The notes beneath the pieces were generated by a model. That model was given only the letters and a program-made list of their open reading frames with translations, was not told the origin of the DNA and ran no database searches. This document shows positions 1 to 64,000 of a stretch of DNA of 64,000 nt, one piece after another. The DNA lies in assembly GCA_002841625.1 (NCBI GenBank), contig PHAG01000003.1, positions 1 to 64,000 on the forward strand, written 5' to 3'. A program made the position numbers and the translations under genes. Each line of letters opens with the position of its first letter. Position 1 is the first letter of the stretch. The stretch is from Firmicutes bacterium HGW-Firmicutes-1 (GTDB lineage: Bacteria > Bacillota > Clostridia > Lachnospirales > Vallitaleaceae).

Positions 1-214
1 AATGTGGCTTGTCATCTAGCTAATTGGAAACTGTTAATGCGGCTGGAACACGCTTAGGGCGGTCACATATAATAAACTGTTATCTAGCTGTCACATAACA
101 ATGTCATTTACGACGCCACCCTCGTAAACACTGATAATATAATTGTATTTACGACCTTAGTGTCATAAATATCAATTCTGTGTGAACCCATTTATCTCGA
201 TCTATACTTTCCAA
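1..214. repeat. Repeat-rich non-coding stretch downstream of the recombinase gene
   Basis: No convincing gene is present. Short direct repeats occur in the same order twice about 46-68 bp apart: AAACTGTTA at 28-36 and 74-82, ATCTAGCT at 14-21 and 82-89, and GTCACATA at 62-69 and 90-97. Two inverted repeats follow. One is TTTACGA (107-113) with TCGTAAA (122-128). The other is ATTTACGAC (147-155) with GTCATAAAT (162-170, one mismatch). Such paired structures beside a tyrosine recombinase could be recombination sites, but that is inference. Segment 49-62 vaguely recalls the arm of an integron attC site, without a proper GTTRRRY core. Confidence 0.45.
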
Positions 215-1258
215 TCACACATCAATATTATCCAATGGACTTACTATTTTTCTTATACTTCTATTTGTTACATGAGTATATATTTCTGTCGTTTTTAAAC
301 TACTATGTCCAAGCAATTCCTGAATGTATCTAATATCTGTCCCCGACTCCAGCAAATGAGTTGCAAAACTATGCCGCAATGAATGAACTGATACATCTTT
401 ATGAATGCCTGCATGATCACAAGAGCATTTAAATATCCTCTGTACGGAACGCGTCGTTAATTGATTATCATCTTCCTGTCCTTCAAAAAGCCATTTCTTT
501 GGTTTATATAAACCATAATATTTTTTCAACTGAATAAGTGCTTTGTTGGATAGCAATGTATACCTATCTTTACGTCCTTTACTTTGCTTCACTTTTATTA
601 ACATTCTGTCACTATCAATATCTGTTAATGTAATATTAACAACTTCTGAAACCCTAAGTCCAGAAGAATATATAAGATATAAGATAGTCTTATGTTTTTC
701 ATTTTTTGTAGCTTTCATTATAGCTATAATTTCCTCAATACTAAGTATATTAGGTAGTTTTTTCTCTTTCTTAGGCCTTGGTATTTTAAATATGATATTT
801 TCTCTTTCTAAAATAAACGCACAAAATAGCTTTAGACAATTGATAGTTTGGTTAATATTACTATGTGATACATCTTTTACTTTTATTAAATACAATATAT
901 ACTCTTTAATGTCTTCTTCTTGAATTTTTTCTAATGATTTATTTGTATATTTCTCAAATAAAACAAGGCTACTTATGTAATTCTGAATTGTTTTACCACT
1001 ATAACCTCTTACTATTAATTCATCTCTCATTTTTTGAATTAAAGCATTATTAACTGCGCTAGCTTCTGATATCCATTCAATGCTACAATTTTCAGTATTT
1101 TTTAATATCTGATTTAAGATATTAAAACATCGTGGCATTCTGAATATTTTTGAATTTGCATTCCATTCTAAAAGTGAATTTAGTTTTCTAAGTTCTTTTA
1201 ATTCAAAGCTTGACCAACTTACAATTTCACAATACTCCCCAGTATTTTTCAGCTTCAC
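215..1258 (-). CDS. Tyrosine recombinase / site-specific integrase (XerC/D-like)
   Basis: 347-residue tyrosine recombinase that would cut and rejoin DNA at a specific site. The C-terminal catalytic domain has all the expected residues: Arg202 (SGLRVSE), a lysine in the KQSKGRKDR hairpin (about 227-230), HSLR with His292 and Arg295, LGH with His318, and nucleophile Tyr327 (TTEIYTHV). Residues about 70-155 form the SAM-like core-binding domain. The extra N-terminal 65 residues are unassigned. The C-terminus ends in SPLDN, as in many XerC/D-like and integron-type integrases, but the IntI-specific insertion between the active-site patches is absent, so it is not a classical integron integrase. 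Start is GTG, preceded by AAGGGGGAG. It may be a remnant of an integrative element; no partner genes are visible. Confidence 0.9.
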   Translation of the reverse strand: MKLKNTGEYCEIVSWSSFELKELRKLNSLLEWNANSKIFRMPRCFNILNQILKNTENCSIEWISEASAVNNALIQKMRDELIVRGYSGKTIQNYISSLVLFEKYTNKSLEKIQEEDIKEYILYLIKVKDVSHSNINQTINCLKLFCAFILERENIIFKIPRPKKEKKLPNILSIEEIIAIMKATKNEKHKTILYLIYSSGLRVSEVVNITLTDIDSDRMLIKVKQSKGRKDRYTLLSNKALIQLKKYYGLYKPKKWLFEGQEDDNQLTTRSVQRIFKCSCDHAGIHKDVSVHSLRHSFATHLLESGTDIRYIQELLGHSSLKTTEIYTHVTNRSIRKIVSPLDNIDV

Positions 1259-1707
1259 TTTCTCCCCCTTATAAAGATTAAATCATATTATAATGTTCTA
1301 ATATTATTTTATTGTTCAGAAAACACACTATAATAAAACAGCATTATTATCATATATAGTTTTTAATTGATTGTTGGAGATATTTGATTAGAAAAAGAAT
1401 GTTGAAGAAAATAAATGATTAACCTAAAAATGTCACTTATAAATAAAATGACTTCTCCTGTAAGCTAGTTACCATCTACCCTCAAAATTTCACATATCTT
1501 TTTAAATACTCTACTCTATCTCTCTCTATACTTCTCAATAAGTTAAATCGATTATAACATGAATTACAATCAATAATCTATATATTTCTTAATTCACTGC
1601 AATTATTCTACAAAATATTACCTTATAGGCTTTATATATTACCAAAAGACTAACTACTAATTGTATTTTTTCAATTTCATTATTACTCATAGGCATAGAA
1701 AAGAACA
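1259..1707. other. AT-rich intergenic region without a recognisable gene
   Basis: This 449-bp stretch separates the 5' end of the recombinase gene from the end of the sulfur operon. I see no open frame of useful length and no RNA structure I recognise. A TATAAT on the minus strand at 1287-1292 could be the -10 of the recombinase promoter, but the matching -35 is poor. Confidence 0.4.
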
Positions 1708-1750
1708 TAAAGATCGGATACATGGTACTTTATTATGTATCCGATCTTTA
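1708..1750 (-). terminator. Hairpin terminator after cysN
   Basis: A perfect 15-bp inverted repeat (TAAAGATCGGATACA at 1708-1722 with its complement at 1736-1750, 13-nt loop) lies 46 bp beyond the cysN stop. The minus-strand RNA ends in CUUUA rather than a long U-run, so termination strength is uncertain. Confidence 0.6.
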
Positions 1751-1795
1751 TTCTAATGTTTCATCACTGAGCAAATGCTCCTGAAGTCCTAAACC

Positions 1796-3517
1796 CTATA
1801 TCATATAATCAATCGTTTTTTCCAAGGTACTCTTAAATCTAATCTTTCTATACTTCTCAATATCCAACCATTTATTCGCATAATCTTCCTCAAGCATATC
1901 ATGATTAATAACCTTTTCATAATCTCCTTGCCATTTTATGAATTCCTCTATCGTTGAAACTTTAACATAAAATCCATTTGCATCAAATATTTCTTGTTCA
2001 TCAAATGCATAATTCTCTATTCTAATAACTGTATCCAATATAGCCTTCCTTATTTTTGCAACTACACCTTGCTCTAAGTCAATAAAATTCATTGATACTG
2101 GGTATTCATAACTTTCACCGACAATCGGAACTACATGACCAACACGAAACACTTCCTTATACCTAACACTTCTTTTCACTATATTTTCCTCTAATACAAA
2201 GAAGTATTCATCAAAAGCTTGCACTTTAAATTCAATATCTTCACCCACAAATTTACTAACTGCTTCAATTCCTTTTTCAAGCTTGGAGATGATTCCACCC
2301 CCACATACATCATACCCTTCAACAAGAACAAAACGACCAGTATTTTGGTTATGCTTAAACTCATCGAAGCTGATATCTTCCTTCGTTTTAATAGTTACTT
2401 CTGCAACATCGTTCGTTTTTACCTCTATAGCATCTTCACTAATGATTAAGTTGGTAGCATCAATTACTTTGTTGATCACAATAATTTCACATTCAACTTC
2501 TTGTGTTGATATTTTCAACTTATACTTTTTATCTTTGACTAGTACATTTTTACCCATCCAAAATAAATTTGCTTTAAAAACATGATCTACGATTGGTTTG
2601 TTTTCAAAATGAGAAATAAATTCTCCTCTCTTATTGAAAAATTCATCTTCAACTGTGATACCGACAGACATACCAGCTTCTGCGAAATCCTTATTATCCT
2701 TATCTTGAAAATACTCGATGCTTTTGACCTTTGTTTTCTTATTGCTCGGAGAAATTAGAATTTCATCTCCAACATGAATCGTACCAGATTCTATTCTTCC
2801 TGCAATTATTCTTCTGTGATCAAATTTATAAACGTCTTGTATAGGGAATCTTAGTGGCTTATCTTCGAGCCCCTTATCTTTTTCAATTAAATCAATTGCC
2901 TCTAAAATTGGCTCGTCATTGTACCAAGCCATTTTATCTGATCTTGAAGTTAAGTTTTCTCCATAAAACGCTGAAATTGGAATGTATTTTAGCGGATAAA
3001 CATGTAGACTATTTAAAAATCCATTCATTTCTTGCTTGATTATATTAAATTTTTCTTCTGAATAATCAATTAAATCCATTTTATTCACAATCACATATAC
3101 CTTTTGAATGCCAAGTAATGAAAGAATATAACCATGTCTTTTAGATTGCTCTTGTACACCTTCCTTAGCATCAATAATAAGTAGGGCTGCTTCTGCATTT
3201 GCTGCACCTGAAATCATATTCTTTAAGAATTCTTTGTGTCCAGGTGCATCAATAATGACATAATCTCTTTTCTTTGTAAAGAATTGCAATTGGGTAGTGT
3301 CTATAGTGATTCCTTGCTTTTGTTCTTCTTCAAAGGCATCCAATAAATAAGCATATTCAAAGGGCTTACCCTTTTCCTTACATACCTTTTTAACTCTATC
3401 AATTTTACCTTCCGTTACTGATTTTGTATCATATAAAAGCCTACCAATTACTGTGGATTTGCCATGATCCACATGACCTACTACGACTATTTTGAGCTTT
3501 TCTCTATCTATTGACAT
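1796..3517 (-). CDS. cysN: Sulfate adenylyltransferase GTPase subunit CysN with C-terminal extension
   Basis: GTPase subunit of ATP sulfurylase, which with CysD makes adenosine 5'-phosphosulfate (APS) from sulfate and ATP. Residues 1 to about 230 form a translation-factor GTPase: G1 GHVDHGKST, G3 DAPGH, G4 NKMD. Two beta-barrel domains follow, ending in the family motif NTGRFVLVEG and GGGII near residue 410. About 161 further residues do not resemble the APS kinase found in CysNC fusions: there is no GxSGxGKS loop. E. coli CysN has about 475 residues; this one has 573. The ATG at 3517 is chosen because GGAGG precedes it by 8 nt; an upstream in-frame ATG at 3550 has no such site. It is the last gene of the sulfur operon, 323 bp after cysD across a tandem repeat. 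Confidence 0.9.
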   Translation of the reverse strand: MSIDREKLKIVVVGHVDHGKSTVIGRLLYDTKSVTEGKIDRVKKVCKEKGKPFEYAYLLDAFEEEQKQGITIDTTQLQFFTKKRDYVIIDAPGHKEFLKNMISGAANAEAALLIIDAKEGVQEQSKRHGYILSLLGIQKVYVIVNKMDLIDYSEEKFNIIKQEMNGFLNSLHVYPLKYIPISAFYGENLTSRSDKMAWYNDEPILEAIDLIEKDKGLEDKPLRFPIQDVYKFDHRRIIAGRIESGTIHVGDEILISPSNKKTKVKSIEYFQDKDNKDFAEAGMSVGITVEDEFFNKRGEFISHFENKPIVDHVFKANLFWMGKNVLVKDKKYKLKISTQEVECEIIVINKVIDATNLIISEDAIEVKTNDVAEVTIKTKEDISFDEFKHNQNTGRFVLVEGYDVCGGGIISKLEKGIEAVSKFVGEDIEFKVQAFDEYFFVLEENIVKRSVRYKEVFRVGHVVPIVGESYEYPVSMNFIDLEQGVVAKIRKAILDTVIRIENYAFDEQEIFDANGFYVKVSTIEEFIKWQGDYEKVINHDMLEEDYANKWLDIEKYRKIRFKSTLEKTIDYMI

Positions 3518-3649
3518 TATGTTGACCTCCGTGGAATTATTTAAGCACATAGTACATGTTATATATTTTTATTGTTCAATTTGAGCTGTATTATATTTAC
3601 TTTTATTTCTCTAATTTAACACTCTCAATTATTTACCAATTAAGGTAGC

Positions 3650-3828
3650 TTCATATTACAACCTCTATCACCAATTGAGAATATCTTCATATTGCTTCCT
3701 TCATCCCCAATTAAGAATATCTTCATATTGCTTCCTTCATCCCCAATTGAGAATATCTTCATATTGCTTCCTTCATCCCCAATTGCGAGTAACTTCATAT
3801 TACAACCTTCATCCCAATTGAGCATCCA
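3650..3828 (-). repeat. 36-bp tandem repeat (about 5 units) between cysD and cysN
   Basis: Units begin at 3650, 3686, 3722, 3758 and 3794; the last is slightly degenerate. On the transcribed minus strand every unit carries GATGAAGGAAGCAATATGAA or a close variant, meaning an SD-like GAAGGA/GAAGG followed closely by ATG. Because 36 is divisible by three, one frame stays open across the array (3640-3825) and would encode repeats of GDEGSNMK. I treat that frame as a by-product of the repeat rather than a gene. The array fills most of the 323-bp gap between cysD and cysN. Confidence 0.85.
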
Positions 3829-3840
3829 TTCTTTCTACCT

Positions 3841-4641
3841 TTACATATACCCATCTTTCCGAAGCTTTTGCATAGCATACGCATCCTCTTGATCTTGTGC
3901 TCTTCCTGCACGTTCACTTTGTGTCGTATGTTTTAATTCCTCAATTATTTCCGCAATCGTTGTTGCATTAGAATCTATTTTACCTGTACAAGGTGCACAG
4001 CCTAAGCTTCTATAACGTTTCCCATCTCTTGCAAAATATAGGTCGACCAATGGGATATTTTCTCTTTCAATATAAGCCCAAATATCAATTTCGTTCCAAT
4101 GTAGAATTGGATGAACCCTAATATGATTACCTTTAGGAAAATCAGTTTTAAACTGATCCCACAACTCTGGTGGTTGGTTGGTATAATCCCATTCCGAGTC
4201 CTTATTACGTTCGCTAAATACTCTTTCCTTAGAACGAGAACCTTCTTCATCTCTTCTAATCCCCAGGATAAGACCTTCAAATTCATACTTGGTTACTACT
4301 TGTTGTAGCCCATCTGTTTTTAGAGCTTTACAGCAAACTAGTCTACCCGCATGAGGTCCCATACCATCTTGTAACGCTTCCTCATTTGTATGTACAATTA
4401 AATCTAAATCAAATTCCTTAGCAATTTTTTCTCTATATTCAATCATTTCAGGGATTTTATATGTAGTATCCACGTGTATAAATGGAAAAGGACTATGACC
4501 AAAAAAAGCCTTTTTTGCTAACCATAAAAGAACTGTTGAATCCTTACCGATAGACCATAGCATACCTAGCTTACCAAACTTTTTATATGCTTCCCTTAAA
4601 ATAAAAATACTTTGTGCTTCCAGTTGATCTAAATGATCCAT
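3841..4641 (-). CDS. cysD: Sulfate adenylyltransferase subunit 2, CysD
   Basis: Catalytic ATP-pyrophosphatase subunit of ATP sulfurylase, partner of CysN. The 266-residue length is close to the usual CysD length of about 300. The PP-loop [10 protein letters not shown] lies near residues 31-40. Further family signatures are [11 protein letters not shown], the basic stretch [27 protein letters not shown] and [13 protein letters not shown] stands 9 nt before the ATG. It lies 28 bp downstream of the siroheme reductase gene in the same operon, which couples sulfate activation to reduction. Confidence 0.96.
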
Positions 4642-4669
4642 GATTTACTACCTCCAAGTTTTAGTTGTT

Positions 4670-5542
4670 TTATTTATCTTTCAACGCCTCTTCTATCGCT
4701 TCTTGTAGTAGTTCCCAACCTACCCGATCCACAGTATTTCTGAATCTCTCACTTTTTTTACCATGCTTCGTAAAAAAGGCTAAGGTTGCTTCAACTATCT
4801 TATGAACATCTTCCTTTTCAAATAAAATTGGAATCAACTTTTTTCCTATAGCAATCTTATTTCCAAATAAGCCACCAAAATATAGAATGAATCCTTCTTT
4901 ACCTTCCCAAGCCTTCGTTGGACAGGCTTTCACACACCTTCCACAATTGATACAGTCCTCTTCATGAAAAGTTAATCTTTTATTTTTTTTATCTACAGCT
5001 ATCGCCTTCGTTGGACATACCTTTTCACACAAACCACAAAAGGTACATGCAATTTCGTTCCAATTAACCGCTACACCACCTTTAATGCCCAAATCATTTT
5101 CTTGAGCCTTAAGACAGTTATTTCTACAGCCTGTTATACCTAGCTTGAACTTATGGGGTAGCTCTCTACCATAATATCTTTCGTCAAACTCCTGTGCTAA
5201 TTCAGAAGTATCTATTTGACCACTTGAACAAACTGTTTTCCCTTGACAAGCTGTTATGGTTCTTACTGCAGGACCACATGCTGCACGTTCTAAACCTGAT
5301 GCTTCCATCTCTTTCTTAACTTCCTCTATATCTTTTAACTCTATAAATGGAATTTCTATACTTTGTCTAGATGTCATATGTACATATCCACGTCCAAACT
5401 TTTCTGCAATTTCATAAACTTTTTTTAGCTTATCAGCTTGTAATTGACCGCCAACAACTTTAATTCTAAGTACAAAGTGTTCCTTATCTGTTTGATTTAT
5501 AAAACAATCTTTTTTTAGCTGCCCATAGTCAACCTTGGCCAT
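4670..5542 (-). CDS. Siroheme [4Fe-4S] sulfite reductase fused to a 2x[4Fe-4S] ferredoxin (AsrC-like)
   Basis: 290-residue protein of the nitrite/sulfite reductase superfamily, predicted to reduce sulfite to sulfide in the cytoplasm. An N-terminal ferredoxin-like half domain contains [10 protein letters not shown]. The coupled siroheme/[4Fe-4S] site is C-x5-C (CQGKTVC) plus C-x3-C (CRNNC). Two ferredoxin motifs follow, [12 protein letters not shown] and [12 protein letters not shown]. It is a distant paralogue of the AsrC encoded at 11829-12824 but has no AsrA or AsrB beside it. Its place between the importer genes and cysDN suggests the assimilatory branch. Start ATG 5542 has AAGGAGG 8 nt upstream; an in-frame TTG at 5548 lies too close to that site. 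Electron donor unknown, presumably ferredoxin. Confidence 0.85.
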
Positions 5543-5565
5543 TTTCAATTCCTCCTTGTTTCGGC

Positions 5566-6360
5566 TTAACTTCTATTTAAGCCCCATTTATGTCTAATGT
5601 TCTTCTCTATACGCCCAAAAATAAACTTATCAACTGTGAGTCCTATTACAATAATAACAATCATAACTGCCATAACTTGGCTAATATCTGAGAGATCTCT
5701 ACCGATCATGAGAACTTGACCCAGTCCTTTAGTTGCAGAAAGCATTTCACCTGCCATTAATGCTCTCCAAGCAAAGGACCAACCTTGCTTTAGACCTGAA
5801 ATAACATTTGGTAAACTAGCTGGTATAATTACATTCCAATATATTTTAAAGCCACTTGCACCCATAGTCTTAGCTGCTCTTATGTATAAGGGATTCACAT
5901 TTTTTATCCCCGACTCTATAGCCATTGCGATTGCAAAGGTTGAACCAATTGTTATAACAAAAATAATTGCACTCTCATTTAAACCAAACCATAAAATTGC
6001 AAAGGGTAACCAGCAAATACTAGGGAGCGTTTGTAAACCAAGAATCAATGCACTGAAATTTTCATCAAGATATTTAAATCTAACTATAGTAAGTCCAATT
6101 GTAATTCCAATGATTGTAGAGATTAAATAGCCAACTAAAATTCTTTTCAAGCTAGCAGCAATTGCTATTCCTAGCGTATTATTCGTAATAAGCTTCAAAA
6201 GAGTTTTTCCTACATCTATTGGAGATGGGAAGGTATAGACCTTCCAAATACCTAGTACTTCAACACCTAATTTATAAATTACTTCCCAAATCAGGATCAG
6301 AATGAGATAAAATGCTATCTTTTTCAAGAGTCCAATCATTGTCGTATTCTGCTTTTGCAA
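5566..6360 (-). CDS. ABC importer permease, SsuC/TauC-like
   Basis: 264-residue membrane protein with about six hydrophobic segments and the binding-protein-dependent transport signature [20 protein letters not shown] (EAA loop) that docks onto the ATPase. The start is a TTG at 6360 preceded by GGAGGAGGTGG, 89 bp inside the end of the ATPase gene, so translation is probably coupled. The family carries sulfonates, taurine, nitrate and related anions. Position between an SBP/ATPase pair and sulfate-activating genes argues for sulfate or an organosulfur compound. No sulfonate monooxygenase (SsuD) or TauD gene is present, and an anaerobe could not use one. Confidence 0.9.
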
Positions 6361-7111
6361 CTTTCTCCACCTCCTCCTTTAATTCTTTCATTACATCTGC
6401 TAGAACATAGGTTAAATCTATGTTTTCAAGTTGCCTTGGTCTTGCCAATTGTATTTTAAATTCTTTTTTAATAAGACCTGGGCTTGCTGACATAACCAAA
6501 ACTCTATCCGCTAGAAGAACTGCTTCTTCCACATTATGCGTAACAAAGATGACTGTTTTTTTCGTTTCCCACCAAATTTTTTGGAGCTCCATTTGCAAAA
6601 TCAATTTTGTTTGGCTGTCTAGTGCTGCAAAAGGTTCATCCATAAGTAATATCTCTGAGTCTAAGGTTAAGGCTCGAGCTAACGCAACTCTTTGCTTCAT
6701 ACCACCTGAAAGTTCATGAATAAATGAATTTTGAAACTTAGTCAGATGCACCATCTTTAAATATTTCAATGCTTTTTCTCTTCTAATTTCTTTTGGTACT
6801 CCTGCATTTTTCATTCCAAATTCAACATTATCTATAACTCTTAACCACGGGAACAAAGCGGATTCTTGAAACATGACTGCACGATCTGGTCCAGCCTTTT
6901 TAACCTCTTTATCATTGAATATGATTCTACCTTCTGTTGCTTTTACTAGTCCTGCAATCATGTTTAACAATGTTGATTTACCACAACCTGAAGGTCCTAA
7001 GAGGCAAATAAATTCACCTTTTTTTATTTCTAAATTTATGTCTGATAATGTATGTATTGTTTGTTGTTTTGAAATAAAGCTTTTGCTTACACCTTCGACA
7101 ATTAAGCTCAT
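6272..7111 (-). CDS. ABC importer ATPase, SsuB/TauB-like
   Basis: 279-residue ATP-binding subunit. Walker A is GPSGCGKST, Q-loop MFQESALFPW, signature LSGGMKQR, Walker B ILLMDEP and H-loop VTHNVEEA. It powers uptake together with the permease at 5566-6360 and the lipoprotein at 7137-8177. The C-terminal 30 residues are encoded in the overlap with the permease gene. The gene lies 25 bp after the binding-protein gene, in the same operon as cysDN. Confidence 0.95.
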   Translation of the reverse strand: MSLIVEGVSKSFISKQQTIHTLSDINLEIKKGEFICLLGPSGCGKSTLLNMIAGLVKATEGRIIFNDKEVKKAGPDRAVMFQESALFPWLRVIDNVEFGMKNAGVPKEIRREKALKYLKMVHLTKFQNSFIHELSGGMKQRVALARALTLDSEILLMDEPFAALDSQTKLILQMELQKIWWETKKTVIFVTHNVEEAVLLADRVLVMSASPGLIKKEFKIQLARPRQLENIDLTYVLADVMKELKEEVEKVAKAEYDNDWTLEKDSILSHSDPDLGSNL

Positions 7112-7136
7112 AAACTAGTCACCTCAATTTTGTATT

Positions 7137-8177
7137 TTATGATTGAATTTCTTCAAGCTGCTTCTCTTTTAATACTTTATTTAAGTAGGTTAAATTAAAT
7201 AGCTGTTCATAATCTGGTGTTTTTTCAATAAAGCCCGCTTCCATCGAGAAAGCAGCAAAATCTACAACTGAATCCTTTTGTGGGTTATAGGTAACCGTTA
7301 GTCTGTCAAAGGCCGCATCAAGAACTGCTGGATCTATTTCTTTATCAGTTAAGGCTTTGATTTCTTCATTTACAATTTGCTTTGCATGTTCAAGATCACT
7401 ATTTATATATTCTGTTATTTCTATATGGGCTTTCAAAAAGTTTTCTACTATCTCTGGATTTTTTTCAGCAAACTCTTTTCTTGCAATAACAACAGCTGAA
7501 GTATACAAACCATCTCTAAACACTTTATTGTAGTCCAAAACAACTTTAGCACCAACTTCTATTATCAATCTTGAACCCCAAGGTTCTGGAACAAAAGCAG
7601 CATCTATCTCTCCTGAATCTAATAATGTTTTAATATCTGGATTTGCCGCTGCAAGGATTTCTACAGATCCACCTTTAGCACTATCAGTTAAGCCATTTTC
7701 CTTTAACAAGTTAAGTAAGGATAAATGTTGAGTGTTTCCAAATTGGGGAACAGCAATTTTTTTACCGTCCAAATCTTTGATATCTTTCATGTTAACGTCT
7801 TTCCTAGAAACCAATATAGCTCCTGCATCTGTAGCTCCTGCAATGATAATGATATCCCCCTTTGATTTCGTAAACCCATTAATAGCTGGACCCGGCCCAA
7901 TATAACCAAGATCAACTTCACCTGCAAAAAAAGCTTCTATTTCAGCAGGGCCTGCGTTAAACGCTTTCCACTCTATCACGTTATTTTCTCCCACTGCTTT
8001 TTGAAATTGTCCTTCCACTCGCCCCACGAGAGCTTGTGAATGGACTATATTGGGGAAATGGGCAACTCGAATGGTTAAATTCTCACTGAGTGTTTCTTTA
8101 GCGCATCCAGATAACGTTCCTACTAATATACTTACTATTACTCCTAAAACAGTAAATCTTTTTAAATCTTTTAACAT
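7137..8177 (-). CDS. ABC substrate-binding lipoprotein, SsuA/TauA-like
   Basis: 346-residue lipoprotein. It has a signal peptide with lipobox LSGC, so it is likely anchored by Cys25 on the outer face of the membrane. The mature part matches the aliphatic-sulfonate/nitrate/taurine (NMT1/SsuA) family: FFAGEVDLGYIGPGPAING, an ISVRKD-like segment and VPEPWGSRL. It is the first gene of the sulfur operon, and a TTGACA-17-TATAAT promoter lies 91 bp upstream of the start. The ligand cannot be read from sequence. Sulfate is my inference from operon context, with sulfonate or another sulfur oxyanion as alternatives. Confidence 0.9.
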   Translation of the reverse strand: MLKDLKRFTVLGVIVSILVGTLSGCAKETLSENLTIRVAHFPNIVHSQALVGRVEGQFQKAVGENNVIEWKAFNAGPAEIEAFFAGEVDLGYIGPGPAINGFTKSKGDIIIIAGATDAGAILVSRKDVNMKDIKDLDGKKIAVPQFGNTQHLSLLNLLKENGLTDSAKGGSVEILAAANPDIKTLLDSGEIDAAFVPEPWGSRLIIEVGAKVVLDYNKVFRDGLYTSAVVIARKEFAEKNPEIVENFLKAHIEITEYINSDLEHAKQIVNEEIKALTDKEIDPAVLDAAFDRLTVTYNPQKDSVVDFAAFSMEAGFIEKTPDYEQLFNLTYLNKVLKEKQLEEIQS

Positions 8178-8267
8178 GCTCCGCTCCTCCTCTTTATGAT
8201 TTATTAAATCAGTATATTTTTCATTTCCTTTAAAACATATTAAACATACCGTTTTACTAATATATGT

Positions 8268-8296
8268 ATTATAAGGTCAATTAATTTATTTGTCAA
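8268..8296 (-). promoter_or_regulatory. Consensus sigma-A promoter of the sulfur operon
   Basis: On the minus strand a perfect -35 TTGACA (8291-8296) is separated by exactly 17 bp from a perfect -10 TATAAT (8268-8273). Transcription would start near 8261, giving a leader of about 84 nt. A promoter this strong on an assimilation operon suggests it is held down by a repressor; no operator is identified. Confidence 0.8.
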
Positions 8297-8436
8297 TATC
8301 TTTATTAAATGTAATTTCTTTATTCTGGTTCACCTATGATAATGTCCTAGCGTACCCCATTTAATTATGTCCATTTCAAATCAATGGTTTATAATATATC
8401 CTCATGAATATTAACATCGAGGTTATAACCACTCAT

Positions 8437-8597
8437 TTAACGAAATAGAGATAAAAGCATTTTTTCTTCTAGATGAATACGAAAGGCAGTAAGTGTTCAT
8501 TTTTCGCCCGACCGGCCAAAGGGTAAGGCCAGAAAAATGAACACTTACTGCCAATAATCTATACACCTATCAGAAAAAATGCTTTTGTCGACTGTCT
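8437..8597. repeat. 161-bp double-palindrome element, copy 1
   Basis: The element consists of nested inverted repeats. The outer arms are 15 bp (AAAAGCATTTTTTCT at 8453-8467 with its complement at 8572-8586). The inner arms are 21 bp and perfect (8485-8505 with 8532-8552). The inner loop is GC-rich and contains GGCC. A second 161-bp copy lies at 29627-29787 with only scattered mismatches, several of them outside the stems. Both begin TTAACGAAA and end GTCT. It encodes nothing. It looks like a small non-autonomous mobile element (MITE/REP-like) or a structured RNA. It fills much of the 554-bp gap between cysH and the sulfur operon. Confidence 0.85.
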
Positions 8598-8676
8598 TAT
8601 CACCAACTATAACTAGTGCTTATGTTTTAGATTTATTAGAACATTTCCAAAACTGCTTGACACACCATTTCCGTGC

Positions 8677-8725
8677 AAAAAAACATCCCAGACAATGCAT
8701 TTTAATATGCTTTGTTAGGATGTTT
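8677..8725 (-). terminator. Terminator after cysH
   Basis: Minus-strand hairpin with outer arms AAACATCC/GGATGTTT (8681-8688 and 8718-8725) and further pairing inside. A run of seven U residues follows in the RNA (8677-8683). It lies just beyond the cysH stop. Confidence 0.8.
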
Positions 8726-8731
8726 CATTTA

Positions 8732-9439
8732 TTAGCTTCTATGTAACCCACATTCTTTATGCTCTGAACTTTCCCACCACCATCTGCCGCTTCTTATATC
8801 TGCTCCATCAGCAACTGCTCTAGTACATGGTTGACAACCAATACTTGGAAAGCCTTTAAGGTGTAGCGAGTTATAAGGAATATTCTCCTTACGCATATAA
8901 TCCCACACTTGCTCTTCACTCCAATAGGCTATTGGGTTTATCTTAAATATACCATTTTTCGAATCCCATTCAAACAGCTCAATATTTTGTCTATCTTGTG
9001 ATTGCCCTCTTCTAAGTCCACAAATCCATCCTTCAGATGTTGAAAGCACTCTTTTAAGGGGTTCAACTTTTCTGATCTCACAGCATTTTTTTCTAAGTTC
9101 AAGGTTATTGTAAAAAAGATTCGGACCATAAGAAGATACCATATTTTGAAGTTCTTCATTATTAGGTGCATAGACCTCATATCTAAAACCATATCTCTCC
9201 ATAGATGAATTCATTACATTATAGGTTTCTTGATAATGTCTACCTGTATCAATGAAAAAAATTCTCGCCTTAGGTTCAATTGTAAGCAGCATATGCGTTA
9301 ATACCTGATCTTCGATAGATAAACTAGACGCCAATACCAATTTTTCTTTTCCAATATTTTTTATGGCAAATTCAATTACTTCCTCTGGGCTTTTATCCTT
9401 AAACCTTAGATTTAACTGTTCTACTTCATTTTGATTCAT
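8732..9439 (-). CDS. cysH: Adenylyl-sulfate (APS) reductase, [4Fe-4S] type CysH
   Basis: Reduces APS to sulfite and AMP with a thioredoxin-like donor. About 235 residues. The PP-loop-type nucleotide site ASSLSIEDQVL lies near residues 38-48. Two cysteine pairs, CC in KKCCEIRKVEPL and C-x2-C in GCQPCTR, are the [4Fe-4S] ligands that mark APS-using rather than PAPS-using enzymes. The catalytic cysteine sits in the C-terminal ECGLH. This explains the absence of an APS kinase gene nearby. Two adjacent ATGs exist; the second (9439) stands a better 6 nt from GGAGG. It is a single-gene unit with its own terminator, supplying sulfite to the reductases encoded on both sides. Confidence 0.94.
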   Translation of the reverse strand: MNQNEVEQLNLRFKDKSPEEVIEFAIKNIGKEKLVLASSLSIEDQVLTHMLLTIEPKARIFFIDTGRHYQETYNVMNSSMERYGFRYEVYAPNNEELQNMVSSYGPNLFYNNLELRKKCCEIRKVEPLKRVLSTSEGWICGLRRGQSQDRQNIELFEWDSKNGIFKINPIAYWSEEQVWDYMRKENIPYNSLHLKGFPSIGCQPCTRAVADGADIRSGRWWWESSEHKECGLHRS

Positions 9440-9584
9440 CATTTACCTCCAATAAGAAAACAACTCAAGTTTATATATTAGTATACCTATATATTAACAC
9501 GGAATTGTTTTATTGTAAATAATAAACCTTTCATTACGATTCATTTAATCCGTTTAAGAGATATCATGTTTCAAAAAATCCTGA

Positions 9585-10820
9585 TTAAAAATCAAAGAGC
9601 TTATGTATCATCTCTTTATATTTTTGGATTTCTTCTTCGTCTTCCATAGCCTTTAACTGTTTTATAGGCTCACGTATTACTCTCTTTATGGCAGAATTCA
9701 CTAGCTTATCAACAAAAGCATATTCTCTCGCATTAAGCTTAAGTTTCTTCTGGATCAGAAGCATCGTATCTTCTTTAGAATCAAGACATATTTCGTGAAA
9801 TGACTCAATGATATGATCTACCCTAGTCTGATGTATCCATAAATGAAGCAATTTTACTTCATCATCAATTAGTGCCTTAACCTTCTCAGCAATTTCCTCA
9901 CGATGTTTTTTATTATTGTCAGTTATTTCTCTCAAATCATCAATGTCTAAGAGATGCACTCCTTTAAGCTTGCCAATTTCTCTATCGATATCCATTGGCA
10001 CAGCCATATCAACAAAAGTAATGTTTTTTGAAAGTGTTGGCAGCCTTTCACTTTTTATAATCATATGTGGTGAAGCTGTTGCACTAATAACTACATCCAT
10101 GAGTGGTAATACCTTGTACCGATCTTCATATAAAACAGCCTGAATGTAAGGATTCTTAGACGATATTTCCTCTAGCTTACATTGATTTCTATTACACATA
10201 TAAATATATTTAACACCATACTCTAATAAATACTTTGCACATAACTGGCCTATTTCTCCAGCTCCAATGATTAAAACATGTGCATCCTTAAATTGTTCAA
10301 GTCTATTAGATAAAAGCTTTACTGCAACAGATGCTATGGATAGTGGGTTTTCGGAAATTTTATATTCCTTTTTCATTCTTTTTGCAAATGTAATTGTTTC
10401 TCTAAAGATTCTATTAAGGAATTTCTTACTTGCACCAATTTCATTAGAAAATTCTAAAGAATCCTTCACCTGACCTAATATTTGGTCTTCACCAAGGATA
10501 ACAGAATCTAGCCCCGATGTAACCGTGTAAAGGTGCTCTATTGCAGCTTCACTCGCTATATCAAAAAAATAGTCCATGATCTCTGTTGATTGAAAATACA
10601 CTACTAAATAATTCTTAATTATTTGAGCCATGCCCTCATTTTCAGAACAAGCGTAATAGATCTCACTTCTATTACAAGTGGATACAATTACGACTTCTTC
10701 TATATCCAAATCTAATAATTGATTCATTACCTCAATCTTTTTAGAATCTGTAAATGCAATCTTTTCGCGTATTTCCACGGAGGCTTGCTTATGACTAATG
10801 CCAACTACACCAATATTCAT
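9585..10820 (-). CDS. hemA: Glutamyl-tRNA reductase
   Basis: First enzyme of C5 tetrapyrrole synthesis: glutamyl-tRNA to glutamate-1-semialdehyde using NADPH. 411 residues, family-typical. Catalytic Cys lies in VSTCNRSEIY (about residues 47-56), with the conserved GLDSVILGEDQILGQVK following. The Rossmann segment VLIIGAGEIG is near residue 185. The C-terminal helical dimerisation domain is present. No other hem or cob genes are adjacent. Its position between cysH and the asr genes suggests dedicated supply of siroheme for the two siroheme enzymes in this window, which is inference. GGGAGG precedes the ATG. Confidence 0.95.
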   Translation of the reverse strand: MNIGVVGISHKQASVEIREKIAFTDSKKIEVMNQLLDLDIEEVVIVSTCNRSEIYYACSENEGMAQIIKNYLVVYFQSTEIMDYFFDIASEAAIEHLYTVTSGLDSVILGEDQILGQVKDSLEFSNEIGASKKFLNRIFRETITFAKRMKKEYKISENPLSIASVAVKLLSNRLEQFKDAHVLIIGAGEIGQLCAKYLLEYGVKYIYMCNRNQCKLEEISSKNPYIQAVLYEDRYKVLPLMDVVISATASPHMIIKSERLPTLSKNITFVDMAVPMDIDREIGKLKGVHLLDIDDLREITDNNKKHREEIAEKVKALIDDEVKLLHLWIHQTRVDHIIESFHEICLDSKEDTMLLIQKKLKLNAREYAFVDKLVNSAIKRVIREPIKQLKAMEDEEEIQKYKEMIHKLFDF

Positions 10821-10883
10821 CTGTATCCTCCCTGTAAATTTAATAGCTTTATTATAGCATATGAAAACCTAAATTCAACGCAA

Positions 10884-11639
10884 TTATTTACGTCCTACTA
10901 GCCAATAACCTAATCCAACTACTAAGCATCCACCAACCATATTGCCTAAAGTTACTGGTAAAAGGTTGTTAAAATAACCTACCAAAGTGATTGTTTCACT
11001 ATGAGGGATCAAAAGTCCAATTGTTAAAAGCGTCATATTTGCAATACTATGCTCGAAGCCAGCCGTAATAAAAGCAAAGAGACACCAAAAAATCATAATC
11101 AACTTGGCAGTTTCTTCCTTCATCTTAATTGCACATAAAACTGCTAGGCACACTAAAATATTACACAAGATACCCTTAAAGAAAAGCTCAGCAAACGACC
11201 CATTCATTTTCGAATCTGTTAGTTTAAGTATAAATGCCGCTAAGTCACCTTTGACCAATCCTGTCGAAACAAATAACCACGCAGTAAAAATACTTCCAAC
11301 TAAATTCCCTATATATGAAACCATCCAGATATTAATCGTATCCATCCATGACACCTTTTTATCTAAGGCTCCAACTGTCATAACAAAGTTATTTCCTGTA
11401 AATAGCTCAGATCCTGCCATAATAACAAGACTAAGTGCAATCCCAAAGGACAAGCCCATGACAATTTTAGTTGCCGGGGAACCTGTTAACAAACCTCCAA
11501 TTGTCATGATTAATAAGATCCCTAGTCCTACAAACATCCCTGCCATAAAGGAAAGTATAAAATATCTTAAGAGACTTTTTTTTAACATCGTAGCTTTTGC
11601 TATTGCTACATTGGATACATTTTCAATTAATTCATTCAT
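10884..11639 (-). CDS. FNT-family anion channel, probable hydrosulfide channel
   Basis: 251-residue formate/nitrite transporter family protein with about six transmembrane helices. Family signatures include GSELFTGNNFVM and AGFEHSIANM. The family contains FocA (formate), NirC (nitrite) and the clostridial hydrosulfide channel HSC/FNT3, which in Clostridioides difficile is encoded next to asrABC. Here it follows asrC on the same strand, so export of the HS- produced by sulfite reduction is the favoured role. Formate remains possible because pflB is in the window, though far away. AAGGAG precedes the start ATG. The 189-bp gap to asrC is filled by a purine-rich tandem repeat. Confidence 0.88.
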   Translation of the reverse strand: MNELIENVSNVAIAKATMLKKSLLRYFILSFMAGMFVGLGILLIMTIGGLLTGSPATKIVMGLSFGIALSLVIMAGSELFTGNNFVMTVGALDKKVSWMDTINIWMVSYIGNLVGSIFTAWLFVSTGLVKGDLAAFILKLTDSKMNGSFAELFFKGILCNILVCLAVLCAIKMKEETAKLIMIFWCLFAFITAGFEHSIANMTLLTIGLLIPHSETITLVGYFNNLLPVTLGNMVGGCLVVGLGYWLVGRK

Positions 11640-11689
11640 TTAATGGATCTCCTTATTTATGTACTTTTATGTTATGTTTTCTTTTATGT

Positions 11690-11828
11690 TTATGTTTTTT
11701 GTTTATGTCTTTTGTTCATGTTTTTGTTCATATTTTTGTTCATATTTTTGTTTATGTCTTTTGTTTATGTCTTTTGCTTATGTCTTTTGTTTATGTCTTT
11801 TGCTTATGTCTTTTGCTTATGTTTTTTA
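11690..11828. repeat. 12/13-bp tandem repeat between asrC and the FNT gene
   Basis: About eleven units of the form TTTATGTCTTTTG with variants CTTATGTCTTTTG and TTCATATTTTTG. The 3' part (about 11750-11820) has period 13; the 5' part includes 12-bp units. On the transcribed strand the RNA would be a purine-rich, nearly unstructured CAUAAGCAAAAGA repeat running from the asrC stop codon to near the FNT ribosome-binding site. Open frames across it on the plus strand are artefacts of the periodicity. Confidence 0.85.
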
Positions 11829-12824
11829 TTAATTTACTTCATTACCATTTGTCAAGTTCACATCATCCTTATACCAATACCCACCAAACTTAATTTGATC
11901 GACTACAATTACTTTTTCATCAAGCTTAACATCCTTTAGTACCTCATTTTTAAACGTTTCAAAGCCAACTCGATCCACAATATAACCAATATGTTCCTTA
12001 ACCAATGATCTATCAATATATCTATCAACAAAATCATATGTATTTTGAATAATCTTAATCATAGAATCTCTATCCCCCCATTTTATGAAGGTTTCTGCCA
12101 TTCTTGGATTTTTCTTTCCTGTCCTACCCATAATAACCATTCGATAATATATTTGCTTACTTCGTTTCCATGCACCCGTTGGACATTTACGAATACATTC
12201 ACCACAACCTATACATAGTTTTTCATCTCTTACAATAGAAAAATCCTTCATTTCTAATGCTCCAGTAACTCTTTTAGAGCAATTATCAACACATGCATTA
12301 CAGCTTATGCATTTTGACTCCTCATAAATAGGTTCTACTGTACAGATGATTCCAAAGTCTTGCATGTACGCTTTAATACAATCATTAGGGCAGCCCGTCA
12401 CTGCAATTTTAAAATGAAAATCGTTTGGATAAACCGCTTTTTCAAGCTCTTTTGCAAAGCTTGTTGTGTCATCATTTGCAAAGGGACACACACGATTTCC
12501 GATACATGCTGAAATATTACGAGTTCCTGCTGAAGGATATCCCCCATCTGTTACTTCTAACGCCAATCCTAATGACTCAATCAATGGCTTGATTTTTCCA
12601 TTGATTTCTGGAATTTTATCAAAATCAATATCCGGTATTTCAAAACCTTGGCGAGTTGTAATATGAACTGTTCCATTGCCATACTCTGTTGCGATAGAAT
12701 GGATCAGATTAAAATACTCTGTTTCTATATGTCCTCCTGGCACCCTTATTCTAAGAGCCGTTTTGCCTCTTTCTTTCGTGACTCTATAGGCATTTTTAGT
12801 AATTTTCTTTCTATCAATACTCAT
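11829..12824 (-). CDS. asrC: Anaerobic sulfite reductase subunit C
   Basis: Siroheme-containing catalytic subunit of the NADH-dependent anaerobic sulfite reductase (sulfite to sulfide). 331 residues. The siroheme/[4Fe-4S] ligands are C-x5-C (CIGNRVC) and C-x3-C (CPNDC). Two ferredoxin clusters follow, CISCNACVDNC and CIGCGECIRKCP. TTRQGFEIP matches the substrate-side motif of the superfamily. It is the third gene of an asrA-asrB-asrC order, starting 11 bp after asrB. It carries a slightly longer C-terminal tail than the paralogue at 4670-5542. Confidence 0.94.
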   Translation of the reverse strand: MSIDRKKITKNAYRVTKERGKTALRIRVPGGHIETEYFNLIHSIATEYGNGTVHITTRQGFEIPDIDFDKIPEINGKIKPLIESLGLALEVTDGGYPSAGTRNISACIGNRVCPFANDDTTSFAKELEKAVYPNDFHFKIAVTGCPNDCIKAYMQDFGIICTVEPIYEESKCISCNACVDNCSKRVTGALEMKDFSIVRDEKLCIGCGECIRKCPTGAWKRSKQIYYRMVIMGRTGKKNPRMAETFIKWGDRDSMIKIIQNTYDFVDRYIDRSLVKEHIGYIVDRVGFETFKNEVLKDVKLDEKVIVVDQIKFGGYWYKDDVNLTNGNEVN

Positions 12825-12835
12825 TTTAGCACCGC

Positions 12836-13624
12836 CTAATCTATTAGATTTTTTGCTCTTTCATATTTAAATACAGGACCTTCAAGGCATACATATGTTT
12901 CATCAATCTTACAATGTCCACACTTTCCAATTCCACAGCTCATTTTTCGTTCAAAGGATACCCAGATGTTTTCTTCGGGAACTCCTCTTTTTACAAGTTC
13001 TAAGGTAGTAAACTTCATCATAATTGGAGGACCAACTACGATAATTTTCGTCTCATGTATATTAGAAATCTCAAGTAGATTTAAATGCTCTGTAATTAAT
13101 CCAGTTTTACCCTGCCAATTCGCATCTGCAATATCAACTGTAATATTTGCCTTTCCAGCTTCTACCCATTCTTGAAGCTCCTCTTTAAATAAAATATCCT
13201 TAGGGCCTTTGAAACCTACAAGAACTTTGACTGATTTAACCTCTTTAGAAGACATGAGAGACTTAATTACTTTCTTTACTGGTGCAAGTCCGGTACCTCC
13301 TGCAATAATCTTGACATGTGAATTGCTATAATCTTTTAGATGAAAGCCATTGCCGTAAGGCCCTCTAACATATAAGAAATCTCCTGCTTGAAGCTCAAAT
13401 ATTTTATCTGTTAACGTACCGACTTTTCTTATGGTTAAAAAAAGTTTGTTATCATCATAATCACTAATAGAAATTGGAGCTTCACCAACACCAGGGATAG
13501 AAAGCTGTAAAAACTGTCCAGGGAGAACATTCTTTGTATATTCAAGCGTAAAGGTGTAATCAATATCTGTCTCTGTATGAACATCAAGGATCTTAATTCT
13601 TTCCATTAAATAAGGATTATTCAT
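12836..13624 (-). CDS. asrB: Anaerobic sulfite reductase subunit B
   Basis: FAD- and NAD(H)-binding electron-transfer subunit that passes electrons toward AsrA/AsrC. It is related to dihydroorotate dehydrogenase electron-transfer proteins. 262 residues. The NAD-binding glycine motif GGTGLAPVK and flavin-binding RGPYGNGF are visible. A C-terminal [2Fe-2S] cysteine cluster reads CGIGKCGHC followed by VCLEG. The ATG at 13624 overlaps the asrA stop by 8 bp and has AGGAGG 9 nt upstream; the longer in-frame start at 13642 has no such site. Confidence 0.93.
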   Translation of the reverse strand: MNNPYLMERIKILDVHTETDIDYTFTLEYTKNVLPGQFLQLSIPGVGEAPISISDYDDNKLFLTIRKVGTLTDKIFELQAGDFLYVRGPYGNGFHLKDYSNSHVKIIAGGTGLAPVKKVIKSLMSSKEVKSVKVLVGFKGPKDILFKEELQEWVEAGKANITVDIADANWQGKTGLITEHLNLLEISNIHETKIIVVGPPIMMKFTTLELVKRGVPEENIWVSFERKMSCGIGKCGHCKIDETYVCLEGPVFKYERAKNLID

Positions 13625-14633
13625 TACTACCCACCTCCTCAATAATTTGACTTAATTTATTGATACATTTCGAAAAGGAAATATATTCTGGACATACATC
13701 ATCACAACGACCACAACCTACACACATATGTTCATTGAATCTTTTATAATAGTCATTGATTTTATGCATGGTTTTAAATCTCATCTTTTCTCCATTCTTC
13801 GTTCTAAAATCATGACCGCCTGCCATGTTTGTAAACTCCTTAATTTGACAACCTGCCCATCGACGTCGTCTCTCTCCTGTTATTTCAGAATCCTTATGCG
13901 AAACATCCTGCATTGTAAAACACGAGCAAGTGATACAAGAAGTATTACATCTACCACAAGCAATACACCTTCTTGTATATTCCTGCCAGATCGAATGTTG
14001 AAAAATTTCATTGGTTAGCTTCTCAATACTAGGAACGTTTACCTTAACACTATTTTCTTCTATGTAATCAGGTTGAAATTCTGTAGCTTCATAAGCTCCA
14101 AAGTATGCATCGAGGCTTGTATCTTTGATATGTATGCTTATTTCCTCTGAAAATCTAAAAGCTGCAGCATAATCCTCGGTTTTATTCGAATTCATAGAAA
14201 CGCAGAAGCACGTATCAAAACCTTCAGTACATTCAATCATAAAAAATTTTACTTTTTCTCTTAGTCTCTTATAATAAAAATCTTCAATGCCACCATTTCT
14301 CAAAAAAATCGCATCTAATTTCTTGATTCCATTTATGTCACAAGGTCTTAAAAATATGGCGATTTTCTTTTCATCGATGTCTGGAACTTCTATTTTATCC
14401 TTACGAAAGTAAAGCAAGGTTTCTCGAATTGGAAAAATAATATCTTTCGGTGAAAGCCCTGTTTTTTCAGTTAACGTCATTTCCTCCAGACTGTTAATCT
14501 TAGCATATCTCATTTCATTGGTATTTGAAAATGCACCTTCGTCTTCAAACAATACCGGCCCATAGATCGTATATTCCAGTGCCATTTTTTTTAATATCTC
14601 ATTAAAATCCAGCTTATTCACTTTCACTTCCAT
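13617..14633 (-). CDS. asrA: Anaerobic sulfite reductase subunit A
   Basis: 338-residue ferredoxin-like subunit of AsrABC. Two C-terminal [4Fe-4S] motifs are clear: CIACGRCNTSCITC and CVGCGRCDDVCP. The N-terminal half carries the AsrA/hydrogenase-beta-type segment FLRPCDINGIKKLD. First gene of the asr operon, divergent from the DUF1858 gene, with CTGAAA-17-TATAAT promoter elements 29 bp upstream. Confidence 0.94.
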   Translation of the reverse strand: MEVKVNKLDFNEILKKMALEYTIYGPVLFEDEGAFSNTNEMRYAKINSLEEMTLTEKTGLSPKDIIFPIRETLLYFRKDKIEVPDIDEKKIAIFLRPCDINGIKKLDAIFLRNGGIEDFYYKRLREKVKFFMIECTEGFDTCFCVSMNSNKTEDYAAAFRFSEEISIHIKDTSLDAYFGAYEATEFQPDYIEENSVKVNVPSIEKLTNEIFQHSIWQEYTRRCIACGRCNTSCITCSCFTMQDVSHKDSEITGERRRRWAGCQIKEFTNMAGGHDFRTKNGEKMRFKTMHKINDYYKRFNEHMCVGCGRCDDVCPEYISFSKCINKLSQIIEEVGSNE

Positions 14634-14653
14634 GGAAATCCTCCTTAACTTTA

Positions 14654-14690
14654 TTGTTAAAATTATATCAAAATAAACCTATGCTTTCAG
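14654..14690 (-). promoter_or_regulatory. asrABC promoter with a possible Rex-like operator
   Basis: On the minus strand the -35 is CTGAAA (14685-14690), spacer 17 bp, and -10 TATAAT (14662-14667). An imperfect palindrome reading TTGTTAA on the plus strand at 14654-14660 and ending ATATCAA at 14671 overlaps the -10. It recalls the clostridial Rex consensus TTGTTAANNNNTTAACAA in its outer bases only. Redox (NADH/NAD) control of sulfite reduction would make sense but rests on one degenerate site. Confidence 0.45.
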
Positions 14691-14918
14691 TATCCCCAGA
14701 TACATTTGTAATAGATTTATATACATGAATAATTTATTTAAGGGGATGCTAAAGTATAAGCTTGTAATTGCAAATCAAAAATTCTGGGATTTTTAGGTAG
14801 CTATAGCTACTGAACTTTGAGATGAAAGAAGATATACTACGTTCATAAGCTGTTAAACTAACTTCAGCAAATAAGTAAATTAGAAAGTTAGACCACAAAT
14901 TTAAGGAGGAAATAGAAT

Positions 14919-15110
14919 ATGGAAATAACAAAAGAAATGACAATTGGTGATGTAGTTAGAAATTTCCCAAAGTCAGTAGATGTTTTATATAGTTTTGGAA
15001 TGCATTGTGTTGGATGCCCTTCTTCACAAAGTGAAACCTTAGAGGAAGCTGCATATGTACATGGATTTGACGTAGCAGACCTTATGACAAAGCTAAATGA
15101 AAGTAAGTGA
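14919..15110 (+). CDS. DUF1858 domain protein
   Basis: 63-residue single-domain protein. It matches DUF1858: TIGDVVRNFPKSVDVLYSFG followed by the conserved cysteine pair HCVGCPSS. The domain is found alone or fused to hybrid-cluster-type and disulfide-reductase proteins in anaerobes and is thought to act in redox or iron-sulfur/nitric-oxide repair. AAGGAGG precedes the ATG. The hemerythrin gene begins 9 bp downstream, so they are probably co-transcribed. Confidence 0.88.
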   Translation: MEITKEMTIGDVVRNFPKSVDVLYSFGMHCVGCPSSQSETLEEAAYVHGFDVADLMTKLNESK

Positions 15111-15119
15111 GGAAGAAAT

Positions 15120-15677
15120 ATGGATACAATACAATTAATGATAGATGAGCACAAATACATTAAGAGAATGCTTCAGGTAGTTCGTAAGGCTAGCCTTAAC
15201 ATTTTACAAGGTGGCGGGATTGATTTTAATGACTTTTACCAAATGATTGATTTTGTAAGGAATTATGCAGATAATCATCATCATGGAAAAGAAGAAAAGT
15301 TATTATTTAACCGAATGGTAGAAGAGTTAGGTCCTCTAGGAGAAAAACTAATAAGACACGGTATGCTTGTGGAGCATGACCTTGGAAGATTATATATGAA
15401 AGACTTAGAGGCTGCACTATTAAAGGTTCGAGATGGTGACGAAGAAGCAAAAATAGACGTAATTGCGAATGCTGTCTCCTACACAAACTTACTTAATAGA
15501 CATATTGATAAAGAAGATACCGTAATATATACATTTGCGCAAAGATCACTCTCCCCTGAGAGTATGAATGAGATTAATATTGCTTGTGATAAATTCGAAG
15601 CAGAAATGGAAGTACAGAAAGTACAAGAAAAGTATATTCATTTAGTTGAAACGCTAGAAGCAAAATATAAAGTATAA
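15120..15677 (+). CDS. Hemerythrin-like di-iron protein
   Basis: 185-residue four-helix protein of the hemerythrin/HHE family. The iron ligands are DEHKYIKRM, HHHGKEEKLLF, EHDLGR and HIDKEDTVIY in family order. Such proteins bind oxygen or nitric oxide, or help repair iron-sulfur clusters under oxidative and nitrosative stress. Downstream of, and probably co-transcribed with, the DUF1858 gene. Together they form a small stress island pointing away from asrABC. A bidirectional terminator lies at 15778-15804. Confidence 0.93.
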   Translation: MDTIQLMIDEHKYIKRMLQVVRKASLNILQGGGIDFNDFYQMIDFVRNYADNHHHGKEEKLLFNRMVEELGPLGEKLIRHGMLVEHDLGRLYMKDLEAALLKVRDGDEEAKIDVIANAVSYTNLLNRHIDKEDTVIYTFAQRSLSPESMNEINIACDKFEAEMEVQKVQEKYIHLVETLEAKYKV

Positions 15678-15695
15678 AAATACATTTTTATGATA

Positions 15696-15765
15696 AGTAA
15701 ATCGGCTTGCTGAGCTAAAATTCTAGTTATACTTCTGCCGCTTTTCCAATTGCAGATGCAGAACT
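15696..15765. repeat. Single diverged copy of the 85-bp repeat family
   Basis: The segment contains AAATCGGC near 15699-15706 and CTGCCGCTTTTCCAATTGCA from 15735. This matches the ends of the units tandemly arrayed at 17757-18010, while the middle is diverged. Confidence 0.6.
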
Positions 15766-15777
15766 TCCTAGCAAATT

Positions 15778-15804
15778 AAAAAATCGGCATATAGCCGATT
15801 TTTT
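15778..15804. terminator. Bidirectional terminator between hemerythrin and dppA genes
   Basis: Perfect 11-bp arms AAAAAATCGGC (15778-15788) and GCCGATTTTTT (15794-15804) around ATATA. The A/T runs at both ends suit termination of both convergent genes. Confidence 0.9.
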
Positions 15805-15805
15805 G

Positions 15806-16606
15806 TTATCCCAATACAAAGGAAAAAAACCTTAAAATATCAAAAAAGTCCTTAGATCTATATCTTATTGTATATCCATCTTCATCTGCTACTGCGTCCT
15901 TATAAAACGAAGCCTTAAACGCATCCACATGCTTAACAAAATTTACTTCAATATCAAAAGTGATTGGTAACTGCTTCACTTGAATATTTTGTTGTATCGA
16001 AAGTTCTGTCTTTTCCCTAATTTCATCAAGTACATTCTTTGGATTGCAATTGATTGTTGCACCACCAAAACCTTCCTTCGTTATAACTGTAAATATGTCC
16101 TTGTCAATATTGTTAACCTCTTGACAAATCCCCTTATCACCAACAACCATAATTACAGGAACATTCGCATAACAACAAGTGTAATAATAAATTAAAAATT
16201 CGGAAGCCGGCTCTCCATTAATGCACATACTACGCACATATTTTGGGTACAAGGTATGGGAAATTGGATTCGTATTTGAACCAGCTCTACTATGAAATCC
16301 TACAAAGATAGCTGCATCAAAAGTTGAATCAATCCCTTCCACCATTCCGTATGGATGTCCGCTCCAACCTCGTATCAGCCTAACCTCTTTCGGAAAAAAT
16401 TCTGGAAGAAGATTTCTTGCTGTATCATGAGCATCCTTTAAATAAATATCATCATACCCTTGCTCTATTGCTACATCAATTACTTTTTGAATTTCTTTAA
16501 TCCACTCAATAATAAAAGAACCACTTTCTCTGTTATCTAGTTCTGTTTCACTCCAGCTAGTTACACCACAAACACCTTCAATATCTGCACTTATATAAAG
16601 CTTCAT
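15806..16606 (-). CDS. dppA: M55-family D-aminopeptidase, DppA-like
   Basis: 266-residue zinc peptidase of family M55, releasing D-amino acids from short peptides. Ligand positions match Bacillus subtilis DppA almost one to one: Asp8 and Glu10 in SADIEG, His60 in LKDAH, His105 in VGFHSRAG and Glu132 in NGEP. Cytoplasmic, with no signal peptide. It starts only 2 bp after the metA stop, so it is probably co-transcribed with metA. A role in recycling cell-wall peptides is likely, but the link to methionine synthesis is unclear. Confidence 0.92.
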   Translation of the reverse strand: MKLYISADIEGVCGVTSWSETELDNRESGSFIIEWIKEIQKVIDVAIEQGYDDIYLKDAHDTARNLLPEFFPKEVRLIRGWSGHPYGMVEGIDSTFDAAIFVGFHSRAGSNTNPISHTLYPKYVRSMCINGEPASEFLIYYYTCCYANVPVIMVVGDKGICQEVNNIDKDIFTVITKEGFGGATINCNPKNVLDEIREKTELSIQQNIQVKQLPITFDIEVNFVKHVDAFKASFYKDAVADEDGYTIRYRSKDFFDILRFFSFVLG

Positions 16607-16608
16607 AA

Positions 16609-17529
16609 TTATTCACCTACTTGATCTATAGAATATGGAGTTGCTTGATATACGTAATAGTTTAGCCAATTAGAATACAGTAAATGAGCATGACTACGCC
16701 AAGTTGCAGGTGGTTGCTTTGAATCATCATTGTTAGGAAAATAATTCTTTGGTTGGTCGATACATAAGCCTTTTTCTTTATCCCTAACATATTCTTGGTT
16801 TAAAGTACAGGCATCATATTCTGAATGCCCTGTTACAAAGATTTGTTTTTCATCTTTAGAAATTACTATGTACACACCAGCCTCAACTGATTCTGACAAT
16901 AGCTCTAAATCTTTATGATTTACAATATCTTCTCTACTGACTGATGTATGTCTTGAATGAGGAACCAAAAATTCATCATCAAATCCCCTAAGTAACATAC
17001 TGTGGGGTATCGCTATGTTATGCTTAAAAATACCAAACATTTTTTGAGGCAACGGTTCCTTACCAACACCATAATGATAGTATAAGCCTGCTTGTGCTCC
17101 CCAACAAATATGAAAAGTTGAGGTAACATTATGCTTCGTCCATTCCATAATTTCCGTTAATTCTTGCCAGTAAGCAACTTCTTCAAAAGGCATTTGTTCT
17201 ACTGGTGCTCCCGTAATGATCATTCCATCATACTTATTTTTCTTGATTTCATCAAAGGTTTTATAAAATGCAATCAAATGGTCACTTGAAGTGTTTTTTG
17301 ATTGATAGGATTCTGGATTAAGCAAAGTTATTACGAGTTGAAGTGGGCTGTTACTCAACATTCGAAGTAATTGGGTTTCGGTTTGTTGTTTAAGTGGCAT
17401 CAAATTTAAGATTACAATTTGTAATGGTCGAATATCTTGATGGCTAGCTCTGTCTTCATCCATGATGAAAATGTTTTCACTTTGTAATATTTTCTTAGCT
17501 GGTAGGTTATTATCAATTTTTATCGGCAC
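16609..17529 (-). CDS. metA: Homoserine O-acetyltransferase, MetA type
   Basis: Acylates homoserine, the first committed step of methionine synthesis. I choose the GTG at 17529, since it is preceded by AGGGTGA at 5 nt and gives the usual start MPIKI. With that start the catalytic residues fall exactly at family positions: Cys142 ([10 protein letters not shown]), His235 and Glu237 (VTGHSEYD). Residue 111 is Glu ([11 protein letters not shown]), the residue that in Bacillus MetA selects acetyl-CoA over succinyl-CoA, so the product is probably O-acetylhomoserine, the acceptor for sulfide. A TTTACT-17-TATACT promoter lies just upstream, leaving a leader too short for a SAM riboswitch. Confidence 0.94.
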
Positions 17530-17562
17530 TGTCTTCACCCTTTTCTAATAAATTATTTATTA

Positions 17563-17591
17563 AGTATACACTGTAATTAATTTTTAGTAAA
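17563..17591 (-). promoter_or_regulatory. metA promoter
   Basis: Minus-strand -35 TTTACT (17586-17591), 17-bp spacer and -10 TATACT (17563-17568). Transcription would begin near 17556, giving a leader of about 27 nt. Confidence 0.65.
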
Positions 17592-17756
17592 GACCTGTTT
17601 GCCTTCTCAATTTCTAATTACAGTCAATCAAAATACAATAATAATTATAGTTGATTGAAAAATGCAAATAAAAGCAAGAATATGTTAGAAATGGCATAAT
17701 TATGTTTGAATTTTCTTTCAATATATTATATAATTTATGTATTGTAAGTTATTTAC

Positions 17757-18010
17757 AGAAAACCGGCACAGTTAAGATTAATAATACATAACATAAACCT
17801 GCCGCTTTTCTAATTGCATATGTACATCGTTCTTAATACCAAGAAAACCGGCGCAGTTAAGATCAATAATTCGTAACATAGACCTGCCGCTTTTCTAATC
17901 GCTGATGTATATCAATCTTAATATCAAGAAAATCGGCACATTTCATATTAATAATGCATAACATAAACCTGCCGCTTCTCAAATTGCTTATGTATTCGTT
18001 CTTAATATCA
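17757..18010. repeat. Three tandem 85-bp inverted-repeat units
   Basis: Units start at 17757, 17842 and 17927, with a 12-bp partial fourth unit at 18011. Each begins AGAAAACCGGC (or ATCGGC) and about 45 bp later has GCCGCTTTTCT. These arms pair with one mismatch (17757-17767 with 17801-17811 in unit 1), enclosing an AT-rich middle with ATAACATAAACCT. A spacer of about 30 bp with AATTGCATATGTA links units. The array ends 43 bp before the ATG of the first dCache gene, so it could be in its leader or promoter region. A diverged single copy lies at 15696-15765. Confidence 0.88.
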
Positions 18011-18063
18011 AGAAAATCCGATCTATTTTATCGTTCTAAAGTAGTTTAACAAGGAGGTTTATA

Positions 18064-19074
18064 ATGGATTATTCATCTAAAAAAATCTATATCATGCTTC
18101 TAACTGTTGGAATGCTATGCAATCTAATCATCGTACTTCTATTCTATTTTCAATCCATCACTGTAATTGAAAAGACTTCTATTGAAAAATTAAAAAATAT
18201 ACTTGAATCTAATGCTATGATGATTGAAAATAACATTGAAAATACAGAACTGCTTTCACATGAGCTGATAAATATAATTACTTCAACTATGAATTTAAAA
18301 TTTGTCAGCGATAATACAGACGCCATGAATATTTATGAAGATAAAATATCTCCTCTATTTCTGAATGCTATTATAAATTTTAAAGCAAAGTCTGGCTGGG
18401 TTGTTTTTGATACAGCTGTAGTACCGAGTGCTGGAACAATATCTTTTACCAAAAATGAAAACGGTTATATAAGACAACCTGAATATAGAATTAGAGAGAC
18501 GGAATTTTATAAAGATGCTTGGTGGGTTGATGCTGTGGACAATGGTAATTCCTGGTCAACACCTTATTATTGGGAACGATGGGATGCAACAATTATCTCT
18601 TATAGTGAACAAATAGTAATTAACAACAAAATAATTGGTGTAGGTGGTTCAGACTTATTTTTCGAAGATATCTCTAACCAATTAAAATCCATTAAACTAT
18701 ACGATACCGGGTATGTTACATTGGTAAACTCCAATTTTGATATTCTTTTTGATAACGATGAAAAAAACATTGGTAAAAATTATAAAACCTTAAATAATAA
18801 CCAATATGCTATGTATGCTAAACAGATTGAAAATGGTGGTAACTTTGACATTATAGAATATAAGAATAATGATGAAAATAAAATTGTAGGTTATAAAAAA
18901 CTAGCAAATGGCTGGGTTCTGTTATCCAGCAATAAGAAACAAGAAATATATGCAGACTTAAACAAACTAAATATCATACTGCTTGTAGTGATCATGATTA
19001 TGATTGTTCTATCCCATGTATACTATAGAATAATTCGTAAAAATCATTACTTTAAAAAAGGAGGATTACGATGA
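18064..19074 (+). CDS. Membrane-anchored dCache sensor protein without output domain, copy 1
   Basis: 336 residues: an N-terminal transmembrane helix (about 8-30), an extracytoplasmic region of about 270 residues, a second helix (about 302-322) and a short basic tail. The outer region looks like a double Cache (dCache_1) ligand-binding domain: SGWVVFDT, DAWWVDAVDNG, YYWERWDA and IISYSEQ, then a membrane-proximal part with YDTGYVTLVNS. In most dCache proteins the second helix leads to HAMP, methyl-accepting, kinase or GGDEF modules; here the protein simply ends. AAGGAGG precedes the ATG. The paralogue downstream overlaps it by 4 bp (ATGA). Function unknown; a sensor subunit that acts through another protein is an inference. 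Confidence 0.85.
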   Translation: MDYSSKKIYIMLLTVGMLCNLIIVLLFYFQSITVIEKTSIEKLKNILESNAMMIENNIENTELLSHELINIITSTMNLKFVSDNTDAMNIYEDKISPLFLNAIINFKAKSGWVVFDTAVVPSAGTISFTKNENGYIRQPEYRIRETEFYKDAWWVDAVDNGNSWSTPYYWERWDATIISYSEQIVINNKIIGVGGSDLFFEDISNQLKSIKLYDTGYVTLVNSNFDILFDNDEKNIGKNYKTLNNNQYAMYAKQIENGGNFDIIEYKNNDENKIVGYKKLANGWVLLSSNKKQEIYADLNKLNIILLVVIMIMIVLSHVYYRIIRKNHYFKKGGLR

Positions 19075-20051
19075 ATACTATGTCTACAAAAATGTATATT
19101 ACTTTACTATCTATTTGTATACTCTTGTCCGTAGTGATTACGCTTCTTTTCTATGCTCAATCAATATCAGTTATTGACAAAACATCGATGGAGAAAATAA
19201 CTAGCCTCCTTAATTCAAATGCAACAATGATAGAAAATGAAATTGAAAATACGGAATTGCTTTCACATGAGTTAGTAAATATAGTTACCTCTACAATCGA
19301 TTATGAGAAAGTAAAAAACGACCCAATTGCAATGGAAGCATACAAAAATGAAGTATCCTTTTTGTTTTTGAATGCCATTAAAGTTTTTCAAGCTAAATCA
19401 GGATGGGTAGTATTTGATACCAATGCAATACAAAATGCTGGCATTTTGTCCTATTCAGTTGATAACAAAGAGTACATACGAGAAGTAGATTACGATATCA
19501 GAAAAGACGACTTAGACAAAAGCGATTGGTGGGTTCATGCAGAAAAAAATGGTTCTTCATGGTCTAATCCTTATTTTTGGGAACCATGGGATGCCAATAT
19601 TATCTCCTATAGTGAGCAAGTACTCATTGGAGATATTTTGATAGGTGTTGGAGGTTCCGAATTATTTTTTGATGATATATCAAATGAATTAAATAAAATC
19701 AAGATCTATGATACTGGTTATGTTACTTTATTAAACTCTAACTATGATATTCTTTTTGACCCTGATTCAAAAATAATTGGTAAAAACTATAAAACAATAA
19801 ATAATAAACATCACGAAACTTTGGTCAATATGATACACACTGGAGATACCTTTGGAATTATTGAGTATAGGGAAAATCAGAAAGCAATGATTACCGCTTA
19901 TCACAAGTTAAATAATGGATGGATCCTAATAGCAAACCCCAAAAAGCATGAGATGTATGCAGACTTGAACAAGCTCAACTTTGTTTTAATACTAGTCATA
20001 ATCATTATTATAGTCCTTGCTCAGGTTTACTCAAGATTTTTAAGCAAATAA
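19071..20051 (+). CDS. Membrane-anchored dCache sensor protein without output domain, copy 2
   Basis: 326 residues with the same plan as its neighbour: helix about 10-30, dCache region, helix about 302-322, and a four-residue tail. Roughly half or more of the aligned residues are identical by eye, including NTELLSHEL, AKSGWVVFD and IYDTGYVTL, so this is a tandem duplication. The ligand pocket has changed in places, for example DKSDWWVHAEKNG against the copy-1 DAWWVDAVDNG segment. It ends in a 25-bp tail-to-tail overlap with the GGDEF-EAL gene on the other strand. Confidence 0.85.
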   Translation: MNTMSTKMYITLLSICILLSVVITLLFYAQSISVIDKTSMEKITSLLNSNATMIENEIENTELLSHELVNIVTSTIDYEKVKNDPIAMEAYKNEVSFLFLNAIKVFQAKSGWVVFDTNAIQNAGILSYSVDNKEYIREVDYDIRKDDLDKSDWWVHAEKNGSSWSNPYFWEPWDANIISYSEQVLIGDILIGVGGSELFFDDISNELNKIKIYDTGYVTLLNSNYDILFDPDSKIIGKNYKTINNKHHETLVNMIHTGDTFGIIEYRENQKAMITAYHKLNNGWILIANPKKHEMYADLNKLNFVLILVIIIIIVLAQVYSRFLSK

Positions 20052-22399
20052 GTATTTGCGTCTTCTTCTGTTAAGGGCTTACTAAATAAAAACCCTTGAA
20101 TAATATCGCATTTATGTTCCTTAAGCAAATCATATTGGCCTAAGTTCTCAACACCTTCAGCTACGACTTCCATATTTAATACTTTGCCAAGACTAATAAT
20201 TGTTTTAATTAAATCTAGATCCTTAGAATTGTTTTCTATATGATCAACAAAAGATTTGTCGATTTTAATAATACTTGCGGGTAAATTCTTCAAATAACTT
20301 AAAGATGAATACCCTGTACCAAAATCATCGATAGAAATAATAAAGCCAAGCTCACTTAATTTTTTAATGTTTGCAATCGCATGATCAAAGGATGATATCA
20401 ACGCGTTTTCAGTTATTTCGATACAAATAATATTAGGATCAATTCCATACTCCTCTGTGATTCCCATCATGTCTTCTATAAAAAAATGATCTATTACTTG
20501 TACTGGAGATACATTTATTGATACCGTAATCTTTTTATTATTGGTGTCGATTACGTCTGGAAGCAATTGATTGATTTCCTCTGGTAGGTTGATTTCCTCT
20601 AGATGCAACTTGTTGATTTCCTTCGGAAACAACTTGTTTATTTTTTTTGAGAATATTCCTGCTTCTTTAAAAACCCACTTTCCTATTTCATTTATAGCTC
20701 CAATTTCTTCTGCCAAAGGAATAAAGTCATTTGGACTTACTCTGCCATATTTAGGTGAATCCCATCTTATCAATGCTTCAAATCCTGTAAGCTTTTTTGT
20801 ATCGCAATTAATAAGTGGTTGGTAGTACAATAGCAACTCATTTTTATTGATTGCTTCTTTTAATTCAAGTCCCATATCAACTTTTTTCAAAAGCTCTTCA
20901 GCCATTTTAATATCAAAGAAGTTGTAACAACTCTTTCCTAAGGATTTTGCTTTATACAATGCAAGTTCTGCATTTTTCAGTAATATTTCCTTATCCGTTC
21001 CATCTTTAGGAAAAAAGGAGATACCCATACTAGATGTAAGCTTTACATCATGATTCATAATCTTAATTGGTTGATCAACAAGTTGTGTAATCAAGCTTAA
21101 TTGTTCAGTAATTTCTTCCTCATCTAGCTTTTCAACAACTAACAAACCAAATTCATCACCGCCAAGCCTAGCAATTGTTATGTTATCCCAATCCATGGCT
21201 TTGAATCTATTGGCTATGGTTAGTAATACTTCATCTCCAATTTCATGACCAAAAATATCATTTACCAACTTAAAATCATCTATATCTAGTATAATAATTG
21301 CAAGTGAATCCATTGTTGTATACTGTGTTTCAATTATGCGGTTTATTTCCTCATAGAAAAAGCTTCTATTAGGAAGAAGTGTTAATGTATCGTAATAAGC
21401 TAAGGTGTGTATCTTTACATCTTTAAGCTTCTTTTCTGTAATATCTGATATGGATCCTCCAATTCGTTTAATGTTACCATCTTGATCTCTAAGAACCATA
21501 ACTTGTTCTTCTAACCAGAGGAAATGCTCCGAAGCTTTATATTTAAATTCTATTGTATACTTATCTCTTTTTCCATTTAAGATTTCTTTTCGATAAGTTT
21601 TAACAGTTTTATAATCCTCAGGGGGGATTGCTTCACAATGTAAACTAATAAACTCTTGATTTTCAAAATCATTCACTTTAAGCAGCTCTAGTGCTTGTTC
21701 AGAATAATAAATATTTCTATTTATCATGTCATAATCCCATAATCCGTCTCTACTTGCATCAAAAACCAATCTATATCGTTCTTCACTTTTTAATAACTCT
21801 CTTTTTTGTTCTTCTAGTGAATCCTTTTGATGTTCTATCAAATCAATTTGGTCATATATTTTACTTTCATAAATCTTGAAATAATCCATTACTTTAAGAA
21901 CAATGAAATTATAAATCAGAATAAAACCTATTTGACTTAGATAATAGGATACCTCTATATCAATATTTTTATATGGATAGATATAAAACAAAATAAGATA
22001 TGCAAGAACCCCAACTCCTGCAAAAACACTAGCGACAATACGTTTTAGGGAAATGATTATAATTGTGATGTAACAGTATACCAGCGCACCATAAAAAATG
22101 CCTACGTAGTCCCTTAAGGTAAAGAAGGAAAAAATAAATCCTATCATACCAAAACAAACAAATAGGCTATATTTGATATTTTCATTTTTAACGATTTTTT
22201 GGATACTAATAAGGGCAACAACTCTAACTACATTAAATAAAATCTCAACAATAATAAACTCACCTAGTGCGCCAATGTAGAAGCTGATGACTGATAAAAC
22301 AGATGAGTATAAAATGAATACGATTAAAACTTTAAATAATAGTGTGTTGGTTTGTGCTAAGAGTAATTTTCTATTTTCGTTTTTAAATGCTAAGGTCAT
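20027..22399 (-). CDS. Membrane PAS-GGDEF-EAL c-di-GMP turnover protein
   Basis: 790 residues. About six transmembrane helices span residues 20-175, followed by a coiled-coil linker, a PAS domain (about 205-330, ending GGSISDITEKK), GGDEF (about 335-495) and EAL (about 505-790). The cyclase motif RLGGDEFG is intact, and no RxxD inhibitory site precedes it. The phosphodiesterase residues are all present: FEALIRW, INVSPVQ, EITENALI, IDDFGTGYSS, IIKID, VVAEGVE and IIQGFLFSKP. Both activities are therefore possible. The EAL domain has an insertion of about 28 residues encoded by a DNA repeat. No operon partner lies on its strand; its 3' end overlaps the convergent dCache gene. Confidence 0.93.
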   Translation of the reverse strand: MTLAFKNENRKLLLAQTNTLLFKVLIVFILYSSVLSVISFYIGALGEFIIVEILFNVVRVVALISIQKIVKNENIKYSLFVCFGMIGFIFSFFTLRDYVGIFYGALVYCYITIIIISLKRIVASVFAGVGVLAYLILFYIYPYKNIDIEVSYYLSQIGFILIYNFIVLKVMDYFKIYESKIYDQIDLIEHQKDSLEEQKRELLKSEERYRLVFDASRDGLWDYDMINRNIYYSEQALELLKVNDFENQEFISLHCEAIPPEDYKTVKTYRKEILNGKRDKYTIEFKYKASEHFLWLEEQVMVLRDQDGNIKRIGGSISDITEKKLKDVKIHTLAYYDTLTLLPNRSFFYEEINRIIETQYTTMDSLAIIILDIDDFKLVNDIFGHEIGDEVLLTIANRFKAMDWDNITIARLGGDEFGLLVVEKLDEEEITEQLSLITQLVDQPIKIMNHDVKLTSSMGISFFPKDGTDKEILLKNAELALYKAKSLGKSCYNFFDIKMAEELLKKVDMGLELKEAINKNELLLYYQPLINCDTKKLTGFEALIRWDSPKYGRVSPNDFIPLAEEIGAINEIGKWVFKEAGIFSKKINKLFPKEINKLHLEEINLPEEINQLLPDVIDTNNKKITVSINVSPVQVIDHFFIEDMMGITEEYGIDPNIICIEITENALISSFDHAIANIKKLSELGFIISIDDFGTGYSSLSYLKNLPASIIKIDKSFVDHIENNSKDLDLIKTIISLGKVLNMEVVAEGVENLGQYDLLKEHKCDIIQGFLFSKPLTEEDANTYLLKNLE
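20562..20650 (-). repeat. In-frame tandem repeat inserted in the EAL domain
   Basis: About four degenerate units of 21-24 bp built on TTGATTTCCTCTGG on the plus strand. They encode FPKEINKLHLEEINLPEEIN-type repeats at about residues 583-612. The insertion lies between the helix after EIGKWV and the INVSP strand, where related EAL domains have a short loop. Confidence 0.8.
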
Positions 22400-22569
22400 A
22401 CTTTTTCGCCCCTCGAAAGAGATATTTGTAAAGTATTTTCAATATTGGCATTTTCTATTATTGTTATAAAATATTATATCATAACGAAAGGTAATTTGCA
22501 AGAATATAGCGAGTTTTGCAGCAGTTTTACAGTCGATATTTAAAACGGGCTTTACACTGCGCATGGTAC

Positions 22570-22596
22570 ATTGCAGCCCACCTAGTGGGCTACAAT
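22570..22596. other. Near-perfect 27-bp palindrome
   Basis: ATTGCAGCCCAC and its near-complement GTGGGCTACAAT flank CTA, with one mispaired position. It lies in the gap between the ilvB stop and the GGDEF-EAL gene start. There is no U-run, so a simple terminator is not supported; an operator is possible. Confidence 0.5.
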
Positions 22597-22642
22597 GACA
22601 TGTGTTTAATAGGGTTTTCCTAATATCTCTCTGTATTGTTTT

Positions 22643-24292
22643 TTATTCCCAGATGGCTTCGTGGATTGCTTTGCCCGGGGGAACCATAGGGTATACAAAT
22701 TTACTTTGGGGTACGTTACAGTGGATTAAACATAATTTGTCATTGGAGAAAGCAGCTTCAATAACAGAATCAATGTCGTTGATACTATCAATTGTATAGC
22801 CTTCTCCTCCTAGAGATCTTGCAAATTGAACGTAATCAATATCATCTTCTAGGGTTGTTGCCGCGAACCTTTGATCATAAAATAAGTCTTGCCATTGTCG
22901 TACCATTCCTAATGTGTGATTGTTCATTAAGAATATTTTTATAGGTAATCGATGTCGGACGGAGGTTACGATTTCATTAAAGTTCATTTTGAAGGAACCG
23001 TCACCCGTGATCATAATAATTCGATTATCCTTATTTGCAAATTGGGCGCCCACGGCTGCACCAAGGCCGTAGCCCATTGTACCTAATCCTCCAGATGTTA
23101 AGAACTTATAAGGCTTTTTGAAGGGATAATGTTGAGCTGTCCACATTTGATGTTGTCCTACATCGGTCGTAATAATATCTTCTTCTGAGGCATGCTCACC
23201 AATTCTTTTTAATAGATATGGTACGTTTATTTTGTCCGTTTCGTAAGTAATTTCATATTGAGTTTTAAGTTCATCGATTTGTTCAAGCCAGTCTTCGTGT
23301 TTTTGTGATGTCAAGTGGTCCATTAACATAATTAAAGTGTTTTTAATGTCTCCAATAATGCATTCATCAACTAGAATGTTTTTATTTATTTCAGCTGGAT
23401 CTACATCAAAATGAATAATTTTACCATTCTTAACAAAATTCTTGTCGTTACCTACTGCTCTATCGCTAAATCTTGCTCCTATGCATATTAATAAATCACA
23501 CATATTGAAAGCGTTATTTGAAACCATACTTCCGTGCATGCCTACCATACCTGTGTAAAGCTGATGGTCTGTTGGAATACTTCCAATGCTCATTAAGCTA
23601 CAGGCAACAGGTGCACTGATCATTTCAGCAAAAGCGATTAATTCTTCAGAGGCTCTTGCAAGTTTAACGCCTCCTCCTGCATATATCATCGGTCGTTTTG
23701 CATTGGTAATCAGTTCTAAGACCTTTTCATTCATTTGACTTTCTACTCTTTTTGCTTGAACTGGTTCTTTTCTTATATATTCAGTTAATTCTGAGGTAAT
23801 ATTCTTTGGGATGTCAATTAATACTGGTCCTGGCCTTCCTGACTTTGCTATTAGAAATGCTTCTCTCATGGCAGGTGCAAGATCATTCACATCTTTGATC
23901 ATAAAGTTATGCTTAGTGATTGGCATAGTAATTCCTAGAATATCTACTTCTTGGAAACTATCCTTACCTAATTTGTTCATATCAACATTTCCAGTAATTG
24001 CTACCATCGGAATTGAATCCATATAAGCTGTAGCAATACCCGTAACTAAATTTGTCGCACCTGGTCCTGAGGTTGCAATACATACACCCACTCTATTACT
24101 TGAACGCGAGTAACCATCTGCAGCATGGGCTGCACCTTGCTCATGAGAGGTCAAGATATGTTGAATAAATTGAGCGTTTTTGTAAAGTTCGTCATAAATA
24201 TTTATTGTTGCAGCACCTGGATATCCAAATATTGTATCTACACCTTGTTCCTTCAAACATTCAATTACGATCTGAGCTCCAGTTAATTTCAT
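22643..24292 (-). CDS. ilvB: Acetolactate synthase large subunit
   Basis: Thiamine-diphosphate enzyme condensing pyruvate (or pyruvate plus 2-ketobutyrate), the first step of branched-chain amino-acid synthesis. About 549 residues. The N-terminal Pyr domain has GYPGAATINIYD and the catalytic glutamate in LTSHEQGAAHAADGY. The C-terminal PP domain binds Mg-ThDP through GDGSFKMNFNEI and NNHTLGMVRQWQ. FAD-binding middle domain present. ATG 24292 is preferred (AAGGAG upstream); an in-frame GTG lies at 24298. No ilvN regulatory subunit follows. Expression is governed by a T-box leader whose specifier reads GUA (Val). Confidence 0.95.
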   Translation of the reverse strand: MKLTGAQIVIECLKEQGVDTIFGYPGAATINIYDELYKNAQFIQHILTSHEQGAAHAADGYSRSSNRVGVCIATSGPGATNLVTGIATAYMDSIPMVAITGNVDMNKLGKDSFQEVDILGITMPITKHNFMIKDVNDLAPAMREAFLIAKSGRPGPVLIDIPKNITSELTEYIRKEPVQAKRVESQMNEKVLELITNAKRPMIYAGGGVKLARASEELIAFAEMISAPVACSLMSIGSIPTDHQLYTGMVGMHGSMVSNNAFNMCDLLICIGARFSDRAVGNDKNFVKNGKIIHFDVDPAEINKNILVDECIIGDIKNTLIMLMDHLTSQKHEDWLEQIDELKTQYEITYETDKINVPYLLKRIGEHASEEDIITTDVGQHQMWTAQHYPFKKPYKFLTSGGLGTMGYGLGAAVGAQFANKDNRIIMITGDGSFKMNFNEIVTSVRHRLPIKIFLMNNHTLGMVRQWQDLFYDQRFAATTLEDDIDYVQFARSLGGEGYTIDSINDIDSVIEAAFSNDKLCLIHCNVPQSKFVYPMVPPGKAIHEAIWE

Positions 24293-24346
24293 AATCACAC
24301 GTCTCCTTTCAAATAGGCTATGCCTTTACTTAAGATTGATAGAATC

Positions 24347-24405
24347 AGAACAAAGCGCTTGTCAGCGCGTTACATAATAATTTATGCTATCTAACGCTTT
24401 GTTCT
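24347..24405. other. Hairpin in the ilvB leader
   Basis: Perfect 11-bp arms AGAACAAAGCG (24347-24357) and CGCTTTGTTCT (24395-24405), with partial inner pairing. Between the T-box terminator and the ilvB ribosome-binding site the RNA has about 200 nt containing this stem and a smaller GGAAAGT/ACTTTCC hairpin (24415-24431). This is unusually long for a post-T-box leader. Confidence 0.6.
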
Positions 24406-24517
24406 ATGCTTCGTGGAAAGTAGAACTTTCCTACTGGACAAGAAAATCGGCTGCTCCGCGTTAAATAACTTTGTTATTTATACGTCGAGTTTACTTATAC
24501 AGCACTTTCCTAATAAT

Positions 24518-24846
24518 AAAAAAAGCCTCCACCCTATAAACCATAGGGCGAAGGTCTTAGCTTCCGCGGTACCACCTAAATTTGCTAAATAATTTAGCAC
24601 ACTCATATAATACAGGATTTCTCCGATATTATTGCTTGAATAACGGTAAGCTTCCGTTGAAGCCTACTCTCTTGTAAGTAACAAGTACTTATCTATCGAC
24701 ATAAAATATTATTTCCAGTCGATCAAGATTTCGGTTCACAGCTCCAAGGCTACCTTCCTTTACATCGTCATGGAGAATTCTCACCAACATCTCCTCTCTT
24801 TGTTTCAATATGCAAAGTACTCTTCCTTTTCATTGCTTTTATCTTA
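24518..24846 (-). ncRNA. T-box riboswitch, valine-type specifier, upstream of ilvB
   Basis: Minus-strand leader sensing uncharged tRNA. Stem I pairs CTTTGCAT with ATGTAAAG. The specifier loop that follows reads GAAG-GTA-G, which aligned with the glyQS leader places codon GTA (Val) at 24751-24753. The antiterminator bulge is TAGGTGGTACCGCG (rc of 24564-24577), whose TGGT pairs with an ACCA tRNA end. The terminator CCTTCGCCCTAT/ATAGGGTGGAGG (24526-24554) is followed by seven U residues (24518-24524). The T-box identity is sure. The Val assignment is my manual fold. Confidence 0.93.
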
Positions 24847-24852
24847 TTACAT

Positions 24853-24881
24853 ATCTTAATAGAATAACTCATGTTTGTCAA
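24853..24881 (-). promoter_or_regulatory. Promoter of the T-box/ilvB transcript
   Basis: Minus-strand -35 TTGACA (24876-24881), 17-bp spacer and -10 TAAGAT (24853-24858). Transcription would start near 24846, just before T-box stem I. Confidence 0.75.
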
Positions 24882-24894
24882 GTCAAATTTTATT

Positions 24895-25085
24895 CCAGAA
24901 GAAATCTCTCTGATTTTATATCAGTCGAAAATTTCTCTGATTAATTTTTACCAAATGAACTCTTTTTAATTTATACTAGACAAAATCTCAACTTTTGTAA
25001 AATTGAAATCTCTCAATTTGTAACGGGTTCATATCTAAACCTGTAGCAGAAGGTATCATATCTAAACTTGTTGCATAAGAAATCA
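24895..25085. repeat. Degenerate short repeats after the hydA stop
   Basis: Four imperfect copies of AAATCTCTCTGATTT-like sequence occur around 24900, 24925, 24985 and 25005. Nearer hydA, TCATATCTAAACCTGTAGCA and TCATATCTAAACTTGTTGCA stand in tandem about 29 bp apart (25029 and 25058). A third TCATAT contains the hydA stop codon. No gene is seen between hydA and the T-box promoter. Confidence 0.5.
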
Positions 25086-26837
25086 TATGCGTTCTCTTTC
25101 TTCATAATGAGTATGAAGAAGCTCGTGGGCAAGCTTTCCATAAGGTTCTCCTAGGTATTGTTTGTATAATTCTAAGACCTCCGCATTTTCATGAGATTTT
25201 CTTATTTTTTTATTCCGGTCTTCTTGATAGATAGCTTCTTGACGTTTTTTTACTATTTCTTCATTTCCATGATGATAGGGTTGTCCCCCGCCTCCAATAC
25301 AGCCACCTGGACACGCCATAATTTCTATAGCATCATATTTAGATGTGCCATCTCTAATACTTTCTAGTAAAATACGTGCATTACCAAGACCATGGGCAAT
25401 ACCTATTTTAAGCTCTTTGCCTCCCACATTTACAACCGCTTCTCTGACGCCTTCCATCCCTCTAAGCTGCTTGAATTCAACATCCTCAAGCACTTCTCCC
25501 GTTAACCATTCATGGGTTGTACGAATTGCAGCTTCAATTACCCCGCCTGTAGTTCCAAATATAACTGAGGCACCAGTGGTCTCACCTAATGGTTTGTCAT
25601 ATTCATTATCTGGCAACTGTTTAAAATCAATTCCCGCTTCTTTAATCATCGCACCAAGTTCTCTTGTCGTTACAACAATGTCCACATGATTATTTTCATC
25701 TTTTGTAAGTTCTGGACGTTTCGCCTCTGCCTTTTTAGCGATACAAGGCATGATCGAAACTACAACAATATTATCAGGATCAATCCCATTTTTTTGGGCG
25801 TAATAGGTTTTCACTATCGTTCCAAACATAATATGTGGCGACTTACACGTAGATGGTATTTCTAAGAGCTCTGGAAATTGATGTTCGATAAACTTCACCC
25901 ATGCGGGACAACAGCTGGTTAATATTGGCAAGGTTTTATTGTTCTTTATTCTATAAATAATTTCAGATGCCTCTTCCATAATTGTTAAATCAGCCCCAAA
26001 ATCTGTATCAAAAACCGCATCGAAGCCCATCCGTTTTAAAGCTGTTACAAGCTTGCCTGTAACAATGGTGCCAGGTTCCATATCAAAAAGTTCACCGATG
26101 GCAACTCGAATAGCAGGTGCAGTTTGTACAATTACATGTTTATCTGGATCATTGAGAGCTTCCCACACTTTGGCTGTGTGGTTTACTTCTGTCAATGCAG
26201 CTGTTGGACATACCGCAACACATTGCCCACAATAGGTACAAGAGGATTCAACCATAGGAATATTTGAAAAAGGTCCTACAAATACATCAAATCCTCTTCC
26301 AATACCGGATAAGATGCCACAGGTTTGCAATTTGTTGCAGGCTGTTTCACATCTTCTACAATAAATACATTTATTGGCATCCTTTACAATGGCATCAGAG
26401 CTTAAATCCTTTGGATAGTCCATTCTTTCGCCTTCCCACCGAATTTCTCTTACTCCAAGCTCAGCAGCAAGAGCTTGAAGTTCACATTGAAGATTTTTTG
26501 GACAGGTGAAACATTCGTTTGGATGATTGGATAAAAGTAATTCAACCGCCATTCTCCTTGCAGTAATGGCTCTAGTGGTATGAGTTTTGACTTCCATTCC
26601 ATCAGATACTTTTGTTACACATGCTGGAACAAGACTATTTCTCCCAGGAGCCTCAACCATACATACTCTACAGGATGCTGTTTGATTAACCATTTTTAGA
26701 TCATGTAAATCTAAATGACATAAAGTAGGTATTTTAACTCCTGCTTTATGTGCTGCCTCTAAGATGGTAATTCCCTCCGTGACTGAGAGCTCTTGATCAT
26801 TGATTTTAACTTTGATCATTTTTTCAGTTTCAACCAT
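25083..26837 (-). CDS. hydA: [FeFe]-hydrogenase catalytic subunit HydA
   Basis: H-cluster subunit of a multimeric NAD-linked, probably electron-bifurcating hydrogenase. 584 residues. In order: plant-type [2Fe-2S] domain (SCRVCMVEAPG), His-ligated [4Fe-4S] (HPNECFTC and a later Cys), two ferredoxin clusters (CIYCRRCETACN, CTYCGQCVAVCP), then the H-cluster motifs L1 TSCCPAW, L2 MPCIAKK and L3 MACPGGCIGGGGQP. A small C-terminal subunit-like domain follows. Unlike Thermotoga HydA it lacks an extra C-terminal [2Fe-2S] domain. GGAGGGGAG precedes the ATG. Last gene of hydC, [2Fe-2S], hydB, hydA. Confidence 0.96.
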   Translation of the reverse strand: MVETEKMIKVKINDQELSVTEGITILEAAHKAGVKIPTLCHLDLHDLKMVNQTASCRVCMVEAPGRNSLVPACVTKVSDGMEVKTHTTRAITARRMAVELLLSNHPNECFTCPKNLQCELQALAAELGVREIRWEGERMDYPKDLSSDAIVKDANKCIYCRRCETACNKLQTCGILSGIGRGFDVFVGPFSNIPMVESSCTYCGQCVAVCPTAALTEVNHTAKVWEALNDPDKHVIVQTAPAIRVAIGELFDMEPGTIVTGKLVTALKRMGFDAVFDTDFGADLTIMEEASEIIYRIKNNKTLPILTSCCPAWVKFIEHQFPELLEIPSTCKSPHIMFGTIVKTYYAQKNGIDPDNIVVVSIMPCIAKKAEAKRPELTKDENNHVDIVVTTRELGAMIKEAGIDFKQLPDNEYDKPLGETTGASVIFGTTGGVIEAAIRTTHEWLTGEVLEDVEFKQLRGMEGVREAVVNVGGKELKIGIAHGLGNARILLESIRDGTSKYDAIEIMACPGGCIGGGGQPYHHGNEEIVKKRQEAIYQEDRNKKIRKSHENAEVLELYKQYLGEPYGKLAHELLHTHYEERERI

Positions 26838-26851
26838 GCTTTCTCCCCTCC

Positions 26852-28498
26852 TTAAGCTTTCACCTTGTTTTTATTTTTCGGCTCGTATTTTCCTTCACCT
26901 TGTGGATGATCTACATCCTTAATAAATGCCATATATTCACTCCAGAAATGTTTCATAGTACTAATAACTGGATTTGGTGCTGTTTGGCCGAGACCACAAA
27001 GGGAACTATCCTTAATCATATAGGATAATTGCTTTAAAGCATCGATGTCAGCCATTGTCGCTTTTTTACTCGTTATTTTATTTAGAATTTCATACATACG
27101 TTTTGTTCCAATACGGCAAGGAGTACATCTACCACAAGATTCATCCATTGTAAATTCAAGATAAAACTTTGCAATATTAACCATATTATCCTTATCATCC
27201 ATAACAATCAGGCCACCTGATCCCATCATGGAACCTTTTTCTATGAGGCTATCATAATCAATTTTAGTATCTAGGTCTTTTTCTGTTAAAACACCTCCCG
27301 AAGGACCACCCGTTTGTAACGCCTTAAATTTTCTGCCCCCTTGAATGCCTCCACCAATATCATAAATGATTTCTCTCAAGGTAATACCCATAGGCACTTC
27401 TACCAGACCTACATTGTTGATTTTTCCTGCTAAAGCGAATACCTTAGTACCTTTGCTTTTTTCTGTTCCAATTGAGGAAAACCAGTCACCACCCTTATTG
27501 ATAATTGCTGTAATATTCGCAAAAGTTTCTACGTTATTGACACAAGTGGGATGCCCCCAATAACCTTCCACTGCTGGATAAGGTGGCTTGTAGTTTGGTT
27601 CACCACGTTTACCTTCGCAGGAATTGATTAAGGCGGTTTCTTCACCACAAACAAATGCTCCTGCACCGTATTTGATATGAATATCAAAGTTAAAATTGGT
27701 TCCAAATATATTTTTCCCTAACAATCCTAGCTCTCTTGCTTGTTTCAGTGCAATGTTTAAACGTTCAATTGCAAGTGGATATTCTGCTCGAATATATATA
27801 ATCCCCTTATCAGCACCAATCACATAAGCTCCAATAGCCATTGCTTCTAAAACTGAGTGAGGGTCACCTTCCAAAATACTCCTGTCCATGAAAGCACCCG
27901 GGTCCCCTTCATCTGCATTACATATGATGAACTTTACATCACTTTCTTGATTTTTAGTAATCTCCCATTTTAATCCTGTGGGGAATCCACCGCCCCCACG
28001 GCCACGAAGACCTGATTTTTTGACTTCTTCAAGAACAGTTTCTCTCGTCATTTCAGTAATGGATTTTCCAAGTGCCTCATAACCGCCCAGCGCAATGTAT
28101 TCATAAATATCTTCCGGGTTAATAAGACCACAATTTCTAAGCGCAATACGAAACTGTTTTTTATAAAAAGGCATATCTTCTTGTTTGTTAATCTTTTTAT
28201 CTTCGTCTGGTGCTTGATACAGCAATCTTTCTACAATTCGTCCTTTTATAACGTGTTCATCTATAATTTCTTTTGCATCTTTTGGGGATACACGAACATA
28301 AAACACATCATCTGGTTCAATTTTTACAATTGGACCTTGTTCACAAAAACCAAAGCATCCTGTTTTAACAATTTTTACGTCCTCTGCATACTCTCTCGCT
28401 TTTAAAATGAGCCCCAAATTTTTGATCACTTTTTCACTTTCACTAGCCATACAACCTGTGCCACCACAAACTAAAATATGTGTACGTGCTCCTTCCAT
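26852..28498 (-). CDS. hydB: NuoF-like flavoprotein subunit HydB of the hydrogenase
   Basis: Binds FMN and NAD(H) and passes electrons to HydA. About 548 residues. The N-terminal thioredoxin-like [2Fe-2S] domain has CGGTGC and KTGCFGFCEQGP. The NuoF core follows: RGRGGGGFPTGLKW (FMN/NAD), GEETALINSCEGKRGEPN, an SLBB segment, and the [4Fe-4S] site SCGRCTPCR with a later CGLGQTAPNP. The extra ferredoxin domain that ends Thermotoga-type HydB is missing. ATG 28498 is chosen (GGAGG at 5 nt) over an in-frame ATG at 28510 that overlaps the ribosome-binding site. Confidence 0.94.
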   Translation of the reverse strand: MEGARTHILVCGGTGCMASESEKVIKNLGLILKAREYAEDVKIVKTGCFGFCEQGPIVKIEPDDVFYVRVSPKDAKEIIDEHVIKGRIVERLLYQAPDEDKKINKQEDMPFYKKQFRIALRNCGLINPEDIYEYIALGGYEALGKSITEMTRETVLEEVKKSGLRGRGGGGFPTGLKWEITKNQESDVKFIICNADEGDPGAFMDRSILEGDPHSVLEAMAIGAYVIGADKGIIYIRAEYPLAIERLNIALKQARELGLLGKNIFGTNFNFDIHIKYGAGAFVCGEETALINSCEGKRGEPNYKPPYPAVEGYWGHPTCVNNVETFANITAIINKGGDWFSSIGTEKSKGTKVFALAGKINNVGLVEVPMGITLREIIYDIGGGIQGGRKFKALQTGGPSGGVLTEKDLDTKIDYDSLIEKGSMMGSGGLIVMDDKDNMVNIAKFYLEFTMDESCGRCTPCRIGTKRMYEILNKITSKKATMADIDALKQLSYMIKDSSLCGLGQTAPNPVISTMKHFWSEYMAFIKDVDHPQGEGKYEPKNKNKVKA

Positions 28499-28520
28499 AT
28501 GAACCTCCATTTACTGATAA

Positions 28521-28913
28521 TTATGCCCTTTCAAAATCAACCTTTAAAATCAATTCCTCTACTGGCTTTCCACCTTTAATATGCTGTTCGATGATCTTTG
28601 CTACCTTATCTTCACTTACATTGCCATATAAAATTGGTTTCTGTCCATTCATATTAACCTGTACTGTTGGCTCACTATGACAATAGCCTATACATCCTAC
28701 AGATATAACCTTTGCGCCAGCAATTTTTTCATTCGTTAATTGGGTAGCAAATGCATTTAGCGTTTCTCTAGCGCCTGAGGAAATACCGCAAGTTGCCATC
28801 CCTACTAATATTTCTATAGTGTCCGAATTTCCTTCACCTTGTTTACGAAGCTGCACAAGGTCATTGTATTCCTCTTTTATTTTTTTCAGTTCATCAATTG
28901 ATTTAATTTTCAT
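28521..28913 (-). CDS. Thioredoxin-like [2Fe-2S] ferredoxin of the hydrogenase operon
   Basis: 130-residue protein with four cysteines in the pattern ATCGISSGA and VGCIGYCHSEP, typical of thioredoxin-fold [2Fe-2S] ferredoxins related to NuoE. It overlaps the hydC stop by 4 bp (ATGA), so translation is coupled. The domain resembles the N-terminal part of HydB and is probably an additional electron-transfer subunit of the complex. Acetogen hyd operons carry extra small genes in this position, which supports but does not prove this. Confidence 0.85.
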   Translation of the reverse strand: MKIKSIDELKKIKEEYNDLVQLRKQGEGNSDTIEILVGMATCGISSGARETLNAFATQLTNEKIAGAKVISVGCIGYCHSEPTVQVNMNGQKPILYGNVSEDKVAKIIEQHIKGGKPVEELILKVDFERA

Positions 28914-29437
28914 TTCTTCCCCTCCAATAGACGATAGGTATCGATAATATCTTCCACCTCTTCTTCTTTAACACGTCCATATACTTTTTCATCAACTTTG
29001 ACTATTGGTGCGAGTCCACATGCTCCAATACATCTAACGTCTATTAAAGTAAATAGACCGTCCTCAGTAATTTCATTAGATTCTATATCTAGTATTGCTT
29101 TTAAACGTTCAATGATTTTATCAGCGCCTCTTACAAAGCAAGCTGTTCCCATACAACAGCTGATGGTATGTTTTCCTCGTGGTTTTGTTGTAAAATAGGA
29201 ATAGAAACTAACAACACCATATACTTCTGCACCAGGCATGCCTAACTTTCTTGCTATAAAAAGCTGTACATCGCGAGGTAAATAGCCGAATATCGTTTGG
29301 GCTTTATGAAGAATCTCAATTAAAGCGCCTTTTGTTGTATCCATTTGATCAATGAAGGCTTCAAGCTCATCATATTTTTCTATAGGCAAATCTTCTGTTG
29401 TTGGTTTCGTAACACTTATTGCCTGTGGTTTTGTCAT
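28910..29437 (-). CDS. hydC: NuoE-like [2Fe-2S] subunit HydC of the hydrogenase
   Basis: 175-residue NuoE/HydC family protein. The helical N-terminus includes QTIFGYLPRDVQ and VYGVVSFYSYF. The thioredoxin-like [2Fe-2S] part carries CMGTAC (C-x4-C) and CIGACG (C-x3-C). It bridges electrons within the HydABC complex. First gene of the hydrogenase operon, with GAGGATG before the ATG. Confidence 0.95.
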   Translation of the reverse strand: MTKPQAISVTKPTTEDLPIEKYDELEAFIDQMDTTKGALIEILHKAQTIFGYLPRDVQLFIARKLGMPGAEVYGVVSFYSYFTTKPRGKHTISCCMGTACFVRGADKIIERLKAILDIESNEITEDGLFTLIDVRCIGACGLAPIVKVDEKVYGRVKEEEVEDIIDTYRLLEGKK

Positions 29438-29626
29438 TTTATCATCCTCTTCATATTTATTAGTAATTCAAATCATATCGTTTTATTATTGGCATATTCT
29501 CGAGATTTATTACATGAAATTTCCAATATTAAGCTTTTATAATATCTTATATGGTTCAAAACCTCATTACAAAAAGGCCATCAAACCAAATAGCCTTATG
29601 CTCTTGAGAATTTAATAAATAGTCTA

Positions 29627-29787
29627 TTAACGAAACAGAGATAAAAGCATTTTTTCTTCTAAATGAATAGCAAAGGCAGTAAGTGTTCATTTTTCGCCCG
29701 ATCGGCCAAAGGGTAAGGCCAGAAAAATGAACACTTACTGCCAATAATCAATACACCCACCAGAAAAAATGCTTTTGTCGACAGTCT
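29627..29787. repeat. 161-bp double-palindrome element, copy 2
   Basis: Same length and ends as copy 1 (8437-8597), with the inner 21-bp arms and outer 15-bp arms identical between copies. It lies between the hydC start and the small Cys-rich gene. The flanking sequence differs completely from copy 1, which defines the element borders. The remainder of the 29438-29945 gap shows nothing else recognisable. Confidence 0.85.
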
Positions 29788-29945
29788 GATGGTATCTCAC
29801 CTGATAACCTCTTTATAAATCAATTATATTTTTATTACCTGAAATACTCTTATTCCAAATCCTTCACCTCCCTATGCAGATTTTAAATGATGGTTTAATT
29901 TCTTTTTATTTGGATAAAATAAAATCTATTAGGAGGTACAATCAT

Positions 29946-30107
29946 ATGGATATCAACTGTACACATGACTGTATTTATCAAGAAGAAGGTAAATGTAACC
30001 TTTCATTTTCTATTACCTTAACCAATTCTAAGAATAATGATACAGACTGTCCTTATTTTATGAATAAACAAGATAATATCGAGGATGAATACGATACGCA
30101 AATATGA
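29946..30107 (+). CDS. Small Cys-rich protein of unknown function
   Basis: 53 residues with cysteines at 5, 9, 17 and 35 (INCTHDCIYQEEGKCNL and DTDCPYF). It resembles short clostridial proteins with a CxxxC metal-knuckle look, often mis-named in databases. The start at 29946 is supported by AGGAGG 9 nt upstream; an upstream in-frame ATG at 29874 has none. Possibly a zinc- or iron-binding protein. A strong terminator follows 14 bp after the stop. Confidence 0.75.
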   Translation: MDINCTHDCIYQEEGKCNLSFSITLTNSKNNDTDCPYFMNKQDNIEDEYDTQI

Positions 30108-30120
30108 CAAGCCATCCTAC

Positions 30121-30159
30121 TCAACAAAAAAAGTGACAAAATAGTCACTTTTTTGTTGA
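30121..30159. terminator. Bidirectional terminator
   Basis: TCAACAAAAAAAGTGAC (30121-30137) pairs with GTCACTTTTTTGTTGA (30144-30159) apart from one bulged A. It serves the convergent Cys-rich gene and the M16C peptidase gene. Confidence 0.92.
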
Positions 30160-30167
30160 TCAGGTAT

Positions 30168-33074
30168 TTAATTAAATAAATGTTTTGTTTCTCCAAATAA
30201 TACTTTTAATTCTTCAACCTTTTTTTCATTTCCTAATACACAAACATTATCTTGCTTCAACGTATCTTTAATTAAAAATGCAAGCTCTCTTATTTGCTCT
30301 GGTGTTGTTGTTAACACTTCATCTCTTTCTTTTTGCAAATGCTCTCCAGAAATATTTCCAAAATAAAGTGAAATCATTTTATCATTTTTCATAGAAGGCG
30401 TTAGCGGTTGATCTAGTTTACTTATTGTACCAATAATGTATTTTCTCATTTCTCTTTCATCACCACTAAAGGTTGAAATATAGCTGAACATATTATCATA
30501 AACCTCAAGTGTTTCCTTTAAATTAGGATCCCTATAAGAAACAAAATACATACTACCGCTACGTTTGAAGCTCGCCATACAACCATATGCTCCACCCTTT
30601 ACCCTAACATTATGCCATAAATAATCTAAACTCAATATCGTTTGTAACACCCTCAAATAGCCAGAATATTTATGTCCTTCAAGTAAGAAATTACCAGCTT
30701 TTGCAACATATTGAACTTTGCCTGAAGTCATAAAGCCTTCATTTCTTTGTTCTAATTCAAAAGAAATATCATCTAGGCTTAAAATATTATGATCAAGAGA
30801 TTCAACAAATATATTCATTTCATGATCCAGTACATTCAGAGCTTCTTTTTCACAGGTAACACCAACGATTAGATTCTCAGGTCTAAAAATAATGTGTACC
30901 AATTGCTTCAAGTTTTTAACCATTTCATCTGAGATTGAATCAAAATTGCTATCACACTTTTCTAAAAATTCGTAGTAAGACACTCCACTAACCCATTCTC
31001 TATAATACGCTGCTTTTGAAAAATAAGACTCTGCTCTATTTGCTGCTGTTGTATGCCCACTACTACTCAAACTCATTTGCATACGTGATTTTAATTCAGC
31101 AACTATTTCAGCCAATCTTTTCTTATCTTCAAATTGTGTATTGAAAAGCATTTCACGAGACAATTCAAATAATTTGGGTACTTTATCTGAAAAACACTTT
31201 CCACTAAGTTCAAATTTTGGTCTAAAGACATCAGTTTCATCATTTACACCATAAACATTTACGTTAAACTTAATACCACCAGTATTGATGTTGATTTCTG
31301 TAGATAAATCTCCATAGTCGTAAAATTCGGTATTCATCTTACCAAATATTCCTGTCAGCAACCCGATATAAGGCAATAAATGCATCGGAACCTTGGTAGT
31401 ATCAAAATCAAATTGAACATATACAATGTTATTCGTAAAATTAATATGTCTTAACCATCTAACATTGTTTATAACCTTTTCATCTAAAATCATAGGTTCA
31501 ATTTCCTTCTTAATATCATCTAAGGACAATAAAGGAATTGATTCAATGTTTTCTTTACTCTCTTTTTCATTTTGAAAATTTTCAAGGTCATTTGTTTCAC
31601 TGACAAGTTTTTTCAGTTGTTCAGGTGACAAACTATCCTTGTATGCCTTTAGCTTATTCTTTATATCTTCTTCTTTTTTAACAAGCATTTCTTGGTCAGG
31701 TTTTAAAATTAAGACAGTCGAATGATTGTTGTTCAAGAAATATTTTTTAATCAAATTGTCAAAGCAACCATTATCAACGCCTTCTTTAAGTTCTTCAAAG
31801 GTTTTATTAAAAGCCAAATGTTCATATGGACTAGCATCATATAACCAGCTATCCATTGATTTCATTGCATAAACAACACCTTTTGGATACCTACCGTAGT
31901 CAGCTTCCTTCGTTTTAAATTCAAAATGATTAATTGCTGCTTCAATTTTCTTCTTATCTAATCCTTCATCAGATAACTTTTGGAGTGTTTTGAATACAAC
32001 CTCTAAAAATTGATCCTTTTTAGCTTCTTCTGAATTTTTCACAACAATACTAAAGGTAGGTTGTAATATACTATTATCGTAAGAGCCAAAAACATCCTTC
32101 CCTATTGCTGCTTCAAGCAAAGCTTTTTTCAAAGGTGCTCCTGGCGCCTCTAATAAAATGTATTCGAGTATTTCTAGACCCACATACTCACACTTATTCG
32201 TAATTTCTCCTGTTACAAAATTAAGTGAAAGGTAGGTTTTGCTATCTAAGGATTCGTTACTGGAAATCGGATAAGCTTCAATCACTTCTCTTCGTTGATC
32301 AAAAGGCGCTTGCTTCGGAATTCTTGAATCTATTTCAATAGCTTCAAAATCTTTCAAATAATGATTATGCAGCCATTCAAGTTTTTCTCCAACGTTCACG
32401 TCTCCATAAATAAAAATATAACTATTTGATGGATGATAATATTTTTTATGATAATCAAGAAAATTTTCTTGCGTTAAATCTGTAATGAACTCTGGATCAC
32501 CACCGGATTCAAAGTGATATGCATTATCTGGAAATAAGGACTGTTGAATTTTTCTAAATAAGGTTTGTTCTGGGGATGAAAACACTCCCTTCATTTCATT
32601 GTAAACAACACCTTTATAAGTAAGTTCTTCCCCTTCCTCATATAATTCATAATGCCATCCCTCTTGCTTGAGAATTTTATCTTCTCTCTTAATGTTAGGG
32701 TAAAGTACTGCATCTAAATAAACATCCATAAGGTTTTCAAAATCCTTATCATTACAGCTGGCTACCGGATACATGGTTTTATCTGAAAAAGTCATTGCAT
32801 TTAAGAAGGTGTTAAGTGAGCCTTTTGCAAGTTCTACAAAAGGATCCTTAATTGGGAATTTCCTGGATCCACATAAGACGGAATGTTCAAGAATATGTGG
32901 CAAGCCAGTGTCATCTCCTGGTGGAGTTCTAAAAGAGATTGAAAATGCTTTGTTATTATCGTCATTGCTAATAATAAATAATTTAGCACCACTTTTACCA
33001 TGTATGAACAATTGTCCAACCGCATTCAGCTCTTCTATTTTTTTCTTTTCTAATAATGTATACTCTTTATGCAT
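30168..33074 (-). CDS. M16C family zinc metallopeptidase (presequence-protease-like)
   Basis: 968 residues, the usual size for the PreP/Falcilysin-like M16C group in which two M16 halves form a closed chamber for degrading peptides. The inverted zinc motif HILEH sits near residues 52-56, in the setting GLPHILEHSVLCGS. The distal glutamate is expected in the segment PNIKREDKILKQEGW that follows. The M16C-associated central domain and the inactive C-terminal half (with RVKGGAYGC) are present. No signal peptide, so cytoplasmic. Single-gene unit with AAGGAG before the ATG. Confidence 0.93.
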   Translation of the reverse strand: MHKEYTLLEKKKIEELNAVGQLFIHGKSGAKLFIISNDDNNKAFSISFRTPPGDDTGLPHILEHSVLCGSRKFPIKDPFVELAKGSLNTFLNAMTFSDKTMYPVASCNDKDFENLMDVYLDAVLYPNIKREDKILKQEGWHYELYEEGEELTYKGVVYNEMKGVFSSPEQTLFRKIQQSLFPDNAYHFESGGDPEFITDLTQENFLDYHKKYYHPSNSYIFIYGDVNVGEKLEWLHNHYLKDFEAIEIDSRIPKQAPFDQRREVIEAYPISSNESLDSKTYLSLNFVTGEITNKCEYVGLEILEYILLEAPGAPLKKALLEAAIGKDVFGSYDNSILQPTFSIVVKNSEEAKKDQFLEVVFKTLQKLSDEGLDKKKIEAAINHFEFKTKEADYGRYPKGVVYAMKSMDSWLYDASPYEHLAFNKTFEELKEGVDNGCFDNLIKKYFLNNNHSTVLILKPDQEMLVKKEEDIKNKLKAYKDSLSPEQLKKLVSETNDLENFQNEKESKENIESIPLLSLDDIKKEIEPMILDEKVINNVRWLRHINFTNNIVYVQFDFDTTKVPMHLLPYIGLLTGIFGKMNTEFYDYGDLSTEININTGGIKFNVNVYGVNDETDVFRPKFELSGKCFSDKVPKLFELSREMLFNTQFEDKKRLAEIVAELKSRMQMSLSSSGHTTAANRAESYFSKAAYYREWVSGVSYYEFLEKCDSNFDSISDEMVKNLKQLVHIIFRPENLIVGVTCEKEALNVLDHEMNIFVESLDHNILSLDDISFELEQRNEGFMTSGKVQYVAKAGNFLLEGHKYSGYLRVLQTILSLDYLWHNVRVKGGAYGCMASFKRSGSMYFVSYRDPNLKETLEVYDNMFSYISTFSGDEREMRKYIIGTISKLDQPLTPSMKNDKMISLYFGNISGEHLQKERDEVLTTTPEQIRELAFLIKDTLKQDNVCVLGNEKKVEELKVLFGETKHLFN

Positions 33075-33155
33075 ATTACAGCTCCTTTAATAATCAAAAT
33101 AATGCAAATCTGTATATTTATTTTGCCCATAGACAAATATATAATACAATATAAG

Positions 33156-33752
33156 CTAATCTTCCTTTAATCTAATAACCGTATGACCAATTCTTTTTGC
33201 ATCTTCAAGGTCATGAGTAACGAATATAACTGTTTTTTTGTTTTCATTCCATATTTTCAAAAAGGCATCCATTAAATTATTCTTTAGTTCAAAGTCAAGA
33301 CCTTTAAAAGGTTCATCCATAAGAAGTATCTCCGATGGATATGCAAAAGCTCTTGCAATAGACACCCTTTGTTTCATGCCACCACTTAGCTGATCAGGAT
33401 AATAATCTTTAAATTCTCCAAGTCCTACTAAGTCTAAATAATAATCTGCAACTTCCATAGCCTTCTCTTTACTATACAAACTGATTAGGGCAAAAAGTAT
33501 ATTCTGATATGCTGTACCCCAAGGCAACAATCTTGTGTCTTGAAATATATATGAAATGTTTTTATTATCTACTCCTAGGATAACACCCTTTTCATAAGGT
33601 ATTAAGCCGGCAATTACATTTAGAAGTGTAGACTTTCCACATCCTGAGGGTCCAAGGATACAAGAAATTTCCGACTCAGGAATTGTCAAATTAAAATCAT
33701 CAAAAACCAATAAATCTTTATAGCTTTTTGTTAAATCCCTAATTTCAATCAT
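33156..33752 (-). CDS. ABC importer ATPase (nitrate/sulfonate/taurine-type)
   Basis: 198-residue ATPase, shorter than SsuB because it lacks a C-terminal extension. Walker A GPSGCGKST, Q-loop FQDTRLLPWG, signature LSGGMKQR, Walker B ILLMDEP and H-loop VTHDLEDA. ATG overlaps the permease stop (ATGA). It is the third gene of an SBP-permease-ATPase operon separate from the sulfur operon. Confidence 0.93.
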   Translation of the reverse strand: MIEIRDLTKSYKDLLVFDDFNLTIPESEISCILGPSGCGKSTLLNVIAGLIPYEKGVILGVDNKNISYIFQDTRLLPWGTAYQNILFALISLYSKEKAMEVADYYLDLVGLGEFKDYYPDQLSGGMKQRVSIARAFAYPSEILLMDEPFKGLDFELKNNLMDAFLKIWNENKKTVIFVTHDLEDAKRIGHTVIRLKED

Positions 33753-34531
33753 TTGACTTCACCCATCTTCGTCATTCTTTTTACCCCTCTACTCCCCAGA
33801 AGCTTAATAGACATATTAAAGATATATTCAAAAAGCATACTCAATACAATTACAACAATCGTCCATGCAAATAGCTGTTCTGATTCTAAATATATTTTTG
33901 CATCATGAAGATTAGCACCGATTGAATATTGGGGATGACTTAACACTTCAGCCGCAACTGTAACCTTCCAACCCAATCCTAACCCACTAAGTATTCCAGA
34001 AATGATAAAAGGAATAATGGTTGGAATATAAATATTTTTAATGATATACTTGGTTTTTACCTTGTATATTTTAGCCATTTGTAATAAGTCTGTATCTACT
34101 TGCTTTATACCTTGTACTACAGAGGTCCAAACAATTGGATAGCACATTAAAAAACAAATAAAAATCGGTACATCACTAGATCCAAACCATAACAAAGCAA
34201 TGATAATAAAAGATAGCACAGGTGTGGATTTAATAACAACTATGATAGGCTGAAACAAGTTATATATTGTCTTATTCAATCCTGAAGCAATTCCTGTAAT
34301 GCCTCCTACTATGATGGAAATAATGAATCCTACCAATACTCTATATATACTCATACCAATGATTATCCAAAAGTCCTTTCCAAGCACAAGTTCACTTAGG
34401 GCTTTAAAAGTAGCTAGAGGCGTGGGTAAAAGCAGTTCCCGATTCACGATGATAGCGACTACATACCATACAAAAACCCAAAATAGAATAGCATATAGTT
34501 TCGTCTTATTTTTGATAATAAAACTCATCAT
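33749..34531 (-). CDS. ABC importer permease (nitrate/sulfonate/taurine-type)
   Basis: 260 residues, about six membrane helices, with the EAA-like loop near KTKYIIKNIYIPTIIPFIIS and GLGLGWKVTVAAEVLS. It begins inside the last codons of the binding-protein gene (26-bp overlap) behind GGAGGAG. Two in-frame ATGs (34531 and 34528) are equally plausible. Confidence 0.9.
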   Translation of the reverse strand: MMSFIIKNKTKLYAILFWVFVWYVVAIIVNRELLLPTPLATFKALSELVLGKDFWIIIGMSIYRVLVGFIISIIVGGITGIASGLNKTIYNLFQPIIVVIKSTPVLSFIIIALLWFGSSDVPIFICFLMCYPIVWTSVVQGIKQVDTDLLQMAKIYKVKTKYIIKNIYIPTIIPFIISGILSGLGLGWKVTVAAEVLSHPQYSIGANLHDAKIYLESEQLFAWTIVVIVLSMLFEYIFNMSIKLLGSRGVKRMTKMGEVK

Positions 34532-35501
34532 CTGGCAAAGCTCCTCCTAATGCTTTCGGATTAATTTCAAATAAAACTTTGAAAAATCCTTCCAGCATAT
34601 CTTTTGCTTCTTTTCCTTCAAAATATACAATGCTAGAATTGGGTATAGCATTTGTTGCAATGGTCTTATTTCCTAAAATACCATGTGTTTCAATGAGTGC
34701 TCCCGCTTTTTCCGGATTATCATTTACCCAGTTAACTGACTCAGAATATTTGCTCAAAAAGTCATTTAATTTATTCTTGTTATTTTTTGCAAATTCTTTA
34801 TTCACAATTAAACAGCCCATTGTGAGCTGGCTACCATTTTCTAGAGCTTCCCATTCCTTTGTTAAGTCAAGCGCAATCTTAACCTTACTATTTTTCATGG
34901 TTGCTGTCGTTACGTAGGGCTGAGGCAAAAGAGCAATTTCTACATCCCCAGAGGCAACTGCTGTAGCTAGTTCTTCATGTGATAATGAATAATCAATCTC
35001 TAAATCACTATTAGGATCAATTCCATTGTTTTGTAACAGATAAGAAAACACATACTCTACAACCGTACCTTTACCACTCACTGAAATTTTCTTTCCTTTT
35101 AAATCTTTCATATCATGAATCGTGCCTGATGAATCAACTAAGTATAGCACCCCTAGTGTATTAACCGCAATTAATTCAATTTCACCCTGGGTTTTATTGT
35201 AAATTACAGCAGCTAGATTTGTAGGTAGCGCAGCAATATCCACCTCATGATTTAAGATCTTTCCAACCAATTCATCTGGTGAACCATACGCACTAAATGT
35301 ATAATTTGGATCAGTAACTGCATCCTCATCCTCCATTAGCTTAGACATACCCATACCAGTTGGTCCTTTTAATACCGCTATACGAATAGGTATGTTCTCA
35401 TTTGCATTAATTGCATCAACATCTCCCTTAGATGTACACGCTGACAAGCTTAAAACTAACACGATTACTAATATCGCCGAAACAATTCTTTTTATGTACA
35501 T
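34506..35501 (-). CDS. NMT1/SsuA-type ABC substrate-binding lipoprotein
   Basis: 331-residue lipoprotein: signal peptide with lipobox LSAC, then a periplasmic-binding-protein type 2 fold of the NMT1/THI5-SsuA group (KILNHEVDIAALPTNLAAV, DLKGKKISVSGKGTVVEY). It differs from the sulfur-operon SBP in having MGMSKLMEDEDA near the N-terminus, a feature I associate with uncharacterised clostridial importers. The ligand is unknown; thiamine-pyrimidine precursors, sulfonates or nitrate-like anions are family possibilities. AGGAGG precedes the ATG. Confidence 0.88.
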   Translation of the reverse strand: MYIKRIVSAILVIVLVLSLSACTSKGDVDAINANENIPIRIAVLKGPTGMGMSKLMEDEDAVTDPNYTFSAYGSPDELVGKILNHEVDIAALPTNLAAVIYNKTQGEIELIAVNTLGVLYLVDSSGTIHDMKDLKGKKISVSGKGTVVEYVFSYLLQNNGIDPNSDLEIDYSLSHEELATAVASGDVEIALLPQPYVTTATMKNSKVKIALDLTKEWEALENGSQLTMGCLIVNKEFAKNNKNKLNDFLSKYSESVNWVNDNPEKAGALIETHGILGNKTIATNAIPNSSIVYFEGKEAKDMLEGFFKVLFEINPKALGGALPDDEFYYQK

Positions 35502-35523
35502 TTCATCCTCCTATGTGTTTTAT

Positions 35524-35723
35524 GGGACAGGCACTTCTACCTTATGCGCTTATGATGGTGCTTAGGGGACAGGCACCTTTGTCTCAATGAGTTATAATTT
35601 CTTATGCTTACAATATAGAACTTACGGGACAGTACGGACTAAGAGAACAAATACGTTATCTACTCGAGAAAAGACTTACGGGACAGGCACTTCTACCTCA
35701 ACGAGTTAAAAGTGCCTGTCCCC
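35524..35723. repeat. Cluster of GGGACAGGCAC repeat motifs (REP-like)
   Basis: Motif copies at 35524-35534, 35565-35576 and 35680-35690 in direct orientation, plus a decayed GGGACAGTAC at 35636. The inverted partner GTGCCTGTCCCC lies at 35712-35723, so the last two can form a hairpin. It fills the gap between the TPM gene stop and the binding-protein start. Similar palindromes are spread through many Firmicute genomes and resemble REP sequences mobilised by Y1 (RAYT) transposases; none is encoded in this window. Confidence 0.8.
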
Positions 35724-35746
35724 TTGTCCTTTCCCCTTGTCCTTAT

Positions 35747-36505
35747 TTAAAACCCTCGTGAGCTTCCGCCTCCGCCTCCGCTTCCGCCGCCACCTGAGCG
35801 ACCTGAACCACCGCCGCCGCCACGTCCAATACCTCTGAGTATCATAAAGGTTACCATTCCTCCAGTAAATCTAAAATCAAGAATAATCAAACCAATTACA
35901 AGTATTGCACCAAAAAAAATGACAATTGGATTTGCTTTCTCATTAGAAGATGTACTATAATCGCCTTCTATAGGGGAATCGTTGCCATATTCTAGGTAGA
36001 CTTCATTTATAATTGCATTATATCCTTCAGTTATCCCTTTGCTATAATTATCTTCCTTGAAATAAGGAATCATAAACTGATCTTGGATTCTACCTGTTTT
36101 TCCATCAGGTAAAGCTCCTTCTAAGCCATATCCAACCTCTATACGAGAATTTCTTCCCCCAAGATCAAGGAGAATTAAGACGCCATTGTTTTTTTTGGCA
36201 TTCCCTATTCCCCATTCTCTAAGCAAACCTAAAGAATACTCTTCTAATGCCTGATCTTTTATTTCATTAACAGTTACAACAACAACCTGGGCTTGAGTAG
36301 CTTTTTCTAGTGCTTCACCCATTGAGTTGATATAGCTTTCTGTTTCATCATCTAGTACATTTGCATAATCATTCACATAAAACTCATCAGTAGGTGAAGG
36401 ATATACCTTTGCCTGTACTATAGTAGATAAGAAAACGATTGAAATACATGTTATAGAAAAAATTTTATGAATTCTATTTAATCTAATCTTTATCAAACTC
36501 ACCAC
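35747..36505 (-). CDS. TPM domain protein with Gly/Ser-rich tail
   Basis: About 252 residues: signal peptide or anchor (about 12-32), TPM domain (about 38-160, VNDYANVLDDETESYINSMG and VLILLDLGGRNSRIEVGYGLEG), a transmembrane segment (about 192-212), and a tail made almost only of Gly, Ser and Arg. Same layout as YgcG-type proteins, usually paired with LemA as here. The start is uncertain: GTG 36505 lies inside the last codons of lemA (23-bp overlap), and a TTG at 36496 is an alternative. Function poorly known, membrane-associated. Confidence 0.85.
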   Translation of the reverse strand: MVSLIKIRLNRIHKIFSITCISIVFLSTIVQAKVYPSPTDEFYVNDYANVLDDETESYINSMGEALEKATQAQVVVVTVNEIKDQALEEYSLGLLREWGIGNAKKNNGVLILLDLGGRNSRIEVGYGLEGALPDGKTGRIQDQFMIPYFKEDNYSKGITEGYNAIINEVYLEYGNDSPIEGDYSTSSNEKANPIVIFFGAILVIGLIILDFRFTGGMVTFMILRGIGRGGGGGSGRSGGGGSGGGGGSSRGF

Positions 36506-37061
36506 CTACATCCACGTTTGTTCTCGCGTCTTCAGATGCTTCAAAATACTCAGCCTTGTCAAAACCTAACATCCCTGCATAAATAAGAGTTGGAAATCGT
36601 TTGATTTTTTTGTTAAAAGTCAATGCAACATTGTTATAATCCATTCTTGCTGTAGCTATTCTATTTTCTGTGCCCGCTAGTTCATCTTGAAGCTGAATAA
36701 AGTTTTGATTTGACTTCAAATCAGGATACGCTTCAGCAATAGCTAGTAATCTTCCAAGTGCTGAGTTAAGAGCTGCATCCCCTTCTGCTTGCTCAGCTAC
36801 AGTAGTTGCTCCAGCTAACTTAGCTCTTGCCTCTGCTACACCTAAAAATATCTCTTCTTCATGAGATGCGTACTTTTTCACTGTATCAACTAGGTTAGGA
36901 ATCAAATCATTTCTTCTTTGTAATTGATTGTCAATTTGACTAAAAGAAGCTTCAACCTCTTCGCCCAATGATACTAAATTATTATAACCACCAATAATGC
37001 TAAATATAAACAGAACGGCTACAACGCCTATCCCAATTAATACCTTCGTAGATGTTTTCAT
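36483..37061 (-). CDS. lemA: LemA family protein
   Basis: 192 residues. An N-terminal membrane helix (about 7-25) is followed by the four-helix LemA domain with YNNLVSLGEEVEASFSQID and the hallmark RRNDLIPNLVDTVKKYA, plus YPDLKSNQNFIQLQDELAGTE. Topology is a short N-terminus outside and a cytoplasmic helical domain. Molecular role unknown. First gene of a lemA-TPM operon, with GGAGG before the ATG. Confidence 0.93.
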   Translation of the reverse strand: MKTSTKVLIGIGVVAVLFIFSIIGGYNNLVSLGEEVEASFSQIDNQLQRRNDLIPNLVDTVKKYASHEEEIFLGVAEARAKLAGATTVAEQAEGDAALNSALGRLLAIAEAYPDLKSNQNFIQLQDELAGTENRIATARMDYNNVALTFNKKIKRFPTLIYAGMLGFDKAEYFEASEDARTNVDVGGEFDKD

Positions 37062-37168
37062 TCTATTACCTCCATTGTTTTAATATCAATCTTAAGTATA
37101 TATTAACGAACTAAAAAAATCAAGATTACTAACTCTTGATTTTTCAAAAATTCCTTATGAAAAAGAAA

Positions 37169-37247
37169 TGGCGCAAAGGGGACAGGCACTTTTAACTCAC
37201 AAAGTACAAAACAAAACAAGACAAAAGTGCCTGTCCCCTTTGCGCCA
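37169..37247. repeat. Perfect 25-bp palindromic GGGGACAGGCAC element
   Basis: The left arm 37169-37193 (TGGCGCAAAGGGGACAGGCA then CTTTT) is exactly complementary to 37223-37247, around an A-rich 29-nt loop. It is the same motif family as the cluster at 35524-35723. It sits directly against the csp terminator, so the terminator U-run lies in its right end. Confidence 0.88.
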
Positions 37248-37273
37248 AAAAATCCCCAACGTATGTTGGGGAT
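37247..37273 (-). terminator. csp terminator
   Basis: ATCCCCAAC (37252-37260) pairs with GTTGGGGAT (37265-37273) around GTAT. The minus-strand RNA continues with six U residues. Confidence 0.92.
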
Positions 37274-37290
37274 CTGTTAGCTTGTTAAAA

Positions 37291-37491
37291 TTATAATTTT
37301 GTAACGCTAGCTGCTTGAGGTCCTTTTGAACCTTCAACAACTTCAAATTCTACAGCGTCGCCTTCTTCTAAAGCTTTGAATCCATCTCCTTGAATTGCTG
37401 AGAAATGAACAAATACATCATTTTCTCCATCTACAGAAATAAAACCAAAACCTTTCTTAGCATCAAACCATTTTACAGTTCCCTGTTTCAT
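37291..37491 (-). CDS. Cold-shock domain RNA chaperone
   Basis: 66-residue CspA-family protein binding single-stranded RNA and DNA. RNP1 is KGFGFISV and RNP2 is VFVHFSAI, with the usual start [19 protein letters not shown] lies upstream of the ATG. The 277-bp region before it contains no other gene and probably holds a long leader, as is usual for csp genes; I could not fold a specific structure. Confidence 0.97.
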
Positions 37492-37768
37492 TTTCTTTCC
37501 TCCTAAAATTAACTAAAGATATTTTGTAGCAATTAATCCTAGGTCTCAACATGAAACTATAATATAAAGAATTGTTTAATAATCTTAGTATATTAAAAAC
37601 CCACATATTATGCTTTACTTGTTATAACCTTATAGACTGTTTAAAACAATCAACCTTTTTAGTTCCTTAGGCCAATCACCACTGGAAATATTGTAGCACA
37701 TTAACCATTCAAAGTCAACATATTTAAAATTTTTTATGCATATTTTACTAAAATACGAGTTATTTTGC

Positions 37769-39322
37769 TTAATGTTTAAAATGTCTCATTCCAGTAAATA
37801 CCATTGCAATTCCATGTTGATCACATAAATCTATAGACTCTTGATCTTTCATAGAACCACCTGGTTGGATAATACATGTAATTCCTGCCTTAGCCGCTTC
37901 CTCAACACAATCAGCAAAAGGGAAAAAGGCATCAGAAGCAAGAGAAGCACCTTTCAAAATTTCCGCTCCAAGAGCTTCCTTCGCATGATCAATTGCTTGT
38001 GTACATGCCCAAATACGATTTACTTGTCCAGGTCCTACACCAAGAGATTGTTTATTTTTACCTATCGCTATCCCATTGGACTTAGCATATTTCACTATTT
38101 TCCAAGTAAACATTAAGTCTTCCATTTCACTCGTTGTCGGTTCTCTTTTTGTAACAACCTTTAATTCTGTTTCATCAAAAAGTGCATTGTCTACTGTTTG
38201 AACCAATAGTCCACCACTTACCTTTTTTAAATCATATGCCGTATCTGGTTGTTTATTTTCAATGTTTTCAAGCTGTAATAGTCTAATGTTTTTCTTGCTT
38301 TTTAATATTGTCATTGCATCTTCGCTGAAGCTTGGAGCAACAACGATTTCAATAAATATTTTATTAATTTCTTCAGCTACTTTTGCATCTACCTCTCTAT
38401 TAGCAACTACAATACCACCAAATATTGATTTTGGATCAGAGGTGTAAGCTCTCATATATGCTTCGTAAATTGTATCCCCACTACCAACGCCACATGGATT
38501 GGCATGTTTACATGCAACAACAGTAGCTTCATCATATTCTTTTAGAAGCTCAAGTGCACCATTTGTGTCATTGATATTATTAAAGGAAAGTTCTTTTCCA
38601 TGAAGCTGTACAGCATTTGTTAAGAAACCTTTTGTATTACCAATTTCTTTATAGAAGGCAGCCTTTTGATGTGGATTTTCTCCATAACGCATTTCTTGAA
38701 CCTTTTCAAATGTCATGGTCATAATGTCTGGTAATACTTCTGCGCCTCTTTGCTGTCTCATATAGTTTGCAATAAGTGTATCATAATGAGATGTATGCTC
38801 GAAAACCTTTGAAGATAGATAAAAATTAGTCGCTTTACAAACCTTCCTATTTTCCTTGAGCTCTGTTAGCACTACGTCATAATCAGCTGGATCGATAATA
38901 ACTGAAACATCTTGATAATTCTTCGCAGCTGAACGAAGCATTGTTGGACCACCAATATCAATATTTTCAATAGCTTCGTCTAGGTGAACACCTTCTTTTA
39001 AAACAGTTTGCTTGAAAGGATATAGATTTACTACTACGATATCAATTGGAGTTACCCCTAAGCTTTCTATTTGTTTCATATGTTCTACATTGCTTCGCAT
39101 TGCTAATATACCTGCGTGAATGTGTGGATCAAGGGTTTTTACACGTCCATCAAGACATTCTGGAAAACCAGTAATGTCTGATATACCAATTACTTTAACC
39201 CCAGCCTTTTCTAGTGCTGAAGCAGTTCCTCCAGTTGAAATAATTTCTACTCCTAACCCCTCTAATTCTCTTGCAAATTCTACAATACCTGTTTTGTCTG
39301 ATACGCTAATCAAAGCTCTCAT
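37769..39322 (-). CDS. purH: Bifunctional AICAR transformylase / IMP cyclohydrolase
   Basis: Last two steps of purine synthesis: formylation of AICAR (ZMP) with 10-formyl-THF, then ring closure to IMP. 517 residues, normal length. The N-terminal MGS-like IMP cyclohydrolase part starts [17 protein letters not shown] and contains STGGTA. The transformylase part includes [22 protein letters not shown] and [21 protein letters not shown] precedes the ATG. It lies 150 bp behind pflB on the same strand with no clear terminator between, so the ZTP riboswitch may reach it. No other pur genes lie near. Confidence 0.97.
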
Positions 39323-39472
39323 TTTTGTTACTCCTCCTTAGTTTTATTTGGTGGCATAAAAATTTATTTTTACTAGTAGTTATATACACTAGTTTGTTAA
39401 TCGTGGTAGGATCATTTAATGGTTCCATACGGTTTCCAAGTCAATGTTACAAAACCTCCGCATTCCATTCGG

Positions 39473-41704
39473 TTAAATCTTTTCATGAAATGTTCTAGAA
39501 ATAACCTCAAGCTGTTGCTTTTTACTCAATTTAATAAAGTTTACCGCATATCCTGATACTCTAATTGTTAGGGTCGGATAGTTTTCCGGATGTTCCATTG
39601 CATCGATTAGAGTCTCTTTATTTAATACGTTTACATTAAGATGATGGGCTTTTTTATAAAAATAGCCATCCAGTATACTTGCTAGATTCACCTTTCTATC
39701 TTCTTCGGTTTTCCCCAAAGTTTTTGGCTGTATCGTAAAGGTACATGAGATTCCATCTCTACATGCATCAAAGGGAATTTTAGCTACTGATTCAAGAGAT
39801 GCCAATGCTCCCATTTCATCTCTATTGTGCATAGGGTTTGCACCTGGTGCATATGCATCACCTGCTTTTCGACCATCTGGTGTTGCACCTGTCTTTTTAC
39901 CATATACAACATTAGAAGTTATGGTTAATATAGAAAGTGTGTGAGTTGCATCACGATAAGTAGGATACTTTCGCAATTCATTGATGAAGTCAGTCGTTAA
40001 ATCTACAGAAATATCATCCACTCGGTTATCATTATTACCAAACTTAGGGAAATCGCCTATCACTTCAAAATCAACAATTAATCCCTGATCATTTTTAATA
40101 GGTTTTACCTTTGCATATTTAATAGCACTTAAAGAGTCTGCCATTACTGACAACCCAGCCATTCCAAAAGCCATAAATCTTTCTACTTCCGTATTGTGAA
40201 GTGCCATTTGAATTTTTTCATAGGCATATTTATCGTGCATGTAATGAATTACATTCATCGTATTTACATAAAGCTTACATAACCAGCTTTGATATTCCTT
40301 AAACCTAACCATGACTTCCTCGAAGTCTAAGTAATCATCACCTACTGGCGACATTTGTGGACCAACCTTCATGCCACTTGTTTCATCAGTTCCGCCGTTT
40401 AGAGCAAGCAAAAACACCTTAGGAAGATTACATCTTGCTCCAAAAAATTGCATTTGTTCCCCTAACTTCATTGCAGATACACAACAAGCTATTCCGTAAT
40501 CATCTCCGTAACTCTCCCTCATAATGTCATCATTTTCATACTGAATAGAATCAGTATCCATTGACACCTTAGCACAATATCTCTTGAAGGCTTCAGGTAA
40601 TTCATTTGACCATAGTACAGTCATATTTGGTTCTGGTGAAGGATTAATGGTATATAATGTGTTTAAAAATCTATAAGAGCTCTTGCTAACAAGCGTTCTT
40701 CCCTCAATACTCATTCCTCCAATTGCTTCTGTTACCCAAGTAGGATCTCCAGCAAAAAGTTCATTATAATCAGCGGTTCGCAGTTGTCTAGCCATCCTTA
40801 ATTTAATCACTAAGTCATCTATTAATTCTTGTGCATTGCTTTCCGTTAGGACACCATTTTTTATATCTCTTTCAATATAAATATCAAAAAAGGTACTGAC
40901 TCTTCCAAGTGACATTGCAGCACCATTTTGTTCCTTAATCGCTGCAAGATATCCATAATATGTCCATTGTATCGCTTCTTTAGCACTTGTTGCTGGTTGT
41001 GAAATATCATGCCCATACATCTTCGCCATATCTTTTAATTTATCTAAAAAATCTATTTGACGGTACAATTCTTCCATAAGTCGTATATTTTCTTCTGACA
41101 TCGGAAGATTTCCGAGTATTACTTTATCATTCTCTTTATTCATAATTAACGTGTCTACACCATATAATGCGATTCTTCTATAATCTCCAATGATTCTTCC
41201 TCTTCCATACGCATCAGGTAGTCCAGTAATAATACCATTCTTTCTTACTGCTCGCATTTCTTTTGTATATACTCTAAAAACACCATCATTGTGCGTAGTT
41301 TTATAAGCAAATTCCTGTTCGACTTTATCATCTAGCTCATATCCATATTCTTGGCAGGCAATTCTTGTCATCTTAATTCCACCAAAGGGATTAATTGCTC
41401 GCTTTAATGGCTTATCTGTTTGTAGGCCTACAATAATTTCTTTGTCTTTGTCAAGATAACCAGGTTCAAAGGTTAATAACGAAGATACTGTTTTGGTATC
41501 AATTTCTAAAACACCGTTTTTTGAAGCTTCTTCTTTTAGAAGCTCATCAAGTTTTGCAAGTACCTCTTTTGTTCTTACTGTTGCCCCTTCTAAAAAGCTT
41601 TCGTCACCTACGTACGGGGTAACATTTTTTAATATAAAATCCTTTACATCGATGGTACTTGTCCAAGCACCTTCCTTAAATTCTTGCCATGCTGTATGTT
41701 TCAT
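39473..41704 (-). CDS. pflB: Pyruvate formate-lyase (formate C-acetyltransferase)
   Basis: Glycyl-radical enzyme converting pyruvate and CoA to acetyl-CoA and formate. 743 residues. The adjacent active-site cysteines lie in [11 protein letters not shown]. The glycyl-radical site is RVSGYAVNF near the C-terminus. No activating enzyme (pflA) is next to it, so it must be elsewhere. A ZTP riboswitch lies directly upstream; this RNA class was originally named the pfl motif from its association with such genes. The arrangement implies that PFL serves to make formate for one-carbon and purine synthesis. Confidence 0.97.
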
Positions 41705-41740
41705 ATGCCTTCACTCCTTTTCTAAAATCAGAAATGAAAA

Positions 41741-41848
41741 GACCGCCTGGGAAAAAGATGTGTAGACGATCTTTTGCCCAGGCGGTCGGCATTTAAAAAT
41801 CTGTACTCCCTGTGGGTACTCCCACTTTCCGCCAGTCATACAGATGAT
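41741..41848 (-). ncRNA. ZTP/ZMP (pfl) riboswitch with terminator, upstream of pflB
   Basis: On the minus strand the aptamer has P1 CTGTA/TACAG, then ACTGGCGGAAAGTGGGAG, P2 GTGGG/CCCAC and CAGGGAGT. The hallmark 3' segment CCGCCTGGGCA follows (rc of 41775-41785). That segment is also the 5' arm of a perfect 11-bp terminator stem (41777-41787 with 41741-41751) followed by UUUU. Ligand binding should protect it and allow pflB expression. This is the expected ON switch for ZMP/ZTP, the signal of folate one-carbon shortage. Confidence 0.94.
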
Positions 41849-41867
41849 ATTTATTTGTTATGCTATA

Positions 41868-41896
41868 ATATTACACTATGCACCACCTATTTTCAA
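41868..41896 (-). promoter_or_regulatory. Putative pflB promoter
   Basis: Minus-strand -35 TTGAAA (41891-41896), 17-bp spacer and -10 TAATAT (41868-41873), with a start near 41861, shortly before the riboswitch. The -10 is imperfect and an overlapping TATTAT offers an alternative. Confidence 0.5.
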
Positions 41897-41972
41897 GCTA
41901 TTTATTTAACAAAAAGTTGTCGATAAATAGCTTGTAATTGGTACAAAGTCACCATGGTTGGCCTTAAAAGCA

Positions 41973-44333
41973 TTATTTCATAATATGAACCTCTCCATGT
42001 CCACCGTCAACAATAACTCTATCTCCTGTCTTTAGTCTAGTGGTAGCATTACCGCAACCCACTACAGCTGGAATTCCAAGCTCTCTGGCTACAATAGCGG
42101 CATGGGATAGGGGCGCTCCAATATCTGTAATGATTGCAGCAGCTTTAGGGAATAACGGTGTCCATCCAATATTCGTCGTTGTTGCTACTAATATTTCACC
42201 TGGTTGAAGGTTATCTCCCTCTTCACAATTTGCTAAAATACGCACAATTCCCTCTACTTTACCCGCTGCACCTGGATATCCTGTAAGAAGTTGTGAATCA
42301 GGTGTACTTACAATCGGCATCTGTGCATCATAATAATCTGTTCTTCTATCGGGATCCTTTGCCCATTCAACCGGATTGAATCGCCCTCGAATAATAGATG
42401 GTAACACTGGCAATGCTCGATATTTTTCATAATTTTCTTTTCTAACAGGGATATACTTTACTTTTGAAATCTTTCCCAAAAGAAGTTCTTCCACTTCATC
42501 AATATAGAGGAAAAATATATCATCACCAATACCTGTAAGCTCACCTGCTCTAAGTGCAAAAGCACGTACTACCCGAAATATTCTTACAAACTCCGAACGT
42601 CCTTCCTCTCTGAGCCTTGCACCATCTGCTGCTTTTTCTATTTTTTTCTCAAGCCATTTTATTTTATTAGGATATCGATCCTCAAATCTTATCTTAGCAG
42701 CTTCATATTGCTTATACTGTTTATTTAAAAGCCCCTCCACATCCATATTCGACCTTTTAGATTCCTCAAGCTGTTTTCCAAGCCAATCGCTATCTTCCAA
42801 TGGATCGGGTATTGACATCTCATACTCATGGGCTCCACGATGTCCATATTTCCTCAAGTATTCCTCTCTGCTCATTTCTCCTTTAATGACCTTGGAAATT
42901 CCTATAACCGGCCCAAGGCTTGCTAGTTCAGATCCTCCCCTGAGATTAGATAGTATGGTATTAGCGTCTTCTGATCCAACTAATTCTGTAAGCTTTTTAT
43001 CCAACGCAGTAATATTTGTCATTTTAATAGCGGATGCACCTGCATTCAACCATGCTTTTAAGAAAGAGGGCTGTAGTTCTTCCTCCCATAAGGACAGTAG
43101 TTCTTCCTTTGTATTTACTTTTTGAATACCTTCCCTTATTTTGTTGCATCGTTCAGGTGTTTCCTGAAGGAATTTGGACAAATTTTTAGAAGCCTCAAGT
43201 GTACTTTTTGTTGAACGCATTATGATTGGAAACATCACTTTCAGCACCTCTAAACGTGAAAATGGGCGAATCGGCATACTCATACCCTCGGGTAATTCTC
43301 CATACATATCACTGATTAGTTTTAAAGCACCGTTAGAATTTTTGCCGAGTACAGACGTTATCATTGATACCCTTCTACTAATATTCATATATGGTCTACC
43401 ACAGATATTTCCAGAAAATATATAATATCCCGGAATAAAATTCAATGCCTCATCCAGTTGTCTTCCTATACTCCAAGTAAATGGAGTATAAACATCCGGT
43501 ATTGCCTCCGCCACATTTGTATTAATCCATAGTTCATCTCCCATAAAAGAATAATTCATTTCATAGTTGTCTAAATTACCCCCTGTCAATGTGGTTATCG
43601 GTCTCGCTTGTAGTAAATATAATTTTCCCTTTGCAACAGTCCACTCAATATCCTGAGGTCTATTTAGTTCTTTCTCAAGTCTGGAAGCTAATTTATATAA
43701 ATTTGATCCATATTTCTTAAGTTCTTCTGGTCCGTCATATTTTCCTTTGGGTCTTATCAATTTAAAGTCATAGGGATTGGCTTCCCCTGATACCAGCTGT
43801 TCTCCCAAGCCATGAACATAATTACCTATCATGCTCGTATAACTGCCTGTTATAGGATCGGTAGTAAATAAAACTCCTGATATTTCTGATTGTACCATCA
43901 ATTGGATCACCACCGCCATCTGTTGCGATTGCTCCACACCTTGAACAGTACTATATGCTTTTACTCGCTTTGACTCTCTCGATTTGAATACTGTGTATAT
44001 CGCTCTCTTTATATCTTCATCCGACTTTACATTAAGAACCGTTTCAAATTCCCCTGCAAAAGAAGCTTGCGCTGAGTCTTCACTTAAGGCAGATGACCTT
44101 ACTGCAAACTCTGCCTCCTCATTGTTCTTTCTCATATCCTTCAAATAAATTATGATTTCATCCCAAACGTCACTTCTTAACTCCTCCATATGAAAAGCTT
44201 CCGGTAGAATTATAAAACCATCTGGAACAGGATATCCATCTTGATACATTCTAGCCAACATACCGCCTTTTCCACCAGCAAATACTCTAAGTTCAGGAGT
44301 CAAATCATGAAAGCTCTTTACCATATTAGTCAT
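41973..44333 (-). CDS. PEP-synthase-like phosphotransferase (rifamycin phosphotransferase-like)
   Basis: 786 residues. N-terminal PPDK/PEP-synthase ATP-grasp domain (about 1-290): AGGKGGMLARM, EFAVRSSALSEDSAQASFAG, SGVLFTTDPITG and IEWTVAKGKLYLLQARPI. The middle part (about 300-680) is helical and unlike PEP synthase. The C-terminal swivelling domain has the phosphohistidine in GAPLSHAAIVARELGIPAVVG. The PEP-binding barrel of true PEP synthase is absent. This order, ATP-grasp, substrate domain, swivelling His domain, is that of rifamycin phosphotransferase (about 870 residues), so antibiotic inactivation is plausible. The substrate cannot be read from sequence. It follows a TetR gene by 33 bp. 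Confidence 0.82.
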   Translation of the reverse strand: MTNMVKSFHDLTPELRVFAGGKGGMLARMYQDGYPVPDGFIILPEAFHMEELRSDVWDEIIIYLKDMRKNNEEAEFAVRSSALSEDSAQASFAGEFETVLNVKSDEDIKRAIYTVFKSRESKRVKAYSTVQGVEQSQQMAVVIQLMVQSEISGVLFTTDPITGSYTSMIGNYVHGLGEQLVSGEANPYDFKLIRPKGKYDGPEELKKYGSNLYKLASRLEKELNRPQDIEWTVAKGKLYLLQARPITTLTGGNLDNYEMNYSFMGDELWINTNVAEAIPDVYTPFTWSIGRQLDEALNFIPGYYIFSGNICGRPYMNISRRVSMITSVLGKNSNGALKLISDMYGELPEGMSMPIRPFSRLEVLKVMFPIIMRSTKSTLEASKNLSKFLQETPERCNKIREGIQKVNTKEELLSLWEEELQPSFLKAWLNAGASAIKMTNITALDKKLTELVGSEDANTILSNLRGGSELASLGPVIGISKVIKGEMSREEYLRKYGHRGAHEYEMSIPDPLEDSDWLGKQLEESKRSNMDVEGLLNKQYKQYEAAKIRFEDRYPNKIKWLEKKIEKAADGARLREEGRSEFVRIFRVVRAFALRAGELTGIGDDIFFLYIDEVEELLLGKISKVKYIPVRKENYEKYRALPVLPSIIRGRFNPVEWAKDPDRRTDYYDAQMPIVSTPDSQLLTGYPGAAGKVEGIVRILANCEEGDNLQPGEILVATTTNIGWTPLFPKAAAIITDIGAPLSHAAIVARELGIPAVVGCGNATTRLKTGDRVIVDGGHGEVHIMK

Positions 44334-44366
44334 AAAACCATCTCCTTACTTATATTTTATAGATCA

Positions 44367-44990
44367 TCAAAAAACTTTTATTCTCTTGCTATCTATTCCC
44401 AGCGTTCTGGCCATTATTTCTTCCATTGAAGCTTTATACTTTAACGATTTGGTTTTATCCTCAATATATTCTTGAAAAAACATGCTTTGGGGAAGAGAAG
44501 ATACAGCTCTTAGCAAGATATCTGCAGTTTCACGAGGAAATTCCACATTAAAAATACCTTCTTTCACTCCCTGTTCAATAATCCGCGCAAATGGATCAAT
44601 ATATTTCTGAACGATTATCATACAGTATTTATACAGCACAAAATCCGACTGCATCAACATAACCAAGTACGTAATCATTTCTTTTTTTTGTTTTTGAGAG
44701 GCTACCTTTCTTTCCATAAACCGATTTAGCTTTTCCAATGCATTAAGCTTTGGATCCTCAATGATAGGTTCAAGTTCTTTCAGCAATCTTTCAGCAAAAT
44801 TACTGATGCTTTCTGCTAGGATTTCATCTTTTGATTTGAAGTAATGATAAAAACCACCCTTTGATAGTGCCGTAGCTTTTAAAATATCTTCTATACTTGT
44901 TTCTTCATATCCTTTTTCAAGAAATAATTTTTCAGCAGTATCTACAAGTTCTTTTTTTTTAGCATTATGCTTTAGTTCTGTTTTTGTCAT
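44367..44990 (-). CDS. TetR/AcrR family repressor of the phosphotransferase gene
   Basis: 207 residues. The N-terminal helix-turn-helix reads TSIEDILKATALSKGGFYHY. The helical C-terminal ligand-binding part is unassigned. ATG 44990 is chosen because GGAGG precedes it by 7 nt; the ORF extends to 45005. It probably represses its own promoter, since a palindrome ACCGACGTCGGT lies right after a consensus promoter, and the downstream phosphotransferase gene is likely co-repressed. Confidence 0.92.
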   Translation of the reverse strand: MTKTELKHNAKKKELVDTAEKLFLEKGYEETSIEDILKATALSKGGFYHYFKSKDEILAESISNFAERLLKELEPIIEDPKLNALEKLNRFMERKVASQKQKKEMITYLVMLMQSDFVLYKYCMIIVQKYIDPFARIIEQGVKEGIFNVEFPRETADILLRAVSSLPQSMFFQEYIEDKTKSLKYKASMEEIMARTLGIDSKRIKVF

Positions 44991-45011
44991 AATCACACCT
45001 CCCATAATTAA

Positions 45012-45060
45012 ACCGACGTCGGTCTGTTTTTATTGTATATCTTTGCTTTGAATTTGTCAA
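45012..45060 (-). promoter_or_regulatory. TetR promoter with palindromic operator
   Basis: Minus-strand -35 TTGACA (45055-45060), 17-bp spacer and -10 TACAAT (45032-45037). The perfect 12-bp palindrome ACCGACGTCGGT (45012-45023) falls at about +8 to +20. AcrR-type repressors commonly bind such GACCGACGTCGGTC sites. Confidence 0.8.
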
Positions 45061-45100
45061 GTCAACATAAATATTTCGTGAAATTATTGCATTCTAAACC

Positions 45101-45139
45101 AAAAAAACATCCCACAAATTCAAAGTGAATGCTGGGATG
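45101..45139 (-). terminator. Terminator of the ABC-2 operon
   Basis: CATCCCA (45108-45114) and TGGGATG (45133-45139) pair, with an inner ATTC/GAAT stem. Seven U residues follow on the minus strand. Confidence 0.85.
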
Positions 45140-45164
45140 CTCTTTGTACTAATAACATCATCAT

Positions 45165-45962
45165 CTAACAATATATATCTCTTTTTTTATACAGGATGTA
45201 CGTTCCGTACACACATAACACAAATATTAGCAATGCTATAACAAGGTATAAAACATCAAACCCTTCGCTCACCAATGCAGGCGCATTAAAATACCAGAAA
45301 GGTGTCAAAATAGTAAGTGCTGCATAGCCAACATATTCAACAGCTACACTAATACCATAAAATAGGAGTACACTCAAAATCGAAAACCGTACTGCAGAGG
45401 ATTGTTTTTTAAAAACTGCTGAAAAACACAGTCCTATTACCATGAATATAATCTGAGTTAAAAACATTCCTATCATGGTAAGTGTAATTTCTTTTGAAAT
45501 ATCAACACCATCTATTTGAGGAATCAATGTAAGCAACGTAAAAATCCATGTTATCATTGTCATAGTGGCAACACATACAGTACCTGCGAATATCTTTGCA
45601 CTGATTACCTTAGTTCTTGAAAAAGGCTTCGTAAATAAATATTCGGCTGTTTTATTTCTTTCCTCTTTCGATATAATTGTTGCTCCAACGTATGTTGCAT
45701 GTGTAAAGGAAATTGAACAATACCATAAGAACATGCAGACATAGTAACCCAAAGGTGTATCGAGTGGTATGTTGTCATAAATACCAAACATGATTCTTGT
45801 AATTCTTGGCATTGCCGTAATGCCAGAGACAATAGCATCTCCCGCTCCAACAACAATAGAATATTCCGCTGCACCCATGCCTAATAACATAATCATCGCT
45901 ATAAGCCACAGGAAAAGACTTTTTCGGTTCATTTTGAGTTCATGCCAAAAAATAATTTTCAT
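45165..45962 (-). CDS. ABC-2 type exporter permease B
   Basis: 265 residues with six hydrophobic segments. SKEERNKTAEYLFTKPFSRTKVISAK is the family loop of ABC-2 permeases: the KT-EYLF-KP pattern recurs in its neighbour (SQKTADFLFTKPQGRR). Last gene of the tetR-ATPase-permease-permease operon, with GGGGAGGG before the ATG. Probably forms a heterodimeric channel with the preceding permease. The exported compound is unknown, perhaps a peptide antibiotic or drug. Confidence 0.88.
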   Translation of the reverse strand: MKIIFWHELKMNRKSLFLWLIAMIMLLGMGAAEYSIVVGAGDAIVSGITAMPRITRIMFGIYDNIPLDTPLGYYVCMFLWYCSISFTHATYVGATIISKEERNKTAEYLFTKPFSRTKVISAKIFAGTVCVATMTMITWIFTLLTLIPQIDGVDISKEITLTMIGMFLTQIIFMVIGLCFSAVFKKQSSAVRFSILSVLLFYGISVAVEYVGYAALTILTPFWYFNAPALVSEGFDVLYLVIALLIFVLCVYGTYILYKKRDIYC

Positions 45963-45975
45963 AGTCTTCCCTCCC

Positions 45976-46779
45976 CTATACTGTGTGTATATCTTTTTTG
46001 GAGAAAACGTTATAGCTTACCAAAATAGATACTATTGTTATAACTAAAAAAAGCAACAAATATTTCAAGTCATAGCTATTAAATTCTCTAATATACTCAT
46101 TGTTGAAATAGGAATATGGAGAGAGATAACTTACAAACTTATAACCCATAATACGAGCAAAAGCGCCGAACGAGTAGGTGAAAAAAGCAATTCCAAGCGC
46201 AACAATTATCGGGACTTTAATATTTGGCATAAATACAGCAAGCAATAGACCAACTACCATATATAGCAATTGCAACAGTGATACACTGAAAGCAATTAAC
46301 AAAAGTGGTATGAATTCAATGCTGTCTTTGGCAAAAATCAAAAAGGCAAAATAGGATGCTACTAAGTATGTCAGTCCTACTATTAGGCAACATATAGCCC
46401 CTGCAAAAAGTTTAGAGCTAAAAACCACTCTTCTGCCTTGTGGCTTTGTAAAAAGAAAATCTGCTGTTTTTTGAGAATATTCTTTCGTTATAAGAGAGAT
46501 TCCAATATAGGTTCCAAATGTTGCTGCAGCAATTAGCACAAATGAATTGACATATGAATACGAACCCATTGGTGTCAACAGGCTTGTAGCATTAACACCT
46601 ATAGCGATAAAAAATTTATTTCTTCCAAAAGAATTGATTAACTCTGGGGTCATAACACTATTATTAGTCATCAGACTGATGAATGTTGGTAATAAAAATA
46701 TAATTAAAACCGATAGTGCTATAGACCATATAATGATTAAAGTTTTATATTGTTTCATTTCATATTTCACAATAGCCAT
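45976..46779 (-). CDS. ABC-2 type exporter permease A
   Basis: 267 residues, six hydrophobic segments, with the loop TKEYSQKTADFLFTKPQGRR. Paralogue of the following permease gene, which starts 13 bp later. GGGGGTG precedes the ATG. Confidence 0.88.
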   Translation of the reverse strand: MAIVKYEMKQYKTLIIIWSIALSVLIIFLLPTFISLMTNNSVMTPELINSFGRNKFFIAIGVNATSLLTPMGSYSYVNSFVLIAAATFGTYIGISLITKEYSQKTADFLFTKPQGRRVVFSSKLFAGAICCLIVGLTYLVASYFAFLIFAKDSIEFIPLLLIAFSVSLLQLLYMVVGLLLAVFMPNIKVPIIVALGIAFFTYSFGAFARIMGYKFVSYLSPYSYFNNEYIREFNSYDLKYLLLFLVITIVSILVSYNVFSKKDIHTV

Positions 46780-46791
46780 TCGCTACACCCC

Positions 46792-47673
46792 CTACTGATA
46801 ATAATGCAAGAAAATTTCTTCAAGTGTCGGTTCCTCAATCGCTACATCCTCAACTTGCAAATGCCAGATTTTTTCCAGTATATCATTGATGTTTCCTCTA
46901 AACAGAAAAGATACATGACAATCCTCCTGTTTCAAGTTGGCAATGTCCTTTTCTGCAAAATAATTTTTTGGTATTTGTGCTTTTGCAGTTAGTTCGATTT
47001 TTTTGTATCCATTGTTTTTCAACTCACTTATTTTTTGCTCCTTGATTATATGCCCTTCTTTTATGATAGCAACCTTATCGCAAATCTTTTGAACCTCACT
47101 AAGTACATGAGAAGAAAAAAGAATTGTAGCACCTTTCGTTTTTTCTTCCTTTAAAATATCAAAAAAGATTTGTTGCATCAACGGATCAAGTCCACTGGTT
47201 GGCTCATCGAGAATAAGTAATTTTGGGGAATGCAAAATTGCCTGAATAATACCAACCTTCTTTTTGTTGCCTAAAGATAGCTGACTAATTTTGCGTTTTA
47301 GATCAAGTTGCAATCTGTCAGACAATGTTATCATTCTTGTGCTACAATTTATTCCATACAAGGCTGCTGAGTATTCCAACAAATCTTTTACCGTCATTTG
47401 TTCATAGTAAGATGCTTCCGCCGGTAAGTATCCAACATCTTGTGCAATTTCTGCGGCTTTTTGAATGCAGTCTTTTCCAAATATCGTTGCATTTCCTTTT
47501 GTTGGATGTATAAGCGCAAGCAAAGTACGAATTGTGGTGGACTTACCCGCACCGTTTGGTCCAATAAATCCGTATATTTCTCCTTCTTCTACCGAGAATG
47601 TAACTTCTTCAATGCCTTTGTGTTTACCGTAGTATTTTGTTAATTGATTGATTTCAATAATATTCTTTGCCAT
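46792..47673 (-). CDS. ABC exporter ATPase
   Basis: 293-residue ATPase of the CcmA/drug-export subfamily. Walker A GPNGAGKST, signature LSLGNKKKVG, Walker B LLILDEPTSGLDP and H-loop FSSHVLSE. The C-terminal 80 residues form the usual DUF4162-like accessory region. Second gene of the operon, 13 bp after tetR, with AAGGAG before the ATG. Confidence 0.94.
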   Translation of the reverse strand: MAKNIIEINQLTKYYGKHKGIEEVTFSVEEGEIYGFIGPNGAGKSTTIRTLLALIHPTKGNATIFGKDCIQKAAEIAQDVGYLPAEASYYEQMTVKDLLEYSAALYGINCSTRMITLSDRLQLDLKRKISQLSLGNKKKVGIIQAILHSPKLLILDEPTSGLDPLMQQIFFDILKEEKTKGATILFSSHVLSEVQKICDKVAIIKEGHIIKEQKISELKNNGYKKIELTAKAQIPKNYFAEKDIANLKQEDCHVSFLFRGNINDILEKIWHLQVEDVAIEEPTLEEIFLHYYQ

Positions 47674-47686
47674 AAAATTTCTCCTT

Positions 47687-48352
47687 TCATTTATAAAATG
47701 CTTTTCTCAACAATACCATATACTCGGACAACTCTTTCTTTATCGTTTCGTAATGCTCTGTATAGTCCTCTAGATTGTTTCCATACGACATCAAAGAGTC
47801 CGAATAACCTTTGATGGCCCACAAAATTACATTACATGCTTTTTGTATGTCAACATCATCACGAAAAAGTGAATGGTCGAAAATTTTAAAGCTATTTCCC
47901 AAAATTTCAGCTACAGGGTTTTTATAGTTGCTTAATGATTCATCTGGAAACTCTGTCTTCATTGAAGTAATCGCAGGAACTAAAAATTTATACACAAGAG
48001 AATACTTCACGGTCAATTCGCAGGAAAGCAGTGACATATTCCAAACATTTTCCAGAAAATCGCGACTATCAAAGCTTACTGAGTTAAATTCATCACTGAT
48101 TATATCCGTGCAATACCTAATCAAAAATAAGAACAATTCTTTTTTTGTCCCAAAATAGTGAAACAACAATCCTTTTGATATAGCGGAGTTTTGCACAATA
48201 GTGTCTGTGTTTGCTTTTCTAAATCCTTTTGAAAACTCTTCAAGAGCAGCATTTATCACACGATTTCTTTTATCTTCATCCATAGACATTATTTTGTGTG
48301 CTGATATATTCGTATTGAATGATTTGATGCCATCCATTTTCGTCTCATTCAC
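47687..48352 (-). CDS. TetR family regulator of the ABC-2 exporter operon
   Basis: 221 residues. A short N-terminal extension precedes the helix-turn-helix (ANTDTIVQNSAISKGLLFHY). First gene of the exporter operon with AAGGAGG upstream of the ATG. A palindrome TTGACT-GGTG-AGTCAA lies 24 bp upstream, so autoregulation and control by an exported toxic compound are likely. Confidence 0.92.
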   Translation of the reverse strand: MNETKMDGIKSFNTNISAHKIMSMDEDKRNRVINAALEEFSKGFRKANTDTIVQNSAISKGLLFHYFGTKKELFLFLIRYCTDIISDEFNSVSFDSRDFLENVWNMSLLSCELTVKYSLVYKFLVPAITSMKTEFPDESLSNYKNPVAEILGNSFKIFDHSLFRDDVDIQKACNVILWAIKGYSDSLMSYGNNLEDYTEHYETIKKELSEYMVLLRKAFYK

Positions 48353-48375
48353 ATCATAACCTCCTTTTCATCTCT

Positions 48376-48407
48376 CGTTGACTGGTGAGTCAATCATGAT
48401 TTTATTA
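48376..48407 (-). promoter_or_regulatory. TetR operator and -10 element of the exporter operon
   Basis: The -10 TATAAT is perfect (48402-48407). The inverted repeat TTGACT/AGTCAA (48376-48391) lies just downstream, around the predicted start. The -35 is weak (TTGATT at 48427-48432 with a long 19-bp spacer). Confidence 0.65.
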
Positions 48408-48485
48408 TACGCGTTATTTACTAATTAATCAATTATTTTTTATAAGACAGTATTACATTAGCACCAATTTCTAATAAAAAACAAA

Positions 48486-48516
48486 AAGCATGGCAACCAT
48501 TGAGGCTATCATGCTT
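48486..48516 (-). terminator. Terminator of the secreted-protein gene
   Basis: AAGCATG (48486-48492) and CATGCTT (48510-48516) pair, with further inner pairing. A U-rich tail (UUUUUGUUUU) follows on the minus strand. Confidence 0.75.
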
Positions 48517-48530
48517 AAATTAAATATATT

Positions 48531-51353
48531 CTAGTGAGTACCTTCCGTCGTGTAATCCTGCGTTGCTTTTTTATCTATATCGTAGAAGATAACATCCCCG
48601 TCTTGTAACTGAAAGATGATTCCCTTGTAATCCTTCTTCGTGTTTTTATAACCTTCTGTTTGCCACATATTGCTTCTTGGCGAATTATAATAGCTTAGAA
48701 TGGAATTTTGAAATTCCCCTTCCTTTACAGTAACTATATCAAAATTAACAACGATATATCCCTTATTCAGCCAGAAATTCTCTTTTCCATCAAGTCCATA
48801 ATTGGTCTTTGAATAGGAGAGAACATCAAAGCCTTTTGGTGCAACATAAAGGTGATTAGGCAAATAGTACTCCCCATACCAATGTTGAACAGATTTTTTC
48901 ACTAAAGTAGTATTCACATTACTAGGTAAATTTTCTGTATCGCCTACAAAGGTTCTTAAGGGTTTTGCCAATACGATTCTATCAAACCAGCCAAGCTTTG
49001 CTTTTTGCGTCTTGAGAACACTTTCTGTAATGCCTAAAATATTACTTGTTTCTTTCATTTCCTTATCTGGTACACTACGATCCGGATCTCCAAGTTTAAT
49101 GTATTTGATATTTTCCTCATCCGCTTTACTTCCTACTTGAATGAAATAGTTGTTTTTTCCATTAAAGTATTCGCTATACCATAAATCAACTTCTTTCTTT
49201 GTCTTGCCATCCTTACTTATGTAATAGAACCTCGGAATAATTTCAATACAATCCTTATCACCTGCGTAATCACCAATTGTTTCACATTCGAACTTAAAGG
49301 TATATCCCGTTGGCAAAGCCCCTTCATTTAAAACGGTTGGATGGCTTCCTTGTAATATTGGCAATGTTAAAATTGGTATATTCCCATTAGACAAACCATT
49401 TTCATCTTTATCACCAACAGTATAATAATGATCCGTATGCTTAAGAGAATTTTTTTCTATTCTAAAAACATCCTCCCATAATGGATAATTTTCAATGTCA
49501 GAGATTCTAAATCCATAAAGTCTTCCTATAACCTTGACCTGACTGGAATCAGTTGCAACATAGTTCGATATGTTAAGGTTTGCATTGATTTCAGAGGGAT
49601 AAGTCGTTGGTGAATTAATTGCAATTGTACGATATTCAATTGTATATTGTCCTTCTGTTACCCAGGTTGGGACATATATATCAAGTGAATCTTGATTTAG
49701 TGGTATGCTATACCAGGTATTTGCTTTTAAATATTTGCTTTTACTCTCCTCTTTGGTATCGGGATAAACATCAAAAGGAAACTTGACTTGTTTAAGTGTT
49801 ATGTACTTTACATAATCTTTATTTCCATAGCCCGGAATATTCAAATGTTGACCCCTTGTCTTAAGTTGTATTATTGTTGGTCGTCCAAGTATCACCGCTG
49901 CTCTAGATGAATCAGTCTTTAAGGATTGATCGAAGGCATTATCACTGAAAATTCCTCCGTCACATACTATAGGCGTATGTACGGTAACATGATTCGTAGT
50001 TATGGTTCTCGTCTTTGTCCCACCTACGCTAGTCCCATCTATGTATTTATAATATACAATTGTGTTGCTGGCAGTTGATGTCTTGTTTGAAAGCTTTGGA
50101 TTAATCATTAAGCCTTCTTTATATAGGGCTTTCTCATGGGTCAATGGTATATTTACTGGTCTAGGATCAGGTCCAAACTGATTCACCTTTGAGCTGTCCA
50201 AAATAACTTGTCCATTTATAACAAGCTTGTCATTCCAAACAGTAACGCTTGGTCCATTAGTTGTCATGCTTCCAACTTGATCAAATAGAACTGTTGGAGG
50301 AGTATAATAATGATGATCCGGCTCAATAGTTGTGTTTTCATTTGGAAGCGCATAATTTGATGTCACTGAATGATCTATTCCGTACACTTCTAAATGCGCA
50401 ATCTTATAATAACTATAAGGTGTATAACTAGTCGAAGAGGAATAAGTTGCATTTCCTGTTCCATCAAAACCTGAAAAAGAACTTGTTGTATACACGTGGG
50501 TTCCAGATATTTTATTTATACTCAATTCCACTAGATATTCATTCGTTGATACGTTTACATATAGATTTTCGCTCGTTGGTACACCTTGTTTAACATCAAA
50601 TATTGATGTGCCTTTTTTATTGTGACCGATTACTGTGCTATCTGAAGCAATATTAACCTCTACCAATGCTGGTGTTTCTTCTTCTAAGACGCTAAGCGGT
50701 GGCAGCCAGGCACTTGTATACCAAACACTTCCATCACTTTCTTTGTGAAATAACCATGCAACTCCTCGGGTATTTTGTGTTGGAGCAATTGGGATGTGGT
50801 AATAGGTTTCCCAAGGAAGATCCTGCCAGTTAGGACCAAGGTGGTTTCCATAAATTCCGTTCGTTCCGTGGTAGTAGTTGAAGCCGTAGAGGAAGATTTC
50901 TCGGAATTCGGAGGAATGATAGTCAAATTGCGATTTGAATATTCCATATTTTAATATTACCGAGGTATTATTCCATGGATAAGTGAACCAATCAAATGTA
51001 TCAAAATCAGTGCCATCTAATGCATCATAATAATAATCTGGATTTTCAACACTCTCACCATAGGGATCATAACCTAAAAATCTATATTCACCCTCAGGAT
51101 CCTGTGTTCCATGTTTTGTAACACCCTCAATGGAGCAAACTAGAATATTATATTCATCATATATGGCTTTACTAACTGGATAAGTATTATTATAAAAATT
51201 TCCTGGATGATTGTATTTCTCCTTAAACTCAATATTTGCAATATCTATTGCTTGTTTCAATGTTAATTTTGTCATTTCATCCGCATATGAAATGTTTATG
51301 TTGCTAATTATCAAAATAAGACATATAAATAACGTTACAACTTTTTTAAACAT
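48531..51353 (-). CDS. Large secreted protein of unknown function
   Basis: 940 residues with a clear signal peptide (KKVVTLFICLILIISN then YADEM at about 22-27), so it is exported. I recognise no catalytic motif. The mature part is rich in Tyr, Thr, Ser and Asn, with many aromatic beta-type stretches such as YYHIPIAPTQNTRGVAWLF and YKNTKKDYKGIIFQLQDGD. This suggests beta-sandwich surface modules. No SLH, LPXTG or C-terminal helix is seen, so anchoring may depend on the SLH protein encoded 11 bp downstream. GGGGG precedes the ATG. Confidence 0.8.
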   Translation of the reverse strand: MFKKVVTLFICLILIISNINISYADEMTKLTLKQAIDIANIEFKEKYNHPGNFYNNTYPVSKAIYDEYNILVCSIEGVTKHGTQDPEGEYRFLGYDPYGESVENPDYYYDALDGTDFDTFDWFTYPWNNTSVILKYGIFKSQFDYHSSEFREIFLYGFNYYHGTNGIYGNHLGPNWQDLPWETYYHIPIAPTQNTRGVAWLFHKESDGSVWYTSAWLPPLSVLEEETPALVEVNIASDSTVIGHNKKGTSIFDVKQGVPTSENLYVNVSTNEYLVELSINKISGTHVYTTSSFSGFDGTGNATYSSSTSYTPYSYYKIAHLEVYGIDHSVTSNYALPNENTTIEPDHHYYTPPTVLFDQVGSMTTNGPSVTVWNDKLVINGQVILDSSKVNQFGPDPRPVNIPLTHEKALYKEGLMINPKLSNKTSTASNTIVYYKYIDGTSVGGTKTRTITTNHVTVHTPIVCDGGIFSDNAFDQSLKTDSSRAAVILGRPTIIQLKTRGQHLNIPGYGNKDYVKYITLKQVKFPFDVYPDTKEESKSKYLKANTWYSIPLNQDSLDIYVPTWVTEGQYTIEYRTIAINSPTTYPSEINANLNISNYVATDSSQVKVIGRLYGFRISDIENYPLWEDVFRIEKNSLKHTDHYYTVGDKDENGLSNGNIPILTLPILQGSHPTVLNEGALPTGYTFKFECETIGDYAGDKDCIEIIPRFYYISKDGKTKKEVDLWYSEYFNGKNNYFIQVGSKADEENIKYIKLGDPDRSVPDKEMKETSNILGITESVLKTQKAKLGWFDRIVLAKPLRTFVGDTENLPSNVNTTLVKKSVQHWYGEYYLPNHLYVAPKGFDVLSYSKTNYGLDGKENFWLNKGYIVVNFDIVTVKEGEFQNSILSYYNSPRSNMWQTEGYKNTKKDYKGIIFQLQDGDVIFYDIDKKATQDYTTEGTH

Positions 51354-51364
51354 TTATATCCCCC

Positions 51365-52282
51365 TTACCAACCTCTAACTGTGATTGTTGTATATCCGCC
51401 TGGTGAACCAACTTCGACTTTCTTTCCAAATTTCCATTCAAATATCTTAGAAGGTAACGTCATTTGAAAATCCTTCTTTGTTTTAGCATAGGTCATAATT
51501 TCTTTTGTTAGCTCAGTACCAACCGCTTTCGTTAAAAATGCTTCCGCTTGCTCATACTGAGGTTCCAATGGCGATACTATGTTCATAATAATATTAAAAT
51601 CCAACAAATCCGGATCATGCCCATCCAAATTATCAATGATCTCAATCCCATAAAAAACAAACTTATCCCTAACCTTCTCCTCAATCACCCTTCTAATAAC
51701 CGTACACGCTTCACTTCTCTTCAACGAGTCATTGGCCTTAAACTTACCATCAGGATACCCCGTGATGGTACCAAGCTCATAAGCCTTCAAGACATAAGGC
51801 TTTAACTCAACCTTTATACTACTATAATCCAAAATAGAATTTGTAAGCTTATACTCCTGCGAGCCAACATATGTATAGGTTTTTGCACCCTCTAGCATTT
51901 CAACTACTCTAACTGTAAGCATAGCCATTTCTGCTCTAGTAATGCTATTCTTATAAGATGTAAAATCACCATTTTTAACAATTCCCAACTCTATCGCTTT
52001 ATCAATATAGGGCTGAGCCCAATAGTCTTTGCCATTTTCAAGCTTGTGACCCAAGGCGACAACCATGGTTTTAATAAATTGATCTGTGGTCATCGTACTA
52101 GTAGGCTTAAACTGACCATCTGTATAGCCATCAATGATTCCATTGCCCACCAGTACCATAACATTTTCATAAAACCAATCTGTTTCTTTCAAATCCTTAA
52201 ACATACCCAGCCCTTTTCCACTACTAAATGTTAAAACAAAAAACAATCCAACCGCCAAAACAGAAATTCCGACTTTTTTCAC
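51365..52282 (-). CDS. SLH-domain surface protein
   Basis: 305 residues: signal peptide (VGISVLAVGLFFVLTF), then three SLH modules at about residues 28-80, 85-135 and 155-205. Modules 1 and 3 have the usual G-Y-DGxF core (GIIDGYTDGQFKPTSTMT and ITGYPDGKFKANDSLKRSE). An unassigned C-terminal region of about 100 residues follows. It binds secondary cell-wall polymers on the outer surface. Translated from GTG with AGGAGGAG upstream. First gene of a two-gene unit with the secreted protein. Confidence 0.9.
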   Translation of the reverse strand: MKKVGISVLAVGLFFVLTFSSGKGLGMFKDLKETDWFYENVMVLVGNGIIDGYTDGQFKPTSTMTTDQFIKTMVVALGHKLENGKDYWAQPYIDKAIELGIVKNGDFTSYKNSITRAEMAMLTVRVVEMLEGAKTYTYVGSQEYKLTNSILDYSSIKVELKPYVLKAYELGTITGYPDGKFKANDSLKRSEACTVIRRVIEEKVRDKFVFYGIEIIDNLDGHDPDLLDFNIIMNIVSPLEPQYEQAEAFLTKAVGTELTKEIMTYAKTKKDFQMTLPSKIFEWKFGKKVEVGSPGGYTTITVRGW

Positions 52283-52335
52283 TATAATTCTCCTCCTACA
52301 CCATTTTTTATTAATTTCAAATACCCCATTACACT

Positions 52336-52475
52336 ATTATATCAAATAAACTCAAAATGTAAACATTAGACTCGCTTTTTATATTGAAAAGTGAGAGAAT
52401 TTGTTCGAAGTGTTTTCATTCCTATGATTCCTAGAAGACAAAAAAAACACTCCCTATAGCAGAAAGTGCTTTTTG
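52336..52475 (-). pseudogene. Deletion scar of a PF06541-type gene
   Basis: 52336-52438 is 97% identical (three differences in 103 bp) to 57447-57549. That stretch contains the last codons and stop of the intact membrane-protein gene at 57483-58046 plus its downstream sequence. Directly after the junction at 52438/52439 comes AAAAAACACTCCCTATAGCA, matching sequence upstream of that intact gene (from about 58105). So flanks that lie about 555 bp apart at the intact locus are joined here: the gene body is missing. The right-hand part (52440-52474) can also fold as a terminator for the HD-GYP gene. Confidence 0.78.
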
Positions 52476-52523
52476 TATCTATAAAAATAATTTCTCAATT
52501 TTAATTACATAGATTATAAATAA

Positions 52524-53546
52524 TTATTCCTCAGAATATTTTTCTTTAATTTTCAAAATGTCCTCTAATCCAAAAAAGAAGGCTGTAATAATATTGGGAT
52601 CAAAATGTTTGCCTGCTTGTGATTTCAAGTAATCTGAGGCTTCGTGTATAGTCCAAGCATCTTTATATGGCCTTTTGCTTGTAAGTGCGTCAAACACATC
52701 TGCAACCGCAGTAATTCTTGCGAAGATATTGATTTCTTCTCCTTTTAATCCATTAGGATAACCTGTACCATCCCATCTTTCATGATGTTCAAGTGCAATT
52801 ACTTTAGCAGTTTTTAACAACTCCGAACTGTGCTCACCTATAATTCGCGCACCAATTAATGTATGCGTTTTAATGATTTCAAATTCCTCTTCGGTTAGTT
52901 TACCTGGTTTTAATAAAAGATTATCTGAAATCCCAATTTTGCCTATATCATGCATCGGGGAAATATCTAATAAAAGATTTGCTTCACTTTCAGGAAAGCC
53001 GTACTTTAAGGCTATCGTTTTACAATAATGGCTTACTCTATAAATGTGCATTCCTGTCACATTATCTTTGAATTCTGCTGCAATACCAAGCCTTCTGATA
53101 ATTTCAACTCTGGTATCTATTAATTCTCTGGTTTTTTCAAGGACTTGTAATTCAAGTTCTCTTTTTTGATTATATAATGCTATATGAGTTCTTACACGAG
53201 AAAGCACTATAGAGGCATTAATTGGTTTTGTGATATAATCCACAGCTCCAATCTCCAATCCTCGGGCTTCATTAATAACTTCGTTTCTTGCAGAAACAAA
53301 TATAATAGGAATTTTTTTGGTAATAGGATTGCATTTTAGTCTTTTACATACCTCATAACCGTCCATTTCTGGCATCATTATATCTAAAAGAATGAGATCA
53401 GGACATGTTTGTTCTGCAATTTTTAAAGCAATTTTACCACTTCTAGCTACTTTAATATAATAATCCTCATTTAATACACCATCAAGAATTTCTAGATTAT
53501 CAGGTGCATCATCTACTATCAAAATTGTGTGCTTATATTTTTCCAT
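52524..53546 (-). CDS. Response regulator with HD-GYP c-di-GMP phosphodiesterase output
   Basis: 340 residues: receiver domain (about 5-120, phospho-acceptor in LILLDIMMPEMDG, lysine in YITKPI), a coiled-coil linker, then HD-GYP (about 160-330) with MHDIGKIG, HHERWDGTGYPNGLKG and ADVFDAL. All expected metal ligands appear present, so c-di-GMP hydrolysis is likely. It lies 4 bp after the hybrid kinase gene, its likely phosphodonor. Confidence 0.94.
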   Translation of the reverse strand: MEKYKHTILIVDDAPDNLEILDGVLNEDYYIKVARSGKIALKIAEQTCPDLILLDIMMPEMDGYEVCKRLKCNPITKKIPIIFVSARNEVINEARGLEIGAVDYITKPINASIVLSRVRTHIALYNQKRELELQVLEKTRELIDTRVEIIRRLGIAAEFKDNVTGMHIYRVSHYCKTIALKYGFPESEANLLLDISPMHDIGKIGISDNLLLKPGKLTEEEFEIIKTHTLIGARIIGEHSSELLKTAKVIALEHHERWDGTGYPNGLKGEEINIFARITAVADVFDALTSKRPYKDAWTIHEASDYLKSQAGKHFDPNIITAFFFGLEDILKIKEKYSEE

Positions 53547-53550
53547 ATTA

Positions 53551-55983
53551 TCATTCCCATATTCTATATTTTGTCGTAATTACTACTTTTTCTAGCAATA
53601 TTGAATAGGCTGTTTCAAAATCATATTCTAATACTGAATGCGCAACTTTATTATAATCTTCATTAGTCATTATCTTTTTTAGGTGTGGCGATATTTCATC
53701 AAGGATTTTTTTAGATCTAGCGTCATATCCTTGAAGCATATCCATAAACGATTCAAATTTTACTTCATAGTCTTTTTCATCTTCTTCAGATATTAATATT
53801 AACTCATCCTGTTTCAGTGTTTTTTCAATTTCATTGGATATTATAGCAAGCATTTCATTTATAATTTTAATTTGTTCAGAAAAATCCGCATCACTATATT
53901 GATTTGCTCTTAATAATAACTCAATATTTTCAAACATTTTTTGTAGCTTTACAGCACCAATATTACCTGATAGCCCCTTCATTGTATGAGCAATTCTTAT
54001 TTTTTCTTCGATATTCCCAATATTAATTGCTTCAAATTCATTACAAACGTCTTTATATTTTATGAATTTTTTAAGAATACTACTAAATAGCTTCTCATCT
54101 CCTTTATAGACACTATGCAACACACTTCTATCAAGGATTGAATCAGCATTACCTTGTTCATCTTTTTTTTCAAGATATTTTGTTAAATTTTTATTGCTAC
54201 TAATCACTTCACCTTTTCGTACCCACTTATGAATTGCTTTATAGAGCTCATCAGGATTAATTGGTTTAGTAAGATAATCATCCATTTCCCAATCTAAAAC
54301 CATTTCTCTCGTTCCGCTCATTGCATCAGCAGTTAATGCAATAATAGGTAATTGAAAACTCTCTATCTCATTTTTTATCTTTCTTGATGCCTTATAACCA
54401 TCAAGAATAGGCATATGTAAATCCATAAGTACAATATCATAGGAATCTTTATTTTCTTTCAACTCTTGATATGCCTCTAGCCCATTTCCAACTACTTGAG
54501 TATGCATACCTTCATTCTCTAAAAATTCACATACAACTTGTTGGTTGATTTCATTGTCTTCTGCAAGCAATACTCTGATGCCAGATAAATTCCAATTCTC
54601 ATGTAAATTATGCTCCTTGTTCTTCACCGCTACGAAGGAATCTGCCTTTTGAACAAATAAAGACATAATAGTATCAAACAGTACAGATTGGTTAATCGGC
54701 TTCATGATTACTTCATTAAAACCCTCTTGAATTGCATATAAAACCAGGTTTTCTCTAATATAACCTGCCAACATAATAAATTTAGGCATGTCTTCTATAT
54801 CGATATATTTTTTAATCTGTCTCAAAGTATGAATACCTTCATTACCCGACATAGAACACCCAATAATAATCAAATCATATTTGTGTCTATCCTCAATAAG
54901 TTTAATAGCTGTTGTCTTATCTACACATTCAATGTGATTAAATCCAAAGTTACGCGTATAGATTTCAAGTACTTGACGTACATTGTTATTTTCCTCTAAA
55001 ATGAGAGTTCTAATGCTCTTAAGGTTATCCGGTAGACTCTTTTTTTCCTGTACCTCTTGAGAGAGCTTAAATTGAGCTGTGAACAGAAAGTTACTACCCA
55101 CCCCATATTCACTACTTACATGAATATCTCCCTTCATCAGCTCAACTATTTGTTTAGAAATAATCAAGCCAAGACCGGTTCCACCATACCTTCTTGTTGT
55201 TGATGTATCTGCTTGTGTAAATGCCTGAAATAGCGTAGACTTTTGTTCTTTCGTTAATCCAATGCCCATATCTCTAACTTCAAAAACCAATGTTATATTC
55301 TCTGACGTTATTTTTTTTATGGTAACACTTACGAAGATCTCACCCTTTTCAGTAAATTTTATTGCATTGTCTGTCAGGTTTAATAGCACTTGTCCAAGTC
55401 TAAGAGGGTCTCCCTCAAGCCACTCTGGAATATTTGGATCTTGCATCACTATCAGCTCCAGTCCTTTGTTAAAGGCCTTAATGCTAATCATATCTGCAAG
55501 ATTGGTCATTACTTCTTCTAGATTGAATTTTATTTCCTCAAGGCTTAATTTACCGGCATCAATTTTAGAAAAGTCTAAAATATCATTGATAATATATAAT
55601 AGGTTATGTGCCGCATTTCCGATTTTATGTATATAATCCTCTTGTTTGTTCGTCAACTCAGTCTTATAAATAAGATTTGAAAATCCAATGATTGCATTCA
55701 TTGGTGTTCTTATTTCATGACTCATATTAGCAAGAAAATTACTCTTGATTTTAACAGAAGCCTCCGCTTGTTCCTTCAACTCTTTTAATTCTTCATTTCT
55801 TTTTTTAATAATTTCATTGGCACTATCAATTTCATCCATTAAACGAGTTAACATAAGCTGGGTTTTATCTTTCATTTCTTGTACATGAAGCCTGTTTTCT
55901 TCTGAGCGATTAAGCTTCTTTTCTAATATTTTTGTTTTCTTTTCGTAATTAGAAATTATTTCTTCGAATTCATTAGGGTCCAT
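53551..55983 (-). CDS. Hybrid sensor histidine kinase (HisKA-HATPase-REC-REC-HPt)
   Basis: 810 residues, no membrane segment. The N-terminal coiled coil (1-85) is followed by HisKA with phospho-His in NMSHEIRTPMNAIIGF, and HATPase (NLTDNAIKF, DMGIGL, GGTGLGL). REC1 (about 320-435) has IIIGCSMSG where the phospho-acceptor Asp should be, so it is degenerate. REC2 (about 465-590) is intact with VLMDLHMP. The C-terminal HPt has IAHTMKGLSGNIGA. A phosphorelay His-Asp-His to the HD-GYP regulator is implied. It lacks its own sensor domain; the FIST protein encoded just upstream may provide the input. Confidence 0.94.
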   Translation of the reverse strand: MDPNEFEEIISNYEKKTKILEKKLNRSEENRLHVQEMKDKTQLMLTRLMDEIDSANEIIKKRNEELKELKEQAEASVKIKSNFLANMSHEIRTPMNAIIGFSNLIYKTELTNKQEDYIHKIGNAAHNLLYIINDILDFSKIDAGKLSLEEIKFNLEEVMTNLADMISIKAFNKGLELIVMQDPNIPEWLEGDPLRLGQVLLNLTDNAIKFTEKGEIFVSVTIKKITSENITLVFEVRDMGIGLTKEQKSTLFQAFTQADTSTTRRYGGTGLGLIISKQIVELMKGDIHVSSEYGVGSNFLFTAQFKLSQEVQEKKSLPDNLKSIRTLILEENNNVRQVLEIYTRNFGFNHIECVDKTTAIKLIEDRHKYDLIIIGCSMSGNEGIHTLRQIKKYIDIEDMPKFIMLAGYIRENLVLYAIQEGFNEVIMKPINQSVLFDTIMSLFVQKADSFVAVKNKEHNLHENWNLSGIRVLLAEDNEINQQVVCEFLENEGMHTQVVGNGLEAYQELKENKDSYDIVLMDLHMPILDGYKASRKIKNEIESFQLPIIALTADAMSGTREMVLDWEMDDYLTKPINPDELYKAIHKWVRKGEVISSNKNLTKYLEKKDEQGNADSILDRSVLHSVYKGDEKLFSSILKKFIKYKDVCNEFEAINIGNIEEKIRIAHTMKGLSGNIGAVKLQKMFENIELLLRANQYSDADFSEQIKIINEMLAIISNEIEKTLKQDELILISEEDEKDYEVKFESFMDMLQGYDARSKKILDEISPHLKKIMTNEDYNKVAHSVLEYDFETAYSILLEKVVITTKYRIWE

Positions 55984-55984
55984 T

Positions 55985-57142
55985 TTACTTTTCTCCTACT
56001 AGAACTACCGCAATCGTACCATTGTGAAATCTACTCTCTTTATTATTTTCCAAAGGTGCAATTTCTCCATAAGTATAAAATCCACAAATTGGAAAACCTT
56101 CAGGCATATTCTTTTGTAAATACAAATACTCCTTATCAACATTCATACCTAAAATAGCTTTTCGAGCAGAGCAGGTAAATACCAAAGCCGCTTCAGGAGT
56201 TGTTCCCTTATATCCTTCAATTGCTTCTCTCAAGGCTGTTTCAGATGCAATGCTCATGTTCTCAATAGAACTAGAAACCAATTGCACAACAACGTTTTCT
56301 GGTACATCTCCAAAAAAAGTTATACTCTTATCTTTCTCATTAAAAGTATATGGACTTCTTATATAAAATTTTTCGGATTTCTCTGGAAATACTGCAAGTG
56401 GATATTCTGTTGGTACTCTGCTATAGTTTCCACCAACATACCTATTATAAAAATCTAAAATAGGTTCTCCATCTACTTCATATACTATATTATTAATGGC
56501 TCTCGTCACCAATTTTTTATGTCCAATTGGGGACCAACCGCTTGCAACACCTGACGAAAATAGGATATCACCTGAAAACAATAAAACCAGTACTGCATCA
56601 GTTAATACTTGATTTTTATAAAATTGATAAGTTTTCTTCATAACCCATTGATCAGCAGCCAAACCTCCAAAAAGCGGAAACATTATTCCAAGTTCTTTTT
56701 GCAACGCCTTAATAATTGCAACGCCACCAACTGTCATACTTTCAGCTAATGTAATACAAAAAGAAGGTTCATGATTTAATTTACTTTTCGCCTCTTTAAT
56801 GGCTACTTGCGCCGCATCTTCGGGGCTTTGCGAAAGGTTTATCCCTAATCCAGCTTTCATTTGGATGGTATCAGAATAGAATAAGATTAGAGTAACAGAA
56901 TCTTCAATGCATCCGAGTCTAGAGGACATTTCGCCATCTGTTGTACAGCCTATTAATTCAATGTCAGGATACATCTTTATAACTTCTTCTAATATAAGTT
57001 TATGATCAAACTCAATTGCACTATACAATACTCCCGCCTGTGGTATTAGACCTTGCAAGCATTGATTACACTGTTCTAGGCAATCAATAATTGCATCTTT
57101 CGAGTCCACATCTTCACTATGACCTACCGCAACTTTCAACAT
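55985..57142 (-). CDS. FIST domain sensory protein
   Basis: 385 residues: FIST_N (about 30-210, with LIGCTTDGEMSSRLG and FPLFGGLAADQW) and FIST_C (about 220-370, with YNRYVGG, LVFTCSARKAILGM and PICGFYTYGEIAP). FIST proteins bind small ligands, possibly amino acids, and are often encoded with kinases. No membrane segment. AAAGGAGG precedes the ATG, and the kinase gene starts 1 bp after the stop. First gene of the FIST-kinase-HD-GYP operon. Confidence 0.92.
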   Translation of the reverse strand: MLKVAVGHSEDVDSKDAIIDCLEQCNQCLQGLIPQAGVLYSAIEFDHKLILEEVIKMYPDIELIGCTTDGEMSSRLGCIEDSVTLILFYSDTIQMKAGLGINLSQSPEDAAQVAIKEAKSKLNHEPSFCITLAESMTVGGVAIIKALQKELGIMFPLFGGLAADQWVMKKTYQFYKNQVLTDAVLVLLFSGDILFSSGVASGWSPIGHKKLVTRAINNIVYEVDGEPILDFYNRYVGGNYSRVPTEYPLAVFPEKSEKFYIRSPYTFNEKDKSITFFGDVPENVVVQLVSSSIENMSIASETALREAIEGYKGTTPEAALVFTCSARKAILGMNVDKEYLYLQKNMPEGFPICGFYTYGEIAPLENNKESRFHNGTIAVVLVGEK

Positions 57143-57380
57143 AATTGCAAAACCTCCTTTAGCTTACATCATTATTTCATTGCACGCATACAAGGCTACA
57201 GAACTATAGTCAAGAATAGTTGTAATTTATATTAATTAAATGATAACACTTTTTGTGACATTTTTCAAATAAAAAACCAAAAACAGAATATAAAGCCAGA
57301 CCGGTTTATCTACAACGTGATGATTGTATTGAAGCTCATTTTACCACCTACTTTATTGCTCATTTTTTAAACACTTAAAC

Positions 57381-57420
57381 AAACTTGGAGAGCCCATTTT
57401 ACAAGGGTTTCCAAGCTTTG
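57381..57420 (-). terminator. Hairpin beyond the PF06541 gene
   Basis: AAACTTGGAGAGCCC and GGGTTTCCAAGCTTT form an imperfect stem. On the minus strand the sequence continues with GTTTGTTT. It probably ends the transcript of the gene at 57483-58046. The rest of the 340-bp gap up to the FIST gene shows nothing recognisable apart from the duplicated 103-bp segment. Confidence 0.55.
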
Positions 57421-57482
57421 TTAATTCAACAACTGTCAAAGACAGGATTATATCAAATAAACTCAAAATGTAAACATTAGAC

Positions 57483-58046
57483 TCACTTTTTATATTGAAA
57501 AGTGAGAGAATTTGTTCGAAGAGTTTTCATTCCTATGAATCCTAGAAGATCTGTAAAAAAGAGTACGTAAATATTCAATAGGTGTGATGGCCTTCTTTCT
57601 CCAAAAAGCACATACCTAACGCCGCCTACAAACCAAATGATCAAAGGACTAAAAATGAAGAACCAAATAAATGCAAATAGCAAGCATATTTGACCGTGTA
57701 GATTAAATGATGCCTCACTATAATCCCAAACATTTAGTTTAAAGTACACATTAAGAATGTAGCCTGAAGTGTATTCAAGTACCAATATGATACTTGTAAT
57801 AAAAAAAATTTTCTTGAGAATCATCATTCTTGGATGACAGGTATGAAGATAATTTGCAAGGTTTCCACTTAGCCCCGCGCAAACAAACATCGCCCAATGG
57901 CTAGTCCCATCATAAATAATTTCTAGCATGTAATAAATGGATCCAAAGATAATAAAAACAATCAAATGTTGTAATAAGCTATTAAATTTATTCATAATTA
58001 TGCACCATCCCATGTTGTTTAATATTTCTATTATCTGTGAATCCAT
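57483..58046 (-). CDS. PF06541-type membrane protein (putative ABC-transporter type IV)
   Basis: 187 residues (or 170 if the ATG at 57995 is used; neither start has a convincing ribosome-binding site). Four hydrophobic segments. The family core is recognisable: EYTSGYILN, then WDYSEASFNLHGQICLLFAF. No biochemical role is established for the family despite its name. The last 23 codons and downstream sequence are duplicated at 52336-52438. Confidence 0.8.
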   Translation of the reverse strand: MDSQIIEILNNMGWCIIMNKFNSLLQHLIVFIIFGSIYYMLEIIYDGTSHWAMFVCAGLSGNLANYLHTCHPRMMILKKIFFITSIILVLEYTSGYILNVYFKLNVWDYSEASFNLHGQICLLFAFIWFFIFSPLIIWFVGGVRYVLFGERRPSHLLNIYVLFFTDLLGFIGMKTLRTNSLTFQYKK

Positions 58047-58103
58047 CCAAATAGATACATGGAACTTGTTAACATATGCTTTTAGTTATAATACGAATAA
58101 ATC

Positions 58104-58140
58104 TAAAAAAACACTCCCTATATCAGAAAGTGCTTTGTAA
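58104..58140 (-). terminator. Terminator-like hairpin after the GNAT fusion gene
   Basis: AAAAACACT and AGTGCTTT pair imperfectly around CCCTATATCAGAA. The minus-strand RNA ends in a U-run. The same sequence with one difference lies at 52440-52474. Confidence 0.6.
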
Positions 58141-58216
58141 ATGCAAAAAAACTTTTTCTCTATTTTAATAATCTAGTATAGAAATTTTTATACTTCGAAT
58201 AAACCAACTACCATTC

Positions 58217-58975
58217 TTATAAATCCTTATCATTCAAAAACTGTTCGAACTTTTTCTCAGATAATATTTCATTGGTTACAAATCTTCCATTATAAAACAG
58301 ACTATACGTGGTGAATGGTGCGGGAGCACTTTGTGCCTCACTTGTTGTATTGAGCTTAAGTACCTTTAATGATTGATCTTGTTGCTTTGCAATATCATGA
58401 ATGATTTTTACATATTTCTCCGTATGGGGGCATTGATTAGAATAATACAAAACCATACCTTGATTATCAATAACACCTTTTTTACAGCACTCCTTGAATC
58501 TTGGCTTTTCATTGCCTAGTTCAAATGGGAGATACAAAAGCTCGTAATAAGGTTCTGCTGAATCGCATTGTTCAAAGCCCTTGTACTTTAGATATTTAGG
58601 ATCTGATAAAAATGGTATTTTCTTTTTTGAAGAAAGGATAACTAGACCATTTTTACCTTTTGATCTTGCATCATCTATACATCCCTCTAATAACTTATTT
58701 GCATACCCTTGTCCTTTAAATTGCCCTGAAACCCAAAAACAGTTAATAAACATATAATTTTCAGCTATGATTGGGCACCACGCATTTTCAGCTGGGATAT
58801 ATTCAATAAAAACCTTACCACGAGCATTTAACTTTTTAAAAACAAGCCCATCATCATAGCGCTCTTTTAGCCATGCTTTTTTTGACGATACACAGCATTC
58901 CCCTTTTTTATCTGTAATGGCACAACAAATATGTTCAGTATCAACATTATCATTGTTCACAGATATAATATCCAT
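58217..58975 (-). CDS. GNAT acetyltransferase fused to a YoaP-like thioredoxin-fold domain
   Basis: 252 residues. Residues about 1-150 are GNAT: CFWVSGQFKGQGYANKLLEG is the acetyl-CoA pyrophosphate loop region. Residues about 165-250 (MVLYYSNQCPHTEKYV) form a thioredoxin-like domain with a single active cysteine and end as in YoaP-type proteins. An unusual cysteine run, HICCAITDKKGECC, opens the protein. ATG 58975 has AGGGGG 7 nt upstream. It overlaps no neighbour, but the GyrI-like gene lies directly before it, so they form a likely two-gene operon. Substrate unknown. Confidence 0.82.
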   Translation of the reverse strand: MDIISVNNDNVDTEHICCAITDKKGECCVSSKKAWLKERYDDGLVFKKLNARGKVFIEYIPAENAWCPIIAENYMFINCFWVSGQFKGQGYANKLLEGCIDDARSKGKNGLVILSSKKKIPFLSDPKYLKYKGFEQCDSAEPYYELLYLPFELGNEKPRFKECCKKGVIDNQGMVLYYSNQCPHTEKYVKIIHDIAKQQDQSLKVLKLNTTSEAQSAPAPFTTYSLFYNGRFVTNEILSEKKFEQFLNDKDL

Positions 58976-58998
58976 TTCGTTTCCCCCTCTCTCTTGAT

Positions 58999-59460
58999 TC
59001 AATTAGAATTCAAGGCAATATAAATATGAATTTCAACAATATTATCACTGCCACTTTGGTATTCCTCAAAATCACTGCTGAATTTTCTATCTAAATTCAT
59101 TGACCACAGCTTGGTCCAGAATTCAGCTACAACCTTCTGCATATCACCTTTGACAACAAATTTTGCATATTTTCCAGCTGGTATCATCTGAGGATAAACA
59201 CCCACCGGAAGCTTTGATGAATTAATTACTTCACAGCAAACCATCATATCATACTCACCCTGATCATCGCTCTCATAATTCGTATATAAGCCAATGCTTT
59301 TATCATTGTATTTATTTGGTATCGACTGATAGATACCCTTTGTAAAAAACTCTTGCCAAAGACCACCAATTGAGTTAACCATATTAGGGTCGCTATTACT
59401 TGTTCTAATTTTCAATCCAGCAACATTCTTTTCTTCTAAATATACTATTTCATAATCCAT
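58999..59460 (-). CDS. GyrI-like / AraC effector-binding domain protein
   Basis: 153 residues. Stand-alone effector-binding domain of the GyrI/BmrR type: MDYEIVYLEEKNVAGLKIRT, LPVGVYPQMIPAGKYAKFVV and the final EIHIYIALN strand. Such proteins bind hydrophobic small molecules; some hydrolyse or sequester them. ATG 59460 is preferred (AGAGGT upstream). No DNA-binding domain. Probably co-transcribed with the GNAT fusion gene. Confidence 0.87.
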   Translation of the reverse strand: MDYEIVYLEEKNVAGLKIRTSNSDPNMVNSIGGLWQEFFTKGIYQSIPNKYNDKSIGLYTNYESDDQGEYDMMVCCEVINSSKLPVGVYPQMIPAGKYAKFVVKGDMQKVVAEFWTKLWSMNLDRKFSSDFEEYQSGSDNIVEIHIYIALNSN

Positions 59461-59570
59461 TATACTACCTCTTTTCATCCTTTTATGAAATCAGTATACC
59501 ACTTGTAATTTGACAGCTGCATGTCATATTAAAAATATTATTGCAATTATTTATAAACTTCATATCCACA

Positions 59571-59619
59571 AAATAACCGACTATGAAATCCCTGAATTAC
59601 TCACCATAGTCGGTTATTT
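59571..59619. terminator. Hairpin terminator after the RND gene
   Basis: Perfect 15-bp arms AAATAACCGACTATG (59571-59585) and CATAGTCGGTTATTT (59605-59619), immediately beyond the RND transporter stop. Confidence 0.8.
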
Positions 59620-59625
59620 ATATGA

Positions 59626-62600
59626 TTAATTAATTACAACTAAACTATCAAGTTTTGCTTCCCTTTTAGCTGTGCTTTTTAACTTACTCTCCTCTAAAAT
59701 AGAATATATCGTTGGTATAATTACTAAGGTTAGTGTCGTTGCCATGGTTAACCCAAACATGAGGGCTATCCCCATTGGAGCAAGAAACGGATCTTTTAAG
59801 GTAATAGGTAAGATACCTCCCACTGTTGTTATGGTTGTTGCAAATACTGGAATAAATCGTGTTTTTCCAGTTTCCAATATTGCATCTTTGATATCGTAAC
59901 CATTCTTCCTTAAATAGTTAATGTAATCTACAAGCACAATTGCATCATTAACTGCAATCCCTACAAGAGCAACCACCCCAACAAATGAAAAGAATCCAAA
60001 TGCATTTCCTGTCATTAACAAGCCCGGTATAACTCCAATTAGAGCCATAGGTAACGTAAGCAGTATGATAAATGGTTGTGAAAGCGAGTTAAATTGTATC
60101 GCTAATATAATAAATACTAGTAATACTGCAATAACCATATTTACCATCATATCTCCAAAAGAATCACCCATCATCTCCATTTCTCCACCATACTCAATTG
60201 TAACATCATCTGAAACAGGATAATCTTTAATTGCTGTTTTAAATGCATTAACTGCATCTGTGGCAGTTTCAATTTCCGGATTTTGATTAGGTACTATATC
60301 AGCAGAAACAGAAACTATTCTTTTTCCATCCTCGTGTTGTATTGCTGTGATACTTTCAGTTTCAACTATACTTGCAACCTGTGAAAAAGCGATAACATCT
60401 CCACTTTGGTTATAAAAATTTAATTTTTCTAGATCATATATCGTGTTAACCTTATGTCCAGCTAGCTTGATTACAATATCAATTTCCTCTTGATCTTGTC
60501 TAAAGGTTGTTGCTGTTATACCATGAATTGAATTACGAATACCGAAGGCAATCGTTATATCATCCAATCCAAATCGCTTAGCTTTTTCTTTATCTACTTT
60601 AACCTCTAAAATATTTTTACCTCTTTTCGTACTTGTTTCAACATCTCTTATTCCATTAATGCCATTCAGAGTATTTGCAAAATCCTCTTCGACCTTTCTA
60701 ATGTTTTCTAAACTATTGCCTTTAATTCTTATAAATACTGGGGCTCCTGTTGGTGGTCCCCCTTCCATTTCAACCACATCAAAGTCAATTCCTGGTATTC
60801 CTTTCATTAAAGTTCGGATTTCTTGGGCAATCTCCATACTTGAACGTTCTCTATCTTCTTCCTCCAGTAAATCTAATAATAGAAATGAACGATTTGGAAT
60901 CCCACCACCATCATCATTATAATCCTCCCAAACATTTGCTCCATTGTTACCTACATAAGTAACAAAGCTTTTTATTTCTGGGACTGAAAACAATCTCTTT
61001 TCTATTTCTTTCACACTTTTATCTGTATCTTCTACTGTTGTTCCTTCTGGCGTCCTAACATATACAAATAACCAAGGTGAATCTGTTGAAGGAAACATTT
61101 CCACTTTAAGTATACCCATAGGTATCGTTCCAATACATATGATTAACGCTATTACAACTGAAGCAATAACCAATAACTTTCTACGCGTTTTCTCTAGTAT
61201 CCATTCTAAAAAAGATATGTATTTCTTAATAATCTTCCCTGGTTCATGAGAATTTTTTGATTTTAATTGTTTAAATAGCATCCCCGATCCAAATAGTATT
61301 GCTGCAACGATCGCTAACGGCCCTATACCTTTTAAGCCTTCTTTTCCATAATCCATGAAAGCTGCCAATGATAAAATAAAAACCAATAAAACAGATAAGG
61401 AAATTCTAATTTTCTTCTTTATAGGGTGTGTTTTTCCATCATCATGACTTCGATGTTTCTTCAAGGCCAATGAACATATGGACGGTGTAACTGTAATTGC
61501 CATTAAAAACGATGCACTAAGTGCAAAAATAACGGTAAATGGAATATGTTTTATGAAATCTCCCATTATTCCCGAAGTTAGGGCAATTGGGAAAAATGCA
61601 GCTAAAGTTGTTAACGTTGAGGCAAGAATTGCAGGCGCGATTTGATTTGTACCTACTACTGCTGCATCTTTTGCTGATAGGCCTTTAAACCTAAGTCTAT
61701 CCACGTTTTCCATTATAACAATGGCGTTATCTACTAGCATACCAACTGCTAGTATCATCGAAAACATGGTTACATTATTAATGGTCATACCTGTTATCTT
61801 CATTAAACCAAAGGCTGCAAATAAAGACAATGGTATAACAAAGGATACAATAAGCGACTCACCAAATCCAATAAATAAAAACAATACAACTATAACAAGA
61901 AAAAATCCAGCTTTAGCATTATCAGTTACATCGTCAACAATATCTTCAATGTACTCCGCTTTATCCCCTACCAAATCAAATTGGACATTTTCAGGAATCA
62001 GCTCACTTCTTTTCTCTTCCATAACTTCACGTACTTTATTTCTTACCTTGATATCATCTGACGAATCTCGTTTTTTCACCGCGATACCTATCGCATGTTT
62101 TGTTTCTTTTATATCATCACTTGAGTAAAAAGATTTTGAAACGAAAATTTCTTGTTCTTTGTACCCATCTTCTATAATTGCAATATCATTTAAAACAAGT
62201 TGCCCCGTGTCTGTTGACTTAATAATAACATTTTGAAGTTCATCTATTTGATCAAATCTACCAACAGTTCGAATAGAATATAATTTGTCGTTAAGCTCTA
62301 TGTCACCACCAGGCATATTGATATTTGAGCTAGTTAGCGCATTTTGAATATCTTCCATTGTAATTCCATATACTTGAAGCGTTTGGGGATCAACAGTAAT
62401 TGTGATTTCTCTTTCAATATCCCCAATTACTAAAACTTCGCTCACAATACTTATTTTTTCTAATTCTTTTTTTACATTATTAGCGATATTTTGCAAGGTC
62501 ATAAGATCCTCGTCACCACTCACAGTATAAATAACCACTGGCGACTTACCAATTTCGAAGTCAGAAGCAACCGGCAACTCCGCATCCTTAGGTAGTTCAC

Positions 62601-63039
62601 TGCTAATATTTGAAAGTTTCTCTCTTATGTCTCTTAGCTTTTCGTCAATATCCGCTCCTGGATCAAATTCAATAGCAACAGAGGAATACCCAAAGCCAGA
62701 TACTGAGGTCAAATTATTGATGTCATCTAAATCTTCTAACTTATTTTCAATTTTATCTGTTATAAGAGTCTCAACTTCCTCTGGCGAAGCACCAATGTAA
62801 ACTGTACTAACAAATGCCATGGGCAAGATAACTTCAGGCTGAGCCTCTCTCTTTATCGTAGCATATTGATATACACCCCAAATCAGTACAATTGCTATAA
62901 AAAGAAACGTTACTCGATATCTTTCTATAAAAAAGGCAGACCATTTCCCTAAAAAATTCTTTTTTAAATACAGTTCTGGTATCTCATCATGGTTCAAACC
63001 ATCATTTTGGATACCCTTTTCATTATCCTTCTTATTCAT
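59626..63039 (-). CDS. RND-family efflux transporter (AcrB/MexB-like)
   Basis: 1137 residues, about twelve membrane helices in two homologous halves separated by large extracytoplasmic domains. Proton-relay acidic residues lie in helix 4 (LAVGMLVDNAIVIMEN). The matching second-half helix reads VGIAVNDAIVLVDY. There is an extra helix pair near residues 545-585 with a basic loop. In a Gram-positive cell the pump would lack an outer-membrane partner and work with the membrane-fusion protein encoded just upstream (27 bp away). Likely exports drugs or amphiphiles. GGAGG precedes the ATG. Confidence 0.94.
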   Translation of the reverse strand: MNKKDNEKGIQNDGLNHDEIPELYLKKNFLGKWSAFFIERYRVTFLFIAIVLIWGVYQYATIKREAQPEVILPMAFVSTVYIGASPEEVETLITDKIENKLEDLDDINNLTSVSGFGYSSVAIEFDPGADIDEKLRDIREKLSNISSELPKDAELPVASDFEIGKSPVVIYTVSGDEDLMTLQNIANNVKKELEKISIVSEVLVIGDIEREITITVDPQTLQVYGITMEDIQNALTSSNINMPGGDIELNDKLYSIRTVGRFDQIDELQNVIIKSTDTGQLVLNDIAIIEDGYKEQEIFVSKSFYSSDDIKETKHAIGIAVKKRDSSDDIKVRNKVREVMEEKRSELIPENVQFDLVGDKAEYIEDIVDDVTDNAKAGFFLVIVVLFLFIGFGESLIVSFVIPLSLFAAFGLMKITGMTINNVTMFSMILAVGMLVDNAIVIMENVDRLRFKGLSAKDAAVVGTNQIAPAILASTLTTLAAFFPIALTSGIMGDFIKHIPFTVIFALSASFLMAITVTPSICSLALKKHRSHDDGKTHPIKKKIRISLSVLLVFILSLAAFMDYGKEGLKGIGPLAIVAAILFGSGMLFKQLKSKNSHEPGKIIKKYISFLEWILEKTRRKLLVIASVVIALIICIGTIPMGILKVEMFPSTDSPWLFVYVRTPEGTTVEDTDKSVKEIEKRLFSVPEIKSFVTYVGNNGANVWEDYNDDGGGIPNRSFLLLDLLEEEDRERSSMEIAQEIRTLMKGIPGIDFDVVEMEGGPPTGAPVFIRIKGNSLENIRKVEEDFANTLNGINGIRDVETSTKRGKNILEVKVDKEKAKRFGLDDITIAFGIRNSIHGITATTFRQDQEEIDIVIKLAGHKVNTIYDLEKLNFYNQSGDVIAFSQVASIVETESITAIQHEDGKRIVSVSADIVPNQNPEIETATDAVNAFKTAIKDYPVSDDVTIEYGGEMEMMGDSFGDMMVNMVIAVLLVFIILAIQFNSLSQPFIILLTLPMALIGVIPGLLMTGNAFGFFSFVGVVALVGIAVNDAIVLVDYINYLRKNGYDIKDAILETGKTRFIPVFATTITTVGGILPITLKDPFLAPMGIALMFGLTMATTLTLVIIPTIYSILEESKLKSTAKREAKLDSLVVIN

Positions 63040-63066
63040 ACCCTTGCCTCCAAATACTCATGTGTT

Positions 63067-64000
63067 TTATTGAACAATCTGAATCTTTTCACCATTTGTT
63101 AAGTAATCCTGTCCCTTGATGATTACTTCCTGACCCTCTACCAGACCTTTTAAAATTTCAACCTTTGTACCATTGTCAACGCCCATTTCAATATCCACTC
63201 TTTTTGCCATTTGGTTCTCAACCACATATATGTATTTTTGGATATTATCTAAGAGAAGTGCATTTCTATTAATCAATAATGCCTCATCATTTTTTTCTAT
63301 TACAATTGAAACTTCAGCATACATACCATCTTTTAAAAGTCCCGCTTCATTATCAATTTCCACCTTAATGGGATAAGTAAATGTACGTTTGTCAACAGTA
63401 GGAGAAATTTCGATTACTTTACCAATAATAATCTCATCGCCTTGCATCTTAACCTTAACTTGAACCTGTTGGTTAAGCGTAATCTTAGAAATAACACTTT
63501 CAGGCACGTTAATTTCAAGAATCAACTTGTCAAGCTTGACGATTGTAAAAGCGGGTTGGTTACCAGCCAATTCACCTTCTTCAATATTTCTTTGGGCCAC
63601 TATACCACTGATAGGACTTCTTACTTCATGATCTTTAACACCATCTTTGGCAATATTAATTTGTGCTGCAAAGGAGCTTTTAGAAGGATCATTAAAAAAT
63701 AAGTCGTATGATTGCTTCGCTGTCTCATAAGCAAGTTTTGCTTGCTCATATCTAATTTTTGTATCTTCAAACTGTTGATTAGCAATAATTCCTTCACTTA
63801 ATAACACAGTCATATCATCTAGCATATTTTTTGCATCATTAAATTGTAGTTCTGCCGCTTTTAAAGAGGATTCCAACTGATTTGCTTGTGTATCCATCTG
63901 ATTTTCAAGGATAATTAGATTATTGCTTGCATTCTTTTTATCCATGATAAACAATAGTTCTCCATCCTTTACCTGATCTCCAACATCGAAGAATATTCGA
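63067..64000 (-). CDS. RND/HlyD membrane-fusion protein, 5'-truncated by the window
   Basis: The frame stays open to the window end, so the true start lies outside. The visible part begins with a lipoyl-type half motif (DVGDQVKDGELLF). It continues through a coiled-coil hairpin (about 100 residues: NQMDTQANQLESSLKAAELQ, GIIANQQFEDTKIRYEQAK), the second lipoyl half (VRSPISGIVAQRNIEEGELA), a beta-barrel (VQVKVKMQGDEIIIGKVIEI) and the membrane-proximal domain ending EKIQIVQ. It links the RND pump at 59626-63039 to the cell exterior. Confidence 0.92.
   Translation of the reverse strand, partial: RIFFDVGDQVKDGELLFIMDKKNASNNLIILENQMDTQANQLESSLKAAELQFNDAKNMLDDMTVLLSEGIIANQQFEDTKIRYEQAKLAYETAKQSYDLFFNDPSKSSFAAQINIAKDGVKDHEVRSPISGIVAQRNIEEGELAGNQPAFTIVKLDKLILEINVPESVISKITLNQQVQVKVKMQGDEIIIGKVIEISPTVDKRTFTYPIKVEIDNEAGLLKDGMYAEVSIVIEKNDEALLINRNALLLDNIQKYIYVVENQMAKRVDIEMGVDNGTKVEILKGLVEGQEVIIKGQDYLTNGEKIQIVQ

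Follow-up and report, generated by a model that had tools for sequence, protein, structure and literature searches.

We found that the nested-palindrome element carried twice by the window (the whole 64,000-nucleotide stretch of DNA analysed here) is probably, at odds we put near 0.8, a non-autonomous IS1182-type MITE with terminators as its insertion sites, each insertion leaving a stem-loop on either side. Its ends resemble those of IS1182 elements, its flanks repeat each other in about half of the copies, it lies in a preferred orientation to genes, and it has spread from copy to copy. The hairpin nested inside the element is the newest and least explained part of the finding.

The original prediction described a 161-bp non-coding stretch present twice in the window with unlike flanks and perfect arms, and most of this description was borne out. 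The two stretches listed in the table share 94% identity, with nine differences. Both the 21-bp inner and the 15-bp outer arms are intact in the two copies and none of the nine differences falls inside them, in agreement with the claim that differences sit mainly in unpaired parts. Neither copy is overlapped by an ORF of at least 120 aa, the size range considered. Folding of the element strand was far below that of 200 shuffles (z of -12.2 as RNA and -10.7 as DNA). Copy 1 lies within a 345-bp composite repeat, which recurs in the sister genome at G001:C60:494-836 with 79% identity. Two points needed correction: the element is not limited to two copies, and the left border first proposed (8437 and 29627) falls within it, the true left end being about 30 bp farther out where it is clear.

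Table. Coordinates of the element and its parts in the window.
Feature	Position	Strand	Basis
161-bp stretch of the original prediction, copy 1	8437..8597	+	sequence comparison
161-bp stretch of the original prediction, copy 2	29627..29787	+	sequence comparison
MITE copy 1, left limit approximate, left end replaced (CGAGGTTATAACC for CAGGTTGTTGAC)	8418..8598	+	alignment of copies
MITE copy 2, 192 bp, full extent by homology, diverged left end	29597..29788	+	alignment of copies
Right terminal repeat, copy 1, TTTTGTCGACTGTCTT	8583..8598	+	alignment
Right terminal repeat, copy 2, TTTTGTCGACAGTCTG	29773..29788	+	alignment
Outer stem left arm, copy 1	8453..8467	+	sequence, fold
Outer stem right arm, copy 1	8572..8586	+	sequence, fold
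Outer stem left arm, copy 2	29643..29657	+	sequence
Outer stem right arm, copy 2	29762..29776	+	sequence
Nested hairpin, copy 1	8485..8552	+	arms 8485-8505/8532-8552
Nested hairpin, copy 2	29675..29742	+	arms 29675-29695/29722-29742
345-bp composite repeat enclosing MITE copy 1	8319..8663	+	second instance in sister genome

A whole-genome search for further copies had been set beforehand as a test, and many were found, so the case of no further copies did not apply. In the source genome (3.95 Mb, 33 contigs), the 161-bp query matched 41 places at 90-100% identity, a lower bound that came from scoring 40 of 89 first-look candidates; one of the 41 matches query positions 1-138 only. A pattern search added three near-full copies (C1:25.6 kb, C11:75.1 kb and C13:18.0 kb) and four half copies, one of them at a contig end, for a total of at least 44 full or near-full MITE copies plus fragments. 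Sister genome G001 holds four MITE copies, and the 161-bp sequence had no match among plasmid and phage records (E 0.001). An origin in one large segmental duplication was ruled out by the unlike flanks and by the spread of copies over many contigs.

Borders were drawn from an alignment of 52 copies with their flanks, 48 from the source genome and four from G001. Right ends lie close to GTCGACAGTCTG in nearly all aligned copies, and many copies continue to the left of the start first proposed, reaching CAGGTTGTTGACAATTTAATTAATTAT. A clear left end, CAGGTTGTTGAC, was present in 20 of the 44 source-genome copies when up to five mismatches in 27 positions were allowed; where it is clear, the element measures 188-194 bp and its termini are CAGGTTGTYGACAA…TTGTCGACAGTCTG. 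The common left end is visible by eye in further copies (L028, L050b, L053, L057, L058, L069 and L071). Two variants of the left end were also distinguished, one in copies lying within a larger repeat (L001, which is window copy 1, L003, L017, L056 and L068) and one near GCGGAGGTTTTGTAAC (L015, L022, L059 and L070), and the left end of window copy 2 is a diverged form of the common type.

To characterize the target sites, we scored direct repeats between the flanks of 44 source-genome copies, omitting L060, L067, L068 and L072, in which one end is missing. The mean score was 9.84 for flanks of the same copy versus 6.62 for mismatched pairs, a difference reached by 0 of 10,000 permutations; for the 20 copies whose left end is clear, the means were 11.90 versus 6.53. 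Scores exceeded the 95% level of mismatched pairs in 19 of the 44 copies and the 99% level in 12; about half of the copies have no flank repeat, and the repeat is weak in both window copies (scores 7 and 10). In L014, for example, AGATGTTGGATAAACCCAACATCT on the left is matched by AGATGTTGAATAAACCCAACATCT on the right, and a stem-loop-like repeat is found on both sides of L005, L052, L066, L026, L002 and L008. In this 20-copy subset with clear left ends, the left 28 nt fold more strongly than DNA farther out (-6.2 versus -1.5 kcal/mol, p = 0.004), and folding of the right 28 nt shows no clear excess over DNA farther out (p = 0.16). Furthermore, a hairpin terminates the left flank in 20 of 44 copies versus 26 of 130 control positions (p = 0.0015), and the run of at least four A expected of an outer T-tract precedes this hairpin in 6 of the 20. 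Insertion at stem-loops or palindromes, a behaviour reported for some IS1182-family members, is thus clear in roughly half of the copies. The clear cases keep a stem-loop or repeat on both sides, and the deletion of the target stem-loop without duplication that characterizes IS1272-type insertion was not found among them.

In 38 of 45 copies, the MITE is oriented with its right end toward a gene's 3′ end. Within tandem gene pairs, it points toward the 3′ end in 21 cases versus 3 (p = 0.0003), with genes taken in these counts as ORFs of at least 80 aa rather than from annotation. Comparison with the sister genome covered three sites, namely that of window copy 1 (alone of the two window copies), one on C6, and a third at which the alignment to G001 is not clean. 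At the copy-1 site, 86 bp separate the matching blocks in G001 versus 428 bp in the window; the whole 345-bp composite is absent there, hence this is no clean empty site. The corresponding distances at the C6 site are 85 bp and 604 bp, and G001 retains a TTTGTCGACAACCT remnant with a similar end, so that this site is not cleanly empty either. Two MITEs stand in tandem at C6:47.6-48.2 kb, with imperfect target repeats around both. The non-autonomous mobile element offered in the original prediction is supported by the two sites at which the sister genome is without the inserted DNA, and also by the many scattered copies, the mutually repeating flanks and the IS1182-like ends.

Several other repeats resemble the MITE in part. 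A second hairpin family (L077, L079, L080, and L138 at about 1560-1710) has terminal modules in common with it but differs in its interior, and further matches to the L138 stretch were seen at several places in G001. Around that stretch (L138 1090-1740), a pair of MITEs and a member of the second family are inserted in tandem, with imperfect target repeats between them. The element L073 (G000:C8:47399-47708), of about 310 bp and with the same ends, has an exact copy of a 20-bp terminator-like hairpin, AAGCGTTCTTTTGAACGCTT, on either side.

The link to IS1182 comes from the terminal motif. With at most one mismatch, CAGRYTGTYGACAA occurs 39 times forward and 31 times reverse in the source genome, versus 7 and 3 times for the reversed control; it marks other elements beyond the MITE copies, and some matches are plainly unrelated to the MITE (CAGGTTGTTGCCAA on C2 and C5). 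A partner transposase in the same genome is usual for such an element and optional, and none of the IS1182 type was matched in the source genome (NCBIfam NF033551, E 0.001), a draft of 33 contigs. NF033551 matches were found in 14 of 22 family genomes, with the curated cut-off passed in two. Among 30 family loci fetched, a broken IS1182-type gene, L091/L102 (G019), has the motif at both ends (at most two mismatches); its left end adjoins a hairpin that is not repeated in its right flank. The motif is present at one end of the remnant L094/L112 (G002), single stray matches with two mismatches occur in L106, L107 and L116, and 23 of the 30 loci have no such end motif.

A tblastn search of plasmids with a piece of L091 matched 481 records, all below 60% identity, and six IS1182 loci were taken from 15 matches listed among these records. 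After inspection of L091, we relaxed one position of the end pattern from Y to N, giving CAGRYTGTNGACAA; this position is A in four of the six plasmid loci and C or T in the MITE. This loosened pattern is present at both ends of four of the six loci with at most one mismatch, at one end of the fifth, and only at two mismatches in the sixth, against a chance expectation of 0-0.05 per locus (Markov samples). Under the loosened pattern, the ends of the MITE are therefore like those of IS1182 elements in four of six plasmid loci and in one family gene. Flanks were compared on both sides for L124, L125, L126 and L129 (the other plasmid loci being L127 and L128). Exact copies of a 22-30 bp terminator-like stem-loop flank each of L124, L125 and L129, and the two flanking hairpins of L126 differ. 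As expected of an IS1182-type MITE, the element itself is short, dispersed in many copies and free of a transposase gene among ORFs of at least 120 aa.

In the mechanism that we infer, an IS1182-subgroup transposase acting in trans would recognise CAGRYTGTNGACAA-like ends, and the element would insert at an intrinsic terminator in such a way that the insertion itself repeats the stem-loop, leaving it on both sides. Since only 6 of 20 flank hairpins adjoin a run of at least four A, we suggest more tentatively that the outer stem-loop might keep termination working and that insertion might then do little harm. The MITE probably captured the inner palindrome, which is independent in relatives, and then amplified it. 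If terminator-targeting relatives of IS1182 do leave a stem-loop on both sides, their insertions may be close to neutral, and this would help explain the 40-50 copies of such elements.

The inner 66-nt hairpin was found without the MITE in related genomes, one of them from another family. In Petrocella-group genomes (Petrocella being placed in Vallitaleaceae, Lachnospirales, by the NCBI taxonomy), Blast recovered the inner part on its own, and it also recovered the inner hairpin with other stems in the source genome (L061) and in G001 (L062, L063). A covariance model run over 146 genomes, the source genome included, matched 14, of which 12 were kept after the sequences were read. Ten of these have at least one hairpin with the apex GNN(N)GACCG…AAGGC, and G008 and G019 were kept on the stem and a looser apex; the matches in G005 and G022 (L156, L157), where the apex is absent, were taken as chance. 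Copy numbers from this search are rough, as 33 candidates per genome were scored and strands were counted apart. In viral contigs, four apex patterns gave two matches in all; both were rejected, their sequence reading without a hairpin and the covariance model giving no match. In G016 (L176, L177, L179-L183), one nearly uniform version of the stem closes a longer mosaic repeat, several hundred bp in size, on its right side.

The apex GNN(N)GACCG…AAGGC is common to many of the non-MITE hairpins, and their stems vary between copies and are still paired. In a Petrocella subset, by contrast, it is the stem that is retained, and the apex is not exactly the same. Among 43 hairpins read outside the source genome and G001, 31 have this apex and the remaining 12, from Petrocella-group genomes, are of the GCAGTAAG stem type, including L178, whose apex is very different and which was nevertheless kept in the counts. 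GACCG…AAGGC is also present in 41 of 45 source-genome MITE copies. The longest uninterrupted stem spans 16-24 bp in 24 family hairpins and 20-35 bp, mostly 30-31, in seven hairpins of G055, which belongs to another family. Over their distal 13 nt, the 5′ arms of different copies share only 44% identity in G055 (7 hairpins) and 48% in genus g3 (15 hairpins, one duplicate removed). The distal 5′ arm pairs with its own 3′ arm at 97.8% and 100%, respectively, versus 52% and 55% when the 3′ arm is taken from another copy, values that carry two biases favouring pairing, namely that the model rewards pairs and that arm offsets were chosen to maximise pairing. The 43 non-MITE hairpins lie mostly near gene 3′ ends (17 convergent, 10 + 10 tandem and 2 divergent), and four fall within ORFs called at 70 aa or more.

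Tentatively, and with clearly less than even confidence, we read the nested hairpin as an unnamed class of dispersed elements of the Lachnospirales, recognised in most of its forms by its apex and by having a nearly perfect stem, about 22 bp long (30-31 bp for the most part in one genome), and not by the sequence of that stem. Such hairpins would spread independently, would have been captured by the terminator-targeting MITE in the source genus, and would owe the matching of their arms either to template switching during replication or to a partner that recognises the folded strand. No description of such hairpins was found among the openly accessible papers searched.

Why the arms stay paired was addressed with 32 aligned hairpins, chosen from 49 and mostly MITE copies. 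Overall, 97.9% of cells are paired, and both sides have changed in 12 of 26 pairs (36 cells), a level reached by 0 of 500 shuffles, which ignore relatedness, with slid controls giving 2-7 pairs. This covariation could arise without function if polymerase template switching copied one arm onto the other, an explanation that concerns the inner hairpin only, is compatible with the MITE reading, and in our judgement falls just short of an even chance. In 42 source-genome copies, the inner stem, with arms 26 nt apart, shows 7 compensated and 10 one-sided changes (five of them G-U), and the outer stem, with arms over 80 nt apart, shows 0 and 6. This contrast between close and distant arms points to template switching, although it is not significant (Fisher p = 0.12). 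Some double changes are common to copies that are not nearest relatives of each other, which points the same way, and PMC8794818 reportedly describes template switching at hairpins; the shared apex is, however, left unexplained by it. These data are compatible both with selection for the folded structure and with the copying of one arm onto the other by template switching, and do not separate the two. The many stems found around one apex within single genomes offer a natural test of selection versus template switching in palindromes.

For the element as a whole, we consider it unlikely that a dispersed structured RNA or 3′-UTR hairpin is being kept because the transcribed hairpin acts at mRNA ends, through stability, termination or protein binding. 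The strong fold, the both-side changes of the inner hairpin and the preferred orientation at gene 3′ ends would suit such a role, but no compensated change was seen in the outer stem of these copies, the non-MITE hairpins show no preferred orientation in tandem pairs (10 versus 10), and RNA function alone leaves the IS1182-like ends and the flank repeats unexplained. Moreover, no Rfam family reached its cut-off at the element or at the hairpins; matches at the hairpins were all below threshold, mostly to eukaryotic microRNA models, and one to sRNA_1300 had 33.7 bits versus a cut-off of 48.8. The structured RNA that the original prediction held as an alternative may still apply to the inner hairpin, which occurs outside the MITE and covaries strongly, while the whole element is read as mobile.

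A REP/REPIN-type palindrome moved by a Y1 (RAYT) transposase on single-stranded hairpins is highly improbable: although the element is palindromic, intergenic and present in many copies, and Y1_Tnp genes do occur (one in the source genome, and between one and four in each of three relatives out of five searched), the palindrome was not associated with a Y1_Tnp (RAYT) gene (near seven Y1_Tnp loci, the best inner-arm match has 5 mismatches of 18), G012 and G019 have 26 and 15 hairpin-model matches (strands counted apart) and no Y1_Tnp match, and the apex is conserved in many of the hairpins, whereas the conserved part of REPs is the stem.

Other features were noted in the window. Another palindromic repeat, around AAAAGTGCCTGTCCCC, is present in several copies (35524-35724 and 37169-37247, the latter with perfect 25-bp arms) and is presumably REP-like, the genome having its one Y1_Tnp gene. 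A T-box leader (24541-24842, - strand) precedes an acetolactate synthase-like gene, and a ZMP/ZTP riboswitch (41769-41849, - strand) precedes a formate-lyase-like gene, both genes being named from their translations.

The IS1182-type MITE that we favour can be set beside several known systems. RUP, EFAR, bcr1 and YPAL are short intergenic palindromic repeats present in tens of copies; to our knowledge, none has ends of the IS1182 type or a comparable nested hairpin, and we set them apart by description. The double-hairpin elements of fungal mitochondria are mobile and keep their structure while the stem sequence varies. They are likened to the nested hairpin by description only, and differ from it in being mitochondrial and in consisting of two hairpins. 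No fitting report on terminator duplication by IS elements or on Petrocella was found among the openly accessible papers searched.

Closer relatives are found within the IS1182 family. According to the accessible parts of PMC4923244 and PMC5678879, the staphylococcal IS1272 and TnSha1 insert at hairpins, often terminators, without sequence specificity, and part or all of the hairpin is removed with no duplication; duplication of the whole stem-loop is one pathway of the model in PMC5678879. The MITE is like them in targeting hairpins but, together with three plasmid IS1182 elements, keeps a stem-loop on both sides. As summarized in the available portion of PMC12056078, IS1182 elements act with or without target duplication or deletion and may recognise sequence or DNA structure, so that a repeated structured target fits the family; unlike the present element, neither a MITE nor terminator duplication is described in that portion. 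MITEPye1 of Paracoccus yeei (PMC11578231) is likewise non-autonomous and intergenic, with a long stem-loop and IS1182-family-like ends. In the accessible text, it has 18-bp ends, 4-bp direct repeats and 1-3 chromosomal copies, and hairpin targeting is not described. Relative to the available parts of this literature on IS1272 and TnSha1, on IS1182 and on MITEPye1, the present element differs in the stem-loop kept on both sides, in its copy number, in its orientation to genes and in its nested hairpin.
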